Below are positions 1 through 64,000 of a DNA stretch of 64,000 nucleotides, one piece after another. The notes under the pieces are model-generated. The model was not told where the DNA came from. It did no database searches and saw nothing but the letters and a program-made list of their open reading frames with translations. A program made the translations under genes and the position numbers. The first letter of the stretch is position 1. The number at the start of each line of letters is the position of its first letter. The DNA comes from Spirochaetota bacterium (lineage in GTDB: Bacteria > Spirochaetota > UBA4802 > JAGODF01): positions 1 to 64,000 of the forward strand of contig JARKUF010000040.1 in NCBI GenBank assembly GCA_029974015.1. Reading direction: 5' to 3'.

Positions 1-140
1 GGGCATTCTATGCGGAGGCTAAAAGTGAATAATTCTGGACAAAACCTGCCACCTCGTAGTTAACTGTTTATGCCCTTGGAACGGCTTTGAAAGTGGCAGG
101 TATTTTCCGGAATGGGTGGCAGGTTACGCCGGAATGTGCA
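1..140. mobile_element. Terminal part of an IS21-family-like insertion sequence
   Basis: The stretch holds two direct copies of a motif reading GTGGCAGGT-(4-6 nt)-CCGGAAT (about 93-112 and 116-134) and one inverted, slightly diverged copy at about 34-54. Multiple short terminal repeats of this kind, with an end in TG...CA, are typical of IS21-family elements. The outer end appears to be the CA at 139-140, because the IS66 reading frame is intact up to base 141 and collapses just beyond it. The body of the element, including any istA/istB, lies left of the window. The family call rests on the repeat pattern only; no transposase of this element is visible. Confidence 0.6.
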
Positions 141-1055
141 ATTGCACAACGCATGACCGCATAGGTATTTGAAATACACCGGTAAATGATCATGCACGGC
201 TTTACCGTGAAATTCAGGCAATATGGTGAATGCGTTAATAGCTTCCGAGCCTCGTCTCTTATGAGCAAAATAAGCTGTTAATAATGGCGTGCTCGCTGTG
301 TGAATCCAGTGCAATGAGCCGCCAATATTGGCTCCCGTTTCATCAAAATTCACAACGCGTGATTCCACTATCCTCTGAATAACCCAATCGCTAAATCCAT
401 GTAATGCTTCAGCGCAGCGCGCCGATGCCGCAACGATTGTCCCTTCGGATAATGGAACATTAAACAAATCAGAAAATATTTCAGCGTTCCGTTCAAGTGG
501 AATCAGCTGATAGTTCCTGAAATATACTGCTATGGAACGAAGGTAATCTCCATATTGCGCCTTCTGCGTCACCCCTTCCGGAAATGACGCCCTGTTCTCG
601 GCTCCGCAATGCGGGCAGTCGATTATCTCAGCTCGATATTCAGTCACTTCAACAAGAGGCGCTGGAATCTCGAATACCTGACGTGGTTCATGCCCTTTCT
701 TGTGAACTCCCTTAATTGATTTTCCACAGCACGAGCATTTGTTATTCTTAAGTTCCACCACATGGTCAGGGTTAGCAGTCATTTCAAGAGTTTTACCAGG
801 ATGCCCTTTCTGGCCGCCTGATTTTTTCCCTGTTCGTTTTCTCTGGCTCTTTGTTCTTTTTCTCCTATTCAATCCGTCACTTGAAGGCGGCTTACTGCTG
901 TTATGGCTGTTTTTCCCGAGTTGGCCTTCAAGTTTATGAATTCTTTCTGTCAGGTATTTTATCTGATCTGTAAACTCTTTGATTAAACCTTCAACCAGGT
1001 TTACAACAGCTTCTTTGCCTTGATCATAGACCTTTTCAATATCTTCTCTTTTCAT
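141..1055 (-). pseudogene. tnpC: IS66-family transposase (TnpC), 3' end lost to insertion
   Basis: The 305 residues kept here show the IS66 order: an N-terminal coiled coil (about 20-47), the SSKPPSSDG motif (53-61), a basic stretch, zinc-ribbon cysteines at CSCC (107-110) and CPHC (147-150), then the start of the DDE catalytic core with NFDETG (Asp238) and a second Asp near 289. Full IS66 TnpC proteins run to about 470-520 residues, so the C-terminal third with the catalytic Glu is missing. The frame runs 26 codons further into the adjoining IS21-like end before a chance stop (base 60). The N-terminal sequence resembles the single-gene ISBst12-type branch, and no tnpA/tnpB is seen. Start is ATG at 1055. 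The gene is inactive as it stands. Confidence 0.88.
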
Positions 1056-1292
1056 AGAGACATAATCTATACAACGTCTTTAAAATTAATAGCAAAATTT
1101 ATTTCTTTTTGAAAATTTATGGCTGAGTAGTTACGTAATTTTTATATCTGAAAACCGGAAGCATAATATAAATATTTCCGTTATTTTCCAAAAAATAATT
1201 GACATTGATAATATACTCATTTTTTTTATTAAAATGTCGGTATATTAGTCGGAGTATTTTTTCTGTCCTTTGCAGATGTTTAATTATAATAA

Positions 1293-1412
1293 GGGTATCT
1301 CTAAAAAATTAAATCTTTAAGTTCCCATGAATTAAAACTACTGGCATATTCAGGACTCAGGTTTTCTCGCCAGACTTCGGCGGTCGTGAAAACCTGAGTA
1401 ATAGAGTTTGCC
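1293..1412 (+). repeat. Two-hairpin intergenic repeat, full copy 1
   Basis: This lies in the 383-base gap between the IS66 remnant and the first lipoprotein gene. The left half is a degraded AT-rich hairpin (CTCTAAAAAATTAAATCTTT region). The right half is an imperfect GC hairpin whose outer arms ACTCAGGTTTTC and GAAAACCTGAGT pair exactly, and the copy ends in AGAGTTTGCC. The rest of the gap (1056-1292) is AT-rich and shows no gene. The repeat lies directly upstream of the lipoprotein ribosome-binding site. Confidence 0.8.
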
Positions 1413-1438
1413 AAAATCCCATACAGGAGGGATACGGC

Positions 1439-2776
1439 ATGAAAAATACGTTTTTAATTCGCGCTTTATCGGTTGCCCTGATGGCGTTATGCCTCGCCTT
1501 TACGGGGCTTGCAGGTTGCGTTGGCGGTGACATGGCCACAGTTACCATAAAGATAAATCACCCGAATTTTGATCAAACCTATAGCCCGTCCTTTTTTGAC
1601 AGGGTGATCGCTTTTTTTAGTTTAAGCTCAAGGGCGGAAGCCGGCAACCTGCCTCAGGGCCTTGAATTTGAACGTATACGCCTTTTTGTGACAGGGCCTA
1701 CCATTGCGCCCATCAGAACCCAAATACCTATGAGTGAAGGTGCAATTACCCTTTCGGTACCATCCGGGAAGAACATATTATTCAGGGTCAAAGCGGACGG
1801 CATGGGCGGAATCGACAACCCCACCTACGATTACGCGGGTGAGTTTACAACCACCCTCGTGCCGGGCGAGTCGAAAGAAATTGCTATCGAAATGAGGCCA
1901 GCCATATATATGGGTGGTTATAAAGGCGAAGACGCCTGTTACTGGATAAATGGGACTTTTCATCCTCTTGGAGCAAACTGTTCAATTAATGATTTAACGG
2001 TATTCAATAATACAGTGTATTCTGCAGGCTATTTAGATGAAATCAATTGGCAAGCGTCTTATTGGACAAATCAGGATAGCTATGGATTAGATGACGGTAG
2101 TGCTAGCTCTATATTCGTAACCTCAGAAAATATTTACATTGGTGTGAACACCGAGCATAATGGATCAGGCTACTATATTACTGGCGATTATAAAAAGTTA
2201 ACGGATTCTGGTGGATACGTTAACAGCATATCAGTTTATAATGGTAAAGTATACGTATGCGGATCTGACAGCGGTAACTCGGTATATTGGATCGATGGAA
2301 AGAAAACCGAAATTGGCGACTCCTTAGATAATCAGTTAACCGGGATGTTTATCTGGAGAGGGGATGTGTACCTTAGCGGCAATACTCAGAACCAGGACAG
2401 TTTCCGGCCATGTTATTTCAAGAATACGAAGCGATATTATCTCGAAGATGAATCGACTCCAGCAAGCGCGACTGGGATTGTTGTAGCGGAAGGTGATGTT
2501 TATGTTTCCGGATATATTAAGATTGAAACAGATCGCTATCAAGCCTGTTACTGGAAAAATGGCAACAGGATTGATATGCCTCTGGATCATCCAGATTATT
2601 CCTCATCAATGGCAAATGCTATTGCCGTAAAGGATGGGGACGTTTATCTGGCAGGATATTTTCAAGCTAGCAATGATTTCTCAGAAGCGGCTTGTTTCTG
2701 GAAAAACGGGACAAGATTTGACCTTGATGATGATGAAGTTAATGGTTCAAGCGCTTCATGCCTTTTCGTATATTAG
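1439..2776 (+). CDS. Lipoprotein with shared N-terminal module and beta-propeller-like repeats
   Basis: This is a 445-residue lipoprotein precursor. A hydrophobic signal peptide ends in the lipobox LAGC with the lipidated Cys at 27, and a strong AGGAGGG site precedes the ATG. Residues about 28-155 form a module shared with the next gene (GGD-ATV start, FDRVIAFFS segment, VTGP and VPSGKN motifs). From about 160 to the end there are six to seven repeats of 36-45 residues with the pattern (A)CYW-x-NG, then a variable loop, then GDVY-x-(A/S)GY. The last repeat stops half way, as in propellers closed by pairing first and last strands. No catalytic motif is visible. It is probably a surface or periplasmic binding protein; function unknown. 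Confidence 0.8.
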   Translation: MKNTFLIRALSVALMALCLAFTGLAGCVGGDMATVTIKINHPNFDQTYSPSFFDRVIAFFSLSSRAEAGNLPQGLEFERIRLFVTGPTIAPIRTQIPMSEGAITLSVPSGKNILFRVKADGMGGIDNPTYDYAGEFTTTLVPGESKEIAIEMRPAIYMGGYKGEDACYWINGTFHPLGANCSINDLTVFNNTVYSAGYLDEINWQASYWTNQDSYGLDDGSASSIFVTSENIYIGVNTEHNGSGYYITGDYKKLTDSGGYVNSISVYNGKVYVCGSDSGNSVYWIDGKKTEIGDSLDNQLTGMFIWRGDVYLSGNTQNQDSFRPCYFKNTKRYYLEDESTPASATGIVVAEGDVYVSGYIKIETDRYQACYWKNGNRIDMPLDHPDYSSSMANAIAVKDGDVYLAGYFQASNDFSEAACFWKNGTRFDLDDDEVNGSSASCLFVY

Positions 2777-2907
2777 CGAATGTTTCGGGTCGGCCATCTT
2801 GCTTCTCTAACATCATGTGGTAGCCCCTGGTAGAAAGAAGCTTGAAGGCAAAACCGGGTCTGTGAATGTATCCGGGTTAGAAGAACAGTCTCAACAGACG
2901 GTTAAAG

Positions 2908-2952
2908 TGCCCCACCGCCTAATGCGGGAAAACATAACTATTAGAGGCTGCC
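2908..2952 (+). repeat. Right-end fragment of the two-hairpin repeat
   Basis: Only the right arm and end survive (GCGGGAAAACATAACTATTAGAGG followed by CTGCC, split here as two pieces: arm 2923-2932 and end 2938-2952). It lies in the 317-base gap between the two lipoprotein genes, where I see no other feature except the ribosome-binding site GGGAGGA at 3081-3087. Confidence 0.5.
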
Positions 2953-3093
2953 AAATTATTTTTTTTTGCTTCTCCATAATTATATATTTGACTTTCTTGA
3001 AAAAATTTCATACTTTTAGTGAGAAAGCCGGAGTTCCGATGCATTTGCATTATGTACTTGTTCATCAAAACCACCCGGCCGGGAGGATTTTTT

Positions 3094-3840
3094 ATGAAAC
3101 CAAAATTAGCCAGAACATTTTCGCTGATGGCCATTTCGCTCCTTGTTTTAAGCGCGGGATTCACCGGCTGTGCCGGCGGCGATTCGGCGACGGTGCGCAT
3201 ACATTTCTCGCTTCCTTCAAATGAAATCGCGTACCGCCCCACAATAATTGACCGGGTGCTTTCTTTTTTCACTGTTGGGACCATGCTTCACGCCGGACCA
3301 CCGCCAGAGGATGAAGAAATTAATATTATCCGGGTGACGGTAAGCGGGCCGGATATGGACACCATTACCGTGGACGGCGATCCGTCGACAGGATATATTG
3401 AGCTTGAGGTACCTTCAGGACATAATCGTAAATTCGAAATTCGAGCGGGAAATAGAGTAGAAGGTGAACCGGATAACTGGTATTACGGCAATGAGACGAA
3501 GGTATCTCTCGCCGGTGGGGAGACGAAAATCCTCAGACCGGTAATGGTAGGTATGGTGCATAATATTTATCCATCTTCATCTAATGGACTAAATATCTCT
3601 TGGTCTTATTATGGCAAAAAGCCAACTCAAGTAATTATTCAGATATTACTTTCTGAATCTGGACATTGGGAGACTTTAAGTATTAAACCTGAAAACCTTG
3701 ATATAGCCGAGGATGATAAATATTGTAGTTATAACGATATAAGTAGCACTATTGATTCTGGTTATGTCAGGATTAAACATATGATAGGGGATAGCAGCGG
3801 TCTTTTTAGTGAACCAGTAGAAATACAATATAACCCATAA
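3094..3840 (+). CDS. Lipoprotein, paralogue of the upstream gene, with FnIII-like C-terminus
   Basis: The frame is open from 3019, but ATG 3094 is preferred: GGGAGGA lies just upstream and the protein then begins with a normal lipoprotein signal peptide ending GFTGC (Cys26). The product is 248 residues. Residues about 27-165 align by eye with the preceding lipoprotein (GGDSATV start, IDRVLSFF segment, VSGPD, EVPSGHN, a GGETK strand). The C-terminal 80 residues have no propeller repeats and look like one small beta-sandwich of fibronectin-III type (NGLNISWSYYGKKPTQ onward). The pair suggests a modular lipoprotein family with exchangeable outer domains. Function is not recognised. Confidence 0.8.
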   Translation: MKPKLARTFSLMAISLLVLSAGFTGCAGGDSATVRIHFSLPSNEIAYRPTIIDRVLSFFTVGTMLHAGPPPEDEEINIIRVTVSGPDMDTITVDGDPSTGYIELEVPSGHNRKFEIRAGNRVEGEPDNWYYGNETKVSLAGGETKILRPVMVGMVHNIYPSSSNGLNISWSYYGKKPTQVIIQILLSESGHWETLSIKPENLDIAEDDKYCSYNDISSTIDSGYVRIKHMIGDSSGLFSEPVEIQYNP

Positions 3841-4012
3841 CAGTCGCTTTTATCGATTGTTATTTATCGTGATGTTGTACTATTTCTAACATGAAATATC
3901 CGTTTGCGAAAGTTAGCCTCTTGAGGTAGAGAAATAGGAATAATGTTTTTTAAGTTTTGCTATTTTTTAAGTAACGAATTTTACCACATTGAAAATTAAA
4001 GGAGAATAAAAA

Positions 4013-4753
4013 ATGAAAACACTATACACTTCGCTTTTAGCCTCACTTGCCCTTGTGTTCACTCTCACCGCCGTCGACTCTGCGGTGCTTGTGGTCTCAA
4101 CGAAGGGCGAGGCGGCCTACAAGGACGGCGCCTCCTGGAAGCCGCTTGTGAAAGGGCAGTCCATAAGGGAAGGCGCCATGGTGATGACCGGGGTAAAATC
4201 GCAGGCGGTGCTCAATATCGACAACAACACGCTTACGGTAAATCAACTCACCACCATCAAGGTGCTCAGGAACAGCCTTACGAAGTCATCTTCGGACAAT
4301 GCCATCGGCCTTAAAAACGGTTCGGTGAACGCGCGCGTAAAGCGCATCGGGGCACTCAGGACCCGCTTCAATATTGTTACGCCGGTGGCGACCTCCTCGG
4401 TGCGCGGTACAGAACAGAACACCTCTCATGGCCCGGCCTTCGGCACACGCATAGAGGTCCCGACGGGACTCGTGAACGCTTCCAATGAAAGCGGGGTTAG
4501 CCGCAATGTCGGCGGGCGCTCCTCCTTCAGCCTGCGCCCCGGAAACCAGCGCCCGGAGTCCCTGCTTGGTGATCTTCGTAATTCGTCCATTACCGGGCTC
4601 AATCCGGCCAATATTACCGGAGACGAGCAAACAGGGCTTCAAGTTTTCGGCGACCAACTGTTGGACAACTTCGACGATGCCCTTGGCTTCTACGGCAGAA
4701 ATGTAGGCGGGAAGGCCAACGTAAATATCGACCTCATTTGGCCACAACCATGA
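4013..4753 (+). CDS. FecR-domain secreted protein
   Basis: The 246-residue product has an N-terminal signal peptide (cleavage near Ala20-Val25) followed by a FecR domain (about 28-150): a glycine-rich strand VVSTKGEAAYKDG, WKPLVKGQSIREGAMVMTG, a VLNIDNNTL strand, and the VRIG/TRFNIVTPVATSSVRGT segment typical of such proteins. The remaining 90 residues are Asn- and Gly-rich and low in recognisable motifs. It starts after AAAGGAG. It heads a group with a small secreted protein and an outer-membrane barrel, and a CHASE2 cyclase follows. FecR domains of this free-standing type are periplasmic; the ligand or partner is unknown. Confidence 0.82.
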   Translation: MKTLYTSLLASLALVFTLTAVDSAVLVVSTKGEAAYKDGASWKPLVKGQSIREGAMVMTGVKSQAVLNIDNNTLTVNQLTTIKVLRNSLTKSSSDNAIGLKNGSVNARVKRIGALRTRFNIVTPVATSSVRGTEQNTSHGPAFGTRIEVPTGLVNASNESGVSRNVGGRSSFSLRPGNQRPESLLGDLRNSSITGLNPANITGDEQTGLQVFGDQLLDNFDDALGFYGRNVGGKANVNIDLIWPQP

Positions 4754-4774
4754 TGGGCCGGCGCAAAGCTTTTA

Positions 4775-4803
4775 TTTCCCGCCAGCTTTCGGCGGGCGGG
4801 AAA
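4775..4803 (+). terminator. GC-rich stem-loop after the FecR gene
   Basis: TTTCCCGCC pairs with GGCGGG-cg-GGAAA across a seven-base loop, 22 bases after the stop codon. No long T-run follows, so termination is uncertain. The stem resembles the GC hairpin of the intergenic repeat family and may be a remnant of one. Confidence 0.4.
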
Positions 4804-4934
4804 CCGCATTTATTGTGTATTTCAGCGGTTGCAATTCCTGGAATTTCAAAAATATATTTTAAAGATTCCACTCTGGTTTTGGGACCGATCTTATAAAATA
4901 AATCTTAATAAATCGGACATCGGTTTGATGTTCA

Positions 4935-4953
4935 GGCCCGGGCCTCCCGGGCC
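4935..4953 (+). other. 8-bp GC hairpin in the leader of the next gene
   Basis: GGCCCGGG and CCCGGGCC are separated by CCT. The hairpin lies 57 bases before the ATG at 5010, upstream of its AAGGAGAG site. It could end the FecR transcript or stabilise the next message; the sequence does not decide. Confidence 0.4.
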
Positions 4954-5009
4954 CGGCCGTGGAACATAATTCAAACCGTAATACTATGGAAAATAAAAAG
5001 GAGAGATAC

Positions 5010-5468
5010 ATGAAATTTACACCGGCCGTACTGCTCTTAGCCCTCATGTTTGCATTGCCGTCGGCGGCGCAACAAATGGGTAATATCAATTTTTACGCCG
5101 AGCTTGGCGACCGGCCTGTAGCCACTGTAGGCGACGCGGTGAAGCTCTTTGCCATCACCCTTGGTAAGAACCCGAGGGACTTCAACGAAGCGAAGAAATT
5201 CCTTGTACATGAAGGCGTATTTCCCGACCGGCCCTTCGCCGAAGGCGACGCGCTTCGCAGGCGTACAGTAGCCTACATGGCGGCTCGATATTTGAAACTT
5301 GGCGATTCTTTAATGTATTCGATTTTTAAAAATGAGCGTTACGCAGTAACCGCCTGCGGGGCGAACGGCATAATGCCCGCGGGAAAAGGCGAGTGGGACA
5401 TTCTCTCCGGCGGGGAGCTCATGGAAATAGTGGCCAGAGTGGCCGAGCGTGCGGAGGGGAATAGATGA
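5010..5468 (+). CDS. Small secreted protein of unknown function
   Basis: An in-frame ATG exists at 4959, but ATG 5010 follows AAGGAGAG and gives a clear signal peptide (MKFTPAVLLLALMFALPSAA, likely cut after Ala20). The mature part is about 130 residues, mostly helical by composition, with GDRPVATVGDAVKLF and LRRRTVAYMAARYLKLGDS segments and one Cys in the mature part. No domain is recognised. Its stop overlaps the start of the barrel gene by four bases (ATGA), so the two are translationally coupled. This suggests a periplasmic partner of the barrel. Confidence 0.75.
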   Translation: MKFTPAVLLLALMFALPSAAQQMGNINFYAELGDRPVATVGDAVKLFAITLGKNPRDFNEAKKFLVHEGVFPDRPFAEGDALRRRTVAYMAARYLKLGDSLMYSIFKNERYAVTACGANGIMPAGKGEWDILSGGELMEIVARVAERAEGNR

Positions 5469-6814
5469 AACAGACAATCCGCGTTTCTTTTTTATTTTTC
5501 TTTGCGTTCTTCTTCGCGCTTCTCATGAGCGCGGGCGCGCTCTTCGCGCAGACAGGGGCCCCGGCCGCGGGGGACGACCTTTCTTATGACATAAATGCAG
5601 ACCCGCAGATGCGGCCGATTTCCGGCGAGTGGAAACCCTTTACGTTTTCGTACGGCGGATGGATTACCCCGGTGATAATCGACGAAAGGCGGGGAAGCGA
5701 CTCCGCGCTTACCACATCAGTCACCACCATGCGGCTCTGGCTGGAGGCCACCCTGTGGAAGGACAGCTTTATACATGTGCGGGGGAAGGACGTGTATCTT
5801 ACTGGCCTTGCCGAGAAAAACCGGGAAAAGCCCGATGGGGAGAACACCATCGACCTTGACCTGGCGTTTATCCAGATGTCGTCTCTGAGGGGCGCGCTGC
5901 GTTTCTCAGTGGGGCGCAAGTACTTCATCCTTGGCACGGGCCTGGCGTTCAACGGCCGCGGCGACGGGGCCGAGCTGGACTTCTTCAGCCGCTATGTCGA
6001 CATAAAGGCATTCGGCCTTTACACTGGTCTCCTCGATAAGGACCAGAACCCCTACGGCCTTTCCGGCAAGGACTTTTCCGATGGCGCGAAAAGGATATTT
6101 ATTGGAGGCACAATAGAGCGAAGTTTTACCAACCAGACCGCGTATCTCCTTGCCCTGATTCAGATGGACAGGCAGGATGAGGAAGCGGGCGAAACAAACC
6201 GCTACAATTCGCAGTACTACGGTATTGGACTCAGGGGCCTCATCACCGACGGGATGGACTACTACGCTGAATTCATCTACCAGATGGGTGAGAACAGCCT
6301 CGAAACCCCCAAAACAGACATAAAAGCCATGGCTGCGATGTTGGGTTTAAACTATTACTTCAAAGGGGCTTACAATCCGGCCCTCCTCTTTCAATACGCT
6401 TATGGCTCGGGCGATGCCGACGTTTCCAACTCTGACGACACCACCTTTACCTATTTTGGAACTTATGTTGGAGGATACGCGCTCAGGCCCCAGCTTCAAA
6501 ACATTCATATCGCCCGGCTTGGCTTCTCGTTTCTGCCCTTTTATGCCTCCAATAAACTCTGGCTGAAACGAATGAACCTGATTGCGAGGTACAGCTACTA
6601 TATGAAGGACAAGCCGGAGGCACCCGCCTCAATTGGCGAAGGCCCTCTTGAAGAACGTTTTCTGGGGCAGGGAATTGACCTCTCGCTTCGATGGGCTATA
6701 TTTAGCGACTTTTCCTTTTTCGTGAATTACGGCCTGTTCCTTCCGGGGGACGCCTATTCCTCCTCGGAGGGGACCCGCAATTTCGTGATGGGCGGGTTTA
6801 ACCTGGTGTTCTGA
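5465..6814 (+). CDS. Outer-membrane beta-barrel protein (porin-like)
   Basis: The 449-residue product has a signal peptide (cleaved near ALFAQ, residue 30), then alternating polar/hydrophobic strands rich in Tyr, Phe and Gly throughout (FSYGGWITP, DYYAEFIYQMGE, LIARYSYYMKD) and an aromatic C-terminus NFVMGGFNLVF, the usual signal for Bam-dependent insertion. The composition resembles alginate-export-type and other large barrels, but the family is not certain. It is coupled to the preceding secreted protein by an ATGA overlap and ends before a strong hairpin, so it is probably the last gene of the FecR unit. Confidence 0.8.
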   Translation: MKQTIRVSFLFFFAFFFALLMSAGALFAQTGAPAAGDDLSYDINADPQMRPISGEWKPFTFSYGGWITPVIIDERRGSDSALTTSVTTMRLWLEATLWKDSFIHVRGKDVYLTGLAEKNREKPDGENTIDLDLAFIQMSSLRGALRFSVGRKYFILGTGLAFNGRGDGAELDFFSRYVDIKAFGLYTGLLDKDQNPYGLSGKDFSDGAKRIFIGGTIERSFTNQTAYLLALIQMDRQDEEAGETNRYNSQYYGIGLRGLITDGMDYYAEFIYQMGENSLETPKTDIKAMAAMLGLNYYFKGAYNPALLFQYAYGSGDADVSNSDDTTFTYFGTYVGGYALRPQLQNIHIARLGFSFLPFYASNKLWLKRMNLIARYSYYMKDKPEAPASIGEGPLEERFLGQGIDLSLRWAIFSDFSFFVNYGLFLPGDAYSSSEGTRNFVMGGFNLVF

Positions 6815-6824
6815 CCTCATCCCC

Positions 6825-6859
6825 GGGTCCCCTCTCTTTGAAAGAGAGAGAGGGGACCC
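6825..6859 (+). terminator. 13-bp perfect hairpin after the barrel gene
   Basis: GGGTCCCCTCTCT (6825-6837) pairs perfectly with 6847-6859 across a nine-base loop, 11 bases after the stop. A T-rich stretch follows within 20 bases. It probably ends the FecR-barrel operon. Confidence 0.6.
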
Positions 6860-6898
6860 CTTATCCTGCCTTCTTTTACCGGGCCCTCAGTGTTTTTC

Positions 6899-6926
6899 TT
6901 GACAGCGAATAAATTACATGTAAGCT
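6899..6926 (+). promoter_or_regulatory. Possible promoter for the CHASE2 cyclase
   Basis: A TTGACA box (6899-6904) is followed after 16 bases by TAAGCT (6921-6926). The -10 match is weak. A leader of about 140 bases would separate it from the ATG at 7070. Confidence 0.3.
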
Positions 6927-7069
6927 GAACAGAGAAAACCTCCATGAGGGCCGCCTGCGAGGTAATGGAAAATCACATTAAGAAAGCCATGAAGCCCACC
7001 GGCAGAAACATCGTCCGAAGTTCTCTTTACGGACATGGCCGGCCAATTATAATATGACAGGACCTGGCT

Positions 7070-9682
7070 ATGATAAAACAATTCTTCGACTCGCTTAAAG
7101 AAAAAATAGTGAAAAGCCGCCTCACCGCAGCGGCGATTTCAATCGGGGCCTTTGTCATTGTTTTACTTTTCAGCTTCACGGAACCCTATGAGCTCTTTAA
7201 GCTGAAGCTTTACGATCTCAACTTTCGGGCGAAACCGTCCATTCCCCAGTGGGAGCATCTAACATATCTTAATATTGACGACAGCGCCATCTACAGCGTG
7301 GGCCAGTTTCCGTGGCCAAGGCATATCTACGCAAAAGGCCTCGACATACTAAGCAGGGTGCAAGCGCGCCAGGCGGTGTTCGATATCCAGTTTATTGAAG
7401 AGTCCCCCCTTCTTGTCGACCGAAAAGCCATGCCGGGCCTCGAAGAAAAAATCAGGGCGGGACGGCCCGTTAAAAGCGAGGACATCACCAGGGCCCTTAT
7501 AGACAGCGACCGCATGTTCGCCGATTCCGCAAAGACTTTTGGAAAGGCGGTAATGGCTTATTCATTTTCCAGGGAAAAGCTCCAGCTTTACAATCTTGAC
7601 GCGAAGGCGCTCGCGGAGCGGAGGGCAGCGGTACAGGAGTTTACGGAACGGGCCTCAGTTCCTGTACCGGAAAACAACAGCGCGGCATTTGATGGGTTGA
7701 TTGACCAGGGCAGGGTGCAGATACAATATCCGGTGCCGAAGCTTGTCCATTCAGCACGCACCTTCGGTTTCGTGGATTCCGATTTCGATGCCGACGGAAT
7801 CGCACGAAAAATCCGCCTCGTCCGGGTTTTTGAAGGAAGGATATATTTTCACATGGCCCTTGCCACGGTTGCTGACCTTTGCGGCGTTTCTTTTAAAGAT
7901 ATCGAGATTGTTCCGGGCGAGCGTATTGCGCTTCGAAATGTCGAGAACCCTATAACTCGAATACGTGAAGATATCGTAATACCCATCGACAGGCAGGGGA
8001 TGATGTACATAAACTGGGCGGATGAATTTGAAAGCGAGTTTAACCATCTCTCATTTTACGCCCTTCTGGAATACGATATGGTGCGCGACGAGGTGCACGG
8101 ATATTTTGACGATGAGGAAAAAAACTCGGGGAGTACTGAACGGAAACTTTTGTATGGAACACTCTCAAAGCTCTACGCGAAATTTGAATCAACGAAGGAG
8201 GGTCCCCGGCGTCAGGAAACATGGAAGGAGATAGGCGAGACCCGGAAAAAAATCTATGAAATTGAAAAAGGTTACGCTGCTCCCATTGCCGATGAAATTA
8301 AGCGCCTCAAGGAAGAGCTGAAAAAGGGAAAAAATGCGGAGATGGAGGCCGAGCTTCAGAACTTGAAGGTCTTCTCAACTGCAATCAATATAGCTCTTGC
8401 CGTGGACAAGCTCCGCGACAATTCGGTGATAATGGGACTTACCGCAACGGCCACCTCCGATATCGGGGTCACGCCGCTTTCCTCCGAATACATGATGGTG
8501 GGGACTTATCCCAATATCGTAAACACGGTGCTCCAGAAGAAATTTATCATAAAAGCAAACCCGTTTGTTTCTTATGCGCTGATGCTTTTCTTCGCCCTTG
8601 CCATAGGCCTCGTAATACAGAAACTGTCCGCCGCCCGCTCCATTGTGACGGCGGTCTCCTCGTTTTTACTGGTGAATCTGGGCATCTTCCTGGTCTTCGC
8701 CTTTGCCCGCGTATGGGTCGACCAGGTTGGCATTTCGCTTGCGCTCCTGCTTCCGGCCCTTGTGATTATCGCCACAAAGTTCGTTAGCGAAGAAGGTCAG
8801 AGGCGTTTTATCAAATCGGCCTTTTCCCATTATATCTCTCCACATGTGATTGAGGAGATCATCAAGAACCCGGAGTCGCTCAATCTTGGAGGAGAGATGC
8901 GCGAGATATCCATCTTCTTCTCCGACGTTGCCGGTTTTTCCACCATCTCCGAGAAGCTCACGCCGCCTCAGCTAGTTTCGCTTCTCAACGAATATCTCTC
9001 GGAAATGACCGACATTATCTTAAGCTACGACGGCACCGTGGACAAATATGTCGGCGACGCGATAGTGGCCTTCTTCGGGGCCCCGCATCCTTTCCCCGAT
9101 CACGCGCTGAAGCTTTGCATGGCGTCAATCGACATGAAGAAACGCCTGGCCGAGATGCGGGAGAAATGGCGCGCAACGGGCCAGTTGGAGATAAAGGCCC
9201 GCATGGGCATAAATACGGGGAATGCCGTTATAGGAAACATGGGCTCCCGAACGCGAATGGACTACACAATGATGGGTGATTCGGTTAACCTGGCCGCGCG
9301 TCTGGAGGGCGCCAACAAGTATTATGGCACCTATGCCATGATTAGCGAGAGCACCTATAATCATGTAAAGGACCATGTCGAGGCGCGGAGGCTCGACATC
9401 ATACGGGTAGTCGGGAAAAACGAGCCCATCCAGGTCTTCGAGCTTCTGGGAAGGAAGGGGGAACTGCCCGACTACATGATGGAGATGCTAAGCAAGTATT
9501 ACGAAGGACTTGAGCTTTTCTCCGCCCGCGACTGGAAGGGTGCCAGAATAGCCTTCAGGGCGGGGCTTAAGATCGTCCAGGACGACGGGCCCTCGAACAC
9601 CTATGTTGATCGCTGCACGGAGTTTCTTAATTCTCCGCCTCCAAAAAATTGGGACGGCGTGTACAAGATGAAGGGTAAATAG
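7070..9682 (+). CDS. Membrane adenylate/guanylate cyclase with extracytoplasmic CHASE2 domain
   Basis: An N-terminal membrane helix (about 20-40) leads into a long CHASE2 sensor domain (LKLYDLNFRAKP, YLNIDDSAIYSVGQFPWPR, FDIQF), which is interrupted by a charged coiled coil at about 365-440. Three membrane helices follow (about 500-580), then a class III cyclase domain (about 615-790). Catalytic features are visible: the first metal Asp in FFSDVAGFS, the second in DKYVGDAIVAFFG, and the NAAR segment in DSVNLAARLE. About 75 residues follow the cyclase. It makes cAMP or cGMP in response to an external signal. CHASE2 cyclases are often encoded near FecR-domain genes, as here. Length is 870 residues, normal for the family. 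Confidence 0.9.
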   Translation: MIKQFFDSLKEKIVKSRLTAAAISIGAFVIVLLFSFTEPYELFKLKLYDLNFRAKPSIPQWEHLTYLNIDDSAIYSVGQFPWPRHIYAKGLDILSRVQARQAVFDIQFIEESPLLVDRKAMPGLEEKIRAGRPVKSEDITRALIDSDRMFADSAKTFGKAVMAYSFSREKLQLYNLDAKALAERRAAVQEFTERASVPVPENNSAAFDGLIDQGRVQIQYPVPKLVHSARTFGFVDSDFDADGIARKIRLVRVFEGRIYFHMALATVADLCGVSFKDIEIVPGERIALRNVENPITRIREDIVIPIDRQGMMYINWADEFESEFNHLSFYALLEYDMVRDEVHGYFDDEEKNSGSTERKLLYGTLSKLYAKFESTKEGPRRQETWKEIGETRKKIYEIEKGYAAPIADEIKRLKEELKKGKNAEMEAELQNLKVFSTAINIALAVDKLRDNSVIMGLTATATSDIGVTPLSSEYMMVGTYPNIVNTVLQKKFIIKANPFVSYALMLFFALAIGLVIQKLSAARSIVTAVSSFLLVNLGIFLVFAFARVWVDQVGISLALLLPALVIIATKFVSEEGQRRFIKSAFSHYISPHVIEEIIKNPESLNLGGEMREISIFFSDVAGFSTISEKLTPPQLVSLLNEYLSEMTDIILSYDGTVDKYVGDAIVAFFGAPHPFPDHALKLCMASIDMKKRLAEMREKWRATGQLEIKARMGINTGNAVIGNMGSRTRMDYTMMGDSVNLAARLEGANKYYGTYAMISESTYNHVKDHVEARRLDIIRVVGKNEPIQVFELLGRKGELPDYMMEMLSKYYEGLELFSARDWKGARIAFRAGLKIVQDDGPSNTYVDRCTEFLNSPPPKNWDGVYKMKGK

Positions 9683-9693
9683 TTGGGAAACCA

Positions 9694-10002
9694 CTAATGC
9701 CTTGTGGTATTCTTTCTGAGCCTGGCCCCGCAGAGTGGGCAGAAAACTCCAATGTCCCTTCCCATAAAACGCCCGCAGGAGGGGCATTTCAGCAGTGATC
9801 TGATTGGGCCGATGCAGGGCGCCAGGGCGGCGCCCAAAAGTACGATAAGAAGCGGCCAATATTTTCGCGCCAGATCATCATCGAAAAGGATAATCGATAT
9901 GGGAGCTACTATGAGGAGAATTAGCCATCCTACAAGGTAGATTGCCCAGGGTCTGGCTGCTTTAAGTCGCGCCTCGTAAATTTCGGATACATCATTTTCC
10001 AT
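9694..10002 (-). CDS. Small membrane protein with C-terminal zinc ribbon
   Basis: The 102-residue protein has two predicted membrane helices (about 18-40 and 48-66) followed by CPSC and CPLC pairs (about 73-76 and 88-91), a four-Cys zinc ribbon at the cytoplasmic end. It is convergent with the cyclase gene (11 bases between stops). Family unknown; such zinc-ribbon membrane proteins are usually annotated as hypothetical. An upstream copy of the intergenic repeat begins 35 bases from its start. Confidence 0.7.
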   Translation of the reverse strand: MENDVSEIYEARLKAARPWAIYLVGWLILLIVAPISIILFDDDLARKYWPLLIVLLGAALAPCIGPIRSLLKCPSCGRFMGRDIGVFCPLCGARLRKNTTRH

Positions 10003-10036
10003 CTTGATTACCCTATTCTGTTAATATTCTCTGATA

Positions 10037-10125
10037 GGAACCTCTAAAAAATTATGGGTAGTCACAAAAATTTTGTTTTAGCGCCTGCTTTCAGCGGGCG
10101 GTAAAACTGGATTATTAGAGCTTGC
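10037..10125 (+). repeat. Two-hairpin intergenic repeat, degraded copy
   Basis: It begins GGAACCTCTAAAAAATTA and ends AACTGGATTATTAGAGC-TTGCC. The GC hairpin is worn (GCGCCTGC-TTTCA-GCGGGCGG). The remaining part of the 345-base gap (10126-10347) contains a CCGAGCTTCGGCTGG mini-hairpin near 10159 and no gene. Confidence 0.65.
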
Positions 10126-10347
10126 CTGATGAAAAAAGAGTAGCTGCATTTCTCTGCCGAGCTTCGGCTGGTGAAAAAGCTGTATCACTTTTAAATCTCT
10201 GTCAATTATCATTTCCGGTAATTCCAAAAATTTAAGTGCAGGAACAAAAAACTGCGATTAACCGCAAGCCCGGGGTAGGGGGAATCGCAATTACTGATTG
10301 ACATTGTCATGGGGTATGCTATTATTCAGGATTAAAGGGTGGCACAA

Positions 10348-11193
10348 ATGAACTTTTACAGGGATAAACTCGTCTACATCACCGGGGGTTCGAGCGGGAT
10401 TGGACTTTCGACGGCCAGGCTTTTGGCATCTTATGGAGCGAACCTCATCATTATTGCCCGCGACGAAAAGAAACTCTCAGATGCTAGGGATGATATTTCC
10501 GGCTTTCGTAAAAGCTCTGTCCAGACGGTGGAATTTTTTTCAATGGACGTTGCGAATAACGCTGAGGTTGAAGCGAAAGTCCCGGAGTTGGTGCAGAAAT
10601 ACGGCGTCCCCGATGTCCTCATGCTTAGCGCCGGGGTAGGTACTGCGGATTATTTCGAGAATATCCGTTTCGATGCCTTTGATCGGGTGATGAAGATCAA
10701 TGTCTATGGCCCGAGAAACTGCGCTCAGGCGTTTCTCCCTTTCATGAAGGACCGTGGCGGAAGTCTGGTTATTCTTTCGTCGATGGCGGGGCTCATAGGA
10801 ATGTTCGGCTACTCGGCCTATGGCACTTCAAAGTACGCCGCGGTGGGTTTGGCGGAATGCCTGCGGAGTGAACTGAAGCGCTTCAGAATAGCCGTGAGCG
10901 TTGTGTGCCCTCCCGAGGTCGACACGCCCATCATCGTTGAGGAAGCGAAGTCCCTTCCGGTGGAAGGGCGGGCCGTAAAAAGCATGGCGGGATTCCTCAC
11001 GCCCGATTACGTCGCCAGGGTGATAGCAAGGGGCGTTGCGCGGAAGAAGTTCCTCATCATCCCCGGTTTTGTTGCGAGGGCGATGTACTTTCTGCACAGG
11101 GTTTCCAATGGCACAATCTCAAGGACAATCTCCGACATGGTGGTTAAGAGGGCGCGAAAGAAGTCCGCGAAATCGAGGGTGGCCGGGAAATAA
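10348..11193 (+). CDS. Short-chain dehydrogenase/reductase, 3-ketosphinganine-reductase-like
   Basis: This is a classical SDR of 281 residues. The TGGSSGIG nucleotide-binding loop is at about 11-18, the NAG motif is replaced by SAGVG (about 95), and the catalytic Ser and YGTSK are near 143-160. The C-terminal part (PPEVDTPIIVEEAKSLP, a hydrophobic tail helix and a basic end) resembles 3-dehydrosphinganine reductase (KDSR/FVT1-type), but no serine palmitoyltransferase is nearby, so the substrate is open. An upstream GTG at 10339 is in frame; ATG 10348 is preferred because AAAGGGTGG sits at the right distance. Confidence 0.85.
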   Translation: MNFYRDKLVYITGGSSGIGLSTARLLASYGANLIIIARDEKKLSDARDDISGFRKSSVQTVEFFSMDVANNAEVEAKVPELVQKYGVPDVLMLSAGVGTADYFENIRFDAFDRVMKINVYGPRNCAQAFLPFMKDRGGSLVILSSMAGLIGMFGYSAYGTSKYAAVGLAECLRSELKRFRIAVSVVCPPEVDTPIIVEEAKSLPVEGRAVKSMAGFLTPDYVARVIARGVARKKFLIIPGFVARAMYFLHRVSNGTISRTISDMVVKRARKKSAKSRVAGK

Positions 11194-11263
11194 AGCCAGT
11201 ACGCATCCCCGGGGCGCATTGCCTTTTAACGGCTGCGCCCTTATCGTTTTTCCATAACGGGAA

Positions 11264-11959
11264 ATGAACAAAACCATAGAGGATATTTGCAGACGCGTGC
11301 TTGACGGCGCCAGGGATTCTCTCAGGGCGCTTGATGGTGTGCTCGAGTCTCTTCATGAGTACAAGCTTGCGCTTATGGAGGAACTCTTTGCCGTGGCCTG
11401 CTCGGAGTGGCCCGGTGAAAAGTTAGCATCCCTTTTAGACCCGGAGCGAGGATTTGCTTCAGGGCCCGCCGTGCTGACCTTTGCCCCGGAAGGGGTTGCT
11501 GTAGTGACCGCCGAAAGCATCGAAACGTTGAGATATCGCCCCGAAAAAAGCCCGTTTGCGAAAGTCGATGATGCTGAGAAAGATGAGTTCGGGGTCGCCG
11601 GGGCGGAAATTGTGATGGCGATGCTTGGCAGCCATGCCGGCGTGTCTGCAATCATGCCGGTTTTTTTTCCCGGAGCAATGCTTGCGCCGGAATGCGCACG
11701 CATCGTTACTGACCCTGCGCTTTTAGACCCTTTTTACGCCTGCAATTTTCTACATTATTTATACCGCCGTGTCGAGCTTCCGGGACAAAGGGAAGGAGTG
11801 ATTAGCAAAGAAAAATTGCTTCATATCGAAGTGCCCCTGCCTCCCCTGGAGGAGCAGAAAAATATCGCCGAACGCCTTTTGAAGATATCCGCTCTGATGC
11901 TGAAAGCGGAAGAAGCCTGCATCGGATTAGATGCCGTGAGGAACGGCTTTTTGACCTGA
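11264..11959 (+). CDS. Lone HsdS-like (type I restriction specificity) half-subunit
   Basis: The 231-residue protein has one helix at the N-terminus (LDGVLESLHEYKLALMEELF), a central domain of about 130 residues, then the HsdS hallmark EVPLPPLEEQKNIAERLLK (about 187-205) leading into a second amphipathic helix. This is the order conserved helix, target-recognition domain, conserved helix: half of a full S subunit. The central domain is diverged and Ala/Pro-rich. No hsdM, hsdR or methyltransferase is present in the 64 kb. It lies between a dehydrogenase and a pseudouridine synthase on the same strand. DNA recognition has therefore not been shown, and it may have been recruited to another role. 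Confidence 0.6.
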   Translation: MNKTIEDICRRVLDGARDSLRALDGVLESLHEYKLALMEELFAVACSEWPGEKLASLLDPERGFASGPAVLTFAPEGVAVVTAESIETLRYRPEKSPFAKVDDAEKDEFGVAGAEIVMAMLGSHAGVSAIMPVFFPGAMLAPECARIVTDPALLDPFYACNFLHYLYRRVELPGQREGVISKEKLLHIEVPLPPLEEQKNIAERLLKISALMLKAEEACIGLDAVRNGFLT

Positions 11960-12041
11960 AGAGGCCGATGGCTATGGATTGGATGATAATGCTGTTCATG
12001 AATAAGCCTGGGGCCCTCATACCGCCGATGTCCGGGAAACG

Positions 12042-13031
12042 ATGTCCAGAGAAACAACATTAAGCTCGAAGATCGTACCGCCGTGGCAGGGGAAAAGCCT
12101 CCTCGATTATCTGTCCGTTCGGTTCCGATACCATACGCCGGAGGAGTGGGCGGGTCTTATAGAGCGCGGAAAAGTTACTCTCAACGGCCGCTCTTCTGCT
12201 CCCGATGCGGCCATAGCTGTGGGCGATACTGTGTCCTACTCCGTAGCGCTTCAGGAACCTCCGGTTGACAGAAACATTGAGATCATCCATGAGGAAGATT
12301 CTTTCATCGTTGCCTCAAAACCGGGCAACCTGCCTTCCCACGCCGATGGAAATTTTATCACGCACACGTTTATACACATTTTGAACGAGATGATGGAGGG
12401 ACAGGGCCGCCGGAGAAAGTTGAAACTTGTGCACCGTTTAGACCGTGAAACGAGCGGCCTTCTGGTGGCGGCAAGGGACCCCGCGGCGCACAGGGACCTG
12501 GCGCGGCAGTTTGAGGAAGGGTCCGTGGAAAAGGAATATATTGCCGTGGCGCGGGGGCTGGTAGAAAAGAATTCTTTTGAAATAAGGGGAGCGATTGGGC
12601 CCTGCCCGGAAAGTTCCGTGTCTGTCAGGAGAAAGGTGATGCCTCCCGGCTCTTCAGGGTCGAGTCCGGCCGCCACACTTTTTGAGGTAGTTGAAAGACT
12701 CTTAAATTCCACCGTGCTTCTCTGCCGTCCCCTTACGGGGAGGACGAACCAGATAAGAGTGCATCTCGACCATGCGGGGCACCCTCTGGTGGGCGATAAG
12801 CTCTATGGAATGAGCGACGAGCAGTTCATCGAGTTTGTTACCGCAGTGCGTTCAGGAAACTTTGGGCCACTCCCCTGGCAGGACGCGCCCCGGCATTTTC
12901 TCCATGCTTCCCGTCTGTCCTTTCGCCATCCGGTGAGGGGTGTGCGCGTCGCTTTCGAGGTCCCCGTGCCGGATGACATGAGACAGTACATTGAAACGCA
13001 CAGGCTGTCCGCTAAAGGAGTTGATGTATAA
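12042..13031 (+). CDS. RluA-family pseudouridine synthase
   Basis: The 329-residue protein has an N-terminal S4-like RNA-binding domain (LLDYLSVRFRYHTPEEW, GKVTLNGRSS, about 15-70) and the RluA catalytic domain (about 80-310). The catalytic Asp lies in HRLDRETSGLLV (about residue 133), and the GRTNQIRVHLDHAGHPLVGDKLYG motif is complete. It isomerises uridine in rRNA or tRNA; the exact target cannot be read from the sequence. It starts after CCGGGAAACG. Its neighbours give no further clue. Confidence 0.9.
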   Translation: MSRETTLSSKIVPPWQGKSLLDYLSVRFRYHTPEEWAGLIERGKVTLNGRSSAPDAAIAVGDTVSYSVALQEPPVDRNIEIIHEEDSFIVASKPGNLPSHADGNFITHTFIHILNEMMEGQGRRRKLKLVHRLDRETSGLLVAARDPAAHRDLARQFEEGSVEKEYIAVARGLVEKNSFEIRGAIGPCPESSVSVRRKVMPPGSSGSSPAATLFEVVERLLNSTVLLCRPLTGRTNQIRVHLDHAGHPLVGDKLYGMSDEQFIEFVTAVRSGNFGPLPWQDAPRHFLHASRLSFRHPVRGVRVAFEVPVPDDMRQYIETHRLSAKGVDV

Positions 13032-13109
13032 GTTATACCAATAAGAAAGTGAGGAAACCTAAGTGCATTCGCAATCTTATTCTTTCCCATCCGTGCTCGC
13101 CGCACCCTC

Positions 13110-13227
13110 TGTCATTCCTGCGCATGCAGGAATCTCATGGAGCATTCTCACATAAGAGAACAACTGAAAATCCGCTTTTTCCTGACATGAGATTCCGGCA
13201 TTCCGCTGCGCTTCAGCCGGAATGACA
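13110..13227. repeat. 118-bp nested inverted repeat, distinct from the other repeat family
   Basis: The outer arms pair exactly: TGTCATTCC (13110-13118) with GGAATGACA (13219-13227), and GGAATCTCATG (13129-13139) with CATGAGATTCC (13186-13196). Each arm carries its own small hairpin (ATTCCTGC/GCAGGAAT and ATTCCGGC/GCCGGAAT). GTCATTCC...GGAATC repeats of this style occur in many bacterial chromosomes as REP-like or MITE-like units. It fills the 343-base gap after the pseudouridine synthase; no gene is seen there. Confidence 0.75.
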
Positions 13228-13374
13228 TTGCTCGGCGCTCTCTCTGTCACGCCTGTATGCTGCAGGCAGGAAAGCATAGTTTTTATGTCACCCCGCATTG
13301 TTATGGATATAATATATCCATAATCTTAATTTATGGCTTGACCATTTCCCCGATGTCGGCAATCCTGTTAATTG

Positions 13375-14538
13375 ATGACGGTGTATCTTGACAACGCGGC
13401 GACATCCTGGCCGAAGCCGCCCGGGATGATGGAGTCCATGGCGGAATTTAACGGCCGGACGGGGGCCAGCCCCGGCCGCTCGGGGCATCGGCTTTCCATT
13501 GAGGCGGGGAGGACCGTTGAAGAGGCCAGGGCACTGACAGCGGAGCTTATAAACGCCCGCGACTCGCTCCGTATCGCCTTTACGAAAAACGCCACGGAAG
13601 CGCTGAACATCGTCCTCCTGGGCCTCCTGAAACCTGGGGACCATGTGATTACATCCGACCTGGAGCATAATTCGGTCATGAGGCCCCTTCGCCTCCTTGA
13701 GAGCCGTGGTATTGAAGTTTCCATCGCGCCCTGTTCAGCGAAGGGGGAGCTTGACCCGGAGGCCGTGGGGCCCCTGATTAAAAAGAATACGAGATTGATA
13801 GTCCTGGCCCATGCCTCAAATGTTACGGGAGGAATTCTCCCCGTCGCCGAAATTGGAAAGCTCGCGAGAGAGAGGGACGTCCTCTTCTGTGTCGACGCGG
13901 CCCAGACTGCGGGGGCAGTGCCTATCGACGTCGAGGAGATGTGTATCGATTTTCTCGCTTTTTCGGGGCATAAGTCTCTGTACGGCCCACAGGGCACAGG
14001 GGGGCTCTTCGTGCGGGAGGGGCTGGAACACGAATTGGATTTCATCATGGCGGGCGGTACTGGGAGCCGTTCCGAAGAAGAGCTGCACCCGGATTTCATG
14101 CCGGACCGTTTTGAGGCGGGTACCCCTAATGCCATCGGTATCGCGGGCCTTGGGGCGGGCCTGCGCTTTCTACGGGACACCGGAGTGTCCATCATCCGGG
14201 AGAAGGAGTCACGCCTGATAGGGGCGCTCATCGAAGGGCTTGATGAAATTGAAGGTGTAATCCTGTACGGCCCGCCCGCGGGAGCGGAGAGGGTCCCGGT
14301 GATTTCGTGTAATGTTAAAGGGATGGGGCCTTCAGAAGTGTCCCAGAGCCTCGACGAGGAGTTCGGCGTAATGACTCGCCCGGGGCTTCACTGCGCCCCG
14401 GCGGCGCACCGGACAATCGGCACCCTGCCGGAAGGGACCCTGCGTTTGAGCCCGGGATATTTCAATACGATGGAAGATATCTGGCATGCACTTGATGCTC
14501 TGGAGTCAATTGCGCTCACAGCATGGCGAAGAGGATAG
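13375..14538 (+). CDS. Class V aminotransferase (cysteine desulfurase / selenocysteine lyase type)
   Basis: This is a PLP enzyme of 387 residues. It opens with VYLDNAATSWPKP, the PLP lysine lies in FSGHKSLYGPQGTGG (about residue 199), and the mobile loop carries a Cys in RPGLHCAPAAHRTIG (about 339). This is the NifS/CsdB fold, in the branch often found with YedF genes. It releases S or Se from (seleno)cysteine. It heads the selenium cassette: YedF, DUF3343, MsrB and SelD follow on the same strand. The start is ATG 13375; a TTG just before it is less likely. A role as selenium donor is inferred from context. Confidence 0.88.
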   Translation: MTVYLDNAATSWPKPPGMMESMAEFNGRTGASPGRSGHRLSIEAGRTVEEARALTAELINARDSLRIAFTKNATEALNIVLLGLLKPGDHVITSDLEHNSVMRPLRLLESRGIEVSIAPCSAKGELDPEAVGPLIKKNTRLIVLAHASNVTGGILPVAEIGKLARERDVLFCVDAAQTAGAVPIDVEEMCIDFLAFSGHKSLYGPQGTGGLFVREGLEHELDFIMAGGTGSRSEEELHPDFMPDRFEAGTPNAIGIAGLGAGLRFLRDTGVSIIREKESRLIGALIEGLDEIEGVILYGPPAGAERVPVISCNVKGMGPSEVSQSLDEEFGVMTRPGLHCAPAAHRTIGTLPEGTLRLSPGYFNTMEDIWHALDALESIALTAWRRG

Positions 14539-14610
14539 ATTTTATTTAATATTTTTGTCCCACTCGTGTTTTGTGACTTTTATGCGCGGGTTGATGAGAA
14601 GGAGATTATT

Positions 14611-15210
14611 ATGCTTCATATTGTAGACGCAAAGGGGCTTGCCTGCCCACAGCCGGTCATCATGGCGAAAAAGGCCCTGGATGAGCATGGCGAGATTGCG
14701 GTCCTCGTGGATAATAAGGTCTCAGTGGAGAACCTCACTCGCTTTGGCGCAAGCAGGGGTTGCGCTGTGGAGGTGGAGGAATTTGAAGGCGGGGTGACCG
14801 AAGTCAGGCTTCTTATGGGCGGCCAGGCCCCTTCTGTTCGGAAGGAAAGCAATGTTGCCGCGAAGGCCCCGGCGGGGCCCCTGGTGTTCGTATTCTCCCA
14901 GGACCGGATGGGCCGGGGTGACGATGAGTTGGGGAGCTTGCTTATCAAGTCATTCTTCCACGCCCTTGGGGAGCTTGACAACGTCCCAGATACGATGGTT
15001 TTTTACAACAGCGGAGTGAAACTCGCCGCGGCCGGGTCCGAAGTGTTGGAGGACCTGAAAAAACTCGAGGAACAGGGAGTGGATATTCTCGTTTGCGGGA
15101 CCTGCCTCAATTATTTCAATATCGTCGAGGGCCTCGCCGCTGGCAGGGTTTCGAACATGTACGATATCGCCGGTGCTATGGCGGGCGCCGGAAGGACCGT
15201 GATGCCATGA
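14611..15210 (+). CDS. yedF: Selenium-metabolism protein YedF (TusA domain plus DsrE-like domain)
   Basis: ATG 14611 follows AAGGAG; the open frame upstream is not needed. Residues 1-72 form a TusA/SirA domain with the carrier Cys12 in GLACPQPV. Residues about 95-199 form the DsrE-like C-terminal domain, including CGTCLNYF near 162. The 199-residue two-domain form is the one associated with selenium-using bacteria. It probably carries Se (or S) as a perselenide on its Cys between the lyase and SelD. Its stop overlaps the next start (ATGA), so the two are coupled. Confidence 0.9.
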   Translation: MLHIVDAKGLACPQPVIMAKKALDEHGEIAVLVDNKVSVENLTRFGASRGCAVEVEEFEGGVTEVRLLMGGQAPSVRKESNVAAKAPAGPLVFVFSQDRMGRGDDELGSLLIKSFFHALGELDNVPDTMVFYNSGVKLAAAGSEVLEDLKKLEEQGVDILVCGTCLNYFNIVEGLAAGRVSNMYDIAGAMAGAGRTVMP

Positions 15211-15437
15211 TAGGTCCCCATGAGTATATGGTGGCCATTTTCAAGTCGGTAAGCCACGCCATGAAGGCGGAACGCATACTGAAAGAAAGATGCGTCCCAT
15301 TCAAACTCATCCCGGTGCCGAAACATATAAGCTCTGACTGTGGTGTTTGCATCCGCTTTGCCGCCGATGCGCGGCCGGATGTGGAAACTGCCTTGATTGG
15401 AGAAGTGGACATAGCCCTGATTCGCCCATTAGTTTAA
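15207..15437 (+). CDS. DUF3343 small putative Se/S carrier
   Basis: The 76-residue protein starts at the ATG that overlaps the YedF stop. It matches the DUF3343 pattern: an N-terminal beta strand (YMVAIFKSVSHAMKAERIL), PVPKHISSDCGVCIRF with Cys45 and Cys48, then a short helix. DUF3343 proteins are regularly encoded with yedF and selD and are thought to carry selenium or sulfur. The CxxC pair is the likely functional site. Function is inferred from neighbourhood. Confidence 0.82.
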   Translation: MIGPHEYMVAIFKSVSHAMKAERILKERCVPFKLIPVPKHISSDCGVCIRFAADARPDVETALIGEVDIALIRPLV

Positions 15438-15467
15438 CAGCTTTTCGGGTTTAAAAGGTTTAGAGAT

Positions 15468-15947
15468 ATGAGCGTAAAAAGCAAAAACAATCAAAAATCG
15501 GGAAGGCTCTTTGTCTTCAATATCGATCATAAGTCGCTGATTGAAGTGGATGCGATGGTGAAAAGCGAAGAGGAATGGAAAAAAATCCTTACGCCGGAAC
15601 AGTTCCATGTAATGAGGGAAAAAGGAACGGAGCGTCCCTTCACGGGGGCCCTGAACAACTGCAAAAATAAAGGATTGTTCCGCTGTGCCGGCTGCGGGAC
15701 CGACCTTTTTCTCTCAGATGAGAAGTTCGATTCCGGCACGGGATGGCCGAGCTTTTCCGCCCCCGTCCATGAGAACAATGTCCGTTTCAAGGAAGACAGA
15801 AGCTTTTTCATGGTCAGGACAGAAGTGCTGTGCGCACGCTGTGGCGCCCATCTGGGGCATGTCTTTGACGATGGCCCGCCTCCCGGAGGGAAACGATACT
15901 GCATGAATTCGGCCGCGATGACTTTTCGGGAGCAGGAGGTAAGATGA
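15468..15947 (+). CDS. msrB: Peptide-methionine (R)-S-oxide reductase MsrB
   Basis: The 159-residue protein carries all MsrB marks: structural zinc pairs C73/C76 and C122/C125, GTGWPSFSAP, and the catalytic Cys145 in RYCMNSAAM. The active residue is Cys, not Sec. Cys65 is placed where a resolving Cys could act. Residues 1-29 extend beyond the usual MsrB start and have no signal-peptide character; ATG 15555 is an alternative start giving the standard length. It reduces methionine-R-sulfoxide in the cytoplasm. Its stop overlaps selD by four bases, placing it firmly in the selenium operon. Confidence 0.92.
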   Translation: MSVKSKNNQKSGRLFVFNIDHKSLIEVDAMVKSEEEWKKILTPEQFHVMREKGTERPFTGALNNCKNKGLFRCAGCGTDLFLSDEKFDSGTGWPSFSAPVHENNVRFKEDRSFFMVRTEVLCARCGAHLGHVFDDGPPPGGKRYCMNSAAMTFREQEVR

Positions 15948-17008
15948 CGGATTCTTGTGACATCAAGAAGCTCAATGCCATTCGTCTCACCGAGTCGGTC
16001 TCCGGTTCGGGGTGAGCGGCAAAAATAGGTCCGGCGGACCTGTACGAAGTTATGAGGGGGGTTGATATTCCGGAAGACGGAAATGTACTTGCGGGCGTCA
16101 GCGGCGCTGACGACGCGGGAGTGTACCGTCTTTCCGGCGATACCGCCCTCGTCCAGACCCTGGATTTTATCACCCCCATAGTGGACGACCCATTTACTTT
16201 CGGAAGGATAGCGGCGGCGAACAGCCTTTCCGACGTCTATGCTATGGGCGGTACCCCCCTGACGGCGTTGAACATCGTGTGTTTTCCAACGTCGCTTTTT
16301 TCATTAGACAGGCTTGCGTCAATTCTAAAGGGGGGGCTGTCGGCCATTGTGGAGGCAGGCGCCCAGCTTTTAGGCGGGCACAGCGTTGATGATAAAGAGC
16401 TGAAGTACGGACTCTCGGTGACGGGCCTGGCCCATCCGGGCAAGCTGATTTCCAACCGGGGACTTCGTCCGGGCGACGCCATCATCCTCACGAAAGCGCT
16501 GGGGACCGGGATCATCGCTACCGCTCTTAAAGCCGGCCTCGTTGGCGATGAAACCCGGATTCCCTTCGAAAAGTCGATGGCGCAGCTCAACAAAACCGCG
16601 GCGGAAGTTATGCGAAATTTTCCCGTCCGGGCCTGCACCGATGTGACGGGTTTTGGCCTGGGGGGACATCTGAAGGAGGTGCTTGGTAAGGACAATCTGA
16701 TAATCGAGATATACGAAGACCTCCTTCCGGTCCTTCCCGGAGCTATTGATATGGCCTCGCAGGGAATGAATCCCGCGGGGCTCTATAGGAACCGGGACTT
16801 TGTTGGAGAGATGTTTTCTTCCGGCCATGCGCGGCAGGAGATATGCGATATGGTTTTTGATCCCCAGACTTCAGGGGGGCTGCTCATCGCCCTGGAAAGA
16901 GATGTTGCAGATGATCTGCTTACGGCCCTCCACAGCGCGGGTGTATCAGACGCCTCGCTCATTGCCAGCGTGGCATCCTCTAAAGGTCCCTCCATTGTCC
17001 TCGTATGA
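15944..17008 (+). CDS. selD: Selenide, water dikinase SelD, a selenoprotein (in-frame TGA = Sec24)
   Basis: Read from ATG 15944, the frame is IRLTESVSGSG-TGA-AAKIGPADLYEVM and then continues without a break to 17008, giving 354 residues, the normal SelD length. The TGA at 16013-16015 falls exactly where other SelD proteins have the catalytic Cys or Sec (GAGCGCK in E. coli), and the Lys three residues later is conserved. The rest shows the AIRS-type ATP-binding fold (SGADDAGVY, FGRIAAANSLSDVYAMGG, GGHSV, DPQTSGGLL). It makes selenophosphate from ATP and selenide. A conventional gene call would start at 16052 and lose the active site. It is coupled to msrB by ATGA. Confidence 0.93.
16013..16041 (+). 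promoter_or_regulatory. Sec codon and candidate bacterial SECIS hairpin in selD
   Basis: Directly after the TGA (16013-16015), AGGTCC (16027-16032) pairs with GGACCT (16036-16041) around a GGC loop, with the loop about 18 bases past the TGA. Bacterial SECIS elements are short hairpins at this distance with G residues in the apical loop that bind SelB. The stem and spacing are seen; function is inferred. Confidence 0.6.
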
Positions 17009-17202
17009 CGGGGACTTATACCCGGGGCGCTTCTTTGTTTTCGCTGGCTTTTTTACAGATTTAATGAAGGTATTCTTTTGTCGAGTTCTACGGTGCTTTA
17101 ATCATGCTGGAGAAAATCTTCCTTCCCCCGGCAAAACTGGACTAATCACGAAAAGAAGCATAGCTTAAAAGGGTTGTCTAGACCTCCAGTTGAAATAATG
17201 GT

Positions 17203-17241
17203 GTTTTTACTGGCGGGAAAACCTGATTATTCGAGGTTGCC
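17203..17241 (+). repeat. Right-half fragment of the two-hairpin repeat
   Basis: TGGCGGGAAAACCTGATTATT and CGAGGTTGCC preserve the right arm and end; the left hairpin is lost. It lies between selD and the sensor kinase, 19 bases before the palindrome at 17260. Confidence 0.6.
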
Positions 17242-17259
17242 AGGAATAAAAGAATTGTG

Positions 17260-17282
17260 TATATCACGAATTTCGTGATATA
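17260..17282. promoter_or_regulatory. Perfect 23-bp palindrome, probable operator
   Basis: The arms TATATCACGAA and TTCGTGATATA are exact reverse complements around one central T. It ends 27 bases before the preferred kinase start (17310) and directly abuts an alternative ATG at 17283. Such a long perfect dyad without a GC stem and T-run is more like a protein-binding site than a terminator. A shorter dyad with the same ATATCAC/GTGATAT arms lies upstream of trkA at 23180-23196. Confidence 0.6.
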
Positions 17283-17309
17283 ATGCGAATAGATAGGTTT
17301 CCCGACACA

Positions 17310-19442
17310 ATGAATACCCTTACTATTTCGCTCATAATTTCTTTTATCAACACCGTTGTTCTGGTGGTTATTTTTTATTACCTCTACCTCCAGTATGATG
17401 AGAAAGCCATGGGGACCTGGTCCCTTTCCTGGCTCGTGTATTCCTTCCGGTTTGTCTTTATGCTCTTGGCCGGACAATTTGGCGGGAGAGCATTTTTTAC
17501 TGTTGGGCACGATATTTCTTCCCTGGTAAGCGCATTCATTCTTTTGTATGGACTTTACCAATATTCAGGGGAAAAAATGCGGGCCTGGTGGGGCGTTGGG
17601 TGCGCTGTGTGTATCGCCTGGACATTCACCCAATTTGCCGCAATCACCGGCTTTTTAATGTACGCTTTGCCGATTTCCCTATATACGGCCGCCATTTTCT
17701 TTAGGACGGGCCTTGCTTACTTGCGCATGCCGCGCCCCAGGAGCTATGGTTCGATTATCACAGGAATTGCTTTCCTGGTCTGGGCTTTTCACAAATTGAA
17801 TTATCCCTTTCTCAGGCCGATGGACTGGTTTGTCCCCTGGGGCTATTTCATTTCTTCGACCCTTTTGATCCTGGTAGCGGCGGGCATCCTTACAGGGTAT
17901 TTCGAGAAGGTGAGGAACCGGCTGCTGGCAAATGAGAAGTCCCTGGACGAGGCCCTTCTGGATTCCTTGAGGCGGGAAACCCAGATTACTCTTCTCCTGG
18001 AGGGAGCGCGCACCATCCTCGAGAACCGGGCTTTCGGTGAGACCGCGCGCACCATTTTTGAGAGCTGCAGGAGGTACACCGGCGCTACGGCCGGATATGT
18101 GGCGCTTCTCTCGGCAAATGGGTTAAACAGCGAGATCATCTACCTCTATCCGGAAGAAGTACCAGGGACGGCGTCTGCCTCCAGTTTGGTCCAGGTACGG
18201 GGCCTCCTCGCCGAGGCCTTCGCCTCGGGACGAGTCATGTACGAAAATTTTCCGGAAGGGGCGGAAAATAGCGGATATCTGCCGGTAGGACACACCGCTC
18301 TTGAGAACGTGCTTATCTCCCCCCTTGTTGTAGGGGGAAAGACCGTCGGGGGTATTGTCCTTGTCAATAGGAAAGGCGGATTCATTGAGGAAGACGCGCA
18401 GATCACCCGGGCCTTCGCGGACCTGGCTTCGATTGCGCTTATGAACAGCATGTCCCTTGAAATGCTTGAGAAAAGCGAAAACCGTTTCAGGACCCTTGTA
18501 GAGTCGATGAACGACGTGGTCTTCACCCTGGACAGAGAGCTGAGGCACACCGGCCTTTATGGCAGTTGGGTGGAACATTATTCGATTGAAGAGCATGCGT
18601 TCCTCGGAAGAAAAGCGGTTGAAGTGCTGGGTGTTGAAGCCGGGACAATACATGAACAGATGGCGCTCCGTGCCCTGTGCGGAGAGAACGTCACCTATGA
18701 TTGGTCGCTTGCCGGGAGCCATTTCCAGACGTCTTTGTCTCCAATCAGGGACGCATTGGGGAACATCACCGGAGTGGTGGGCGTGGGGAGGGACATCACC
18801 TTGCTGAAGGAGACCGAAGCGAGGCTCGATGCGTCACTTCGGGAAAAGGAGCTTCTCCTCAAGGAAGTGCACCATCGCGTGAAGAACAACATGCAAATCA
18901 TATCAAGCCTCATCAACCTTCAGTCCCAACTGATTGGCGACAAAGAACACAGGGATATTTTCTCCGAGACTTCGGCCCGCGTCCGCACCATGGCCCTGGT
19001 GCACGAGAAGTTGTATCAGTCTGAAAATTTCGCGAAAATTAATTTCCGGGAATATCTGCACGAGCTCGTCGCGGGGCTCATTTCCATGTACAAAAGGGAT
19101 GGCGTAAATGTAGACCTGATTATAAGGGTTGAAGATATAGAAATAGGCATTGACCGGGCCATTCCCTGCGCGCAGATAGTCAATGAGCTGGTTTCCAACT
19201 CGCTGAAATATGCTTTCGGTCCGGGTGATAAGGGAGTAATTGAAATCTCTTTTGGGAAAACAGACCAGGGCAAGTATTCTCTCTTTGTGGCAGACAATGG
19301 ACGCGGCCTCCCCGAGGGGCTCGACATAGAGAAAGTAAAGACTCTGGGTTTACAGCTTGTGGCGGGACTCGTGAAACAGCTTAAAGGAGATCTGTCCATC
19401 GAAAGAGGCGCAGGCGTGAAGTTTTTTGTTTTATTCGAATAG
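17310..19442 (+). CDS. Membrane sensor histidine kinase (GAF, PAS, HisKA_2, HATPase)
   Basis: The 710-residue protein has about seven membrane helices in the first 200 residues, a GAF domain (about 235-385), a PAS domain (about 395-505), a HisKA_2 dimerisation domain with the phospho-acceptor His in EVHHRVKNNMQ (near 520), and an HATPase with N box NELVSNSLKYAF and GRGLPEG. This class phosphorylates a separate response regulator; none is adjacent. ATG 17310 begins with the membrane helix MNTLTISLIISF; ATG 17283 would add nine residues but sits against the palindrome with no ribosome site. Its 3' end overlaps the convergent DUF1848 gene by 12 bases. Confidence 0.88.
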   Translation: MNTLTISLIISFINTVVLVVIFYYLYLQYDEKAMGTWSLSWLVYSFRFVFMLLAGQFGGRAFFTVGHDISSLVSAFILLYGLYQYSGEKMRAWWGVGCAVCIAWTFTQFAAITGFLMYALPISLYTAAIFFRTGLAYLRMPRPRSYGSIITGIAFLVWAFHKLNYPFLRPMDWFVPWGYFISSTLLILVAAGILTGYFEKVRNRLLANEKSLDEALLDSLRRETQITLLLEGARTILENRAFGETARTIFESCRRYTGATAGYVALLSANGLNSEIIYLYPEEVPGTASASSLVQVRGLLAEAFASGRVMYENFPEGAENSGYLPVGHTALENVLISPLVVGGKTVGGIVLVNRKGGFIEEDAQITRAFADLASIALMNSMSLEMLEKSENRFRTLVESMNDVVFTLDRELRHTGLYGSWVEHYSIEEHAFLGRKAVEVLGVEAGTIHEQMALRALCGENVTYDWSLAGSHFQTSLSPIRDALGNITGVVGVGRDITLLKETEARLDASLREKELLLKEVHHRVKNNMQIISSLINLQSQLIGDKEHRDIFSETSARVRTMALVHEKLYQSENFAKINFREYLHELVAGLISMYKRDGVNVDLIIRVEDIEIGIDRAIPCAQIVNELVSNSLKYAFGPGDKGVIEISFGKTDQGKYSLFVADNGRGLPEGLDIEKVKTLGLQLVAGLVKQLKGDLSIERGAGVKFFVLFE

Positions 19443-20339
19443 AGTTCTCTGCTCCCCGGGGCCTTCATGGACGGCGCCTGCCAGGCAGGGATATAAAGGG
19501 TCATGGGAGCGGCGGTTTCTTTCGGCGGTTTCGCAGTTGCTGTTTGCGTAGCAGTACAGACATCCGTGCGGGCAAGTATTGTAGGCGCCGATATCGGCGC
19601 TTTTCGCACAACCGCATTCCTTCCTCTGCCCCGGGTCCTTTCCCGCGGCGACGGGCCTGCCAGCAAGCTTCTGGATTAAGGAAATATCGACGCAGCCCCC
19701 CCGGGTAATTCCAAAGCGGGCTGTGTTTTCCTCAGGGGCGCACCATTCAAGGGATATTCCGTATTTCGAGGCGATATCGGCGAGTGTACGGGCTACCTGT
19801 ACTTTCCTTGAGAATTTCATTTCTATTGGCTGGACTTTCGCGAGATTGTGCCTGCATTTGCGGTAAAGATGAAGAAAACTTATGATGCATTTTTCTGTGG
19901 CCCCTGTCAGGGCCTTCGAAATTTCTTCGAAGCGGCAGATGTGAAATTTTTCATCAATGGAGCCCGTGAAAAAAATCGGGTCATAGCGCCAGTGGACCCT
20001 CTCCGGCCCGATGGAGCCTGAAAGGGAGCGAAAATTATTTAGGGCCTCGTCGATAGATGGGACATGCCTTTCAATATCTCTGCCGTAAGGAGTCACTGTA
20101 AAGAGGAAATAGTATGGTACGGAGGCAGCGTCAAGTTCATGAAGAATGGGTTTGAGGGGGGAAGGGTTCTTTGTCCAAAAGACAATGCAGTCGACATCCT
20201 TCGGGGCGAGCGATATCATGCGAATTTGACGGGGGTTGAAGGGATTGCGGACATGGACATATCCGGCTCGAAACCTGTTTATGAACCACTCGCCGTAAAA
20301 TGCCGGTATATCGGTCCGCCTGCTTGCGCTTATTATCAT
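19431..20339 (-). CDS. DUF1848 protein with a C-terminal CX3CX2C motif
   Basis: The 302-residue protein begins with SASRRTDIPAFYGEWF and has FWTKNP and WRYDPIFF segments, all characteristic of DUF1848. Near the C-terminus TCPHGCLYCYANSN shows CxxxCxxC spacing as in radical-SAM Fe-S sites, with more Cys before it (CGC). The reaction is unknown. It follows trkH by 23 bases on the same strand, so it may be cotranscribed with trkAH, though a functional tie to K+ uptake is not evident. Confidence 0.82.
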   Translation of the reverse strand: MIISASRRTDIPAFYGEWFINRFRAGYVHVRNPFNPRQIRMISLAPKDVDCIVFWTKNPSPLKPILHELDAASVPYYFLFTVTPYGRDIERHVPSIDEALNNFRSLSGSIGPERVHWRYDPIFFTGSIDEKFHICRFEEISKALTGATEKCIISFLHLYRKCRHNLAKVQPIEMKFSRKVQVARTLADIASKYGISLEWCAPEENTARFGITRGGCVDISLIQKLAGRPVAAGKDPGQRKECGCAKSADIGAYNTCPHGCLYCYANSNCETAERNRRSHDPLYPCLAGAVHEGPGEQRTLFE

Positions 20340-20362
20340 GGCCAGTTTTTGGGATGCGGCCC

Positions 20363-21814
20363 TTATCGTCTCCAGAATACAGGCGTGAAGAGTACGAGAA
20401 CAGTGTAAAGTTCAAGCCTGCCGATGAGCATGGCAAAAGAGAGCACCCATTTAACCGGAGTGCTGAAGAAGCCGAAGTTTTCTGTGGGCCCTACGAGGCC
20501 GAACCCCGGGCCGATGTTGCCCAGAGTAGTGAGGGCCGTCGTTACCGCCGTGAGGATGTCGTGCCCGGAAATAGCGACAATGAAAGTGACTGCCAGTAAC
20601 ATGGCGATGTAGAGGAAGAAAAACCCCGACACGGCGTATGCGACGTTGCGTGCTACAGGATTTCCGCCTATCTGAAGAACAAACACGCCCCGGGGGTGCA
20701 GTAGGTGCTTCATCTCATTTACCGCCTGTTTAAAAAGAATTACAAGGCGTATTACCTTAATACCTCCTCCGGTAGAGCCGGCGCATCCGCCGACAAACAT
20801 AAGGATGAACAGTATGGACTGGGCGAAGAAAGGCCACCGCTCATAATCCGCCGTGGCGAAGCCCGTAGTTGTGACAATGGAAGCGGACTGGAAACCCGCG
20901 TACCTGAGAGCGTCAGCAGCGGAGCCATACACTGTTCCATAAAGGGAGACGGCTATGAGGGCCGTAGAAATGAAAAAAATTGCCAGATACGTCTTCATTT
21001 CCGTGTTCTTCAAGAGAAATTCCGGCTCTCCCGTGAAGAGGCGATAGTGTAGTGTAAAATTAATTCCCGAAAGAACCATGAAGACGGTTATCACCCAGTC
21101 GATATAGGACGAGTTAAAGGCGCCGACGCTGGCGTTTCGAGTGGAAAACCCGCCAGTGGCAAGTGTGCCGAAGGAATGGGTGAGAGCGTCGAATAGGCAC
21201 ATGCCTCCCGCCATAAGAAGCGCCGTTTGAATGGCGGTAAGGCCAATATAGACCATCCAGAGTTTCTTCGCAGTCTCGGCTATTCTCGGGGAAATTTTGT
21301 CCACCGTTGGGCCGGGGGTTTCAGCCTGAATGAGCTGCATGCCCCCTACGCCCAGGAGGGGCAGAATGGCCACGGTGAGGACCACAATCCCCATCCCTCC
21401 CAGCCAGTGGGTGAGGGACCGCCAGAAGAGGAGAGAGCTGGGAAGGCCCTCCGGATTTGCGAGGATAGTGGCGCCCGTGGTTGAAAAACCGGAGGCGGTT
21501 TCGAAAAAAGCGTCGGCATAGGCGGGTATCGCCCCGGACAACCAGAAGGGAAGGGCGCCGAACAAAGAGGCTAATATCCAGGAGAAAGTCACGAAAAGGA
21601 AGCCGTCTCTCGTGGAGAGGAGTTTTGCGCGCCGTTTTCGCAGAAGGGCCAAAAAAGTTCCCGAGAGGAAGACGATGGCGCCTATCGTTACGATAAAGGC
21701 TTTGATTGCCCGGGATTCGTCGCCGACAACGGCTATGATCATGGGGATGGTCATGAAACATCCTATGATGAAGACAACAAAGGCGAGGATCCGTATGACG
21801 ACGAGGATGTTCAT
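20363..21814 (-). CDS. trkH: Trk potassium uptake membrane subunit TrkH
   Basis: The 483-residue integral membrane protein has about ten helices and four pseudo-repeats carrying filter segments such as ASGFSTTGATI, FGTLATGGFST, VTTTGFATADY and TLGNIGPGFG. MFVGGCAGSTGGGIKVIR and the C-terminal VLFTPVFWRR are standard for TrkH/KtrB-type K+ channels. The frame is open upstream to 22111, but the true start is ATG 21814, which overlaps the trkA stop (ATGA). It moves K+ through the inner membrane under control of TrkA. Confidence 0.93.
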   Translation of the reverse strand: MNILVVIRILAFVVFIIGCFMTIPMIIAVVGDESRAIKAFIVTIGAIVFLSGTFLALLRKRRAKLLSTRDGFLFVTFSWILASLFGALPFWLSGAIPAYADAFFETASGFSTTGATILANPEGLPSSLLFWRSLTHWLGGMGIVVLTVAILPLLGVGGMQLIQAETPGPTVDKISPRIAETAKKLWMVYIGLTAIQTALLMAGGMCLFDALTHSFGTLATGGFSTRNASVGAFNSSYIDWVITVFMVLSGINFTLHYRLFTGEPEFLLKNTEMKTYLAIFFISTALIAVSLYGTVYGSAADALRYAGFQSASIVTTTGFATADYERWPFFAQSILFILMFVGGCAGSTGGGIKVIRLVILFKQAVNEMKHLLHPRGVFVLQIGGNPVARNVAYAVSGFFFLYIAMLLAVTFIVAISGHDILTAVTTALTTLGNIGPGFGLVGPTENFGFFSTPVKWVLSFAMLIGRLELYTVLVLFTPVFWRR

Positions 21815-23160
21815 TGTTTTTGTGAAAAGAGCCGTTCGATTTTCGGTATGGATTTTTTTTTCGTTATGACGAGGACCGAGTCGCCCTCGGCGATGGAGAA
21901 GTCGCCGTCCGGGACCATTTCTTCTTCGCCGCGGGCCACGGCTATGATGAGGGAGTTTTCCGGCAGGGTAAGGTCCCGAAGAGGTACGCCGATGGCCGCT
22001 GAAGATGCACCGGCGAGGAACTCGATGACCTCGGCCCTCCCTTCGAGAATACTGTGGACGCTTTGTATGTTTTTCCCTCGCATGTATTTCAGTATTGCGT
22101 CGGCGGCGCAATTTTTCGGGCTGATGGTCGAGTCAATGCCAAGCCTGGAGGCTATGGAATAGTAGCTCGCCTTGTTCACAATTGCCACGGTCCTTTTAAT
22201 GTCCATGGATTTCGCATAGGCCGCGGTGAGAATATTAAGCTCCTGGTTTCCCGTGGAGGTGACCATAAGATCATAGGCATGGAGCCTCTCCTCGTCGAAG
22301 ATCCCCTCATCGGAAATGTCGGCATTGATGATGAGGGCCCCTGGGATGAGGCCAGCCAGAATGCCGCAACGACCGGCGTCGCGCTCCACAATCGTGACGG
22401 TGAAGCCGTCCATGATGAGGACTTCAGCGACGAGGGTCCCGATTGTGTCCGCCCCGACGATGACAACTTTTTTAATTTTTTCCGTTCCCCGCCCGGCCCT
22501 TGCGAATATTTTCCGCTGGTTTTCAGGTGTGGCCGCCAGGTAGAGCATGTCACCTGCGTTGATGACGGTCGAACCCGTGGGTATTATGACATTATTTTTT
22601 CTTGTGATCGCCGATACGAGGAAATTTTCCGCGAAGGACTGACGGATTTGGATGAGAGTTTTGCCGCTGAAGGGGGACGCGGGATCCACAAAGAGGTTCC
22701 TCATTTGTATTCCGGTTTTTGCAAAGGTCATGACGCCGCTCGTTGCGCCCATGGCTATTGTCTGGATGACGGACCGGGCAGCCTCTATGCCGGGATTGAC
22801 GATGAGGTCGATATCGAGGAAGGATTCACCGAGTATCTTCGAGCGGTAGTAGTCTAGGTTGCGCACTCTGGCGATCTTGTGGGGAACATTGAACTCGCTC
22901 GTTACAAGCCCCGATGCTATCATGTTGATTTCATCGGAGTTGGTTACGCTGATGAAGTATTCGGCCTTTTCTATTCCGGCTTTAACAAGGGTTTCCGGAT
23001 TGTTTCCGTCCTCGGCGAGGACCATGCAGTCCAGCTTCCCCGAAACGGCCTGTGCGATGCCGGGGTTTTTTTCCACGATGACCACGTCTTTATTCTCGAG
23101 GATGAGCTGGGAAGCGATGTGTATGCCTATTTCACCTGCGCCGACTATTACTACGTGCAA
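21811..23160 (-). CDS. trkA: Trk system regulatory subunit TrkA
   Basis: The 449-residue cytoplasmic protein has two RCK units, each with an N-terminal Rossmann NAD-binding part (VVIVGAGEIGIHIASQL at 2-18 and VVIVGADTIGTLVAEVL near 235) and a TrkA-C part. It gates TrkH in response to nucleotide. The start is the TTG at 23160: GGAG lies nine bases upstream and the Rossmann fold begins immediately. It is the first gene of trkA-trkH-DUF1848. A dyad at 23180-23196 lies in its leader. Confidence 0.92.
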   Translation of the reverse strand: MHVVIVGAGEIGIHIASQLILENKDVVIVEKNPGIAQAVSGKLDCMVLAEDGNNPETLVKAGIEKAEYFISVTNSDEINMIASGLVTSEFNVPHKIARVRNLDYYRSKILGESFLDIDLIVNPGIEAARSVIQTIAMGATSGVMTFAKTGIQMRNLFVDPASPFSGKTLIQIRQSFAENFLVSAITRKNNVIIPTGSTVINAGDMLYLAATPENQRKIFARAGRGTEKIKKVVIVGADTIGTLVAEVLIMDGFTVTIVERDAGRCGILAGLIPGALIINADISDEGIFDEERLHAYDLMVTSTGNQELNILTAAYAKSMDIKRTVAIVNKASYYSIASRLGIDSTISPKNCAADAILKYMRGKNIQSVHSILEGRAEVIEFLAGASSAAIGVPLRDLTLPENSLIIAVARGEEEMVPDGDFSIAEGDSVLVITKKKSIPKIERLFSQKQ

Positions 23161-23179
23161 ACCCGGTTTCTCCTTTTTT

Positions 23180-23196
23180 ATATCACCGCGTGATAT
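23180..23196. promoter_or_regulatory. Dyad ATATCAC-CGC-GTGATAT upstream of trkA
   Basis: Seven-base arms pair perfectly around CGC, 20 bases upstream of the trkA start, next to its GGAG ribosome site. The arms match the core of the 23-bp palindrome before the sensor kinase. Spacer length differs (3 versus 7), so a common regulator is possible but unproven. Confidence 0.45.
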
Positions 23197-23203
23197 TTAT
23201 GAA

Positions 23204-23258
23204 GGGTTTTCCTGCCCGCCTTCGGCATGCGGGAAAACCCTATTTTTTAGAGATTGCC
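23204..23258 (+). repeat. Right-half copy of the two-hairpin repeat
   Basis: It holds AGGGTTTTCCTGCCCGCC, a short TTCGG loop, GCGGGAAAACCCT and the end AGAGATTGCC. It lies in the trkA leader region, on the far side of the dyad. The rest of the gap to 23401 shows no gene. Confidence 0.65.
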
Positions 23259-23401
23259 AAGAATAATTTCATGGTAGGCTGACATTCCGGCTTGGTCAAT
23301 AAGATTTTGATGAAGTGAAATCGTCCTTTTTACGAAAATCCGCATGGTTCACGGTCCTCCACCCCTTCCTTCCCCTCATAAAGAAGATGGGGGCGAAGGG
23401 A

Positions 23402-24646
23402 TTAGGCAAGGTTTTCCGCCACGAGCTCCGTAAGAGACTTCATCTCCACGTCCATGGAGTACCCTGCCTTGATGGTGTCAAGCTGGAAGATGCAGTTTTC
23501 GCATGCCGAGACGACGATTTTTGCGCCTGTAGCTACGATTTGATCGTACTTGGCCTTTCCGCTTTTTATCCGGAATTCCTCATTGTCCAGGGCCACGAGG
23601 CCGCCACCGCCGCCGCAGCACCAATTGTATTTCCTGTTTGGAGTCATGTCTCTGAAATCCGCGGCCAGAGCGGAAAGGATTTCCCTGGGCTCCTCGTAGA
23701 CGCCGCCATTGCGACCCAGTTGACACGGGTCGTGGTAGGTCACGGGATCGGTGATGGTTTTTTCATTTAGCTTGATTTTGCCTTCACTCAAGAAGCGGTG
23801 GATAACTTCAACGATGGAGCTTACCTTGAAAGGTTGGGGCCCCATGAGATATTTGGGGATCCGGTAGGCGGTGCCGCACTCCACTATCACCACCTCCTTA
23901 ACGCCGAGGGCCTTCGCTTCGTTGATGATACGGTTGGCTATAAAGTCCATCTTCCGCGGGTCTCCCAGGAAGGCGCCGAAGTTCACCGCCTCGAACCAGG
24001 AAAGTGTCCAGTTGGCGCCGGCGCTGTTGAGAATCACGGCGGGGTGTACGATGGAATGTGCCCCGGATAGACCTACAAAAAGGATGTCTGCGCCGGCTTT
24101 GTCCATGGGAATAAGCCCCTCGGGTGGGACGCCGCCGAGTTTTACAGCGACCTCCTTTTCCAGGTCTTTGATCACTTCCCGGAAGCCATCCTTAAACTCG
24201 TCGATGCTCTTGCCTTTTTCCACGGCGCCGTCCGCCAGAATGGAAAGCTCGTCGGGGGCGCTTTCATTGCCGATGAGAAGCGATTTTGCAATCCCGAGCA
24301 GGAAGGGGGTATCGATGGCGAAGGGGCAGTGGACCATGCATCGCCGGCAGGCGGTGCATGAAAAGGCGGCGTCAAGGAGTTCGTCCATGGAGTGGTCGTC
24401 AATCTCCTTCGAGTCTCCCCAAAATGGAAAAAGCTTTCCCGAGGGGCGAAGGTATTTTTTAAAAATCCGGCGCACCACTTCGGCCCTCCCCACAGGAGAG
24501 TATTCCTTTTTAGGAATGCCGTAGAAGACATGGCAGGTATCGTAACAGAGCCCGCACCGCGTGCAGAGGTCGAGGTAGTACCTCATGGGCCTGGTGAGCC
24601 TGGTTTTCATCAGGCCGATAAGTTCTTTTCGCTTTTCATTGTCCAT
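23402..24646 (-). CDS. HdrD/DsrK/TmcB-like iron-sulfur protein with CCG domain
   Basis: The 414-residue cytoplasmic protein has two N-terminal [4Fe-4S] motifs (CTRCGLCYDTCHVF about 28-41, CTACRRCMVHCPF about 96-108). The C-terminal half contains one complete CCG domain (DPCQLGRNGG, then WCCGGGGG and ACENC), the type that binds a noncubane cluster and handles disulfides or trisulfides in HdrB/HdrD. The first CCG repeat seems to have lost its cysteines. It lies three bases after the b-type cytochrome gene, and together they look like a DsrMK/HdrDE-type module. The substrate is inferred to be a thiol/disulfide because DsrE2 and TusA are encoded next door. Confidence 0.85.
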   Translation of the reverse strand: MDNEKRKELIGLMKTRLTRPMRYYLDLCTRCGLCYDTCHVFYGIPKKEYSPVGRAEVVRRIFKKYLRPSGKLFPFWGDSKEIDDHSMDELLDAAFSCTACRRCMVHCPFAIDTPFLLGIAKSLLIGNESAPDELSILADGAVEKGKSIDEFKDGFREVIKDLEKEVAVKLGGVPPEGLIPMDKAGADILFVGLSGAHSIVHPAVILNSAGANWTLSWFEAVNFGAFLGDPRKMDFIANRIINEAKALGVKEVVIVECGTAYRIPKYLMGPQPFKVSSIVEVIHRFLSEGKIKLNEKTITDPVTYHDPCQLGRNGGVYEEPREILSALAADFRDMTPNRKYNWCCGGGGGLVALDNEEFRIKSGKAKYDQIVATGAKIVVSACENCIFQLDTIKAGYSMDVEMKSLTELVAENLA

Positions 24647-24649
24647 GGC

Positions 24650-25366
24650 TTACTTCCTCTTGATGAATTGTGCTGCGAACATGAATACCGAATGGACCAT
24701 CTTGCTGAAGGGAAACAACATCAAAAACAGGTTCGCGAAAAACACGTGGAGCACCACGATGACATAGTGGGGCGACGCGATGATTCCGCGTGAAACATGT
24801 GGGGTGGAGGTGAAAAAGCTCGAAAGGTATTCACGGTACGATTGCACCGGAATATCGAAACCGGCGATGCCGTAACGGGAGGCGAGGTTCATGTGGCTCC
24901 CGAAGATGAAAGCCAAAAACAAGAGGAGGAGGATAATGTAGTCTTCCGGTACGGAAATCTCCCGCCAGGGCGATTTAAATCGCCGGAATAGAAAATAAAG
25001 TGTCGATGCGATGAGGACGACGCCGACCCAGCCAGCTCCAAGAAACACATAATGGGGTATGATCTGGAAGAGGGCGAACTCGCGGACAAGTTCCAGGTGC
25101 CCGATGATCAGAAGCAGGAAGGCGGCGTGAAAAGCGATGATGAAAAACCAGAACACTTTGTCTTTTCTGAATGCATCTGGGATGAAAAAGGAGTCACGGA
25201 GGGCGCCCAGTTTCGGGACGGGCCCCCGGGGGAATACCGCCAGGGTCCCCTTGATTTTCGGAGAGCGAAGTACGACTATGAACTTAAAAAGGATGCCTCC
25301 GAAAAGGGTGCCGAATGCGATGTACACCATTGGCACCATCACAAAATAATAAATGCTGTCCCACAT
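24650..25366 (-). CDS. NarI/DsrM-like b-type cytochrome membrane subunit
   Basis: The 238-residue membrane protein has five to six helices. His residues suited to two b hemes occur in FHAAFLLLIIGHLE and in HYVIVVLHVFFANL...FSKMVH, as in nitrate-reductase gamma and the DsrM, HdrE and TmcC families. It would exchange electrons between the quinone pool and the Fe-S protein encoded immediately downstream. Start is ATG 25366 after GAGG. Upstream lie 361 bases made up mainly of repeat copies, then tusA. Confidence 0.85.
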   Translation of the reverse strand: MWDSIYYFVMVPMVYIAFGTLFGGILFKFIVVLRSPKIKGTLAVFPRGPVPKLGALRDSFFIPDAFRKDKVFWFFIIAFHAAFLLLIIGHLELVREFALFQIIPHYVFLGAGWVGVVLIASTLYFLFRRFKSPWREISVPEDYIILLLLFLAFIFGSHMNLASRYGIAGFDIPVQSYREYLSSFFTSTPHVSRGIIASPHYVIVVLHVFFANLFLMLFPFSKMVHSVFMFAAQFIKRK

Positions 25367-25446
25367 GGCGAAACCTCACGCTTTGTATGGTATGCTCATA
25401 TGCCGCAAGCCTGGCGGAACGAGTTTTGACCGCCTTTTTTTTAGGA

Positions 25447-25717
25447 GGCAATCTCTAATACCCAGTTTTCCCAGCCCGCCGAAGGCGGAAGGAAAAACAA
25501 GATAACTAAGTTTGCCAACATTAAGGTCGGTCATAAAACTATGTTTTCACGCCCGCCGAAGGCGGGCTTGAAAACATAGTTGCTGAGTTTGCCAACCGGC
25601 AATCTATAATAATCAGGTTTCCCCGCCCGCCTTCGGCGGGCGGGAAAACCTGATTCCTGAGTATGCCAGTAGTAATAATTCGTGGGTACCTCAAAAATTT
25701 AATTTTTAGAGGTACCC
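25447..25717. repeat. Cluster of three two-hairpin repeat copies
   Basis: This fills the 361-base gap between tusA and the cytochrome gene. Copy one (25447-25516) and copy two (25536-25594) carry only the GC hairpin part; copy two has arms AACTATGTTTTCA and TGAAAACATAGTT, a changed but still paired stem. Copy three (25598-25717) is complete and inverted; its AT hairpin is bounded by GGGTACCTC and GAGGTACCC, again changed on both arms. Confidence 0.85.
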
Positions 25718-25727
25718 AGGAGTGATT

Positions 25728-25970
25728 TTACTTCAATTTCTTGATAAAAAACTTTGAAACGTCACCTTCCCTCACTGTGGAAACGATTTCATTGCCGCTG
25801 GTCTTCGCCCAGGCGGGGAAATCGGCGTGGGCCCCGGGGTCGGTGGTTTCCGCCACGAGGACCTGGCCCACCCGCATTTTTTTTACTTGCTGGCTCACTT
25901 TGACGACGGGAAGGGGGCACTTCATCCCTTTCAGGTCCATGGTTATGTCTGCTTTAATGTCTTCGGCCAT
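25728..25970 (-). CDS. tusA: TusA-family sulfur carrier protein
   Basis: The 80-residue protein has the carrier Cys in LKGMKCPLPVVKV (Cys17 of MAEDIKADITMDLKGMKC), followed by the alpha/beta fold ending in a charged strand. The frame is open upstream to 26114, but ATG 25970 follows GAGGAGAAT and gives the standard size. TusA proteins pass persulfide sulfur between partners. It lies 88 bases downstream of dsrE2 on the same strand, a pairing known from sulfur-oxidising and sulfur-trafficking clusters. Confidence 0.92.
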   Translation of the reverse strand: MAEDIKADITMDLKGMKCPLPVVKVSQQVKKMRVGQVLVAETTDPGAHADFPAWAKTSGNEIVSTVREGDVSKFFIKKLK

Positions 25971-26058
25971 TGAAATTCTCCTCTTGTATGGTGTAGTATA
26001 CTGCCGCTCTTGAATATTTTCAAGCCAAATATCGCAGGAGCCCGGGTCGTTATTTCTT

Positions 26059-26598
26059 TCAGATAAAAAGCTGTATCCTGCTGTTTCCGGCTTCTTCAAG
26101 GAATTTGGCCACACCGACGAAATCCCTGCCGGGATAATCGATCATCTCCTCCGGCTTTAATCCCATAAGGTCCATAGACATTTCGCAGATATACAATTTT
26201 ACCTCCAGCTCTGCGGCCAACTGGATCATCTCTTCGAGGGAGGAGACGTTTTTTTTCTTCATGAGGTATTTCATCATTCCGGTACCCATGCCCCCCATGT
26301 GCATCTTGGAGAGCTTCACCTTCCCGGCCCCCTTCGGCAGCATAAATCCGAACATCTTGCCGAAGATATTTTTCCCCTTTGCCCTTTTCTTCTTGTCCCG
26401 CAGGGCCGAGGTCGCCCAGAAGGTGAAGAACATCACGACTTCCATTCCCATGGCCACGGCGCCGGTGGCAATTATGAAGGAGGCCAGAAGCTTGTCCAGG
26501 TCGCCGCTGAACACAACCATGGAAAGCTTGTTTTGGTTAGCGTCTTTCAGTTCCTCCATCCGGGACCTCAGTTCGCCCAGCGTTTGTTGAACATCCAT
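26059..26598 (-). CDS. DsrE2-type membrane-associated sulfurtransferase
   Basis: The 179-residue protein matches the DsrE2 pattern throughout: KLSMVVFSGDLDKLLASFIIATGAVAMGMEV, MFFTFWATSAL, the conserved KLSKMHMGGMG, MMKYLMKKKNV, then CEMSMDLMG with the likely sulfur-binding Cys. The N-terminal 25 residues are charged and helical. It would hand sulfur to TusA, encoded next. Start is ATG 26598 after AGGGGAT. The leader up to nqrF is unusually A/T-rich and probably holds the promoter of the dsrE2-tusA unit. Confidence 0.88.
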   Translation of the reverse strand: MDVQQTLGELRSRMEELKDANQNKLSMVVFSGDLDKLLASFIIATGAVAMGMEVVMFFTFWATSALRDKKKRAKGKNIFGKMFGFMLPKGAGKVKLSKMHMGGMGTGMMKYLMKKKNVSSLEEMIQLAAELEVKLYICEMSMDLMGLKPEEMIDYPGRDFVGVAKFLEEAGNSRIQLFI

Positions 26599-26722
26599 AT
26601 ATATCCCCTAAATTTAGTATTTTAGTATATTAAAATATATTAACAATATAAAACATCTTCGGATAAATTACAACAAAAAAAGACGGATTATGGAAAAAAT
26701 ATTCTTAACCGGTACACTCTGG

Positions 26723-27967
26723 TTAAAATCCGAAGTCGTCATATCGCACCATCTCATCATCCACGCCGAGGGAAAAGAGCATCTTTTTCACCGCCTCCAG
26801 CATAAATGGGGGGCCGCATACGTAGTATTCAATGTCCTCCGGGGAAGGGTGGTTCCTGAGGTAGTCCTCGAACAATACCTGATGGATCATCCCCGTGGGG
26901 CCCGTCCAGTTGTCCTCTTCCATCGGTTCCGAGAGGGCCACGTGGAAGCTGAAGTTTTTGTATCTTTTCTCGATGTCGCGAAATTCTTTCGCGTAAAAGA
27001 GCTCGCGCAATGAGCGGGCACCGTACCAGAAGCTTGCCTTCCTCTTCGTTTTAATGGTGAGAAACTGATGGAATATCTGGGAGCGAAGGGGGGCCATGCC
27101 GGCGCCGCCGCCGATGAATACCATCTCCCGGTCCGTGTCCTGAACCGCGAAGTCGCCGTAAGGGCCCGAGACCGTCACCTCGTCGCCGGATTTGCACTTG
27201 AAAATATACGACGACGCCATACCGGGCGGAAGCTCTCTGAACGCTTTTTTCGAGGGGTCCCAGGGGGGCGTGGCTATGCGCACATTGAGTTTGATGATGT
27301 TTCCTTCGGCAGGGTGGTTCGCCATCGAGTAGGCGCGGTTTATCACCGAGCGGTTTTTCGCCCGGATTCCAAGAAGGCCGAGTTTTTTCCAGTCGACGCG
27401 GAACTTCTCGGCGATGTCTATGTCGCTTCCGAAATGGATTTCGAATTCCGGCACGTCGATCTGGATGTAGGCCCCCGGTTCGAAATCGAGTGTTTCCCCG
27501 GGAGGAAGGGAAAGAACGAGCTCCTTAATGAATGTCGCCACGTTTTCGTTGGAAACGACGCTGCATGCGAACCGCTTTACCGAGAAGGCCTCGTCGGGGA
27601 CCCGTATTGCCATGTCCTCCCGGACTTTTACCTGGCATGCCAGGCGCCATCCTTCGCGTTCCTTTTTTCGGCTGATGTAGTTTTGCTCAATGGGGAGGAT
27701 GTCGCCTCCTCCGCTTTCGACGCGGCATGTGCAGGTCCCGCAGGTCCCCTTGCCCCCGCAGGCCGAGGAGAGGAAGATGTTCTTTTCCGCCAGGGCCGTC
27801 AGGAGGGGCCTACCTGGTTCAACCGTAAGGGCACGGGATCCGTCGCCGTTGACGGTAATTTTCACCTTCCCGCGGCGCACTAATTTCTTTTCGGCCTCCA
27901 CGATGAGGGCCGTCAGGAGAAGTATAATCGCCGGAAAGGCCGCGGCGGCGACGAGGACCGTGGCCAT
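26723..27967 (-). CDS. nqrF: Na+-translocating NADH:quinone reductase subunit F
   Basis: The 414-residue protein has one N-terminal membrane helix, a [2Fe-2S] ferredoxin domain with ACGGKGTCGTCTC and a later LACQ (about 68-112), an FAD domain with the RAYSMAN motif, and an NADH-binding domain (FIGGGAGMAP, VCGPPFML). It is the NADH-oxidising entry point of NQR. The frame extends to 28126, but ATG 27967, two bases past the nqrE stop, is the right start. It is the last gene of the nqr operon. Confidence 0.94.
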   Translation of the reverse strand: MATVLVAAAAFPAIILLLTALIVEAEKKLVRRGKVKITVNGDGSRALTVEPGRPLLTALAEKNIFLSSACGGKGTCGTCTCRVESGGGDILPIEQNYISRKKEREGWRLACQVKVREDMAIRVPDEAFSVKRFACSVVSNENVATFIKELVLSLPPGETLDFEPGAYIQIDVPEFEIHFGSDIDIAEKFRVDWKKLGLLGIRAKNRSVINRAYSMANHPAEGNIIKLNVRIATPPWDPSKKAFRELPPGMASSYIFKCKSGDEVTVSGPYGDFAVQDTDREMVFIGGGAGMAPLRSQIFHQFLTIKTKRKASFWYGARSLRELFYAKEFRDIEKRYKNFSFHVALSEPMEEDNWTGPTGMIHQVLFEDYLRNHPSPEDIEYYVCGPPFMLEAVKKMLFSLGVDDEMVRYDDFGF

Positions 27968-27969
27968 TG

Positions 27970-28587
27970 TCAGTCCCCCAGATTCACGCCGGAGAATATC
28001 ATGAACGCGACCGCCATCAGGCCCGTGATGAGCATGGTTATGCCGAGGCCGCGCATTCCACCGGGGATGTTCGAATATCTTAGCTTGTGGCGGATTGCCG
28101 CCATGGTCACGATGGCGAGGAACCATCCGAGGCCGGAACTGAATCCGAAAACGGAGGCCTGGGCCAGGGTGTAGCGGCGTTCAACCATGAATAGCGCCAC
28201 GCCCAATATGGCGCAGTTGACGGTGATGAGGGGGAGGTAAATTCCCAGGGCATTGTATAGGGTGGCGGAAAATTTTTCCACCGCCATTTCCACGATCTGC
28301 ACCATGGCGGCGATGACGGCGATGAAGGTGATGAAAGTAAGGAAGCCAAGGTCCACCCCCGCGAAGCCCGGGCCAAGCCAGGTGAGGGCCCCTTCGCGAA
28401 GCAAGTACTCGTTAAGGAGCCAGTTCACCGGCGCCGTGATGGTGAGGACAAAGACCACGGCCAGTCCGAGTCCCAGGGAAGTTGAGATTTTTTTTGAAAG
28501 GGCCAGGAAGGAGCACATCCCCAAAAAATAGGCGAGGATGATGTTTTCTGTGAATATCGCCTTTATACCGATGTTCACCAGGTCCAT
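27970..28587 (-). CDS. nqrE: NQR subunit E
   Basis: The 205-residue protein has six membrane helices with the NqrE/RnfA signature ([32 protein letters not shown]), each half carrying a Cys that helps bind the intramembrane iron-sulfur centre shared with NqrD. It forms part of the Na+ channel core. The start follows GGGAGGACTGACCTC. It lies four bases from nqrD and two from nqrF. Confidence 0.95.
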
Positions 28588-28591
28588 GAGG

Positions 28592-29206
28592 TCAGTCCTC
28601 CCTGTATCCCGTCATCGTACGCTGAAGCCAGATGATGAGGGAGAGTATAATGAAGGCCCCCGGCGCCAGGACCATGAGGCCGTTGTCGGCATATCCGGCC
28701 AAGTAGAACGGTTCCGGGATTATCCGATGGCCCCAGAGGGAACCAGAGCCTAAGAGCTCCCGAAAGAACCCCACCACAGCGAGGACAAGGGCGTATCCGA
28801 CCCCGTTTCCGACCCCGTCAAGGAACGAAGGAAGGGGCGGGTTAGACATGGCGAAGGCCTCAAGGCGTCCCAGGACGATGCAGTTTGTAATGATGAGGCC
28901 CACGAAGACCGAAAGCTGTTTTGAAAGCTGGAAGGCATATGCCTTAAGGAACTGGTCCACCAGGATCACCAGGGTGGCGATGACGGTCATTTCGATTATT
29001 ATGCGCACCTTTGAGGGAATGCGTTCCCGTATGAGGGATATGACGACGTTCGAAAGGGCCACCACAACGATGACCGAAACTCCCATCACCACGGCGGTTT
29101 TCAGGCGCGAGGTCACCGCCAGGGCGGAGCAGATGCCCAGGATCTGAATGGTTATTGGATTGGCCTCGCTTACCGGCTCAAGGAGAATTTTTTTATCGAA
29201 CGCCAT
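28592..29206 (-). CDS. nqrD: NQR subunit D
   Basis: The 204-residue six-helix protein is homologous to NqrE, with [16 protein letters not shown] and [20 protein letters not shown] containing the paired Cys of the NqrDE iron centre. ATG 29206, preceded by AAGGAGG, gives the standard protein; the frame upstream lies inside nqrC. It overlaps the end of nqrC by 14 bases. Confidence 0.95.
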
Positions 29207-29972
29207 GGGGGCCTCCTTTCTTTTCACGGAGGATGTACGGCCCGTAGAGCGCAAGGCTCTTCTTTAAAAGGGCCGTGACTCCTTTGCCGGTAAGGGTCGC
29301 CCCGGTGATGCCGTCCACCTGGTGGAGCGATCCCGGGAGCGACGTATCGGCCCTGTCCTTCATCACCGCCACGGAGACGAGCTTTTTCCCGGCGTCGAAT
29401 ATCTTTTTACCGATGAAACGCGCGCGGAATTCCGGTGACTGTATTTCTCCGCCGAGCCCCGGCGTTTCCCCATGCTTGTGGAAGGTGATGGCGAGGACCG
29501 TTTCTAGATCACGTTCAAGCGCTATATAGCCGTATATGGAGGACCAGAGCCCCTTTCCGTACACGGGAAAACAATACGCCGTCGTTTTTCCATCCTGGAC
29601 CCTGATGAAGACCGGAAGCCGCCTTTCCGCGGGTGCCTTGTCCATTTCCCGGGCCAGGTCTATGAGCTCGGCTTTCACGTCGCTTTTTGCCGGGGCGCCG
29701 GTACCATCGACTATGAGGGACTTCACCTTTTCCCGGTAACAGCAGGCGATATCGGCGCAATCCTTCCCGCTTAGCACTCTGGAGGCGCAATCTCCGGCCC
29801 CGGCTTCCGTCATAAGCCCCAGGGCCTGTAGGATGTTTCGCTTGATGTCCGCCTCCTGGGCCAGCTCCTGCCGCGGCCTGAGGGCCTGGGAAGCCAGGGC
29901 AAGGAGGAGGGCGCATGCCAGGGCCACCCCGAAGGAAAAGAGAAAGGTGTAGGAGTTACCCTGCCTTTGCAC
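29193..29972 (-). CDS. nqrC: NQR subunit C
   Basis: The 259-residue protein has one N-terminal membrane helix (about 8-28) and a periplasmic FMN domain. The covalent FMN site lies in [13 protein letters not shown], where the second Thr is the expected attachment residue. ApbE must attach the flavin, and no apbE gene is in the window. The start is GTG 29972 with AGGAGG upstream, overlapping nqrB by 17 bases. The central region is rich in Cys ([15 protein letters not shown]), which is not usual for NqrC. Confidence 0.93.
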
Positions 29973-31125
29973 GGAAACGCCTCCTTCTCATATGTATTCT
30001 AAGAGACGTGTAGTCTATGAGGGGTGCGAAAACATTCATGCACAATATCGCGAGCATGGTCCCCTCTTCGTATGCAGGATTGAGGACCCTCACGAGGATG
30101 ATGAGGACTCCGATGCAAAAGCCGTAGACATATTTGCCGCCGTTTGTCGATGCCGCCGATACCGGGTCCGTGGCCATGAAAACAGCGCCGAAGGCAAAGC
30201 TTCCCATGGTCAGGTGATACTGAAGGGGTAGGGCCATGATGGAGGCCGGTGAGGGGGCCAGGGCATTGAAGAGAAAAACCGCAGCGGCGCCGCCCGCAAA
30301 GACGGAAAAAATAATGCGCCAGCTTCCAACTCCCGTGGCAATAAGGATGCTCGCCCCAAGTAGGATGGCAGCTTCCGATGTTTCCCCAATGCACCCGGGA
30401 TGGAGGCCAATGAACAACTTCCAGAGGCCGTATCCTTTGTCCGCCAGATGCCCCATGGCGCCGGCTGCGGCCTCGTGGGCGACGGCCAGGGGGGTTGCCA
30501 TGGTGAAGGCGTCCACGGGGGCGCCCGATGTGAGGGTCCAGACATCATGTCCAGAAAGGCTTTTGGGATAGGCAAAGAAGATGAAGGCCCGGGCCACCAG
30601 GGCCGGGTTGAAGATGTTCATCCCTGTGCCGCCGAAGACTTCCTTCCCCAGGACCACGGCGAATGCCGTGGCGAGGGCCAACTGCCATAGGGGTATCGTG
30701 GGTGGCATGATGAGGGGGATGAGCATCCCCGTAACAAAGAAGCCCTCGCTCATTTCGTGCTTCCGGACGATGGCGAATGCGAGCTCAATTGAAAGTCCAA
30801 CGGCATAGGTGACGGCGTAGAGTGGCGCCAACACTTTAAGGCCCTCTATCATGCTCGGAAGGAATTCCGGAGTTAAGCCCTGGGATAGGAAATGTTGATG
30901 CCCAAGATTGTACATGCCGAAAAAGGCGCAGGGGACCAGGGCGATGACGACGGTCATCATCATCCGCTTGAGGTCGTAGGCGTCGCGGATATGGGCCCCT
31001 CCCGTTGTGGGCCTCGGGAGCCGATAGAAGAAGGTCAAGAGGGCATCGTATATGGGCCAGGCGGCGCGCATGCGCCCTCCCTCCTCGAAATGCGGCTTCA
31101 GTGCGTTAAAAATTTTGCCAATCAT
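29956..31125 (-). CDS. nqrB: NQR subunit B
   Basis: The 389-residue protein has about ten membrane helices with the NqrB/RnfD pattern (RPTTGGAHIRDAYDLKRMM, GGTGMNIFNPALVARAF, FMATDPVSAASTNGGKYVYG). The FMN-bearing Thr is in FTMATPLAVA. It binds riboflavin and quinone and forms the main Na+ path. It starts at ATG 31125 with no clear ribosome site, and a 178-base gap with a repeat copy separates it from nqrA, which is odd inside an otherwise tight operon. Confidence 0.94.
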   Translation of the reverse strand: MIGKIFNALKPHFEEGGRMRAAWPIYDALLTFFYRLPRPTTGGAHIRDAYDLKRMMMTVVIALVPCAFFGMYNLGHQHFLSQGLTPEFLPSMIEGLKVLAPLYAVTYAVGLSIELAFAIVRKHEMSEGFFVTGMLIPLIMPPTIPLWQLALATAFAVVLGKEVFGGTGMNIFNPALVARAFIFFAYPKSLSGHDVWTLTSGAPVDAFTMATPLAVAHEAAAGAMGHLADKGYGLWKLFIGLHPGCIGETSEAAILLGASILIATGVGSWRIIFSVFAGGAAAVFLFNALAPSPASIMALPLQYHLTMGSFAFGAVFMATDPVSAASTNGGKYVYGFCIGVLIILVRVLNPAYEEGTMLAILCMNVFAPLIDYTSLRIHMRRRRFRAKAG

Positions 31126-31145
31126 GACATTATGTTTTAAATAAT

Positions 31146-31265
31146 GGCAACCTCTAATAATTATGATTTCCCGCCCGCCTTCCGCGGGCGGGAAATCATA
31201 AGTCCTGAATATGCCGGTAGTTACAATTTATGGAAACCTCAAAAATTTAATTTTTAGAGGTTCCC
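31146..31265 (-). repeat. Two-hairpin intergenic repeat, full copy inside the nqr operon
   Basis: It is inverted relative to the first copy. GGCAACCTCTAATAAT, then the GC hairpin with arms TATGATTTCCCGCCCGC and GCGGGCGGGAAATCATA, then GGAAACCTC...GAGGTTCCC. The GC stem has TATGA/TCATA where other copies have AGG/CCT, so both arms changed together. A further fragment follows at about 31270-31297. Confidence 0.88.
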
Positions 31266-31302
31266 TAAAGGGAAAACCTGATTATTCAGGGGTTTCCTAA
31301 GG

Positions 31303-32652
31303 TCATCCTTCCCGCATAATCATGTTGATGCCGTCGCGGAGTACCTTCTGCATGTCGATCTTCGACGGGCAGACGTATTCGCATATCGCAATCTCTTCTT
31401 CCGCGATCTCATAGATTCCGAGTCCTTCCATTTCTTCTATATCGCCGGCGAGGATGCTTTTTATCAGGTGGACCGGGTATATGTCCATGGGAAGCACCTT
31501 TTCGTAGTTGCCCGTGGCAACGAAGGGTCGCAGACCTCCGTTCATGTTTGTATCTAGGTCGAAGAGGCCCCCGGGGAAGAGGCGGGAAAGGAAAGAATTC
31601 GAGGCGCTTTCTTTCCTGAGGCCCGGGCGTATCCATCCGAAAAGCTCGGGTCTCGCAGTCTCCCGGATGACGCTCACCTGATTGTCGAAAAATCCCGTGA
31701 AGCCCCGGAAACCGGCGTTTCTGCCCGTGAGAACATTCCCCGCAATATACCGCGCTCCGGGGTCTTCTTCGCCCCCCAGAAGGTGGCCGATTTCCGCGCC
31801 CTGTACAGTGCGCAGATGCGTGCGGATAGGCGAGGCGGGACCGCCCACAGCGATCACTGTATCGTAGGAAAGCCGCCCCGTGGCGAAAAGCCTCCCAATG
31901 CGGACAGTCCCTTCCAGGGTGCAGTACCATACGATGTCCCTGGGGCCCCTCACCGGGGCGATGTGGTGGATCTGCACGCCCACAGTTCCGGAGGGATGGG
32001 GCCCCTTAAAACTGTGCGCCCGGACCCCCGGAATTCCTGAAGCGAGGCGGGCGGTTTTCCCATCGCCGTGTTGCACCGAAAGGTGGACTTTCCCGGAGGT
32101 TAGGCGGCTCAGAATACTGAGGCCCTGTGTCAAATACTCTTCATTTCCTGAGAGTACGGTCCCCGTGTCCGGGGCCAGGGGAGAGGCGTCGAATGCCGAT
32201 ACGAAGATATCGCGGGGCAGATCGGCGGGCCTCGCCTGGACAGCGAAGGGGCGTTGCCGCAGGAAAGCGAAGAGTCCGGTTTTCACAAGGACCTCGACGA
32301 TGACCTCCCTGGAGGCTGCGCGGGCCAACCCGGGCGGCGGCTTTTCGGCGGTGCCCTTTCCGTCGCCGGCGATGATAATCTCCGCAATTCTGCGGCGGTC
32401 CCCACGGTTGATCCGCTCGATGCGCCCGCTTAAAGGTGCAGTGAAGACCGGAGCGCCGGATGTCTTATCGGTGAAAACGGGAGTTCCTGCTTTCACTCGG
32501 TCTCCTTCCCTCACGAGAAGGGAGGGGGTGATGCCGGGGAAATCCGCCGGGACCAGGGCAGCCCGGGAGGGCATGCCCCTGTCTTTGCATTCAGAAGAAG
32601 GGGCCCCATCGAGGCGTATGGTGAAACCTTTTTTCAGGGTGAAATCGGCCAT
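31303..32652 (-). CDS. nqrA: NQR subunit A
   Basis: The 449-residue protein shows FTLKKGFTIRLDGAP, PLSGRIERINRG, FVSAFDASPLAPD, GFFDNQVSVIRE and the C-terminal ICEYVCPSKIDMQKVLRDGI. It lacks the ferredoxin motifs that its relative RnfC has, so the complex is NQR and not Rnf. It is the peripheral, cytoplasmic-face subunit. The real start is ATG 32652, which overlaps the stop of the small upstream gene (TAATG). The open frame above it is the wrong frame for that gene. Confidence 0.94.
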   Translation of the reverse strand: MADFTLKKGFTIRLDGAPSSECKDRGMPSRAALVPADFPGITPSLLVREGDRVKAGTPVFTDKTSGAPVFTAPLSGRIERINRGDRRRIAEIIIAGDGKGTAEKPPPGLARAASREVIVEVLVKTGLFAFLRQRPFAVQARPADLPRDIFVSAFDASPLAPDTGTVLSGNEEYLTQGLSILSRLTSGKVHLSVQHGDGKTARLASGIPGVRAHSFKGPHPSGTVGVQIHHIAPVRGPRDIVWYCTLEGTVRIGRLFATGRLSYDTVIAVGGPASPIRTHLRTVQGAEIGHLLGGEEDPGARYIAGNVLTGRNAGFRGFTGFFDNQVSVIRETARPELFGWIRPGLRKESASNSFLSRLFPGGLFDLDTNMNGGLRPFVATGNYEKVLPMDIYPVHLIKSILAGDIEEMEGLGIYEIAEEEIAICEYVCPSKIDMQKVLRDGINMIMREG

Positions 32653-32822
32653 TATCTGTCGCCGTTGCCTCCGGTTCTGCAGGCGCCCGTGGAGTTTCCG
32701 CAGGTGCAGTGTCCGGAGGGCCCGACACAGCCTCCAGGTGCGCCTTTTTTTCTTGAGGCGAATTGCAAAGCCGCCATGAAGATCAATATAAAAAGAATAG
32801 TAATAATGAGGGTCGTCGACAC
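32652..32822 (-). CDS. NqrM-like small Cys-rich membrane protein
   Basis: This 56-residue gene is easy to miss. GTG 32822, with GGAGAAATAAAC before it, opens a frame of one membrane helix (STTLIITILFILIFMAALQF), a basic stop-transfer RKK, and a tail with Cys32, Cys39, Cys41 and Cys48 (GGCVGPSGHCTCGNSTGAC). Its TAA overlaps the nqrA ATG, so it is coupled to nqr translation. The layout (single helix, then a short cytoplasmic Cys cluster) is that of NqrM (DUF539), which is needed to build the iron site in NqrD/E. NqrM genes usually lie downstream of nqrF. A FeoB-associated Cys-rich protein is the alternative reading. Confidence 0.65.
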   Translation of the reverse strand: MSTTLIITILFILIFMAALQFASRKKGAPGGCVGPSGHCTCGNSTGACRTGGNGDR

Positions 32823-32874
32823 GTTTATTTCTCCAGGGCCGTCCTCGTCCGAATATATCGATTATGATGAAAGA

Positions 32875-32940
32875 AGGCAACCTCTTAAACTAGGGTTTCC
32901 CCGACCGCCTAAAGGGGGGGGGGCGGGGAAACCTATTAAT
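32875..32940 (-). repeat. Half copy of the two-hairpin repeat upstream of the nqr operon
   Basis: It holds GGCAACCTCTTAAACTAGG, the stem TTTCCCCGACCGCC, a run of ten G (32914-32923) and CGGGGAAACCT. It lies 53 bases from the NqrM-like start, where the nqr promoter should be. The remaining bases to 33052 hold only the leader of the next gene. Confidence 0.6.
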
Positions 32941-33052
32941 ATATAGCAGAGTGGGGCGCCGACGCAAATATTTTTTTGTCCTCTTTGAAAATTATCTTGT
33001 CGTTACAGTGCAATCGTTTAAATGAAAGAAAGATAGATACGAGGATTTTTCA

Positions 33053-33499
33053 ATGCAAAAAAGAAGAATATTGCTCCTGACGGCGGCCTGCGCGGTCCTT
33101 GCAGGGTCCTGCGCCGGGGCGCCCCAGGTCCGTCACTCCGATACCGGCTGGCAATCCGACGACGTCTTTCGGGTCCGTGCCGCCGGGTTGTCGGAGGGCG
33201 GCGGGCCCGTTAGCCTAAGGGAATTCAGGGCAAAAAAGGCCGCCGTGGAAATGGCCAGGTATATTGTCCTGGAGGAGTTCACGGCATGGATAATTCTGGG
33301 ACTGGATGGTGGAGGGCCGGGATATGACGAAGCGATGGGAAGGGTAAAACATGAGTTTGCCGCGGCCGCTTCGAAGGGAAACGTGGCCCATGAGGAATAC
33401 GACGCCGGGGGCAATTGTTTAATCATCTACGAGGTTACGGGGCCGTGTTTGCGACAGTCCCTGGCGAAGCTGAGAAACCAAATGGGCCTTGGCCGGTGA
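33053..33499 (+). CDS. Small lipoprotein of unknown function
   Basis: The 148-residue precursor has a lipoprotein signal peptide ending LAGSC (Cys20). The mature part contains FRVRAAGLSEGGGPVSLREFRAKKAAVEMARY, reminiscent of LPP20-type lipoproteins, whose conserved part begins with a similar Ala/Lys-rich helix. It is divergent from the nqr operon and convergent with the EAL gene (nine bases between stops). It follows AGGATTTTTC. Function unknown. Confidence 0.75.
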   Translation: MQKRRILLLTAACAVLAGSCAGAPQVRHSDTGWQSDDVFRVRAAGLSEGGGPVSLREFRAKKAAVEMARYIVLEEFTAWIILGLDGGGPGYDEAMGRVKHEFAAAASKGNVAHEEYDAGGNCLIIYEVTGPCLRQSLAKLRNQMGLGR

Positions 33500-33508
33500 C
33501 GTCCTGGT

Positions 33509-36500
33509 TTAGGCCTTGAGCTTTGTTGCGAAGTCTTCCGGAGGGAGCGGTCTGCTGAAATAATAGCCCTGGTAGAAGTCGCACTTGTTGGCCACAAGAA
33601 AATCGAGCTGTTCCTTAAATTCCACTCCCTCGGCGACGACTTTGAAATCCAGGTTGTGGGCAAGATCGATGATGGTCGTGGCGATGGTTGCCGATTTCTG
33701 GTTGTCAGGCAGAAGGTCGATGAAGGATTTGTCGATCTTCAGCATATCGATGGGATAGTCCTTCAACTTCGAGAGGGACGAGTATCCCGTGCCGAAATCG
33801 TCTATCGACATCGAAAGTCCCAGGGCGTTGAGCTCTTTCAGCTTTTCAATGCTCTCCGCCTCATTGCTCATGATGCCGCTCTCGGTGATTTCCAGCTCAA
33901 GCCACAGCGGTTCCAGCTTCGTGTCCTTTAATACATGTATGATGTTGGACACCATGTCGGGATGGTTGAACTGGTATGGAGAAAGGTTTACCGCCACTTT
34001 CAGCGAGGGAAGCCCCTCTCGCTGCCACCGTGCGTTCTGCTTGCACGCCTGGTAAAGGATGATGTTGCCTATCTCCTCGATCATGCCGTTTTTCTCGGCC
34101 AGTGGGATAAACTCGAAGGGCGGCACAAGTCCACGGTCCGGGGAGCGCCACCGTATGAGGGTTTCCATGCCGATGATGTCGCCGTTTTGGGTCACTTTAG
34201 GCTGGTAGTGCGCCAGGAATTCGTTGCGGATTATGGCGTGGCGGAGTTCCTCTTCCAGACGTATCCGCTTTATGATCTCTGCGTTCATCCCCTCGTTGTA
34301 GAGGTAGTAGGTGTTCCTTCCCCTCTCCTTGGCGTGGTACATGGCCGTTTCGGCGTTGCGCATGAGGGTGTCTTCGCGCGCTCCGTCGCTTGGGAAAATG
34401 CTTACGCCGATACTTGGGGTGATGTGGAAGACATTGCTTTCCACGATGAAGGGGTCCGAGAAGACGCCGAAGGCCTTCTGGACCACGTCCACGATCCCTT
34501 CGGGGTTCCCAATATCCGTGAAGAGGACCATGAATTTGTCCCCGTCAAGGCGCGACACCAGATCGTCTTCGCGGAATGATATTTTCATTTTTGAGGCGAT
34601 TTTCTGGAGGAGCTTGTCACCGGCGACGGGGCCGTGCATCTCATTTATGTTCTTGAACTTGTCAAGGCCAAGGCACATGACCGCGAAGACCCTGGGGCGG
34701 TCCCTGCGCTGGGACTTCACTATCTCCATCCTTAGCTTGGTGGTGAACATTTCCCGATTGGGAAGCTTAGTGAGTTGATCGTAAAAGGTGTAGTAGGCGA
34801 GGAGCTCCTCGGCCTGTTTGCGCTTCGATATGTCGATGATGACGACCAGAATTTCCCTGTTTTCGTCGTTCTTTTTAGCTGTAATTTCCGTCCAGAACTT
34901 GTTCCCCTTCGTGTCAAGGAGTGGCGCTTCAAAGTTAAACACTTCCCCCTGGGATTCCAGGCGCCGCATAAGGCCGGTAATGTCGCCGGGATCGGCGAAG
35001 AGGGAAAAAAAGTCTGTGCCAATTATGTCACCCCGGGACCCATGGCCAAAAAGCGTATATCCAAGGTCGTTGGTTTCAAGGATCGTCTTCGTAGGGAAGT
35101 CGACGGTGAGCATTCCCACCAGGGCGTTGTTGTAGAGGCGACGATATTTCTCCTCGTGCAGTTTCATCGCCTTCTCGGAGATTTTTCTTTCCGTGACGTC
35201 CCTGGTGTTCAGCAGTAGCCCCTGGATGAGGGGATTGCGGAAAAGGTTGCTCCCCGTCGATTCCATGTACCGCCATGTGCCGTCCCTGTGGAGGTGCCGA
35301 AATTCAAGGAGCGTTATTTCTCCGTTTTTAAGCCAGGCGCTCTCCTGGAGCTTTTTTAGAACTTCGCTTTTATCGTCGGGATGAATGTAGTCAATGGAGT
35401 TTTTCCCCAGGCGCTCTTCCTGTGAATAGCCCAGAACTTGAAGCACGGACTGGCTCTCGTATTTGATGATGCTGTTGTTATCGATGATGGAGATGATTTC
35501 TGAGCTGTGCTCAATCATGGTGCGGAACTTTTCCTGGCTTTCCCGTAGCGTGTTCTCCGCCTCGATGATGTTCGTGATGTCGATGGCGATGCCCCGGATG
35601 CCGATGGTGATTCCCGCTTCCTGGATTGGTGTGGTGTAGAGGTGGATGGGGACGAGGCGGTCCTTCCCCTGGAATGTGTACCCCTCGCCGTTGTAGCGTT
35701 TTCCGTGAAGGGTTTTTCCGAGCCCCCTGGCGGCCCTCTCGCGCTGGTCCGCCACGATGATGTTGAACCCATTGGTCCCCAGCAATTCTTCCGGGGTGTA
35801 TCCGAGTATCTCGGTTGTGCGCTGGTTAATATAGAGGATGGATCCGCCGGTATCGAGTTCGAAGACGATCTCAGGCAGATATTCCACCAGTTCCCGGAAA
35901 CGGCGCTCGCTATCAATGAGGGCTTCAATGTACTGCTTTTTGTCGGTGAGGTCCCGGACAATGCCGCGAAAACCGGCTTTCTTTCCGGTTTTCCCGTAAA
36001 AGAGTTCCACTGAAGCGCTTATGGTCCTGCTCTTCCCGCTTTTATGGAGAAGCTCCCAGTCGGAAAATTCTGCGCGTTCACTGCTGCGGTATACGGAAGA
36101 AAAAACCTTAAAAATTTTATCGGCCGTTTCAGGTGAGAAAAAGTCGCGATAGCTTCGGCCGAGAATAGAATGGAGGTCCATGCCGACCATTACCGTGAAG
36201 GCATTGTTCACGAAGGTGATTTTGCCGCGAAGGTCGGTCTGATAATATCCTTCCTTCATGGATTCAAGGATGGTGCGGTACTTTTCTTCCGACTCCACGA
36301 GGGCGTCCTGGATCGATTTGAAGTCGGTAATGTCCCTGGCGATGCCGAAGAACTCCGCTTCCCCGCGTTCATTTATCACTCTACTTACATACTGTCCAAC
36401 CCAGATTGACCTGCCGTCTTTTTTGAGTATGGGAAGCTCGTGATAGGTTTGATTTATCTCCTCTTCGAGTTGTTCCTTGTAAAAATTGAATATCTCATCT

Positions 36501-37063
36501 CGATACTCTATGGGGATTATGTCCTGATAGTTCATAGACAAAATCTCATCGGGAGCGTATCCGAGCTTCTTGACGCCAAAGCTGTTCATATACTTGAAAT
36601 TACCCTGGCTGTCGTTGCGGTAAATGATGTCGTTGGCGTTTTCCACCAGCTCACGATATTTCTTTTCGCTTTCCTCGAGGGCTTTCTGGACTTTCAAATA
36701 GGGGGACACGTCGCGGGCTATACAGCGGAAACCCGCGGGTTTCTCTTTTTGATCCAATATTGGCGTGGGAAATATTTCCAGGGTTTTCGTTCCGCCGGGG
36801 CCTCCAGCAACAGAAAGGGGCGTCCATTTTTTTCCGGCCTCCGTTTGGTCGTAGCTTTGGAGAAGGTCGGAGATGACGCAGGCAAAGGCATTGTCGAATA
36901 GGGCGGAGCAATGCAGGCCGATAATCTTCTCGCGTTTTATATCGAAAAAGGAAGCGAAGGTTTCATTTGAGTAGGTGATGGTCCCGTCCAGACCGCACTC
37001 GAAATAGCCTTCTAGAATTTTTTCGACCAGTGCCTGAAATCTTTTTTCGTTTTTTGCAGACAT
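33509..37063 (-). CDS. Soluble six-PAS protein with degenerate GGDEF and an EAL domain
   Basis: ATG 37063 follows AAAGGA. The 1184 residues comprise six PAS domains (about 5-120, 130-250, 255-375, 380-500, 505-630, 640-750), a GGDEF domain (about 760-915) and an EAL domain (about 930-1175). The GGDEF signature reads LDGDKF, so cyclase activity is unlikely. The EAL domain keeps METLIRW (Glu with Thr for Ala), LEITES, DDFGTGYSSL, KIDKSFI, AEGVE and QGYYFSRPL, so it may hydrolyse c-di-GMP, perhaps with GTP binding in the dead GGDEF as an activator. No membrane helix is seen: the signals are cytoplasmic (redox, oxygen or ligand). Confidence 0.9.
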   Translation of the reverse strand: MSAKNEKRFQALVEKILEGYFECGLDGTITYSNETFASFFDIKREKIIGLHCSALFDNAFACVISDLLQSYDQTEAGKKWTPLSVAGGPGGTKTLEIFPTPILDQKEKPAGFRCIARDVSPYLKVQKALEESEKKYRELVENANDIIYRNDSQGNFKYMNSFGVKKLGYAPDEILSMNYQDIIPIEYRDEIFNFYKEQLEEEINQTYHELPILKKDGRSIWVGQYVSRVINERGEAEFFGIARDITDFKSIQDALVESEEKYRTILESMKEGYYQTDLRGKITFVNNAFTVMVGMDLHSILGRSYRDFFSPETADKIFKVFSSVYRSSERAEFSDWELLHKSGKSRTISASVELFYGKTGKKAGFRGIVRDLTDKKQYIEALIDSERRFRELVEYLPEIVFELDTGGSILYINQRTTEILGYTPEELLGTNGFNIIVADQRERAARGLGKTLHGKRYNGEGYTFQGKDRLVPIHLYTTPIQEAGITIGIRGIAIDITNIIEAENTLRESQEKFRTMIEHSSEIISIIDNNSIIKYESQSVLQVLGYSQEERLGKNSIDYIHPDDKSEVLKKLQESAWLKNGEITLLEFRHLHRDGTWRYMESTGSNLFRNPLIQGLLLNTRDVTERKISEKAMKLHEEKYRRLYNNALVGMLTVDFPTKTILETNDLGYTLFGHGSRGDIIGTDFFSLFADPGDITGLMRRLESQGEVFNFEAPLLDTKGNKFWTEITAKKNDENREILVVIIDISKRKQAEELLAYYTFYDQLTKLPNREMFTTKLRMEIVKSQRRDRPRVFAVMCLGLDKFKNINEMHGPVAGDKLLQKIASKMKISFREDDLVSRLDGDKFMVLFTDIGNPEGIVDVVQKAFGVFSDPFIVESNVFHITPSIGVSIFPSDGAREDTLMRNAETAMYHAKERGRNTYYLYNEGMNAEIIKRIRLEEELRHAIIRNEFLAHYQPKVTQNGDIIGMETLIRWRSPDRGLVPPFEFIPLAEKNGMIEEIGNIILYQACKQNARWQREGLPSLKVAVNLSPYQFNHPDMVSNIIHVLKDTKLEPLWLELEITESGIMSNEAESIEKLKELNALGLSMSIDDFGTGYSSLSKLKDYPIDMLKIDKSFIDLLPDNQKSATIATTIIDLAHNLDFKVVAEGVEFKEQLDFLVANKCDFYQGYYFSRPLPPEDFATKLKA

Positions 37064-37153
37064 AGTTCCTTTTTGTTGGTCACGCGAAATCCGGGACTTT
37101 CTCTCCAATTAGCAGGCCACAGTAGGTAAAGAACACATTAGCAACTATCCATA

Positions 37154-37272
37154 GGGAACCTCTTTAGAAGTAAATTTAAGGTCCACTTAAATTGCAACTA
37201 TTGGCATGCTCATGACTTGTATTTTCCCGCCAGTCTCAGGAAGGCGGGAAAACTTGATTATTTAAGGTTGCC
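37154..37272 (+). repeat. Two-hairpin intergenic repeat, worn full copy
   Basis: It begins GGGAACCTCTTTAGAAG, carries GCAACTATTGGCATGCTCATGACTTG, a shortened GC hairpin (TTTTCCCGCC...GGCGGGAAAA) and ends TTAAGGTTGCC. It sits in the 596-base gap upstream of the six-PAS gene, which holds two copies and no gene. Confidence 0.75.
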
Positions 37273-37431
37273 CATATAAAAAAGCTAATCCGGGCCTGGA
37301 TTTCAAAATAAAATTCATGTTTGGTCAATAAGAAAATGTTTGGAAAATGGATATAATGAGATAAGTTTACATATATAATATATTGGCGGGTAATATTATG
37401 TACTTTTTGTTAAGGGAAGCTATAAATACAT

Positions 37432-37550
37432 GGAACCTCTAAAAATTAAATTTTTGAGGTTCCCTTAACTTATAACTACTGGCATACTCAGGACTTAGGT
37501 TTTCCCGCCCGCCGAAGGCGGGCGGGAAAACCTAATTATTAGAGGTTGCC
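37432..37550 (+). repeat. Two-hairpin intergenic repeat, best-preserved copy
   Basis: At 119 bp this is the cleanest copy: GGAACCTCTAAAAATTAAA and TTTTTGAGGTTCC form the AT hairpin; after the linker ACTACTGGCATACTCAGGAC the GC hairpin AGGTTTTCCCGCCCGCC-GAA-GGCGGGCGGGAAAACCT is perfect over 17 pairs (written here as its two arms and loop); the copy ends ATTATTAGAGGTTGCC. Confidence 0.9.
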
Positions 37551-37659
37551 AATTAGAAATTGCCTTAAATTCTCAAGTTAAAAGGGAAAAATGACGAAGA
37601 TGTAGTCAGGGAGAAATCGGTTTCAAGGATGAAACCTTTCCCAATCACGGAGGATGAAA

Positions 37660-37797
37660 ATGACAATAGAACGATGTAAAAAATGCCCATATTACATGGT
37701 GCACTTTAAAAACGGAGTGCTTTGCAATTACCTGTTTGACGTACAGGAACGCGCCATTCACAGGGGCCGATGCGTCCAGGCTTGCCCCATTGATTAG
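37660..37797 (+). CDS. Tiny Cys-rich protein (45 residues)
   Basis: ATG 37660 sits six bases after GGAGG; an in-frame ATG at 37654 overlaps that site and is less likely. The product has Cys at 6, 9, 22, 38 and 42 (CKKC, LCN, CVQACP), an arrangement suited to zinc or an Fe-S cluster. The end RCVQACPID resembles a ferredoxin half-motif. Its stop overlaps the convergent zinc-ribbon gene by three bases. Function unknown; the codon pattern and ribosome site support a real gene. Confidence 0.6.
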   Translation: MTIERCKKCPYYMVHFKNGVLCNYLFDVQERAIHRGRCVQACPID

Positions 37798-38039
37798 TCC
37801 AGCTTCTTTTCCGAGTCCCCCACAACGCGGGCGTACAATTCCGCGCCGAGGCATTCCTCGGCGTGGCGGCACCAGCGGGCGCACGATTCTATTTCCCTGT
37901 AAATTACGGTGAGGCAGGTGGGGCATTTAGCCGATGTTTCATCGGAAAAAATTTCAACGGTAGCTCCGCATCCCGGACATGTCTTAACGTGAAGTTCCGG
38001 GGTCCTAAGATTCGACGTGCCAGGACATAATGGTTTCAT
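37794..38039 (-). CDS. Small zinc-ribbon protein
   Basis: The 81-residue protein has CPGC (21-24) and CPTC (39-42), a zinc ribbon, then three more Cys at 53, 57 and 63 near an RHAEEC segment. It starts after a leader containing CTATCACGCGAC and stops against the tiny Cys-rich gene. No family name is recognised. It precedes no operon; the ferredoxin gene upstream is on the same strand, 135 bases away with a repeat remnant between. Confidence 0.65.
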   Translation of the reverse strand: MKPLCPGTSNLRTPELHVKTCPGCGATVEIFSDETSAKCPTCLTVIYREIESCARWCRHAEECLGAELYARVVGDSEKKLD

Positions 38040-38110
38040 GGTATTCTCCGTGCGATAGACAGGGAATGGCCGCCATTTCCAATTCTATCACGCGACTTCT
38101 TTTTCTCCAA

Positions 38111-38144
38111 GGGAACTTCGAAAACTAATTTTTTAGCGGTTGCC
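38111..38144. repeat. Collapsed copy of the two-hairpin repeat
   Basis: GGGAACTTCGAAAACTAATT is followed directly by TTTTAGCGGTTGCC, so the left end is joined to the right end with the whole centre deleted. It lies between the ferredoxin gene and the zinc-ribbon gene. Confidence 0.5.
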
Positions 38145-38174
38145 ACAAGATGTTTACTCATCTCTCCCGGGCCC

Positions 38175-39014
38175 TCACACTATGTCACCGCCGATGGAAA
38201 CGGTAACGTCATGTACCGGAATTGAAACACCCGCTTTCATAAGGGCCTCTTTTACGATCCTCCCCAGGCCGAAACAGCAGGGGACTTCCATGTGTACAAG
38301 CGTGATTGATCGTATTTCCCGCCGTCCGAATAGCTCGGTCAGCTTTTCAATGTACGATTCAATGCCCTTGTCGAGCTTGGGGCAGAAGATGAAAAGTTTT
38401 TTTCCGCGCAAAAACTTCTTGTGGAACCCGGCGAGGGCGAAGGGGACGCAGTCCGCGGCGATGAGCAGATCCGCGCTCCGGAAATAAGGCGCGTTAGGAT
38501 TGATGAGATGGAGCTGTACCGGCCACTGGGTGAGCTCGGATTGTATGTCATCGGTACCGGCGGCGGTTTCTTCTCCGTTTCGTTGAATTTCACGTTGCAT
38601 TGAGCCGGGACATCCCATCCGCAAGTGAGTCCGGGCCGGGCCGTTGAGACCGGAGTTGAACCCATCTGGAATGGTGTGGCCGTTGAGCTCCAAATACCTG
38701 AGGGCTTCCAGGAGGTATTCCGTTTCATTGTGGTCCCTCAGGTGTTGGAGATGTGCGCGGATAGTTCCGGGCCCCTGCTTTACGACATTGGCAATGACCC
38801 TTTTTTCATCGTAAGGTTCCGCCTCCCTTTCCTCTACGGAAATGGCCCCTTCGGGACATTCGCCAATGCAGGCGCCGAGGCCGTCGCAGAAAAGGTCACT
38901 CACCAGGCGGGCCTTCCCGTCGATTATTTGCAGCGCCCCTTCAGGGCATCCGGGTATGCAGGCGCCGCAGCCGTTACATAGGGTTTCATCTATTTTGATT
39001 ATTGTGCGAAGCAT
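38175..39014 (-). CDS. Ferredoxin-domain protein with unknown C-terminal domain
   Basis: The 279-residue cytoplasmic protein has two ferredoxin motifs at the N-terminus. The first is complete (CNGCGACIPGCPEG, about 14-27). In the second (CDGLGACIGECPEG, about 43-56) the second Cys is Leu, so it has CxxxxxC instead of CxxCxxC. The remaining 200 residues include a Cys in RMGCPGSMQ, DLLIAADCVPFAL, and the Cys pair VPCCFGLGRI. This looks like a known but uncharacterised 4Fe-4S protein family of anaerobes. It may serve as an electron carrier. Confidence 0.78.
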   Translation of the reverse strand: MLRTIIKIDETLCNGCGACIPGCPEGALQIIDGKARLVSDLFCDGLGACIGECPEGAISVEEREAEPYDEKRVIANVVKQGPGTIRAHLQHLRDHNETEYLLEALRYLELNGHTIPDGFNSGLNGPARTHLRMGCPGSMQREIQRNGEETAAGTDDIQSELTQWPVQLHLINPNAPYFRSADLLIAADCVPFALAGFHKKFLRGKKLFIFCPKLDKGIESYIEKLTELFGRREIRSITLVHMEVPCCFGLGRIVKEALMKAGVSIPVHDVTVSIGGDIV

Positions 39015-39176
39015 TTTTTACAGTCCTTAATATCGTTAGGATTCCTAACTACATGTGCAACTTATCACGTGACCCCGGGGCCTGTCAAGAAAATTACCAT
39101 GATTTTTTTGCAAAGAGATTGTTGCGCCTCGAAAAGGTTGAGGCCCGCAATGACAGTATTTAATTTTGTAAAATTA

Positions 39177-39296
39177 GGCAACCTCTAAAAATTAGGTTTA
39201 CCCGCCCGCCTTCGGCGGGCGGGTAAACCTAAATCTTGAACATGCAAGCAGTTACAAATTATGGGAAATTTAAAAAATTAAATTTTGAGAGGTTCA
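39177..39296 (-). repeat. Two-hairpin intergenic repeat, full copy overlapping a gene end
   Basis: Inverted copy: GGCAACCTCTAAAAATTAGG, stem TTTACCCGCCCGCC-TTC-GGCGGGCGGGTAAA, then ATGCAAGCAGTTACAAATTATGG and the AT hairpin to GAGAGGTTC. The stem has TTTACCC/GGGTAAA where most copies have TTTTCCC/GGGAAAA, a paired change. Bases 39259-39296 also encode the last residues and stop of the OmpA-like protein. Confidence 0.88.
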
Positions 39297-40344
39297 CATT
39301 ATTTTTAGTGGCGGGCACCACGGTAATGTCGACCCTTCGGTTCAGGGACTTGTTGGCATCGGTGTTGTTGGGGACAATGGGATTGAATTCGCCGTATCCA
39401 ACGGCAGAAAACCGTTCAGGCCTTAAGTTCGTGTTCTTTAACAGGTAACCGAGAACTGCCAGGGCACGCTCTGTGGAGAGCTGCCAGTTGTCGCGGAATG
39501 TCCGGGTACTGATGGGTACATTGTCGGTGTGTCCTTCCACCATTATACGGTTTTCCGGATAGCCTGCGAGGATATCCTTGATCTTGTCGAGGGCCCCGTA
39601 AACGCCTCTTCGAAGCTCCGCCGACCCCGACTCGAAGAGGATTTTATTGTTGATGTTGATGACGATCCTGTCGCGAAGGCGCTTGATGCTGATGTCCCCT
39701 TTGCTGATTTCGTCCCTGAGTTGCTTTTCTAATTCCTCGGCCTGCAGGCCCATACGGGAAAGCTCTTCCTTCTGGGTCTCCGTGAGCTTTTTGAGCGTTG
39801 CGTTCTCGTCATTTAGGTCGGCCAGGCGGGACTCGAGACCAGACAGTTTTCTTATGCATTCACCGGAGATATCTTCGATTTTTTTCAGATGTTCGTCTTT
39901 TTCATGAGCAAGCCGTTTCAAACATTCGTCAAAATCGTTCCTGCAACGGGCTTCGAGCCTCCGGTTTTCGTCGATGAGTTCTTTCACTTTTTCACTACTC
40001 GTGCTGCGTGTGATTTCAAGGCTTTTTTCAAGGGACCCGATCTTCTTCGCGCAGGACGCCGCCTCGTCTTGGATGCGCCGCTCAAGGAAGGCCACCTTTT
40101 CTGCGAGAATTCCTATCCTGTCCAGGAGGTCCTTTTTTTCTGAAAGCAAATTGGCACGGTCGTTGTCGTACTGTTTTTTGAGGTACTTTAACTCAAGTTC
40201 CAGGGCAGTTTTTTCGTTGTAAACACGGTTGTACTCTCCCGGGAAATAGAAAAGGTCCGCCTTAACCGGCGCCGGGGAGTATATGAGGGCGGAGAAGAGG
40301 ACGGGGGCCATAATTGCGATTTTCAAGCGTGAGGTCATTTTCAT
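39259..40344 (-). CDS. OmpA-domain protein with long coiled coil
   Basis: The 361-residue protein has a signal peptide (cut near VKA-DL, residue 29), a coiled coil (about 45-215) with regular Lys/Glu/Leu heptads, and a C-terminal OmpA/MotB peptidoglycan-binding domain (about 220-345: ILFESGSAELRRGV, VEGHTDNVPI, NWQLSTERALAVLGYL, GYGEFNPIVPN, NRRVDITVV). It would anchor to peptidoglycan in the periplasm. It overlaps the preceding lipoprotein gene by four bases. The last residues (KFNFLNFP) are encoded by a repeat element, so the original end was probably different. Confidence 0.88.
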   Translation of the reverse strand: MKMTSRLKIAIMAPVLFSALIYSPAPVKADLFYFPGEYNRVYNEKTALELELKYLKKQYDNDRANLLSEKKDLLDRIGILAEKVAFLERRIQDEAASCAKKIGSLEKSLEITRSTSSEKVKELIDENRRLEARCRNDFDECLKRLAHEKDEHLKKIEDISGECIRKLSGLESRLADLNDENATLKKLTETQKEELSRMGLQAEELEKQLRDEISKGDISIKRLRDRIVININNKILFESGSAELRRGVYGALDKIKDILAGYPENRIMVEGHTDNVPISTRTFRDNWQLSTERALAVLGYLLKNTNLRPERFSAVGYGEFNPIVPNNTDANKSLNRRVDITVVPATKNNVNLSKFNFLNFP

Positions 40345-41039
40345 TCCACTTCGTATTTAAAGGTCCGGTACTGCTCCAGGGCGGCTTTTTCCCTGTCGAT
40401 CTTTTCGCTCTTCTCCCGCGCCTTTTTCACGAGGTCTTTTTGTTTTACAAGGAAGTTTTCGTAGTCTTCGGTGTTTATCTTTTCTTTGGATTTAAAGAAC
40501 TTGGCGATGCCCGACTTCTTTTCCGGAAACTCTTCCGGACGGCGGTCCTGGTAAGACCGCGCCACCCTCGCTTTTTCAAGCTGCATTTCCCAGACTGCTG
40601 CGGACATCTCTGTCTCACGAAGTTCGAGGGCCGCCGAAAGGTAGTCCCGCCTTACCGCGGCATATTTTAAATAATTCTGATGGGCTGAGATTGCACCAGT
40701 CAGGTCCCGTATGGCTTTTTTGTTTTTTATCGCAAGCGGCTCGTCTTTTGTGAGATTGTATAGCTTTTCCTTCTCTCGGAAAACCGCCATCTTCCTTTCC
40801 AGAAAATCTTTCGTGGCGCCGGCAAGGGCCTCGTCCTGGACAGCAATGTCCCGTTCGGTCCTGGCCGAATCAACGTCCTTTTTTCGGCGAAGTATTTCCT
40901 GCTCGAGCTCCTGTATCCGTGCAGACTCGTCGGATTTTATTTCTGAAAGATATGTAGTATCTACGGGCGTTGGCATCGTCGTGCATGTCGTGCCGATGGC
41001 GCAAATTAGCATGAGGGCGAAAGCGGCATGTGTTTTCAT
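40341..41039 (-). CDS. Coiled-coil periplasmic protein or lipoprotein
   Basis: The 232-residue protein has a signal peptide MKTHAAFALMLICAIGTTC with a Cys at 19; the box GTTC is poor for standard signal peptidase II, but looser boxes occur in spirochaetes. The mature part is almost entirely helical and charged with coiled-coil heptads. It lies between the MscS-type channel (nine bases upstream) and the OmpA-domain protein (ATGA overlap), so all three are probably one envelope unit. No domain is recognised. Confidence 0.75.
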   Translation of the reverse strand: MKTHAAFALMLICAIGTTCTTMPTPVDTTYLSEIKSDESARIQELEQEILRRKKDVDSARTERDIAVQDEALAGATKDFLERKMAVFREKEKLYNLTKDEPLAIKNKKAIRDLTGAISAHQNYLKYAAVRRDYLSAALELRETEMSAAVWEMQLEKARVARSYQDRRPEEFPEKKSGIAKFFKSKEKINTEDYENFLVKQKDLVKKAREKSEKIDREKAALEQYRTFKYEVE

Positions 41040-41048
41040 TGCTCGACC

Positions 41049-43094
41049 TTATTCATTGGGTTTTCTGCGCGCCTTACTGCGGCCAGCCCGCTGCTTTCCC
41101 TGCGAAGTGGGGCGTTTCGTTCGTTGCAGGTATTCTTCGGGTATCGCTACGGCATTCCCGTCACGGGTCGCGGTAAAATGGGGCGAAAGTATTTCTATAC
41201 CCGCATCATTGCATCTGTCAAGGATGTTCTGATGCAGCTCCGAGTATATACGTCCCGTCGCACCGGGAGTATCGGTATAGCAGTTGATTTCGTAGCGTAC
41301 GAAAAAATCATCCAGGCCCGTCTGGAGGACGAAGGGGGCGGGTTCTTTCTTTACAAGCTCAGTCGCAAGGGCGGCCTCCTTGAGAATTTCGTGAATTTTC
41401 CTCCATGGAACGTCGTAGCCCAGGGTCACTGTGGAGTGGAGGACCAACCCCTCCCGTTTAGCAGAGGTGCTGTAGTTGATGATGTGGCTCCCCATCACGA
41501 TTGAATTTGGAATGGTGATGATTATGTTCTTCGATGTTTTGATCCTGGTGACAAGTAAGGTCTTCTCAATCACTTCCCCAACGGTGTCGCCGATTTTCAC
41601 CTGGTCACCGAGTTTGAAAGCGTACATATAGGTGAGGATTGTCCCCGCCACAACATTTGCGATCACTGAAGTGGAACCGAGGGAAAAGAGCACACCGAGG
41701 AAGATTGACACTCCTTTGAATGCTTCGGACTGGGAGCCTGGAAGATAGGGAAATAGAACGATAATGGTGAAGACGATGAGGAGGCTCCTGACAATCTTGT
41801 AGGTCGGGTCCGCCCAGTCACGGTGGAAGTTGGGGATCCTGACATTTCCTTCAGCGATTTCTTCAAAGATAAGTTTTGTAAGTTTTATCAGATAACGGGT
41901 CGCCAGAGTGATGACGGCTATGAAGAACAGATTGGGGAGAAACCCTATGAATGAAGAGCCAATGGTTTTCAGGGGCGATAGGATGTATCCGAAGAGAGTG
42001 TCCGCCCAGGTGCGTGTAAATTCAAAGAAGCTGAAGGCAATGGGTATGAAAATATATAGTAAAAAAACGTTCACGGCGATTTGGAAAAAGAGCACCGTTT
42101 TCTTGAGTATCTCGACAATCTGGTTTTCGGTCAGGATGTCGATGGTCTTGATTTTCACTGGCCTGATGAGGCCGCCTTTCCATTTGGATATATTGTTTCG
42201 CAAAAGTTCCATGGCCATCTTCAGTATCTTGTAGATGCCGATGCCCACGGCCGCTGTTAGGATCGTCAGCAGTACGCCCCTGATGATGTCCTTGATTGCT
42301 GGCGATTTCGCCAGGGGGAAGAGCAAAAAAATCACGGTAATGAAAAGGTAGAGAATTCCTATGGTAAGGGCGAGTCTTATTCCGCGGATAAAAAGTACAA
42401 CGGCGGACACCACTGTTTCATCGCTTATGATCTCGCTCCCTTTGATGGAGATGGAGCTGAAGATGGTTCCTTTTCGGGTTTCCACGGCGGCATAGATTTT
42501 TGCGAAGAACCTCGAAAGAAAAAACAGAATCAGAAGGAGCAGTATGAGCGCACCAAGGGTGATTACAGACTTGATAATTACGTCCTGATGGTCAATAAAA
42601 AACGTGTAGATGTCCGAAGGCCTGTTGACGATGGCAAGGGCAGGCCGGGTTTTTAGGAGTTCTTTAATGGTACCGGCATATTCTTCCGCGAGTTCCCCGG
42701 CCTTTTTTCCCTCGGCCTCGGCGTCTCCGGCGGTAATGGACATGATGATGGTGGTGTCGTAAATGATGTCCGTAGTGAATTCCGAGGATATAACTTTGAG
42801 ATTGTCATCGTCGAAGGACTTTGTGTCTTTGATGGCCTTAAGTCGCGATGAAATCGTTTCGGCGCGCCGGGCGGGGTCGAGGGGGCCCAGGAAGGAATGT
42901 ACCCTGAAAAGTTCCTTTTCTTCGAAGATGACGGGGGTCCCTTTTTGAGGAGTTGATAGAGCGCCCTCTGTTCCGGAATGTGCCGTGATCTTATCGGCCG
43001 GCGGCGCTGTTACGGCATTTTTCTCAGGGGATTCCGCTATTAGGGCGGAGGTTAAAATGCAAATTGAAAGAAGTGATGATAGCGCTGTTTTCAT
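41049..43094 (-). CDS. MscS-family mechanosensitive channel
   Basis: The 681-residue protein has a signal peptide, a periplasmic domain (about 25-175), then about eight membrane helices (180-480). The MscS core has the pore helix followed by the beta domain (LGSTSVIANVVAGTILTYMYAFKLGDQVKIGDTVGEV in pieces: SVIANVVAGTIL, FKLGDQVKIGDTVGEV, VTRIKTSKNIIITIPNS). A Lys/Arg-rich tail ends the protein. It probably releases solutes on osmotic downshock. It is the first gene of the channel, coiled-coil and OmpA-domain operon. Confidence 0.88.
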   Translation of the reverse strand: MKTALSSLLSICILTSALIAESPEKNAVTAPPADKITAHSGTEGALSTPQKGTPVIFEEKELFRVHSFLGPLDPARRAETISSRLKAIKDTKSFDDDNLKVISSEFTTDIIYDTTIIMSITAGDAEAEGKKAGELAEEYAGTIKELLKTRPALAIVNRPSDIYTFFIDHQDVIIKSVITLGALILLLLILFFLSRFFAKIYAAVETRKGTIFSSISIKGSEIISDETVVSAVVLFIRGIRLALTIGILYLFITVIFLLFPLAKSPAIKDIIRGVLLTILTAAVGIGIYKILKMAMELLRNNISKWKGGLIRPVKIKTIDILTENQIVEILKKTVLFFQIAVNVFLLYIFIPIAFSFFEFTRTWADTLFGYILSPLKTIGSSFIGFLPNLFFIAVITLATRYLIKLTKLIFEEIAEGNVRIPNFHRDWADPTYKIVRSLLIVFTIIVLFPYLPGSQSEAFKGVSIFLGVLFSLGSTSVIANVVAGTILTYMYAFKLGDQVKIGDTVGEVIEKTLLVTRIKTSKNIIITIPNSIVMGSHIINYSTSAKREGLVLHSTVTLGYDVPWRKIHEILKEAALATELVKKEPAPFVLQTGLDDFFVRYEINCYTDTPGATGRIYSELHQNILDRCNDAGIEILSPHFTATRDGNAVAIPEEYLQRTKRPTSQGKQRAGRSKARRKPNE

Positions 43095-43106
43095 GGATTT
43101 TTTTAA

Positions 43107-43138
43107 GAAACCTCAAAAATTAAATTTTTAGGGGCTCC
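43107..43138 (-). repeat. AT hairpin only of the two-hairpin repeat
   Basis: GAAACCTCAAAAATTAAA and TTTTTAGGGGCTCCC form the left palindrome of the family with no GC hairpin attached. It is 13 bases upstream of the MscS-type gene start and could reach its leader. Confidence 0.6.
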
Positions 43139-43251
43139 CCTGTGAGATCACAAAAAATTGGAAAGTGCTCATAAGAGAATCATTTGTCTTGGATTGTCAA
43201 GAATAAATGTCAATCACCGATTCTTCTCCGGCTGGTAATCCCTTAACCTTA

Positions 43252-43371
43252 GGGAACCTCTAAAAATTAAATTTTTGAGATCCCCTTAATTTGCGACTAC
43301 TGGCATACTCATGACTCAGGTTTTTCCGCCCGCCGAAGGCGGGCGGAAAAACCAAATTATTAGAAGTTGCC
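43252..43371 (+). repeat. Two-hairpin intergenic repeat, full copy
   Basis: GGGAACCTCTAAAAATTAAA, TTTTTGAGATCCCC, the linker GCGACTACTGGCATACTCATGAC, the GC hairpin AGGTTTTTCCGCCCGCC-GAA-GGCGGGCGGAAAAACC and the end TTATTAGAAGTTGCC. A further GC-hairpin fragment follows at about 43377-43415. The 415-base gap between the divergent MscS and epimerase genes holds these repeats, a TTGACA-like box near 43475 (GTTGACAC) and no gene. Confidence 0.88.
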
Positions 43372-43509
43372 TTATATTTTCCCATACCCCGAAGGCGGGC
43401 GAAAAATCGTTGTTTTTGTGATTGGCTTGAATTTTTAAAGAGGTTCTCTGCAGGCATTGCGCCTTATAATAGTGTTGACACTTTGATGTAATTGGCATAT
43501 TTTGAAAGA

Positions 43510-44490
43510 ATGAAAATACTCGTTACCGGAGCATCCGGCTTTCTTGGAACCAATATTGTCCGCGAATGCCTTCGCAGAGGCCATGTTGTCCGCGCCTTTT
43601 CCCTCGAGGGATCGAATGTATCTTATATTGAAGAGAAGGGTGTGGAACTCGTATTCGGTGACGTGGCCGATCCTGCGGCCGTGGGGGCGGCGATGAAAGG
43701 GATGGGCGCCGTGATCCACGCGGCGGGGGACACGAGCTTCTGGAAAAAGAAGTTCGTAAGCCAGCGGAGGACCAATGTCGAAGGCGTTCGTACAGTCATG
43801 GAGGCGGCCCTGGCCAATAAAGTGAAGCGGGTTGTACACACGAGCACCGTGGACGCCCTGGGATACAATCCCGACGGGCTTGCGGACGAAACCTGGAGCG
43901 AGTACAACTATGGCGGAATGGGATACAATTACGCGGATACCAAAAGGGAAGGAGAGCGCCTTGCGCTCTCATATGTCGACAGAGGGCTTGCTGTGATTGT
44001 GATAAACCCGGGAAGCATGATTGGGCCATACGATCATACGCTCCAGTTCGGAAGGCTTTTTATGGACCTGCGGGACGGAAAAGTGCCGGCGGTCCTGCCC
44101 GGCGGCGCCCCCTGGGCCCATGTGACGGAAGTTGCTAAGGCCCATGTGGCGGCGCTGACGAAGGGAAAACCGGGAGAACGATACATCTGCGGCGGCATCA
44201 ACGAATCGTATCGCAGTGTTTTTGCAATCATTTCGGCCTCCGTTGGGACCCGCCCCCCACGGTATACTATGGCGAAATGGATGACTGTGACTTATGGTTA
44301 TCTCATGGAAATTTTTTCTAACTTCACGGGAAAACCTCCGGAACTCAATCCGGGACAGGCGCGTTACATGTCGGTTTTCCCAAAGTATGATTCTTCAAAA
44401 GCAGAGAAAGTTCTCGGATTCAAGGCCGTGCCGATCGAGGAGATGGTTGCCGATGCCGGGAAATGGTATGCGGAGAACGGATTCCTATGA
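43510..44490 (+). CDS. NAD-dependent epimerase/dehydratase (extended SDR)
   Basis: The 326-residue protein begins with the Rossmann motif TGASGFLGTN (about 6-15). The catalytic YADTK lies near 150, with STVDALGY before it and NPGSMIGPYD after it, the pattern of dihydroflavonol-reductase and hopanoid-associated (HpnA-like) epimerases. The substrate (sugar nucleotide, steroid-like or other) cannot be told. ATG 43510 starts directly at the fold; an in-frame TTG at 43492 would add six residues. Confidence 0.85.
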   Translation: MKILVTGASGFLGTNIVRECLRRGHVVRAFSLEGSNVSYIEEKGVELVFGDVADPAAVGAAMKGMGAVIHAAGDTSFWKKKFVSQRRTNVEGVRTVMEAALANKVKRVVHTSTVDALGYNPDGLADETWSEYNYGGMGYNYADTKREGERLALSYVDRGLAVIVINPGSMIGPYDHTLQFGRLFMDLRDGKVPAVLPGGAPWAHVTEVAKAHVAALTKGKPGERYICGGINESYRSVFAIISASVGTRPPRYTMAKWMTVTYGYLMEIFSNFTGKPPELNPGQARYMSVFPKYDSSKAEKVLGFKAVPIEEMVADAGKWYAENGFL

Positions 44491-44651
44491 CGGGGCCGGC
44501 GTTTTCCTTCAATATGTTATGCTTTGCCAGTATCCAGGCGAAATTGGGAATACGGATTTCTGTGAGTTCGCCATTATCCTATTATGCCGTCTTAGATATT
44601 TCTTTACCCTCCATTGCGGCCGATTCCGTTTTTTGCTCTGTCCGGTTTTCA

Positions 44652-44657
44652 TATAAT
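44652..44657 (+). promoter_or_regulatory. Perfect -10 box upstream of the PAS-GGDEF gene
   Basis: TATAAT lies 24 bases before ATG 44681, with GAGGG between them. No good -35 box is seen. If used, transcription would start near 44664, so the ATG at 44669 would be too close and 44681 is favoured. Confidence 0.4.
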
Positions 44658-44680
44658 CGCTTCTTACTATGAGGGCCTCC

Positions 44681-47512
44681 ATGGATTGGTTGATGAACCG
44701 CCTATTAAGACGCTATGAAGGTGAAAGCCTTGTGATGAAGCTCAAGGCGCGGTTTATGCTGTACATCTCATTTTCTTTCCTGTTTGTCTTCGCCGTTGCC
44801 GCGCTTTACTCCTGGCATATTGAGTTGAATGACCCGAACTACGGCTATTCCATCGATGTGCGCATCATGATTGCACTCATTGCCGGAATTGTATGCAACG
44901 TTGCGGGAATTTTGGTCATTGTCAGAGGGCGGTATGCCTTCGGGGCCCATTTCATCCTTTTATGCGGTTTTACCACGGTTTGGATGGTCATGGCTGTGGA
45001 CAAGTCCTTCATCCTGTCGCGGCTCAACACCGCCCTGTTCCTTGTGGTCCTCCTTTCGCTCGTGCCGGTGGCGACGACCCGAAAACCTTCGGTGTTCGTC
45101 GCCTATCCCCTGGTGAACTCCGCGCTGTTCTGCCTGTACCTATGGTACTTTCGCTACGAGCTTGGCCTGGCCTACGGCCCTCTGATCGATCATATCGCCG
45201 ACAGCCTGCTTTCCATAGTAGGTGCGGCGATTATCGGTTATAATATTTTCTCAATCAACAAGAAAGCGCTTGAGCATGCGGAGCAGGAGGTGTTTTTTCG
45301 ACGCAACACCGAGGAGCTTCTTGCGCAGAAAAGTTATGAGCTCGGTGAAAGAGTCAAGGAACTGGATTGTTTGCACACAGTTTCCGCCCTGTTGGAACGC
45401 CCCGGAATAAACGAGAAGGATATTTTTCAGGGAGTTGCGGATATTCTGCCCTCGGCCTACCAGTATTCTGATCTGTCCTGCGCCCGCATCACCTTCGGCG
45501 GAGTCTCCTACCAGACTGAAAATTTTGCGGATACGCCATGGAAGCAGGAGCGGAAAGTATCGGTCCAGGGCGTTTCTTTGGGAAGCGTGGAGGTCCGATA
45601 CCTACAGGAATTGCCGAAGATGTACGAGGGCCCTTTCCTCAAGGAGGAAGGGATGCTCCTCAACACCGTGGCGGAGCGCCTCGGAAGGGTCGTGGAGAGG
45701 ATGAGGGCCGAGGAGGCCCTTCGGGAAGGTGAAGAGAACTACCGCGGCATTTTCGAGAACGCCTCAATGGGGATTTTCCATTCCCTCCCATCGGGGACTT
45801 TTCTAAGGGTAAACGGCGCCTTTGCTTCGATTCTCGGGTTCAGCGGGCCGGAGGAAATGATTTCTTCAGTGAAGAACATCTCCTCGCAGATTTATGCCGA
45901 TCCCCTACGGCGCGATGAGGTAATAGAAAGGGCGTTCCGTTTCGATGGATGGAAGCATTATGAAATGCCTTTTAAGAGAAAAGACGGTACAGTGATAATC
46001 ACCAATCTGACCGTGCGGGGGGTGGATGATAAGAACGGCAATCCCGCTTATCTGGAAGGATTCGTGGTTGATATCACCGAGAGCAAGAAGGCCGGGGAGG
46101 CGTTGAAACTCAACGAAATGCGGCTCAACGCCCTGTTGACCCTCTCGGAAAAGACCCATGGCCTCAGCGAGGCCGAAATAGTACAGGCCTCCCTTGAGGA
46201 GGCGCAGAACTTGACAGGAAGCCCCATAGGTTACTTCCATTTTATCAATGACGATGGGGAAACGATACAGCTTGCGGCGTGGTCGCAATCGGCCCGCAAG
46301 CAATGCACGGCAGAGGAACCCCAGCACTATCTCCTCTCCGTTGCAGGAGTTTGGGCCGATTGCGCAAGGACGAAAAAACCCGCGGTCCACAACGATTATC
46401 CGGCCCTTGAAGGAAAACATGAACTTCCCCGGGGCCACTCGGAACTTGTACGGCACATGAGTGTGCCTGTCATCGAAGGTGACGAAGTGAAGGCTATAGC
46501 CGGAGTGGCAAACAAGGCGACGGAGTACGAAGAGGCCGACGTGCGGCAGCTCCAGCTCCTTGCGAACGACACCTGGAGAATCGTGCGGCGGAAGCGGGCA
46601 GAGGAGGAAAGCCAGAAGCTTGCGGCGATCATCGAGACCAGTTCCGATTTTATTGGAATTTCCGACCTGGAAGGGAGGGTCCTTTATGTCAACGAGGCCG
46701 GGCTTCGCCTCGTTGGCATCGATTCCCTCTCCGCGGTCAAGGGGAAGTATATAGGGGATTTCTTAGCGCCGGAAGAGGCAGTGCGCCTCACGGGAGGAAT
46801 GGTGTCGTCGATAAAGGAAAGCGGGAGCTGGGTAGGCGAGTTCAAGATGATTCACACGGCTTCCGGCAGGCCGGTCCCGGTCGAGATGAACGCCTTTATT
46901 ATAAGGAGCCCCGAAACGGGGAAGCCGATGGCTTTTGCCGGCATAAGCCGCGATATTTCCGAGAGGAAGCGCGCGGAATTAGCCCTCTTCGAACTTGCTA
47001 CTTCGGACCCACTCACGGGGGTTTACAACAGGCGCAGGTTTTTTGAGCTTGCCGGACGCGCATTCAAGCACGCGCTTTTAAAGAGCCAGGAACTTTCGGC
47101 CCTGATGATTGACGTCGACCACTTTAAGGCTATCAACGACAAGTACGGACATGCCGTGGGAGACCAGATACTTGCAAAGCTTGTGACCAGGCTCAGGGCC
47201 GGGCTCAGGGATTCCGATATCCTTGGCCGCTACGGCGGTGAGGAATTCGTCGTTTTAATGCCCGGCACCGATAGAACATCAGCCTTACGGGTGGCCGGAC
47301 GTCTTCTGGACGAGGTACGCAGGGACCCCGTGAATACCGGGCGAAAGACAATCCCTGTCACCGTCAGCATAGGCATTGCAGTCCTGGAAGAGGGGCGCGA
47401 CCTTACCACCGACGATCTCATAAATAGGGCCGATGAGGCGATGTACCGGGCCAAACATGACGGGCGCAACTGCGTGAGGGAATGGACGCCTGGAACGGGC
47501 ATGGGAATATGA
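44681..47512 (+). CDS. Membrane diguanylate cyclase with GAF and PAS domains
   Basis: The 943-residue protein has about six membrane helices (20-195), a GAF-like part (about 225-340), PAS (about 350-475), a GAF_2-type domain (about 480-640, TKKPAVHNDYPALEG), PAS (about 645-765) and a C-terminal GGDEF domain (about 775-935). The active site RYGGEEFVVLMP is intact, and an inhibitory RxxD site (RDSD) lies five residues before it, so it should make c-di-GMP with product inhibition. It follows the epimerase by 190 bases with its own -10 box. Confidence 0.9.
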   Translation: MDWLMNRLLRRYEGESLVMKLKARFMLYISFSFLFVFAVAALYSWHIELNDPNYGYSIDVRIMIALIAGIVCNVAGILVIVRGRYAFGAHFILLCGFTTVWMVMAVDKSFILSRLNTALFLVVLLSLVPVATTRKPSVFVAYPLVNSALFCLYLWYFRYELGLAYGPLIDHIADSLLSIVGAAIIGYNIFSINKKALEHAEQEVFFRRNTEELLAQKSYELGERVKELDCLHTVSALLERPGINEKDIFQGVADILPSAYQYSDLSCARITFGGVSYQTENFADTPWKQERKVSVQGVSLGSVEVRYLQELPKMYEGPFLKEEGMLLNTVAERLGRVVERMRAEEALREGEENYRGIFENASMGIFHSLPSGTFLRVNGAFASILGFSGPEEMISSVKNISSQIYADPLRRDEVIERAFRFDGWKHYEMPFKRKDGTVIITNLTVRGVDDKNGNPAYLEGFVVDITESKKAGEALKLNEMRLNALLTLSEKTHGLSEAEIVQASLEEAQNLTGSPIGYFHFINDDGETIQLAAWSQSARKQCTAEEPQHYLLSVAGVWADCARTKKPAVHNDYPALEGKHELPRGHSELVRHMSVPVIEGDEVKAIAGVANKATEYEEADVRQLQLLANDTWRIVRRKRAEEESQKLAAIIETSSDFIGISDLEGRVLYVNEAGLRLVGIDSLSAVKGKYIGDFLAPEEAVRLTGGMVSSIKESGSWVGEFKMIHTASGRPVPVEMNAFIIRSPETGKPMAFAGISRDISERKRAELALFELATSDPLTGVYNRRRFFELAGRAFKHALLKSQELSALMIDVDHFKAINDKYGHAVGDQILAKLVTRLRAGLRDSDILGRYGGEEFVVLMPGTDRTSALRVAGRLLDEVRRDPVNTGRKTIPVTVSIGIAVLEEGRDLTTDDLINRADEAMYRAKHDGRNCVREWTPGTGMGI

Positions 47513-47608
47513 GGCAAACTCAAATTAATTTTCCCGCCCTCCGAAGGCCGACTGGAAATAAAAGTACCGATCTGCGTTTTTTCCCCTTCGCCCGGGCATG
47601 GGCCAGGT

Positions 47609-48373
47609 TTACGGCAGTACCGGAATTCCCTTTCCCTTCAGATATTCTTTTACCTGGCGGATGCTGTAGGTCCTAAAGTGAAATACCGATGCCGCCAGGA
47701 GGACCTCTGCGCGGCCCTTCTCCACGGCTTCGGCAAAATGCTCGAGCTTTCCCGCGCCCCCGGATGCGATCACGGGGAGGGACACCGCATCGGCGATGGC
47801 GCTGGTGAAGCCGATGTCGTACCCCTGCAGTGTGCCGTCGCCGTCCATACTGGTGGGGAGCAGGGCTCCCGCCCCGAGGGATTCACACTGACGGGCCCAC
47901 TCCACGGCGTCTTTGCCGGTCGGTCTGGTCCCCCCGGAAATCACGAGCTCGTAGCCGGACGGCATTGCCGCGTTGCGCCGCCCATCGATGGCGATGGTGA
48001 GCCTTTCTGGGCCGATTGTCTTTGCCGCTTTTTCCACGATGGCCGGGTCTTTCACCGCGGCGCTGTTAATGGAAACATTGTTCGCACCGGCGTCGAGGAC
48101 CATCTTAATATCATCCAGACTTCCGATGCCTCCCCCGACCGTGAGGGGAATGGTTATCACCGAGGAGACGTTTTTCACCCATTCCAGTCGCGTCGCACGG
48201 TTTTCAAGAGTGGCGGCGATATCGAGCATGGCGAGCTCGTCGGCCCCCTCGGACTGATAAAACTTCGCGTTCTCTACGGGATCGCCGGCATCGCGGATAT
48301 CGGCAAAGTGCACCCCCTTTACAACGCGCCCGTTTTTCATGTCAAGGCAGGGCATGATTCTGACTGGCTTCAT
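47609..48373 (-). CDS. hisF: Imidazole glycerol phosphate synthase cyclase subunit HisF
   Basis: The 254-residue TIM barrel keeps the catalytic Asp of MPCLDMKNGRVVKG (residue 11) and the second Asp of TIAIDGRRNA (near 130), with the phosphate sites TVGGGIGS, SMDGDGTLQGYD and IASGGAGKLEHF. The usual VAIDAKR and TSMDRDGTK motifs are slightly altered. With HisH it makes IGP and AICAR in histidine synthesis; hisH and the other his genes are not nearby, so it is orphaned here. It starts after GAAGGAAAAGCC. Confidence 0.9.
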   Translation of the reverse strand: MKPVRIMPCLDMKNGRVVKGVHFADIRDAGDPVENAKFYQSEGADELAMLDIAATLENRATRLEWVKNVSSVITIPLTVGGGIGSLDDIKMVLDAGANNVSINSAAVKDPAIVEKAAKTIGPERLTIAIDGRRNAAMPSGYELVISGGTRPTGKDAVEWARQCESLGAGALLPTSMDGDGTLQGYDIGFTSAIADAVSLPVIASGGAGKLEHFAEAVEKGRAEVLLAASVFHFRTYSIRQVKEYLKGKGIPVLP

Positions 48374-48494
48374 GGCTTTTCCTTCTCAGGTTTCATGTTT
48401 TTCATTTATTGCTCTTCCCGCGGTGTCTGAAAACACCTCGGCCGGGCCTCATAGGGTCCCCGGCCGGATGGGTCATGTTTCCACGGGCGCGGTA

Positions 48495-48674
48495 TTATTC
48501 GCTGTCTACGATTTCGGCCTCGGGGGCGTTTTTTTTCACCGATTCGATGCCTTTGAGGCAGGCCGTCTTCGATGAATAACCCTCTCCTACAGCGATAATT
48601 TCACCATTGGCCGCTTTCAGTCTGAAACGGTATTCCCCTTTTTTGTCTTTGTACACTTCAAATTTTGCAGCCAT
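48495..48674 (-). CDS. DUF1508 (YegP-like) small protein
   Basis: The 59-residue protein begins MAAKFEVYKDKKGEYRFRLK and continues ANGEIIAVGEGYSSK with KGIESVKKNAPEAEI, a single DUF1508 repeat. E. coli YegP has two such repeats and is cytoplasmic; its role is unclear. GGGAGGAC precedes ATG 48674. It lies upstream of hisF on the same strand, 121 bases away. Confidence 0.9.
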   Translation of the reverse strand: MAAKFEVYKDKKGEYRFRLKAANGEIIAVGEGYSSKTACLKGIESVKKNAPEAEIVDSE

Positions 48675-48709
48675 TGTCCTCCCTCCTGGGTGCGTTTTGA
48701 TTGGTTTAT

Positions 48710-48830
48710 GGCAATTTTTAGTACTCAGGTTTTCCCGCCCGCCTTCGGCGGGAGGGAAAACCTGAGTACTGAGTATGCCAGTAGTTACAATTTATGGAAA
48801 CCTCAAAAATTTAATTTTTTAAAGGTTCCC
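48710..48830 (-). repeat. Two-hairpin intergenic repeat, full copy
   Basis: Inverted copy. The GC stem is extended by its flanks: AGTACTCAGGTTTTCCC pairs with GGGAAAACCTGAGTACT, more than any other copy. Then GAGTATGCCAGTAGTTACAA and the AT hairpin GGAAACCTC...AAAGGTTCCC. It lies between the DUF1508 gene and the recD stop. Confidence 0.88.
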
Positions 48831-48895
48831 TTATTCTTGGCTATGGTATGATGTAAAAGGGCGTACGTCAAGTGAAATCTTGTGTTATCTGGACG

Positions 48896-50752
48896 TCAAC
48901 TCTCATCTCCCCAGAGAGCGAAGCGAAGTCCCGATGTCCGCATCACAGGGCGTTCAATGGCCCTGGCCAGGACTTTAGGGTCGCCCCATATTTCTATTTT
49001 GCAGCGGGCCCGGGTGACGGCAGTGTAAAGGAGTTCCCTCGTGAGTACGGGGCTGTCCCTGTCGGGGAGCACCAGCAGTACCCGGGAAAATTCCGAGCCC
49101 TGGCTTTTATGGACCGTAAGGGAATAGACGGTTTCGTGGAGGGGAAGCCGCGCCGCGGCCACTGAGCGTGTGCTTTTGGGTTCGCCGCCGGGGAAATGGG
49201 CGAGGAAGGCCCCGCCGCTCCCTGTACGGATGATGCCGATGTCGCCGTTAAAAAGGCCCAGGGAGTAGCTGTTGTTCGTTATCATCACAGGCCTGCCATT
49301 ATACATGCCCTGGCGCCGCGGCGGGGCAATCCGGCTTTCAATGATTTTATTTATCGATTCCGCGCCCCGGGGCCCGCGACGAAGGGCGCAGAGCACCATC
49401 ACTTCGAAGAACTGATTGAGGGCATCGGCGGGGTCCCCCTCGCCAAGGCTCTGCCAGGGGCCTTTGGACGCGAGGTCGGCGACGCGAGCCCTCAGCTCTT
49501 CGAGACTTCCGGGAGGATCGAGGCGTACCGTGTTGTAGCCTCCGTCAGAAAGTTCGCCAACTGTATCCGCGGCTCGTCCCGCGCGTATGTCGCGTCCGAG
49601 CCTGGCGATATCGCTGTTGAACCTGTAGCTTTTATCGAGATAAACAATAGTGTCGCGCATAACGGCATCGCCAGCTTCTGCAATGGGAAGCTCATCGCCG
49701 GACAGCCTCTTCGCCAGGGTGGCGAAGCTGCGGGAAAAACATGGCGCGCTTCTGTCCACCCCGCCGCAGATGTCCCCCAGGACGGAGCCGGCCTCCACTG
49801 ATGCTAACTGGTCTTTGTCTCCCAGGAGAATCACCCGGGATTCCGGGGGCACCGCATCAAGGAGCTTTGCCATGAGGGCCAGGTCCACCATCGAAGACTC
49901 ATCGACCACTACCGCGTCGAAGGGGAGAGGGCTGGACGCATCGTGACGGAAATAAGGCGTTCCGGGCCTGGCGCCCAGGAGGCGGTGGATGGTGAAAGCT
50001 TCCCGGGGAAATTCCTGCAGGATTTCCGGCGCCGTATCTTTGAGGGTTTCTCCGGGGGCCATGGCGCGGTCAATGGATTCTTTCAAGCGCGCGGCAGCTT
50101 TTCCCGTTGGGGCAGCAAGCGCGATCGTGTATTTTCCGCCTTCGGCACGTGCCTGTTCAAGAAGGAGGGTGATGATCTTTGCCACCGTGGTTGTCTTTCC
50201 CGTGCCGGGTCCGCCGGAAATGACGGTGAAACGTCCGGTGACGGCCCTGAGGGCGGCGACGCGCTGCCAGTCGGTCTTTTCCCCGGAGGGGAAAAGACGC
50301 CGGAGCCCCGCCGCTAAGAGGCCCTCGTCTATTCGAGGCGGGTCAAGGTGCAGCCGCCCTTTGATGTTTTCAGACAGGCGGGTTTCGTACCGCCAGTAGC
50401 GGTAAAGATAAAGCCTTCCGGAAGGATCGAGTATCAGCGGGGCCATTTCTCCGGGAGGCGCGGCTATGCGTGACGCGGCCAGTGAGGATTTCCATTGCTT
50501 TAAAGCGGGAAGCCTTTCCGCAAGGAGAGGATCGGAAGTCCCCGTCTCTTCTCCGAGGAGGACATCCCCCAGAGGTTTTCCGGCAATGCGGTTTAAGTCG
50601 AGGCAGGTGTCGCCGGCGATAACGCGGTTGGAAAGGAGCGCCCCCGCCAGGGCCGCCGAACTGTCTCCCGCGCGCTCTTCAAGGAACCGGAAGAATTCAC
50701 GGTCGAGGTCCGAAAAAGCTTCGGCGCTTATGAGGCGTTTCGGATCAGCCAT
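48896..50752 (-). CDS. recD: Exodeoxyribonuclease V subunit RecD
   Basis: The 618-residue SF1B helicase has the Walker A GGPGTGKTTT (near 180), DESSMVD (Walker B region), LLGDKDQLASVEAGSVLGD, and the C-terminal VHKSQGSEF with TAVTRAR. It is the 5'-3' motor of RecBCD. ATG 50752 with GGGAGG upstream is chosen; the frame extends 27 bases further. It overlaps the recB stop by eight bases and is last in recC-recB-recD. Confidence 0.92.
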   Translation of the reverse strand: MADPKRLISAEAFSDLDREFFRFLEERAGDSSAALAGALLSNRVIAGDTCLDLNRIAGKPLGDVLLGEETGTSDPLLAERLPALKQWKSSLAASRIAAPPGEMAPLILDPSGRLYLYRYWRYETRLSENIKGRLHLDPPRIDEGLLAAGLRRLFPSGEKTDWQRVAALRAVTGRFTVISGGPGTGKTTTVAKIITLLLEQARAEGGKYTIALAAPTGKAAARLKESIDRAMAPGETLKDTAPEILQEFPREAFTIHRLLGARPGTPYFRHDASSPLPFDAVVVDESSMVDLALMAKLLDAVPPESRVILLGDKDQLASVEAGSVLGDICGGVDRSAPCFSRSFATLAKRLSGDELPIAEAGDAVMRDTIVYLDKSYRFNSDIARLGRDIRAGRAADTVGELSDGGYNTVRLDPPGSLEELRARVADLASKGPWQSLGEGDPADALNQFFEVMVLCALRRGPRGAESINKIIESRIAPPRRQGMYNGRPVMITNNSYSLGLFNGDIGIIRTGSGGAFLAHFPGGEPKSTRSVAAARLPLHETVYSLTVHKSQGSEFSRVLLVLPDRDSPVLTRELLYTAVTRARCKIEIWGDPKVLARAIERPVMRTSGLRFALWGDES

Positions 50753-53700
50753 TGTCCCTCCCGGCGATACGGGCATCAAGCTTTTCGATGAGTTCCCGGG
50801 CGGGGCGGTCGAAGAAAACTCCCCGGCCCGGCGTGGCGGGGTCCATCCCCCTTATGAATAGATAGAAGGCCCCTCCAAAATGTTCTTCGTAGCGGTATCC
50901 CGGAAGGGCCCGCTTCAGGTGGCGGTGAAGGGCAATGGCGTAGAGATGGTATTGTAGATGATAGAACCTTGAGGCCATTGCATCGGCCATTTTTTCCGCG
51001 GTATAATGGTTTGCATCGGGGCCGAGATGGTTCGATTTCCAGTCGGCAATATAATAGCGCCCGTCATGGGAAAAGACGAGGTCGATGAAGCCTCTGACGA
51101 AGCCGCCGACGGGCGCCACTTCAAGGCGCGAGGCGGGGCTTTTCCAACCGGAGGGGATGTCGTCGCGGCCTTGAAGGACCAGCGCGGCGATGTCCGACGG
51201 CGCAAGGGACGCCATAGGAAAATAAAATTCAAGCTCGGGGAGGCGCACTTTCGGGAGAAGGTCGGCAAGCCGGAAGCTGAGAACGCCGTCGGTCAGGGGG
51301 GCGGAAAGGACATTGAGCGCCATTGCTGTCACAGTCTCATGCCATGCCTCGTCGAAGCCGTACTGATGGAGGAGCGATTTGATAAGCTCCCGGGAGGCGG
51401 GGGAGCCGGGTGCGGCAAAATCTATTTTCTCGAAGACCGAGTGGATGAAAAGCCCCGCCCGTGTTCCACGGGGAAAATTATGTATACTGTAGCCGGCACC
51501 GGACGCGCCTTCTTCGGCGGGCGGTGCAGCCTCGCTGTCGCGGTCCCGCCACTCCTGGTCGTCCCCGGCGGAATGAGTAAGGGAGGAAAAGCTTGTAAGG
51601 GACCATCGTCGATCCGAAACTCCGCTGAAAGTACGGCATGTGAGGGCCCTCGCGGATTCGGCGGCACGGTAACGGGGCGCATCGCCCTCGGGGAGTCCCG
51701 TCACAAGGACCGCCCCGCCGGATGAGGCCTCAAGGTCCCGCAGGTCCGCGAGCCTCTCGGCGTAGCCGGACGCAATGCTATCTTTTGCTGCTTTTATCAC
51801 ATCTTTATCATTGCTGTGAATGTCATTGATGAACGTATCCCAGTCCGGGATCCGGCCATGATGAAACGCGTAGAAGGGCGCGGAGAGTTCTGTTTTATCT
51901 ATCGCGCCCCAGACCATGTAACAGCGGTCCTTTGCCCGGGTGAGTGCAACGTACATAAGGCGGAGGCTTTCCGAGAGCTCCTCTCGCGCCGCAAGGGCCA
52001 GGTTTTCGATCCGTTCATCTCCCCTGGTGCCGATATCGATGAGGCGGGAGGAACCGCCCCCATCATCATCTAATTCATGGAAGGAAAAATCGCCCTTAAT
52101 TGTCACAGGATCAAAAAGACATGGGCAGAAGACGATGGGAAACTGCAGGCCCTTGCTCTTGTGTATGGTGATGATCCGGAGGGCGCGGTCGTCGGTTTCC
52201 AGACGAAGTTTTGTTTCCTCCCCGGGTTCGGCCCCGGTCATCATGCGGCGCAGAAACTTCAAGAGCCCCTCGGCGCCCAATCTCTCTTCCTGTTCGGCGC
52301 GGTGCAGTATTTCCGCAAGGTGGAGAACATTGGTGAAACGGCGCTCTCCATCTTCATAAGAGACGAGACGCGGGCCCACCTCTAAGTCCCGGAGAAGGCG
52401 GCGGAACATCGGCATGAAGCCCTCCTTCTCCCAGTCATGGCGGTATTTCAAGGTCAAAGCAATGACGCTTGAGAGCTTCTCCTCATCGGCGCTGAGGCTT
52501 GCGATGTCGCTGCCCGACTTTCCCCAGAATTCCGTGGACATGGAAGCGAAAAGGAGTCCCGTATTTGAAGGGTCGGCAATAGATGAAAGGACACGTTCCA
52601 ATTCGACGGCCTCGCGGGTGACGAACACGCTCTCCGTGCCGTAGATGACGCAGGGAATGCCAAGGTCCCGCAGGTGCTTCGCGACTTTCCGCGCCTGATG
52701 ATGCATTCGTACCAGAACAGCTATCTTATCGGCGGAACAGCCCGCGGCGAGGATGCGGCCGATTTCCCGCGCCGTGTGAAGCGCACCAAGTTCAACGGCC
52801 GTTCCGCGGTTAATTGTGGCTTCGCCGGATTTCGTTATTCTGTCAGAGTAGGATTCGTCTATGAACCAGATCGTCAGCGGCGCGCCCGGGAAGGGTAATG
52901 GCTCGTCCACCTTTCCCGAAGATGGCGACACCGGCGCGAAGCCGATGCCCTCGAGGACGAAGGGGCGGGCGCCCGCTTCGGTAAGGCGGGAGAAGACGGT
53001 GTTCACCGCGGCGACAAGTCCGGGGCCGGAGCGGTGGTTTTCCAGAAGGGAATATCTGCGGCTGCATTGCCCCGCGGCCTTAAGATAGGCGAAGATGTCG
53101 GCGCCGCGAAATTTATAGATGGCCTGTTTCGGGTCACCGATCATGTAGAGGGAGTTTTCTTTCCCGTCGAAAATCGTGCTGAAGATTTCGTATTGGAGGG
53201 GGTCGGTGTCCTGGAACTCGTCGATAAGGGCGGCGCCAAAGCGTTCCCGGACCCTTGCGGTCATGGGGCTTGATTCACGCGCCGTGACGGCGGCGTGCAT
53301 CTCCGTCAGGAGGTCGTCGAAGGTTCGGACATTTCTCCGCTTCCGCGATTCCGCCAAAAGCTTGCCCGCATTTTCAATGAACTCCGCCTTAAGGGAGATG
53401 ACATAGTCGTCCAGAATTTCTTCCAGGGAGCCCCTCGCTTTGTGAAACTTTTCCCACGCGTCGAGAAAGGGGTGTGATGGGGTCTCCTTCCCTTTGTTGG
53501 TCGCAGATACCATGTTCGAGGAAGTGAAGTAGTGGATTTTTTCATAATCGCCAAGCAAGTCGCCCGCGGCGATGAAGCCGTCGAGCTCGGCGAAACGCTT
53601 TTCGAGGGATTTGGTCCTGATCTTGTTTCCGCTGAGGTTTTTCTGTGCGACCGCGTTTTCAATGAGTTCCTTGACCTCAGCCTGTCCCTTTTCCCAGAGC

Positions 53701-54407
53701 TTACTCGCTTCTTCGAGCAGAGCCGCGGCGCTGTCCCGTGCATTTTCGATGGCGGAGGCTTCCGGGCGTTGTACGCGGGGAGCGACGGAGGTCCCGGGGT
53801 CCAGGGAGCGTTTCTGGAGGATTCCGACAAGCCCTTCGGGGGTGATGCCGTTTTTTATCGCCCGCGCAGCCGCCTCCGCCGGGGCATCGTAGAGATTGCG
53901 GCGAAAGAAATCAGCGGCGGTTTCATGGAGTATCTTTTTATCTTCGGTGAGGAGCTCCGTGTCGAAGAGCGTGCCCGCTTCGAAGGGGTTGTCCTGGAGC
54001 ATGCGCTGGCAGAAGCCGTGTATTGTGAAGATGGCGGCCCGGTCGAAGTTGCGAAGGGCTGCTCCAAGGCGCTCGAGGAGCGGGCCGTTGTCCGAGGCGG
54101 CATACTTCTTGAGGAAACCCTCGATGAGTAAGCGGTCATCATCTCCCTCGTATTTTCCTATGGTGAAGGCGCGTTGCATTTTTCTCAACATGGCCCGTAT
54201 TCTGCCCTTAAGCTCCTCCGTGGCCGCCACTGTGAAGGTTACCACGAGGATCCGGTCCACCGGGAGTTTTTTCTTAATGAGGAGGTGCAGAAAAATGGCG
54301 GTGATGGCGTAGGTCTTTCCAGTGCCGGCGCTGGCTTCGATAAGGTTGACCCCTTCCAGAGGAGGATTGATGAGGTCGAGGGGCCGCATGTCGGAGGTGC
54401 GGGTCAT
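50745..54407 (-). CDS. recB: Exodeoxyribonuclease V subunit RecB
   Basis: The 1220-residue UvrD-type helicase begins with EASAGTGKTYAI (about 21-32), has DEFQDTDPLQYEIF, IGDPKQAIYKFRGAD, ITIHKSKGLQFPIVF and VALTRAKDR, and a C-terminal RecB nuclease domain with the Asp/Lys site ADWKSNHLG (near 1120). It is the 3'-5' motor and the only nuclease of the complex. It overlaps recC by four bases (ATGA). The length is normal for RecB. Confidence 0.94.
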   Translation of the reverse strand: MTRTSDMRPLDLINPPLEGVNLIEASAGTGKTYAITAIFLHLLIKKKLPVDRILVVTFTVAATEELKGRIRAMLRKMQRAFTIGKYEGDDDRLLIEGFLKKYAASDNGPLLERLGAALRNFDRAAIFTIHGFCQRMLQDNPFEAGTLFDTELLTEDKKILHETAADFFRRNLYDAPAEAAARAIKNGITPEGLVGILQKRSLDPGTSVAPRVQRPEASAIENARDSAAALLEEASKLWEKGQAEVKELIENAVAQKNLSGNKIRTKSLEKRFAELDGFIAAGDLLGDYEKIHYFTSSNMVSATNKGKETPSHPFLDAWEKFHKARGSLEEILDDYVISLKAEFIENAGKLLAESRKRRNVRTFDDLLTEMHAAVTARESSPMTARVRERFGAALIDEFQDTDPLQYEIFSTIFDGKENSLYMIGDPKQAIYKFRGADIFAYLKAAGQCSRRYSLLENHRSGPGLVAAVNTVFSRLTEAGARPFVLEGIGFAPVSPSSGKVDEPLPFPGAPLTIWFIDESYSDRITKSGEATINRGTAVELGALHTAREIGRILAAGCSADKIAVLVRMHHQARKVAKHLRDLGIPCVIYGTESVFVTREAVELERVLSSIADPSNTGLLFASMSTEFWGKSGSDIASLSADEEKLSSVIALTLKYRHDWEKEGFMPMFRRLLRDLEVGPRLVSYEDGERRFTNVLHLAEILHRAEQEERLGAEGLLKFLRRMMTGAEPGEETKLRLETDDRALRIITIHKSKGLQFPIVFCPCLFDPVTIKGDFSFHELDDDGGGSSRLIDIGTRGDERIENLALAAREELSESLRLMYVALTRAKDRCYMVWGAIDKTELSAPFYAFHHGRIPDWDTFINDIHSNDKDVIKAAKDSIASGYAERLADLRDLEASSGGAVLVTGLPEGDAPRYRAAESARALTCRTFSGVSDRRWSLTSFSSLTHSAGDDQEWRDRDSEAAPPAEEGASGAGYSIHNFPRGTRAGLFIHSVFEKIDFAAPGSPASRELIKSLLHQYGFDEAWHETVTAMALNVLSAPLTDGVLSFRLADLLPKVRLPELEFYFPMASLAPSDIAALVLQGRDDIPSGWKSPASRLEVAPVGGFVRGFIDLVFSHDGRYYIADWKSNHLGPDANHYTAEKMADAMASRFYHLQYHLYAIALHRHLKRALPGYRYEEHFGGAFYLFIRGMDPATPGRGVFFDRPARELIEKLDARIAGRDNG

Positions 54408-57400
54408 TGGGCATCCTCCACTCGCTCAAGAATAGGGAGGAAAACCTGCGTGGAAATTTTCGTGAACTGTTCTCCGAAAAGTTCATCTTCATTGAGACGG
54501 CCGAAGACGAGTTCAAAATAGGGATCGGCATTTTCACCGCGCGAGTCCTGTTTGCCGTACCAGGTTTTCCGGGCCTCGGACAGAGCTGCGGCCGGGTCAT
54601 CTGTTTTTTTTAATTTTTTGGCCCAGGCAAAGGAAGACTCCGGCATGAAGCTCAGGAGTTCCGCGCCTCCTCGCAGGAAAAGTTTTATCAGACCGGACAG
54701 TATTTCAGACGCTTCGCCGGGTTTCATTTCGGGGAAAACCTTTGTGCTGTATCCTTCCCTGGACGAGGAAATAAGGGCGGTGCGCGAGGGATGTTCGGGG
54801 CCTCTCGCTATGGAAAGGGCGAGGTGGCGTATCCAGCCCCGGAGAAGGTCCTTTACCTTCAGGGTGGCGGGGCGGAACAGGAGTTGATATTTTTCCCAGA
54901 GGGCGTCGAGGGAGCCGGTGATTGTCAATCCGGAAACGGGGATGGAAAGGTCAAGCTGCGGCAGTGCGTTCCCGCCAATATGCTTCTCCGCGTATCGGAC
55001 AAAGCCGGCCGTTTCCCGGATAAGCCTGTTTAAGGCGACATCACCCGGGGCCCCGTGGGGAAGCACGCCAGATGCCTTAATGTATGGGCTTTTATCGGCA
55101 ACGCCTCCGGCGATAAGGCTGCGGCAGATGGAATCGACAAGCTGATACCGGTCAAGCCAGTCAATTTCAAAGGGCTCGTCGTCATCGCTTTCCGCGTCAA
55201 CGCCGGGGATGTGGATTCCCAGGACGCCGCGGAGTAGATGCTTCGCCGGGTTCGCGAAAAAACCCGGGAGTTCGTCCAGGTTGATTGCCCCGGGAAGGAA
55301 GGGTTCTCTGATGGGGCCCTTGATAAAAGGCCGCTGGCTATCTCGGCGATGGAGGTTCTTCGCGGTTTCACAGCTTTCTTCGGAATAACTGAAAAGTCCG
55401 GTGTCAGAGTAGTACCGCAGGCTGAAGGGCTGGAGCGGATGAAGCGTCACTATTGAGGCGTCCTTCCCGGCTTTGCAGGCCTGATGGATGTAATCGATGA
55501 GCTCGCTCACCAGTATCGAAGGGGGAATTTCCGCGTCGTCGATGATGCTCCGTCCGGTGTAGCTGATGTAGAGGCGCTCCCGGGCGGAAATTAGCGCCTC
55601 AAGAAAAAGATACCGGTCTTCTTCGCGGAGCGAACGGTCTCCGGGCCGGGGGTTTCGCGCCATGAGGTCGAAGGCCGGTGTGCGGTCCTGGCGGGGGAAG
55701 GAGGAGTCGTTCATTCCTATCATGCATATCACTTTGAAGGGGACGCTTCGCATGGGGAGCATGGCGCAGAAGGTCACGGCGCCGCTTAGAAAATTACGTG
55801 AGGAGACGGCTTCGCCGAAAGATTTTTTTAAATGCGCGGAGATGGTGTGGAAATCGACGGGGTAGTCGAACCGTGACGTTTCGGAAAGTTCCCCTAGGCG
55901 TCCGATGATTACCTCGATGGCGCGATAGTCGTTTAAAAGCGCGTCATCGTCTCGAATAAAATTTTTCAGGACGCCCGAAAGGGCGCTTTGCCACTCAGTA
56001 AGCGTTTTTTTCCCGGGAAGCGATTTGGCGCAGTCGTGAAGCTCGTGCATAAAGCGAGAGAGTTTTCCCAGAAGGAGCGCGTCGTTTCCTTCGATGCTGT
56101 CGTATGGCAGAATTCCATCGAAAGTAGTGTCTTCGTTTCCGGGCATGGCGAAGCCCAGGAACATGCGCCGGAGCCCCGTCTTCCATGTATTCTCATCGGC
56201 CTGGGGAAGTGAAAGCTTTGATTTGCCTTCTCCGTCGAAGCCCCAGCGTATCCTCGTCTCGTTGATCCATCGCCGAAGCATGGGAAGTTCTTCCGCACCG
56301 ATGTCAAATGTGCTGTGGACTTCCGGCCGCTCCAGGATGTCGACGATGCGGCTGGCTTCGAAGCGGGAAGCGACGGCATCCAGGATGGAGAGAAAGGCAG
56401 AGGCGAGCGCGCTTTCCCTCCCCATGGAGCGGTCGGCCACGGTATAGGGGATGGGCGGGTTAGCACCTCCGCCGAAAACCGCCTCGATGTAGGGCGCGTA
56501 TTGTTCAATATCGGGAGTGAGGACCGCTACTTCGTCGGGCGCGATGGACGATTGCTTTTCATCAAAGAGGCTTATGAGATAGTCCCTGAGGACTTCCACC
56601 TCCCGCATGGGGCCGTGGCAGGAGGAAATGGTGATGGAGCCGTCCTTAAGGGCGGCTTCGCCCGCATCGATGACGCTTTCTTTCATGTGGAGGATATCGT
56701 CCTGCAGTGATTTGAGGAGGATCTCTGGTAAAGCTGTATCGGCCTCGATGAAATTATGTTCGAATTGGGGGGTGCTGAGTGATGATAGAAGGCCGAGGAA
56801 GTCCCTCCCCAGGGTGCCCAGGGATGCCAGGAGGGAGTTACCGGTTTCGAGGTGCATGTCGGTTTCGGAGATGCCGGGGCCGATTTTTTTTCTAAGTATT
56901 CGCGTTTTTTCAGCAGGCGTGGGGATGTCGCCCCAGTACTCCTTGCAGGGATTAAGAAAGAATACGCGAACATCGATGAATTTGCCAAGTGCCGCCAGGA
57001 TTTCAAGATGAAAAGGCGGCAGGGACGGAATACCGAAGACGATAATTCTGCCGGGGAACCCTTCGGGCGGGGAAAAATTATTTTTAGTAAGGGCCTCCAG
57101 GAAATCGTTGTGTCGGCGCGCACGGTGGGGGACCGGCGCCTTTTCCGCAAGGGCCCGCCAGAGCCGGGCCTGCCATCCGTCATCATTTCCTTTTTCCCAG
57201 GACATTATCATGTCCGTCCTGTAAGTGAGATACTGATCGAAGGTGTTGGCGATACGGGAAGAGAGCTGCCATAGTTTCATGAGGCCGGACGCACCTTCCA
57301 GATACCCGCGCAGTTCAGCAAAAACTGCATCATCAAGAAAATGAGGTAAAAGGCCCATAATGCTCCAGGTCATCGCGTCGCGGTCGAAGAATCCTTTGTC

Positions 57401-57655
57401 AGCGCTGTCCGAGGGGCCGAGAACCTTGTCGAACACTTCGTTCACGATTTCATTGGGGAAGGGATAGCGGCAGTTGGTCCATATTCCTAATTTTCTCGCA
57501 AGCTCCAGGGAAAGCCATTTCCTCATGCCCAGGCTCTGTACCACGATCACTTCCTCCTCGAGAGGGGAAGCCGGAGGTGATGAGGCGAAAAAATCGCAGA
57601 GCTCTTCCAGGAGCTGTTCGAGCCTGTTGCTCATGTAGATGTACAATCTGTCCAT
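54404..57655 (-). CDS. recC: Exodeoxyribonuclease V subunit RecC
   Basis: The 1083-residue protein begins YIYMSNRLEQLLEELCDF and has VIVVQSLGMRKWLSLELARKLGI, the RecC version of the inactive helicase fold, with FGIPSLPPFHLEIL and ICMIGMNDSSFPRQD further on. It holds the complex together and scans for Chi. The frame is open to 57694; ATG 57655 is preferred by comparison with other RecC starts. It is the first gene of the operon. Confidence 0.92.
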   Translation of the reverse strand: MDRLYIYMSNRLEQLLEELCDFFASSPPASPLEEEVIVVQSLGMRKWLSLELARKLGIWTNCRYPFPNEIVNEVFDKVLGPSDSADKGFFDRDAMTWSIMGLLPHFLDDAVFAELRGYLEGASGLMKLWQLSSRIANTFDQYLTYRTDMIMSWEKGNDDGWQARLWRALAEKAPVPHRARRHNDFLEALTKNNFSPPEGFPGRIIVFGIPSLPPFHLEILAALGKFIDVRVFFLNPCKEYWGDIPTPAEKTRILRKKIGPGISETDMHLETGNSLLASLGTLGRDFLGLLSSLSTPQFEHNFIEADTALPEILLKSLQDDILHMKESVIDAGEAALKDGSITISSCHGPMREVEVLRDYLISLFDEKQSSIAPDEVAVLTPDIEQYAPYIEAVFGGGANPPIPYTVADRSMGRESALASAFLSILDAVASRFEASRIVDILERPEVHSTFDIGAEELPMLRRWINETRIRWGFDGEGKSKLSLPQADENTWKTGLRRMFLGFAMPGNEDTTFDGILPYDSIEGNDALLLGKLSRFMHELHDCAKSLPGKKTLTEWQSALSGVLKNFIRDDDALLNDYRAIEVIIGRLGELSETSRFDYPVDFHTISAHLKKSFGEAVSSRNFLSGAVTFCAMLPMRSVPFKVICMIGMNDSSFPRQDRTPAFDLMARNPRPGDRSLREEDRYLFLEALISARERLYISYTGRSIIDDAEIPPSILVSELIDYIHQACKAGKDASIVTLHPLQPFSLRYYSDTGLFSYSEESCETAKNLHRRDSQRPFIKGPIREPFLPGAINLDELPGFFANPAKHLLRGVLGIHIPGVDAESDDDEPFEIDWLDRYQLVDSICRSLIAGGVADKSPYIKASGVLPHGAPGDVALNRLIRETAGFVRYAEKHIGGNALPQLDLSIPVSGLTITGSLDALWEKYQLLFRPATLKVKDLLRGWIRHLALSIARGPEHPSRTALISSSREGYSTKVFPEMKPGEASEILSGLIKLFLRGGAELLSFMPESSFAWAKKLKKTDDPAAALSEARKTWYGKQDSRGENADPYFELVFGRLNEDELFGEQFTKISTQVFLPILERVEDAQ

Positions 57656-58080
57656 TTTCGCTCTGGTCTTCTCCCAGGGAAGGAATGCCTTCAATTGCCA
57701 GAATAAAGCAAAAAAATGCAGGGAATTTTGAATTGTGTAAAGAAAATTTTAATGTGGTATCTTCCATATTCGTATTAATAAACGAGGGATGCGAATGGAA
57801 AAAATAATTCACCGACAAAGCCCGCCCGGGCGGTCTTTTTGAATTTTAGACTTTTAGCGCGGAAAAGTTTCGAGAATATCCGCTTTCTGCTTTACAAATA
57901 ATGGCTGTAATTTATTTATACAATGCTTTTGGTTTTTATTGTGCAATGGGAGATAGGGGTGTTTGCCGTTTTGAACGGAGAATTCATTTTGCCCCTTTCA
58001 TGGGGGCCGCCCGGTCATAGGTACGTGGCGCTCCCTACAGATGTCGAAGTATGAGTGTGTAGCGGGGGCACCATCAATGT
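57656..58080. other. 425-base gene-free stretch upstream of recC
   Basis: This is divergent spacer between recC and the small gene at 58081. It is AT-rich in the first half (promoter side of recC). At 57822-57833 there is the self-complementary CCGCCCGGGCGG followed by TCTTTTT, a weak terminator candidate on the + strand. A 19-residue frame before it (57787) is too short to support. Nothing else is recognised. Confidence 0.5.
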
Positions 58081-58338
58081 GTGAAAAGGTATGTCATGAA
58101 GGAGGATGTCAAACCCGCCGTTGAAACTCGGAAAGGTGGTACAGGAAAAAATCCAGAAAAAAGAAAGATGAAGAGAATAGAAGCTCCCGGCATGAGTACT
58201 GTGGATCCCAAAGACCCGGTATTATGCGGGGAGCCCTCAATGGAAGGATGGGTGGTCCATGTTCTTGCCGATGAAATCCGGGAAATGACCGAGGTGGAGC
58301 TTCTTCAGCTTCTCTCTATCACCCGGGAACGCATGTAA
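58081..58338 (+). CDS. Small hypothetical protein
   Basis: The frame opens at GTG 58081 (or ATG 58096) and gives 85 or 80 residues. The first half is Lys- and Arg-rich (KPAVETRKGGTGKNPEKRKMKR), the second half acidic and helical (VHVLADEIREMTEVELLQLLSI). AAGGAGG lies inside the frame at 58101, not before a start. No family is recognised. The charge switch and Leu-rich end could be a protein-interaction peptide, but the gene itself is uncertain. Confidence 0.4.
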   Translation: MKRYVMKEDVKPAVETRKGGTGKNPEKRKMKRIEAPGMSTVDPKDPVLCGEPSMEGWVVHVLADEIREMTEVELLQLLSITRERM

Positions 58339-58373
58339 AGAAACCTTTTTTTGCCGGAACCGTTCATTCTATC

Positions 58374-58402
58374 TTGACAGAAACGACAGGTGTATCTAAC
58401 TG
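58374..58402 (+). promoter_or_regulatory. Possible adk promoter
   Basis: TTGACA (58374-58379) is followed after 17 bases by TAACTG, a weak -10 box. A leader of about 95 bases would follow, containing ACGCGCC...GGCGCGT arms at about 58431-58463 that could fold before the adk start. Confidence 0.35.
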
Positions 58403-58503
58403 TGTAGATTGTAATTGAATAATTATAAAAACGCGCCAGGGTGTTTTTTTATCCCGCGGCGCGTCCTGTCGGCTAAAAAAACCAGAGCGATAGAGGTGGA
58501 ATA

Positions 58504-59190
58504 ATGAATATCCTGATTTTCGGCCCCAATGGCAGTGGAAAGGGGACCCAGGGCGCCGTGGTGCAGAAAAAATTCAATGTGGTCCATGTGGAATCGGGTG
58601 TTATTTTCAGGGACAACATCAAGAAAGGGACGGAGATAGGTAAGAAAGCCAAGGAGTATATCGACCGGGGTGAGCTCGTTCCCGACATCATCACCATCCC
58701 CATGATTGTCAGCCGGCTCCAGGAACCGGATTGTAAGAACGGCTGGCTTCTGGACGGCTTTCCCCGGAGCATCGAACAGGCGAAGGCCCTCGACGAGGCC
58801 CTTGGCAAGGCGGGAATGAAGCTCGATTATGTTATTGAAATTATATTAGACAGGGAGATTGCCAAAAACCGCATCATGGGGCGGCGTCTCTGCGCCAACG
58901 ACAACAATCACCCGAACAATATTTATATCGACGCCATCAAGCCCGCCGAGAAGGACGGCCAGATGGTATGCCGCGTCTGCGGCGGCGCCCTTTCGGCCCG
59001 TTCCGACGACCAGGATGAAGTCGCCATCGGCAAGCGTCATGACATCTACTATGACGCCAAAACAGGGACCATTGCCGCGGTGAATTACTTCAAGGACGTT
59101 GCGGCGAAGAAGGGTATGAAGGTGGTTGGCCTCGACGGGAAGCCCGGCGTGAAAGAAGTGAGCGAAGAACTCATGCAAAAGCTTGGATGA
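58504..59190 (+). CDS. adk: Adenylate kinase
   Basis: The 228-residue enzyme has the P-loop FGPNGSGKGTQG (about 6-17), the NMP-binding part HVESGVIFRDNI, LLDGFPRSIEQ and the lid start GRRLCANDNN. The lid is longer than in E. coli Adk and carries Cys in LCAND and VCRVCGG, suited to binding zinc. It interconverts ATP, ADP and AMP. AGAGGTGG precedes the ATG, and a clear terminator follows. Confidence 0.93.
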   Translation: MNILIFGPNGSGKGTQGAVVQKKFNVVHVESGVIFRDNIKKGTEIGKKAKEYIDRGELVPDIITIPMIVSRLQEPDCKNGWLLDGFPRSIEQAKALDEALGKAGMKLDYVIEIILDREIAKNRIMGRRLCANDNNHPNNIYIDAIKPAEKDGQMVCRVCGGALSARSDDQDEVAIGKRHDIYYDAKTGTIAAVNYFKDVAAKKGMKVVGLDGKPGVKEVSEELMQKLG

Positions 59191-59209
59191 TGGCTTAAGA
59201 AGATGCGTG

Positions 59210-59242
59210 AAAAAAGGCACCCGGCGGGGTGCCTTTTTTTTT
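59210..59242 (+). terminator. Rho-independent terminator of adk
   Basis: GGCACCC pairs with GGGTGCC around a short loop, with A6 before and T9 after. It is 20 bases past the adk stop. The flanking A and T runs would let it work on both strands. Confidence 0.88.
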
Positions 59243-59424
59243 CGTATCGACGCGGGTAATTTTTTCTTTTTGTATTGAGAGCTGGCCGGGCAATGGAGTG
59301 CCGGTGCGAATTTTTCTTCTTGAAAAAAAATAGGGATATGGCGTAGGCTTTGAACCAATGGCGATTGACGGGAAGACGCAATGTGTCCTATCGCCGGGAG
59401 TATTCCTCTCTGGAGGTTGTAATC

Positions 59425-60873
59425 ATGAAAAAAGCTGTTAAGTGGCTGGGGATCATCATCGGCGTCATCTTCGTGCTGATAGTGACGGCGGGCATACTGA
59501 TTATGCTCATCGTTGATAAGGAGATGATCGCGGGCCAGATGGAAAAGGCTCTCAACCGCCATGTAGTCATAGGCGATGTCAGCGCGGGGCTCTTTTCGGC
59601 CCTTTCGGGCATTGAAGTTCGGGACGTAAAAATATCCAATTTTAAAACCCCGGAGGAACTCAAAGCGCTCCAGGGTAAACCTGTAGCGGCAAACGATCTT
59701 TTTGTGGGGCTAACTTCATTTACGTTTAAGGTGGAGCTTCTCCCTCTTCTCTCCCGGCGTTTTGTGCTGAAGCAGTTGGTGCTGTACGAGCCTGTCATCA
59801 ATATCGTCAAGGGCAGGGACGGCGGATTCAATTTCGACGACCTCACGAGACCGAAGAAACTAACGGCGGAAGAAAAGGCGGAGGAGGCGAAGCGGCTCGC
59901 AGAGGCGGCGAAGGAGCCGGCAAAGCCCCTGACCGCCGACGACATCCCTGTCGATATAACCGTCGGAAAGGTGGGCATAGAGAAGGGAGTGGTGACATTT
60001 ATTGACCGCGGGCTGGACCAATCCTTCCAGGTTTATAACCTCACTGCCCTGGCGCATTCCATCGATATCGCCCCGAAAAACCTCGAAAAACAGAATTCCG
60101 TGGGGCTCCGCATCGAGATGGGGGTAAAAACCACAGGTCCGGTAAAATCCGGGACCGTCAAATCGTTTGATATAGGTTTTTCCGTGAACGGAACAGTGAA
60201 GCCCTTCGACGCGAAGACACGGCGTCTGGACCCTTCGTTAACAGCGAAAGTCGGTATGCCCTACGGACAGATGACGGGGCTGCAGATCTTCGAAAAAATG
60301 ATGTCCGTCGAAGCGCTGACAAAGTACAGCGGCAAGTTCGATTTTCTGAAGAAGGAAATAACATGGCGAAACGCCTTTGTAACCGTAGCCTATGGAGGCG
60401 GCACCGTGAAACTGTCCGATGGAAAGATTCGCACGGATGATTACATGCTGAATTTCGCAGGTATGGTCGGCATGAACAACAAGGCCGTAGGTCTCAATCT
60501 CGACATGACCCTGGCGGAGAAGCACCAGTCCTCCGTGCGTAAAGGCATAGAGAAGAATGCTGGAAGGCTCATCAAGGGGAGAGCGGCCGATTATGTGAAG
60601 GCCGAAAAGGTTGCTGATGTGGCAATGAAGCGGCTGGTGAACAGTGAGGGGAAAGTATACCTCAAGTTTGACGTTTCCGGCACTATGAGCAATCCCGTTG
60701 CCCGTCTCACGCATCCGAAACTTCCGGCTTTATCGGACCTCGTGTCTGACGCGGCGGGGGGGCTTAAGGACGTCGCAAAAGACAAGGCGAAGGCGGCGGC
60801 GCAGAAAGCCGCCGAGAAGGGGGCCGATAAGGTAAAGGGCAAAGTCGGCGGAAGGCTGAAAAAACTGTTTTAA
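59425..60873 (+). CDS. AsmA-family membrane-anchored protein
   Basis: ATG 59425 follows TGGAGG and begins directly with a membrane helix (KWLGIIIGVIFVLIVTAGIL). The 482-residue product continues with the AsmA-type start LNRHVVIGDVSAGLFSALSGIEVRDVKISN, then long beta-strand-rich sequence, and ends with a Lys/Ala-rich tail. A Glu/Ala/Lys-rich helix lies at about 155-175. AsmA-like proteins span the periplasm and are linked to lipid transport to the outer membrane. The specific role is unknown. Confidence 0.82.
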   Translation: MKKAVKWLGIIIGVIFVLIVTAGILIMLIVDKEMIAGQMEKALNRHVVIGDVSAGLFSALSGIEVRDVKISNFKTPEELKALQGKPVAANDLFVGLTSFTFKVELLPLLSRRFVLKQLVLYEPVINIVKGRDGGFNFDDLTRPKKLTAEEKAEEAKRLAEAAKEPAKPLTADDIPVDITVGKVGIEKGVVTFIDRGLDQSFQVYNLTALAHSIDIAPKNLEKQNSVGLRIEMGVKTTGPVKSGTVKSFDIGFSVNGTVKPFDAKTRRLDPSLTAKVGMPYGQMTGLQIFEKMMSVEALTKYSGKFDFLKKEITWRNAFVTVAYGGGTVKLSDGKIRTDDYMLNFAGMVGMNNKAVGLNLDMTLAEKHQSSVRKGIEKNAGRLIKGRAADYVKAEKVADVAMKRLVNSEGKVYLKFDVSGTMSNPVARLTHPKLPALSDLVSDAAGGLKDVAKDKAKAAAQKAAEKGADKVKGKVGGRLKKLF

Positions 60874-60918
60874 GTGATGTGCGCCGCTGATTTCCGCGGC
60901 GCGGCGAGTCTTTTTTCG

Positions 60919-60961
60919 AAGGGTGATGTAGAGGGCCTTCAGCCGTGACATCACCCTTTTT
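60919..60961 (+). terminator. Terminator after the AsmA-like gene
   Basis: AAGGGTGATGT (60919-60929) pairs with ACATCACCCTT (60948-60958), with T residues after it. A second stem (GCGCCGC/GCGGCGC, 60881-60902) with a T6 run lies just before. Together they should end transcription; the downstream gene is convergent. Confidence 0.65.
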
Positions 60962-60997
60962 GCATTACAGGCAGTCACTCCTGTTGTGTTTGTAGTA

Positions 60998-61080
60998 GGC
61001 GATCTTTTAAAATTAGGTTTTTCCGCCCGCTTAAGGCGGGCTGGAAAAACCTAATTTCTGAGTTTCCCATCGGTTACAAT
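60998..61080 (-). repeat. Partial copy of the two-hairpin repeat
   Basis: GATCTTTTAAAATTAGG, the stem TTTTTCCGCCCGC-TTAA-GGCGGGCTGGAAAAA and CCTAATTTCTGAGTTTCCCATCGGTTACAAT. The AT hairpin is missing. It abuts the 3' end of the acyl-CoA synthetase gene. Confidence 0.75.
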
Positions 61081-61086
61081 ATTCCC

Positions 61087-62634
61087 TCAGGCGTACATCT
61101 TTTTAAGCTCACGTTTTAAAATCTTGCCTGATGGGTTTTTGGGCAATTTTTCCACGATAATGACTTTCTTGGGACATTTGAATCCGGCTAAGCGTTGCTT
61201 GCTGAAGGAGATTATTTCCGCGTCATTTAAAGTCATTCCCCGTTTCGGGACAATGGCGGCGGTAACAAGCTCTATCCACTTGGGGTCCGGCGCGCCGAAG
61301 ACGGCCACTTCTCCCACTGCCGGGTGTTGGTAGATCACTTCCTCCACTTCCCGGGAAGCGACGTTCTCTCCGCCGGTTTTAATCATGTCTTTTTTCCTGT
61401 CGACGATGAAAAGGTATCCATCGTCATCGAACATGCCGAGATCGCCGCTGTGAAACCATCCATGTGCAAAGGCCTCGGCGGTTTTTTCGGTGTCGTTGAG
61501 GTATCCCGCCATGACATGGCCCGACCGGTGTACAATCTCCCCGACTTCGCCTGCGCCGAGAAGCCGGCCTGTATCGTCCATCAGCGCCGTTTCGACATTG
61601 AGGACAGGGCGGCCTGCGGACCCGGGTTTTGATAGCTGGTCTTCGGGGCGAAGGATCGTCGCAACAGGGCCCATTTCTGTTTGTCCATAGTAATTCCAAA
61701 GCCGAATTCCAGGGAATGAATCGGCCAATTGTTTAATTATCTCAACGGGCATTATGCTCGCACCGTATGCCGCCTTGACCAGACTCGAGAGGTCCAGTTC
61801 TTTCAGTCCGGGATTGTTGAGGATGCCGATCCACACTGTGGGAGGGGCGAAGAGGTGGGTGACTCGGAATTTTTCGATCGAGGCGATCATCTCCGCCGGG
61901 TCCGCCCGGTGGAGAATTATGTTTGTCGCACCGGCATATAGCAACGGTGTGAGAAAGCAGTGGAGCTGTGCGCAATGGAAAAGAGGAAGGGCATTGAGGC
62001 TCACGTCTTCAGGACGATATTCTCCTTCGAAGATACAGCTATAATACTGGGACATGAGGGCCCGGTGGGAGAGCATGGCCCCCTTGGGGCGCGACTCGGT
62101 GCCGCTGGTATAGGGAATCTGGACAATATCTTCCGCGGAAATGTCATGTTCCACCGGATCGGAATTGGAAGATCGCATTTCTTTTTCGAGGTTAAAAAAA
62201 CCTTCCGGTGTCGGGGCGCCGGATAAGGGGATAAAGCCCCAGTGTTCTACCGATGTGAACGAACCGCGCGATCCCTGTATTGCGGGTAAGAGGGCGTCCT
62301 CGGTAATGAATATCTTCGATCCCGAATGGTTTATGATATATGCTATTTCATCGCCGTTGAGCATGTAGTTTACTGGAACCTGAACGGCACCGATCTTCGC
62401 TAGGCCAAAAAATGAGATCGGATAATAGTGGGAATTATAAGCGTTGATCGCGACCCTGTCCCCCTTGCGTATGCCCATGTCCAGCATGAGATTTGCGAAT
62501 CGGCAGGATTCACGTTCGAGTTCTTCGAAAGTAAGGGTGATGTCGCGAAAAATGAGGGCGGGTTTGGCGCGAAACCTGGCAGCGGTCCTTCTGGGTATGT
62601 CGCCGATGGTGTCGCGGTGCATTGAGTAGGCCAT
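61087..62634 (-). CDS. AMP-dependent acyl-CoA synthetase/ligase
   Basis: The 515-residue ANL-family enzyme has the phosphate loop YTSGTESRPKGAM (near 180), NYYGQTEMG, HSGDLGMFDDDGYLFIVDRKKDMI and the C-terminal catalytic Lys in NPSGKILKREL. It activates a fatty or other carboxylic acid to acyl-CoA by way of acyl-AMP; the chain length is not clear. ATG 62634 follows GGGAGGAAAT. It stands alone. Confidence 0.92.
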   Translation of the reverse strand: MAYSMHRDTIGDIPRRTAARFRAKPALIFRDITLTFEELERESCRFANLMLDMGIRKGDRVAINAYNSHYYPISFFGLAKIGAVQVPVNYMLNGDEIAYIINHSGSKIFITEDALLPAIQGSRGSFTSVEHWGFIPLSGAPTPEGFFNLEKEMRSSNSDPVEHDISAEDIVQIPYTSGTESRPKGAMLSHRALMSQYYSCIFEGEYRPEDVSLNALPLFHCAQLHCFLTPLLYAGATNIILHRADPAEMIASIEKFRVTHLFAPPTVWIGILNNPGLKELDLSSLVKAAYGASIMPVEIIKQLADSFPGIRLWNYYGQTEMGPVATILRPEDQLSKPGSAGRPVLNVETALMDDTGRLLGAGEVGEIVHRSGHVMAGYLNDTEKTAEAFAHGWFHSGDLGMFDDDGYLFIVDRKKDMIKTGGENVASREVEEVIYQHPAVGEVAVFGAPDPKWIELVTAAIVPKRGMTLNDAEIISFSKQRLAGFKCPKKVIIVEKLPKNPSGKILKRELKKMYA

Positions 62635-62876
62635 GATTTCCTCCCGAAAAATCGCAGTGGTCATAACTGAATTGTACTTATGGCCAATGTTCCGATGGGC
62701 CTTTATTAATTCAACACTTTTTTAAATTGTATTGGGCAATCATAGTTTGAATGGGAGGTCAAAAGATAGCGGCAATCACTGAAAAAATTTTAAATTTTTT
62801 ATCGGCCAATTTCGTATGGTTTTAGGAGGGCAATCTAATTTTTTGCGTTTCCCCCTGTGGATAATTGGAGGTTTGT

Positions 62877-63326
62877 ATGGAAATTGAAACGACAATCTGT
62901 ATTGGATATGAAAATTTAAATAGAATTGAAGATGCCGCCGCCACGGCCAACGTCTCTGTTGGACAGATGATATCAACTCTTCTTAAATATGCGTATGGGA
63001 AAAAGGGGAAACCCGCCGGTGAATTCGGTGCGGTGAGATATTGCTCACGCGGCGGGAGGGGATACTGGCAAAGGCTTCATGTGAAGTTCAGAGTGGACGA
63101 GTATGAGTTCTGTATAGATTTGCGGAAGGTGTGGAAGATGTCTGTTTCTTTTATTGTTGATGAAATGATTGAGCAATATTTAGATGAAATGATGCGTGAA
63201 ATTTCGGAAAGTCCGGATAACTATCGATACAGCGATTACGCAATTGAGTCATTTGTGTTTTATGGTGTTCAATGCTGGATCATCTACTGGGGCGTACCCC
63301 CCAAACTCCTCTCACACAGCGCATAA
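62877..63326 (+). CDS. Possible tandem ribbon-helix-helix protein
   Basis: ATG 62877 lies seven bases after GGAGG. The 149-residue protein appears to hold the same layout twice: a short strand, a helix, then a helix with a turn (TTICIGYENLNRIEDAAATAN-VSVGQMISTLLKYA at about 5-40, and LHVKFRVDEYEFCIDLRKVWK-MSVSFIVDEMIEQYL at about 67-105). This would fit a fused CopG/Arc-type dimer that binds DNA. The last 45 residues are different. This is a reading by eye, not a family match. No toxin gene is beside it. Confidence 0.5.
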   Translation: MEIETTICIGYENLNRIEDAAATANVSVGQMISTLLKYAYGKKGKPAGEFGAVRYCSRGGRGYWQRLHVKFRVDEYEFCIDLRKVWKMSVSFIVDEMIEQYLDEMMREISESPDNYRYSDYAIESFVFYGVQCWIIYWGVPPKLLSHSA

Positions 63327-63411
63327 ACCCGCAATCCCCGCATTCCCCACATGCGAACACCAGCTCCCCAATCGCTGCGGAATAGTTCATTCTGCTAAGT
63401 TGTACCGGCTA

Positions 63412-64000
63412 TCAGGCCTTTTCGGCCGCCTTTTTTCTGTCGAGAAGCACGATACCGATAATCCCTGTCACCATCAGGAAGAAACCCACCACCTGGGCCT
63501 GGGTGAATCCAAAAGCCATCTCCGGGTTCGTTCGGATGAACTCGACTAGGAAGCGGGGTAATCCGTTGAGAATCATGTATAGGAAAAAAAGCTTTCCGGC
63601 GGGCCATTCCTTGCGGCGAAGCTGCAGCATGAATCCCAGGACCAGGACCGATACGAAAACCTCAAAAAGAGGTGTAGGATATACCGGGCTCGATGTGGGT
63701 ACGATGCCGTTGGGATAGGAGGTGCCTAACCATTGGAGGGCATGGTAGGGTTTTACGAGGATTCCATAGCATCCGTCGCCTGCAACATGGCATCCAAAGC
63801 GGCCAAAGCAATACCCCAGGGCCATGGAAGGCGTTGCGGCATCGCAGACCGTGAGGACATCAACCTTGCTTCTTTTTATTACAATATAGCTCAGTCCGAA
63901 GGCCATGAGGAAGCCGCCATAGGCGGAGAGGCCCGCACCTGAAAAAATCATTTCCACGGGGTACTGGAGAAATTCGTTCCAGTGTTCCAATATGTGGAAT
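63412..64000 (-). CDS. lgt: Prolipoprotein diacylglyceryl transferase (Lgt), start beyond the window
   Basis: About 195 residues are visible, and the frame continues past the right edge (FHILEHWNEFLQ before the first possible TTG start at 63990). It shows LSAYGGFLMAFGLS, the signature region GYCFGRFGCHVAGDGCYG, and LPRFLVEFIRTNPE, with several membrane helices. The signature differs from the E. coli GRIGNFINGE but matches variants in other phyla. It transfers diacylglycerol to lipobox cysteines, in line with the lipoproteins in this window. Confidence 0.85.
   Translation of the reverse strand, partial: FHILEHWNEFLQYPVEMIFSGAGLSAYGGFLMAFGLSYIVIKRSKVDVLTVCDAATPSMALGYCFGRFGCHVAGDGCYGILVKPYHALQWLGTSYPNGIVPTSSPVYPTPLFEVFVSVLVLGFMLQLRRKEWPAGKLFFLYMILNGLPRFLVEFIRTNPEMAFGFTQAQVVGFFLMVTGIIGIVLLDRKKAAEKA

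Follow-up and report, generated by a model that had tools for sequence, protein, structure and literature searches.

A small gene at the head of the nqr operon

The window, by which we mean the whole 64,000-nucleotide stretch of Spirochaetota DNA analysed here, contains a complete nqrABCDEF operon, all six subunits of which score over their NCBIfam equivalog cut-offs, and a small open reading frame stands first in it, directly ahead of nqrA (Table 1). NqrD and NqrE each carry two motifs that we take to be the Cys motifs of the intramembrane iron site. The gene for the other maturation factor, apbE, is present in one copy in the genome, which is located on contig C2 and not on the nqr contig.

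Table 1. Features of the nqr operon and of the small gene at its head (window coordinates)
Feature	Position	Strand	Remarks
ribosome-binding site GGAG	32831..32834	-	8 nt ahead of GTG; read directly
nqrM-like gene	32652..32822	-	56 codons, GTG start (32822), TAA stop
membrane-helix codons, residues 2-26	32745..32819	-	AlphaFold2 helix and hydropathy
Cys-tail codons (Cys32, Cys39, Cys41, Cys48)	32679..32729	-	alignments of relatives: first Cys and close pair conserved
nqrA	31303..32652	-	NF003761/TIGR01936 over cut-off
nqrB	29956..31125	-	NCBIfam equivalog over cut-off
nqrC	29193..29972	-	NCBIfam equivalog over cut-off
nqrD	28592..29206	-	NCBIfam equivalog over cut-off; start set at MAFDKK; Cys motifs GICSAL, TNCIVL
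nqrE	27970..28587	-	NCBIfam equivalog over cut-off; Cys motifs GMCSFL, VNCAIL
nqrF	26723..27967	-	TIGR01941 over cut-off; start set at MATVLV

The product of the small frame is a protein of 56 aa, MSTTLIITILFILIFMAALQFASRKKGAPGGCVGPSGHCTCGNSTGACRTGGNGDR. The initial annotation had proposed here an NqrM-like gene of 56 codons with a good ribosome site, one membrane helix, four Cys and a TAATG overlap with the nqrA start, and these structural details proved accurate: frame and ribosome site are exactly in place, the AlphaFold2 model consists of a single helix (residues 1-20 average pLDDT 94; the tail is of low confidence) in agreement with hydropathy, there are four Cys, and the overlap amounts to one shared base, the last A of TAA. 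A basic stretch (RKK) follows the helix and is succeeded by the Cys-rich tail, in which the first Cys is surrounded by GGCVG. Its length, at first supposed to be short for an NqrM, is not unusual, since the annotated NqrM of Paracoccus aminophilus has 54 aa. At the three codon positions the GC content is 0.42/0.60/0.60, which departs from the values of nqrA-E, as expected from a tail rich in Gly, Cys and Ala, and is not counted as a positive sign for a gene.

Two overlapping sigma-70-like sites are found at 32852-32888 (-), just ahead of the small gene (2 versus a mean of 0.5 in shuffled sequences), and their place fits a promoter ahead of this gene rather than directly ahead of nqrA. At 33053-33499 (+) a divergent 148-aa frame with a lipoprotein-like N-terminus and no Pfam match adjoins the operon. 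At the other end, genes of the DsrE_2 and TusA families lie directly downstream of nqrF (25728-26598, -). Of the other loci compared, only two, both from Cloacimonadota, have a DsrE-like gene in the neighbourhood of nqrA: it immediately precedes nqrA in L128 and lies some 7 kb away in L124. DsrE and TusA may, as an idea, supply sulfur to the NQR cluster; the link between NQR and this pair was dropped because the pairing is not conserved.

Conservation upstream of nqrA

Among the 118 relatives searched (own genome included), 16 possess nqrA, 13 of them over the cut-off. The window's order provides 13 nqrA loci (G000, G001, G006, G007, G016 with two, G019, G024, G030, G032, G035, G037 and G039), and 11 of these have, just upstream of nqrA and on the same strand, a frame that encodes 56-68 aa from the conserved Met onwards, with a helix and 3-5 Cys, so that the absence of conservation envisaged as a refutation of the initial annotation is not what we observe. 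There are two exceptions: in G019 the frame is found behind nqrF, and in G039 only 67 nt of contig precede the nqrA match. G016 harbours two nqr operons (L109 on G016:C21 and L110 on G016:C108), each headed by its own NqrM-like gene. In the same-genus relative G001, whose frame matches the window protein at 39% over 49 positions, the one-base overlap with nqrA recurs as TGATG. Cys32, Cys39 and Cys41 are invariant in the alignment of the order family, as are the equivalent columns of a 27-row alignment (A6) from which the window was excluded, while Cys48 is not conserved among the order relatives.

Frames of this kind rarely arise by chance: a filter that asks for a helix, three or more Cys behind it and a closely spaced Cys pair lets through about 0.003 frames per 400 nt on a single strand (18 passes in 2.6 million strand-bases, family members excluded). 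Furthermore, dN/dS amounts to 0.45-0.61 in four pairs of relatives, and one of the four has a pN/pS of 0.50 in the proper frame, compared with 1.02 and 1.44 once the frame is shifted either way; as the sequences are short, these codon statistics are to be read as support for a coding gene, not as proof. Altogether, the frame is almost certainly a real gene.

Family models and intermediate sequences

The small protein is recognised by no Pfam or NCBIfam model. NqrM (DUF539, PF04400; curated cut-off 22 bits) is not listed for it at E values up to 10, where the sole Pfam line is the FeoB-associated family PF12669 (13.9 bits, E 0.065, cut-off 27 bits). The motif GSCGG around the first Cys, present in all 10 canonical NqrM rows of our alignment, is absent as well; since both cut-off and motif were tested with this outcome, we do not file the window frame as a member of PF04400. 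The DUF539 profile search that had been proposed as a check thus gave no match: the frame is too diverged for the Pfam model, and its connection to NqrM leads through intermediate sequences. A bona fide nqrM elsewhere, named at the outset as evidence to the contrary, was likewise not encountered, as no frame in the 3.26-Mb assembly (94% complete) exceeds the PF04400 cut-off and the best match (14.9 bits) is situated inside a 444-aa frame elsewhere in the genome. Searching 59 relatives with the window frame as a single sequence returned weak matches (best E 0.017 outside its own genome), some of which (G006, G001) turned out to fall immediately ahead of nqrA, the others being noise. PF04400 searches of relatives yielded mostly short sub-threshold matches in long or broken frames, and the two loci inspected (L043, L044) lack such a small gene. 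Solved structures compared with a 37-row profile of the family (see below) gave no match up to E 1.

Intermediates do exist within the phylum. Pfam-positive NqrMs are found in other families (G067, G179, G203), and close NqrM variants downstream of nqrF, e.g. ...GRSEIKGSCGGVGGGACSVCGNDASKC, are intermediate between canonical NqrM and the ...KGC...CAxCG...C of the window's order. An iterative HMM search, seeded with the three Pfam-positive NqrMs and run over 10,105 frames of 113 loci irrespective of position, converged on 38 frames, which the window frame joined last, in the fourth round; the 37-row model of that round held 10 of the 11 upstream frames of the order. When left out of the model, the window frame ranks directly behind the members, with E 1.5e-4 to 9.3e-3 in six runs with null2 on (different alignments, with or without the same-genus relative) and E 1.6e-5 to 3.3e-3 with null2 off, where it stands one rank lower in one of the six. 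Left out in this way, it outranks all other frames of the window, 634 in total, with E 3.6e-5 against 0.73 for the runner-up, and a 37-row model without it finds it as the best match in its whole genome (E 0.0036, 19.5 bits; next E 0.09, 15.0 bits).

Aligned by hhalign with 10 canonical NqrMs, three of which are annotated nqrM from alphaproteobacterial plasmids, the order family obtains 97.8% and a score of 63.6, which was reached by none of 100 tail-permuted and none of 100 fully column-permuted controls, although the tail-permuted median of 48.9 indicates that the helix carries much of this score. The window frame alone is borderline (55%). Used by itself, the strictly canonical model lists the upstream frame in two of the 10 order genomes having one, namely G001, where it is the sole match (E 2.6e-4), and G016 (E 0.109); among the 634 frames of the window, the window frame is outside its top five. 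With model A6 the window frame reaches 5.7 bits, which puts it third among the 634 frames, and it goes unlisted in a search of its own genome; a 10-row model of the order scores it at 8.7 bits, next to 8.6 for another frame. Under the 27-row, order and canonical models, respectively 279, 472 and 84 of 1000 tail-shuffled copies score at least as high as the window frame. Given such weak single-frame scores, its identity rests on its position, on the same-genus relative and on the family as a whole. The initial designation as NqrM-like therefore stands for the order family by profile, whereas the window frame by itself stays borderline and below the Pfam cut-off; overall we consider it very probably a homologue of NqrM.

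Co-occurrence with NQR

In the phylum, nqrA was found in 30 of 392 genomes (27 over the cut-off), while the Pfam model flags NqrM over its cut-off in only three of the 392. With A6 as query, 22 matches at E <= 9.7e-9 were obtained in 21 genomes, all of them nqrA-positive; the 362 genomes without nqrA gave none, and the next match has E 1.1e-3. Of the 21 genomes, 16 had supplied rows to A6, and G136, G152, G188, G213 and G219 were held out. Nine of the 30 lack a strong A6 match: the window's own genome, G019 (whose gene is a row of a further model, A7), G039, G148, G182, G185, G217, and G100 and G106 (in both of which nqrA is below the cut-off). Hence no gene is recognised in five of the 27 genomes with nqrA over the cut-off (G039, G148, G182, G185 and G217), several of which are incomplete assemblies. 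A match in G106 (E 7.2e-4), which covers one helix with HCCDADR at its end within a 124-aa frame, was not taken as NqrM.

A second held-out test applied A7 to 16 genomes from 80 named NQR loci, chosen for showing no such gene near nqrA. Twelve contain one match each at E <= 2.8e-5 and a thirteenth a match at E 0.0031; the 12 of these 13 frames that were listed (all but that of L220) each have a helix and a Cys tail. With A7 no NqrM-like gene was detected in two Cloacimonadota genomes (L124, L128) and one Neomarinimicrobiota genome (L138), in which NQR is present. Genes of the same kind are present in many bacteria in which standard searches overlook them.

The unlinked NqrM-like genes (L216-L228) occur in Bacteroidales, in Calditrichota and in two other Spirochaetota genomes. 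Many of the Bacteroidales forms show a FPxT/S...HNKxMRKxGIxCA-like stretch after the helix, and the one form of the Bacteroidales type that was tested matched no Pfam or NCBIfam model.

Gene position and operon history

Among the 80 named loci, the small gene is located directly upstream of nqrA in all four from Verrucomicrobia/Lentisphaeria and in four of the seven from Spirochaetes (L120, L121, L122 and L125, whose lengths and coordinates suggest that they are the contigs of G032, G016, G007 and G030, respectively); of the other Spirochaetes loci, L130 ends at nqrA, and L141 and L159 are without the gene nearby. In 14 Bacteroidetes loci the gene lies behind nqrF on the opposite strand. On a quick tree of NqrA+NqrB from 50 chosen loci, 32 of them with known gene position, upstream versus downstream placement amounts to a single change: all 14 upstream rows are united in one starred clade (SH-aLRT 99), together with six rows for which no gene was seen near. 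Two of the latter kind of locus, L141 and L159, belong to the upstream clade and yet have the gene elsewhere in the genome, which implies that the upstream place was either lost there or gained later.

G019 (L101, G019:C28:1-13500) possesses an operon of the downstream type and, despite its membership in the window's order, groups with the downstream rows, indicating that gene position follows the operon lineage and not the host. This grouping of its NQR operon with distant lineages is likely due to horizontal replacement. The rearranged position proposed for the window gene is thus borne out, in that it is the first gene of the operon, upstream of nqrA, versus the downstream place of canonical nqrM.

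Comparison with NqrM and other small Cys-rich proteins

Canonical nqrM usually follows apbE downstream of nqrF. The NqrM paper is said to have defined the protein as a maturation factor in proteobacteria, and four conserved Cys, the first one essential, were reportedly described by Kostyrko et al. With this protein the window frame shares one N-terminal helix, a short basic stretch and a Cys tail in which the first Cys and the close pair align, as well as the tie to nqr, strong family matches in the phylum sample being confined to genomes in which nqrA was found. It differs in the missing GSCGG, in its score below the Pfam cut-off, and in a gene that is first instead of last in the operon and has no apbE beside it. 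The solitary or convergent NqrM-like frames of Bacteroidales, Calditrichota and other Spirochaetota are gathered by the same profile and likewise have a helix and a Cys tail, but possess other motifs after the helix (e.g. FPETxxxHNKEMRKRGIxCA in Bacteroidales) and are situated downstream, on the opposite strand or unlinked. In the portions of the literature accessible to us, canonical NqrM is a maturation factor (PMC12174285), and apbE and nqrM are placed downstream of nqrABCDEF in V. cholerae. No M-first nqr operon is described in the accessible portions of the literature searched on NqrM/DUF539 and nqr operons, which included few subscription papers; similarly, the terms upstream and apbE are absent from the part available of a paper on nqr evolution (PMC4014512).

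Alternatively, the frame could encode another small Cys-rich iron protein, of the FeoB-associated type (PF12669), recruited beside nqr and NqrM-like by convergence. Size, single helix and Cys tail agree with that family, which is the only one listed by Pfam for the window frame and scores weakly in two order relatives (14.8 and 7.9 bits), and the large share of the helix in the profile similarity to NqrM leaves room for convergence. Every PF12669 score, however, is far under the cut-off, and genes of this family sit beside feoB, whereas the window frame adjoins nqrA on one side and the divergent frame without a Pfam match on the other. The gene moreover tracks nqr (all 21 strong-match genomes being nqrA-positive), and the order relatives are connected to NqrM by profile, in a graded series that leads to Pfam-positive NqrMs; we therefore regard this origin as improbable.

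If the protein were instead a small subunit, structural or regulatory, that remains part of the mature complex, whether derived from NqrM or not, this would explain the linkage to nqrA and the one-base overlap seen in the window's genus (TAATG, TGATG), both of which resemble a subunit gene. Relatives located far from nqr or on the opposite strand fit a helper better than a stoichiometric subunit, and the maturation function of canonical NqrM, according to the accessible part of PMC12174285, points the same way, which makes a subunit a still slimmer prospect. That the frame is fortuitous, an open stretch in the nqrA leader or part of an N-terminal extension of nqrA, is barely credible: the nqrA frame is indeed open upstream of its ATG, back to 32880, and the small frame has an atypical GC content across codon positions, but the chance rate given above has to be set against 11 of 13 loci and against the dN/dS values in the frame. 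NqrA profiles, moreover, match from residue 6-10 of the 454-aa form that was searched, i.e. from the MADFTLKKG start, and in the other M-first loci examined the nqrA start lies behind or overlaps the stop of the small frame (none was found for L118).

Proposed role and implications

We thus hold, with good confidence, that the window frame represents a divergent NqrM subfamily which has been relocated to the head of the operon (M-A-B-C-D-E-F) and is translationally coupled to nqrA. The protein probably has the same maturation role at the iron site as NqrM, and a loader is plausibly needed, because NqrD and NqrE carry the Cys motifs of that site. In the mechanism we propose, the tail would face the cytoplasm, as the positive-inside rule predicts from the Lys/Arg patch after the helix, and its Cys would bind iron; the iron (or a cluster) would then be handed over, during assembly of the subunits, to the Cys site buried between NqrD and NqrE. 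Being synthesised first and coupled to nqrA could keep the helper in step with the complex.

On a wider scale, we lean towards the view that NqrM is a near-universal partner of Na+-NQR, overlooked outside Proteobacteria where it diverges beyond the Pfam and NCBIfam models, that one ancient NQR lineage (Spirochaetota, Verrucomicrobia, Lentisphaeria) carries the M-A-B-C-D-E-F arrangement, and that the operon moved between phyla as a unit. For the phylum, a candidate iron-site loader gene can now be named in most genomes with nqrA, where Pfam had flagged three against 27 with nqrA over the cut-off, and the alignment from this analysis finds the divergent gene. The 56-aa protein would offer a minimal natural NqrM for mapping which Cys matter.
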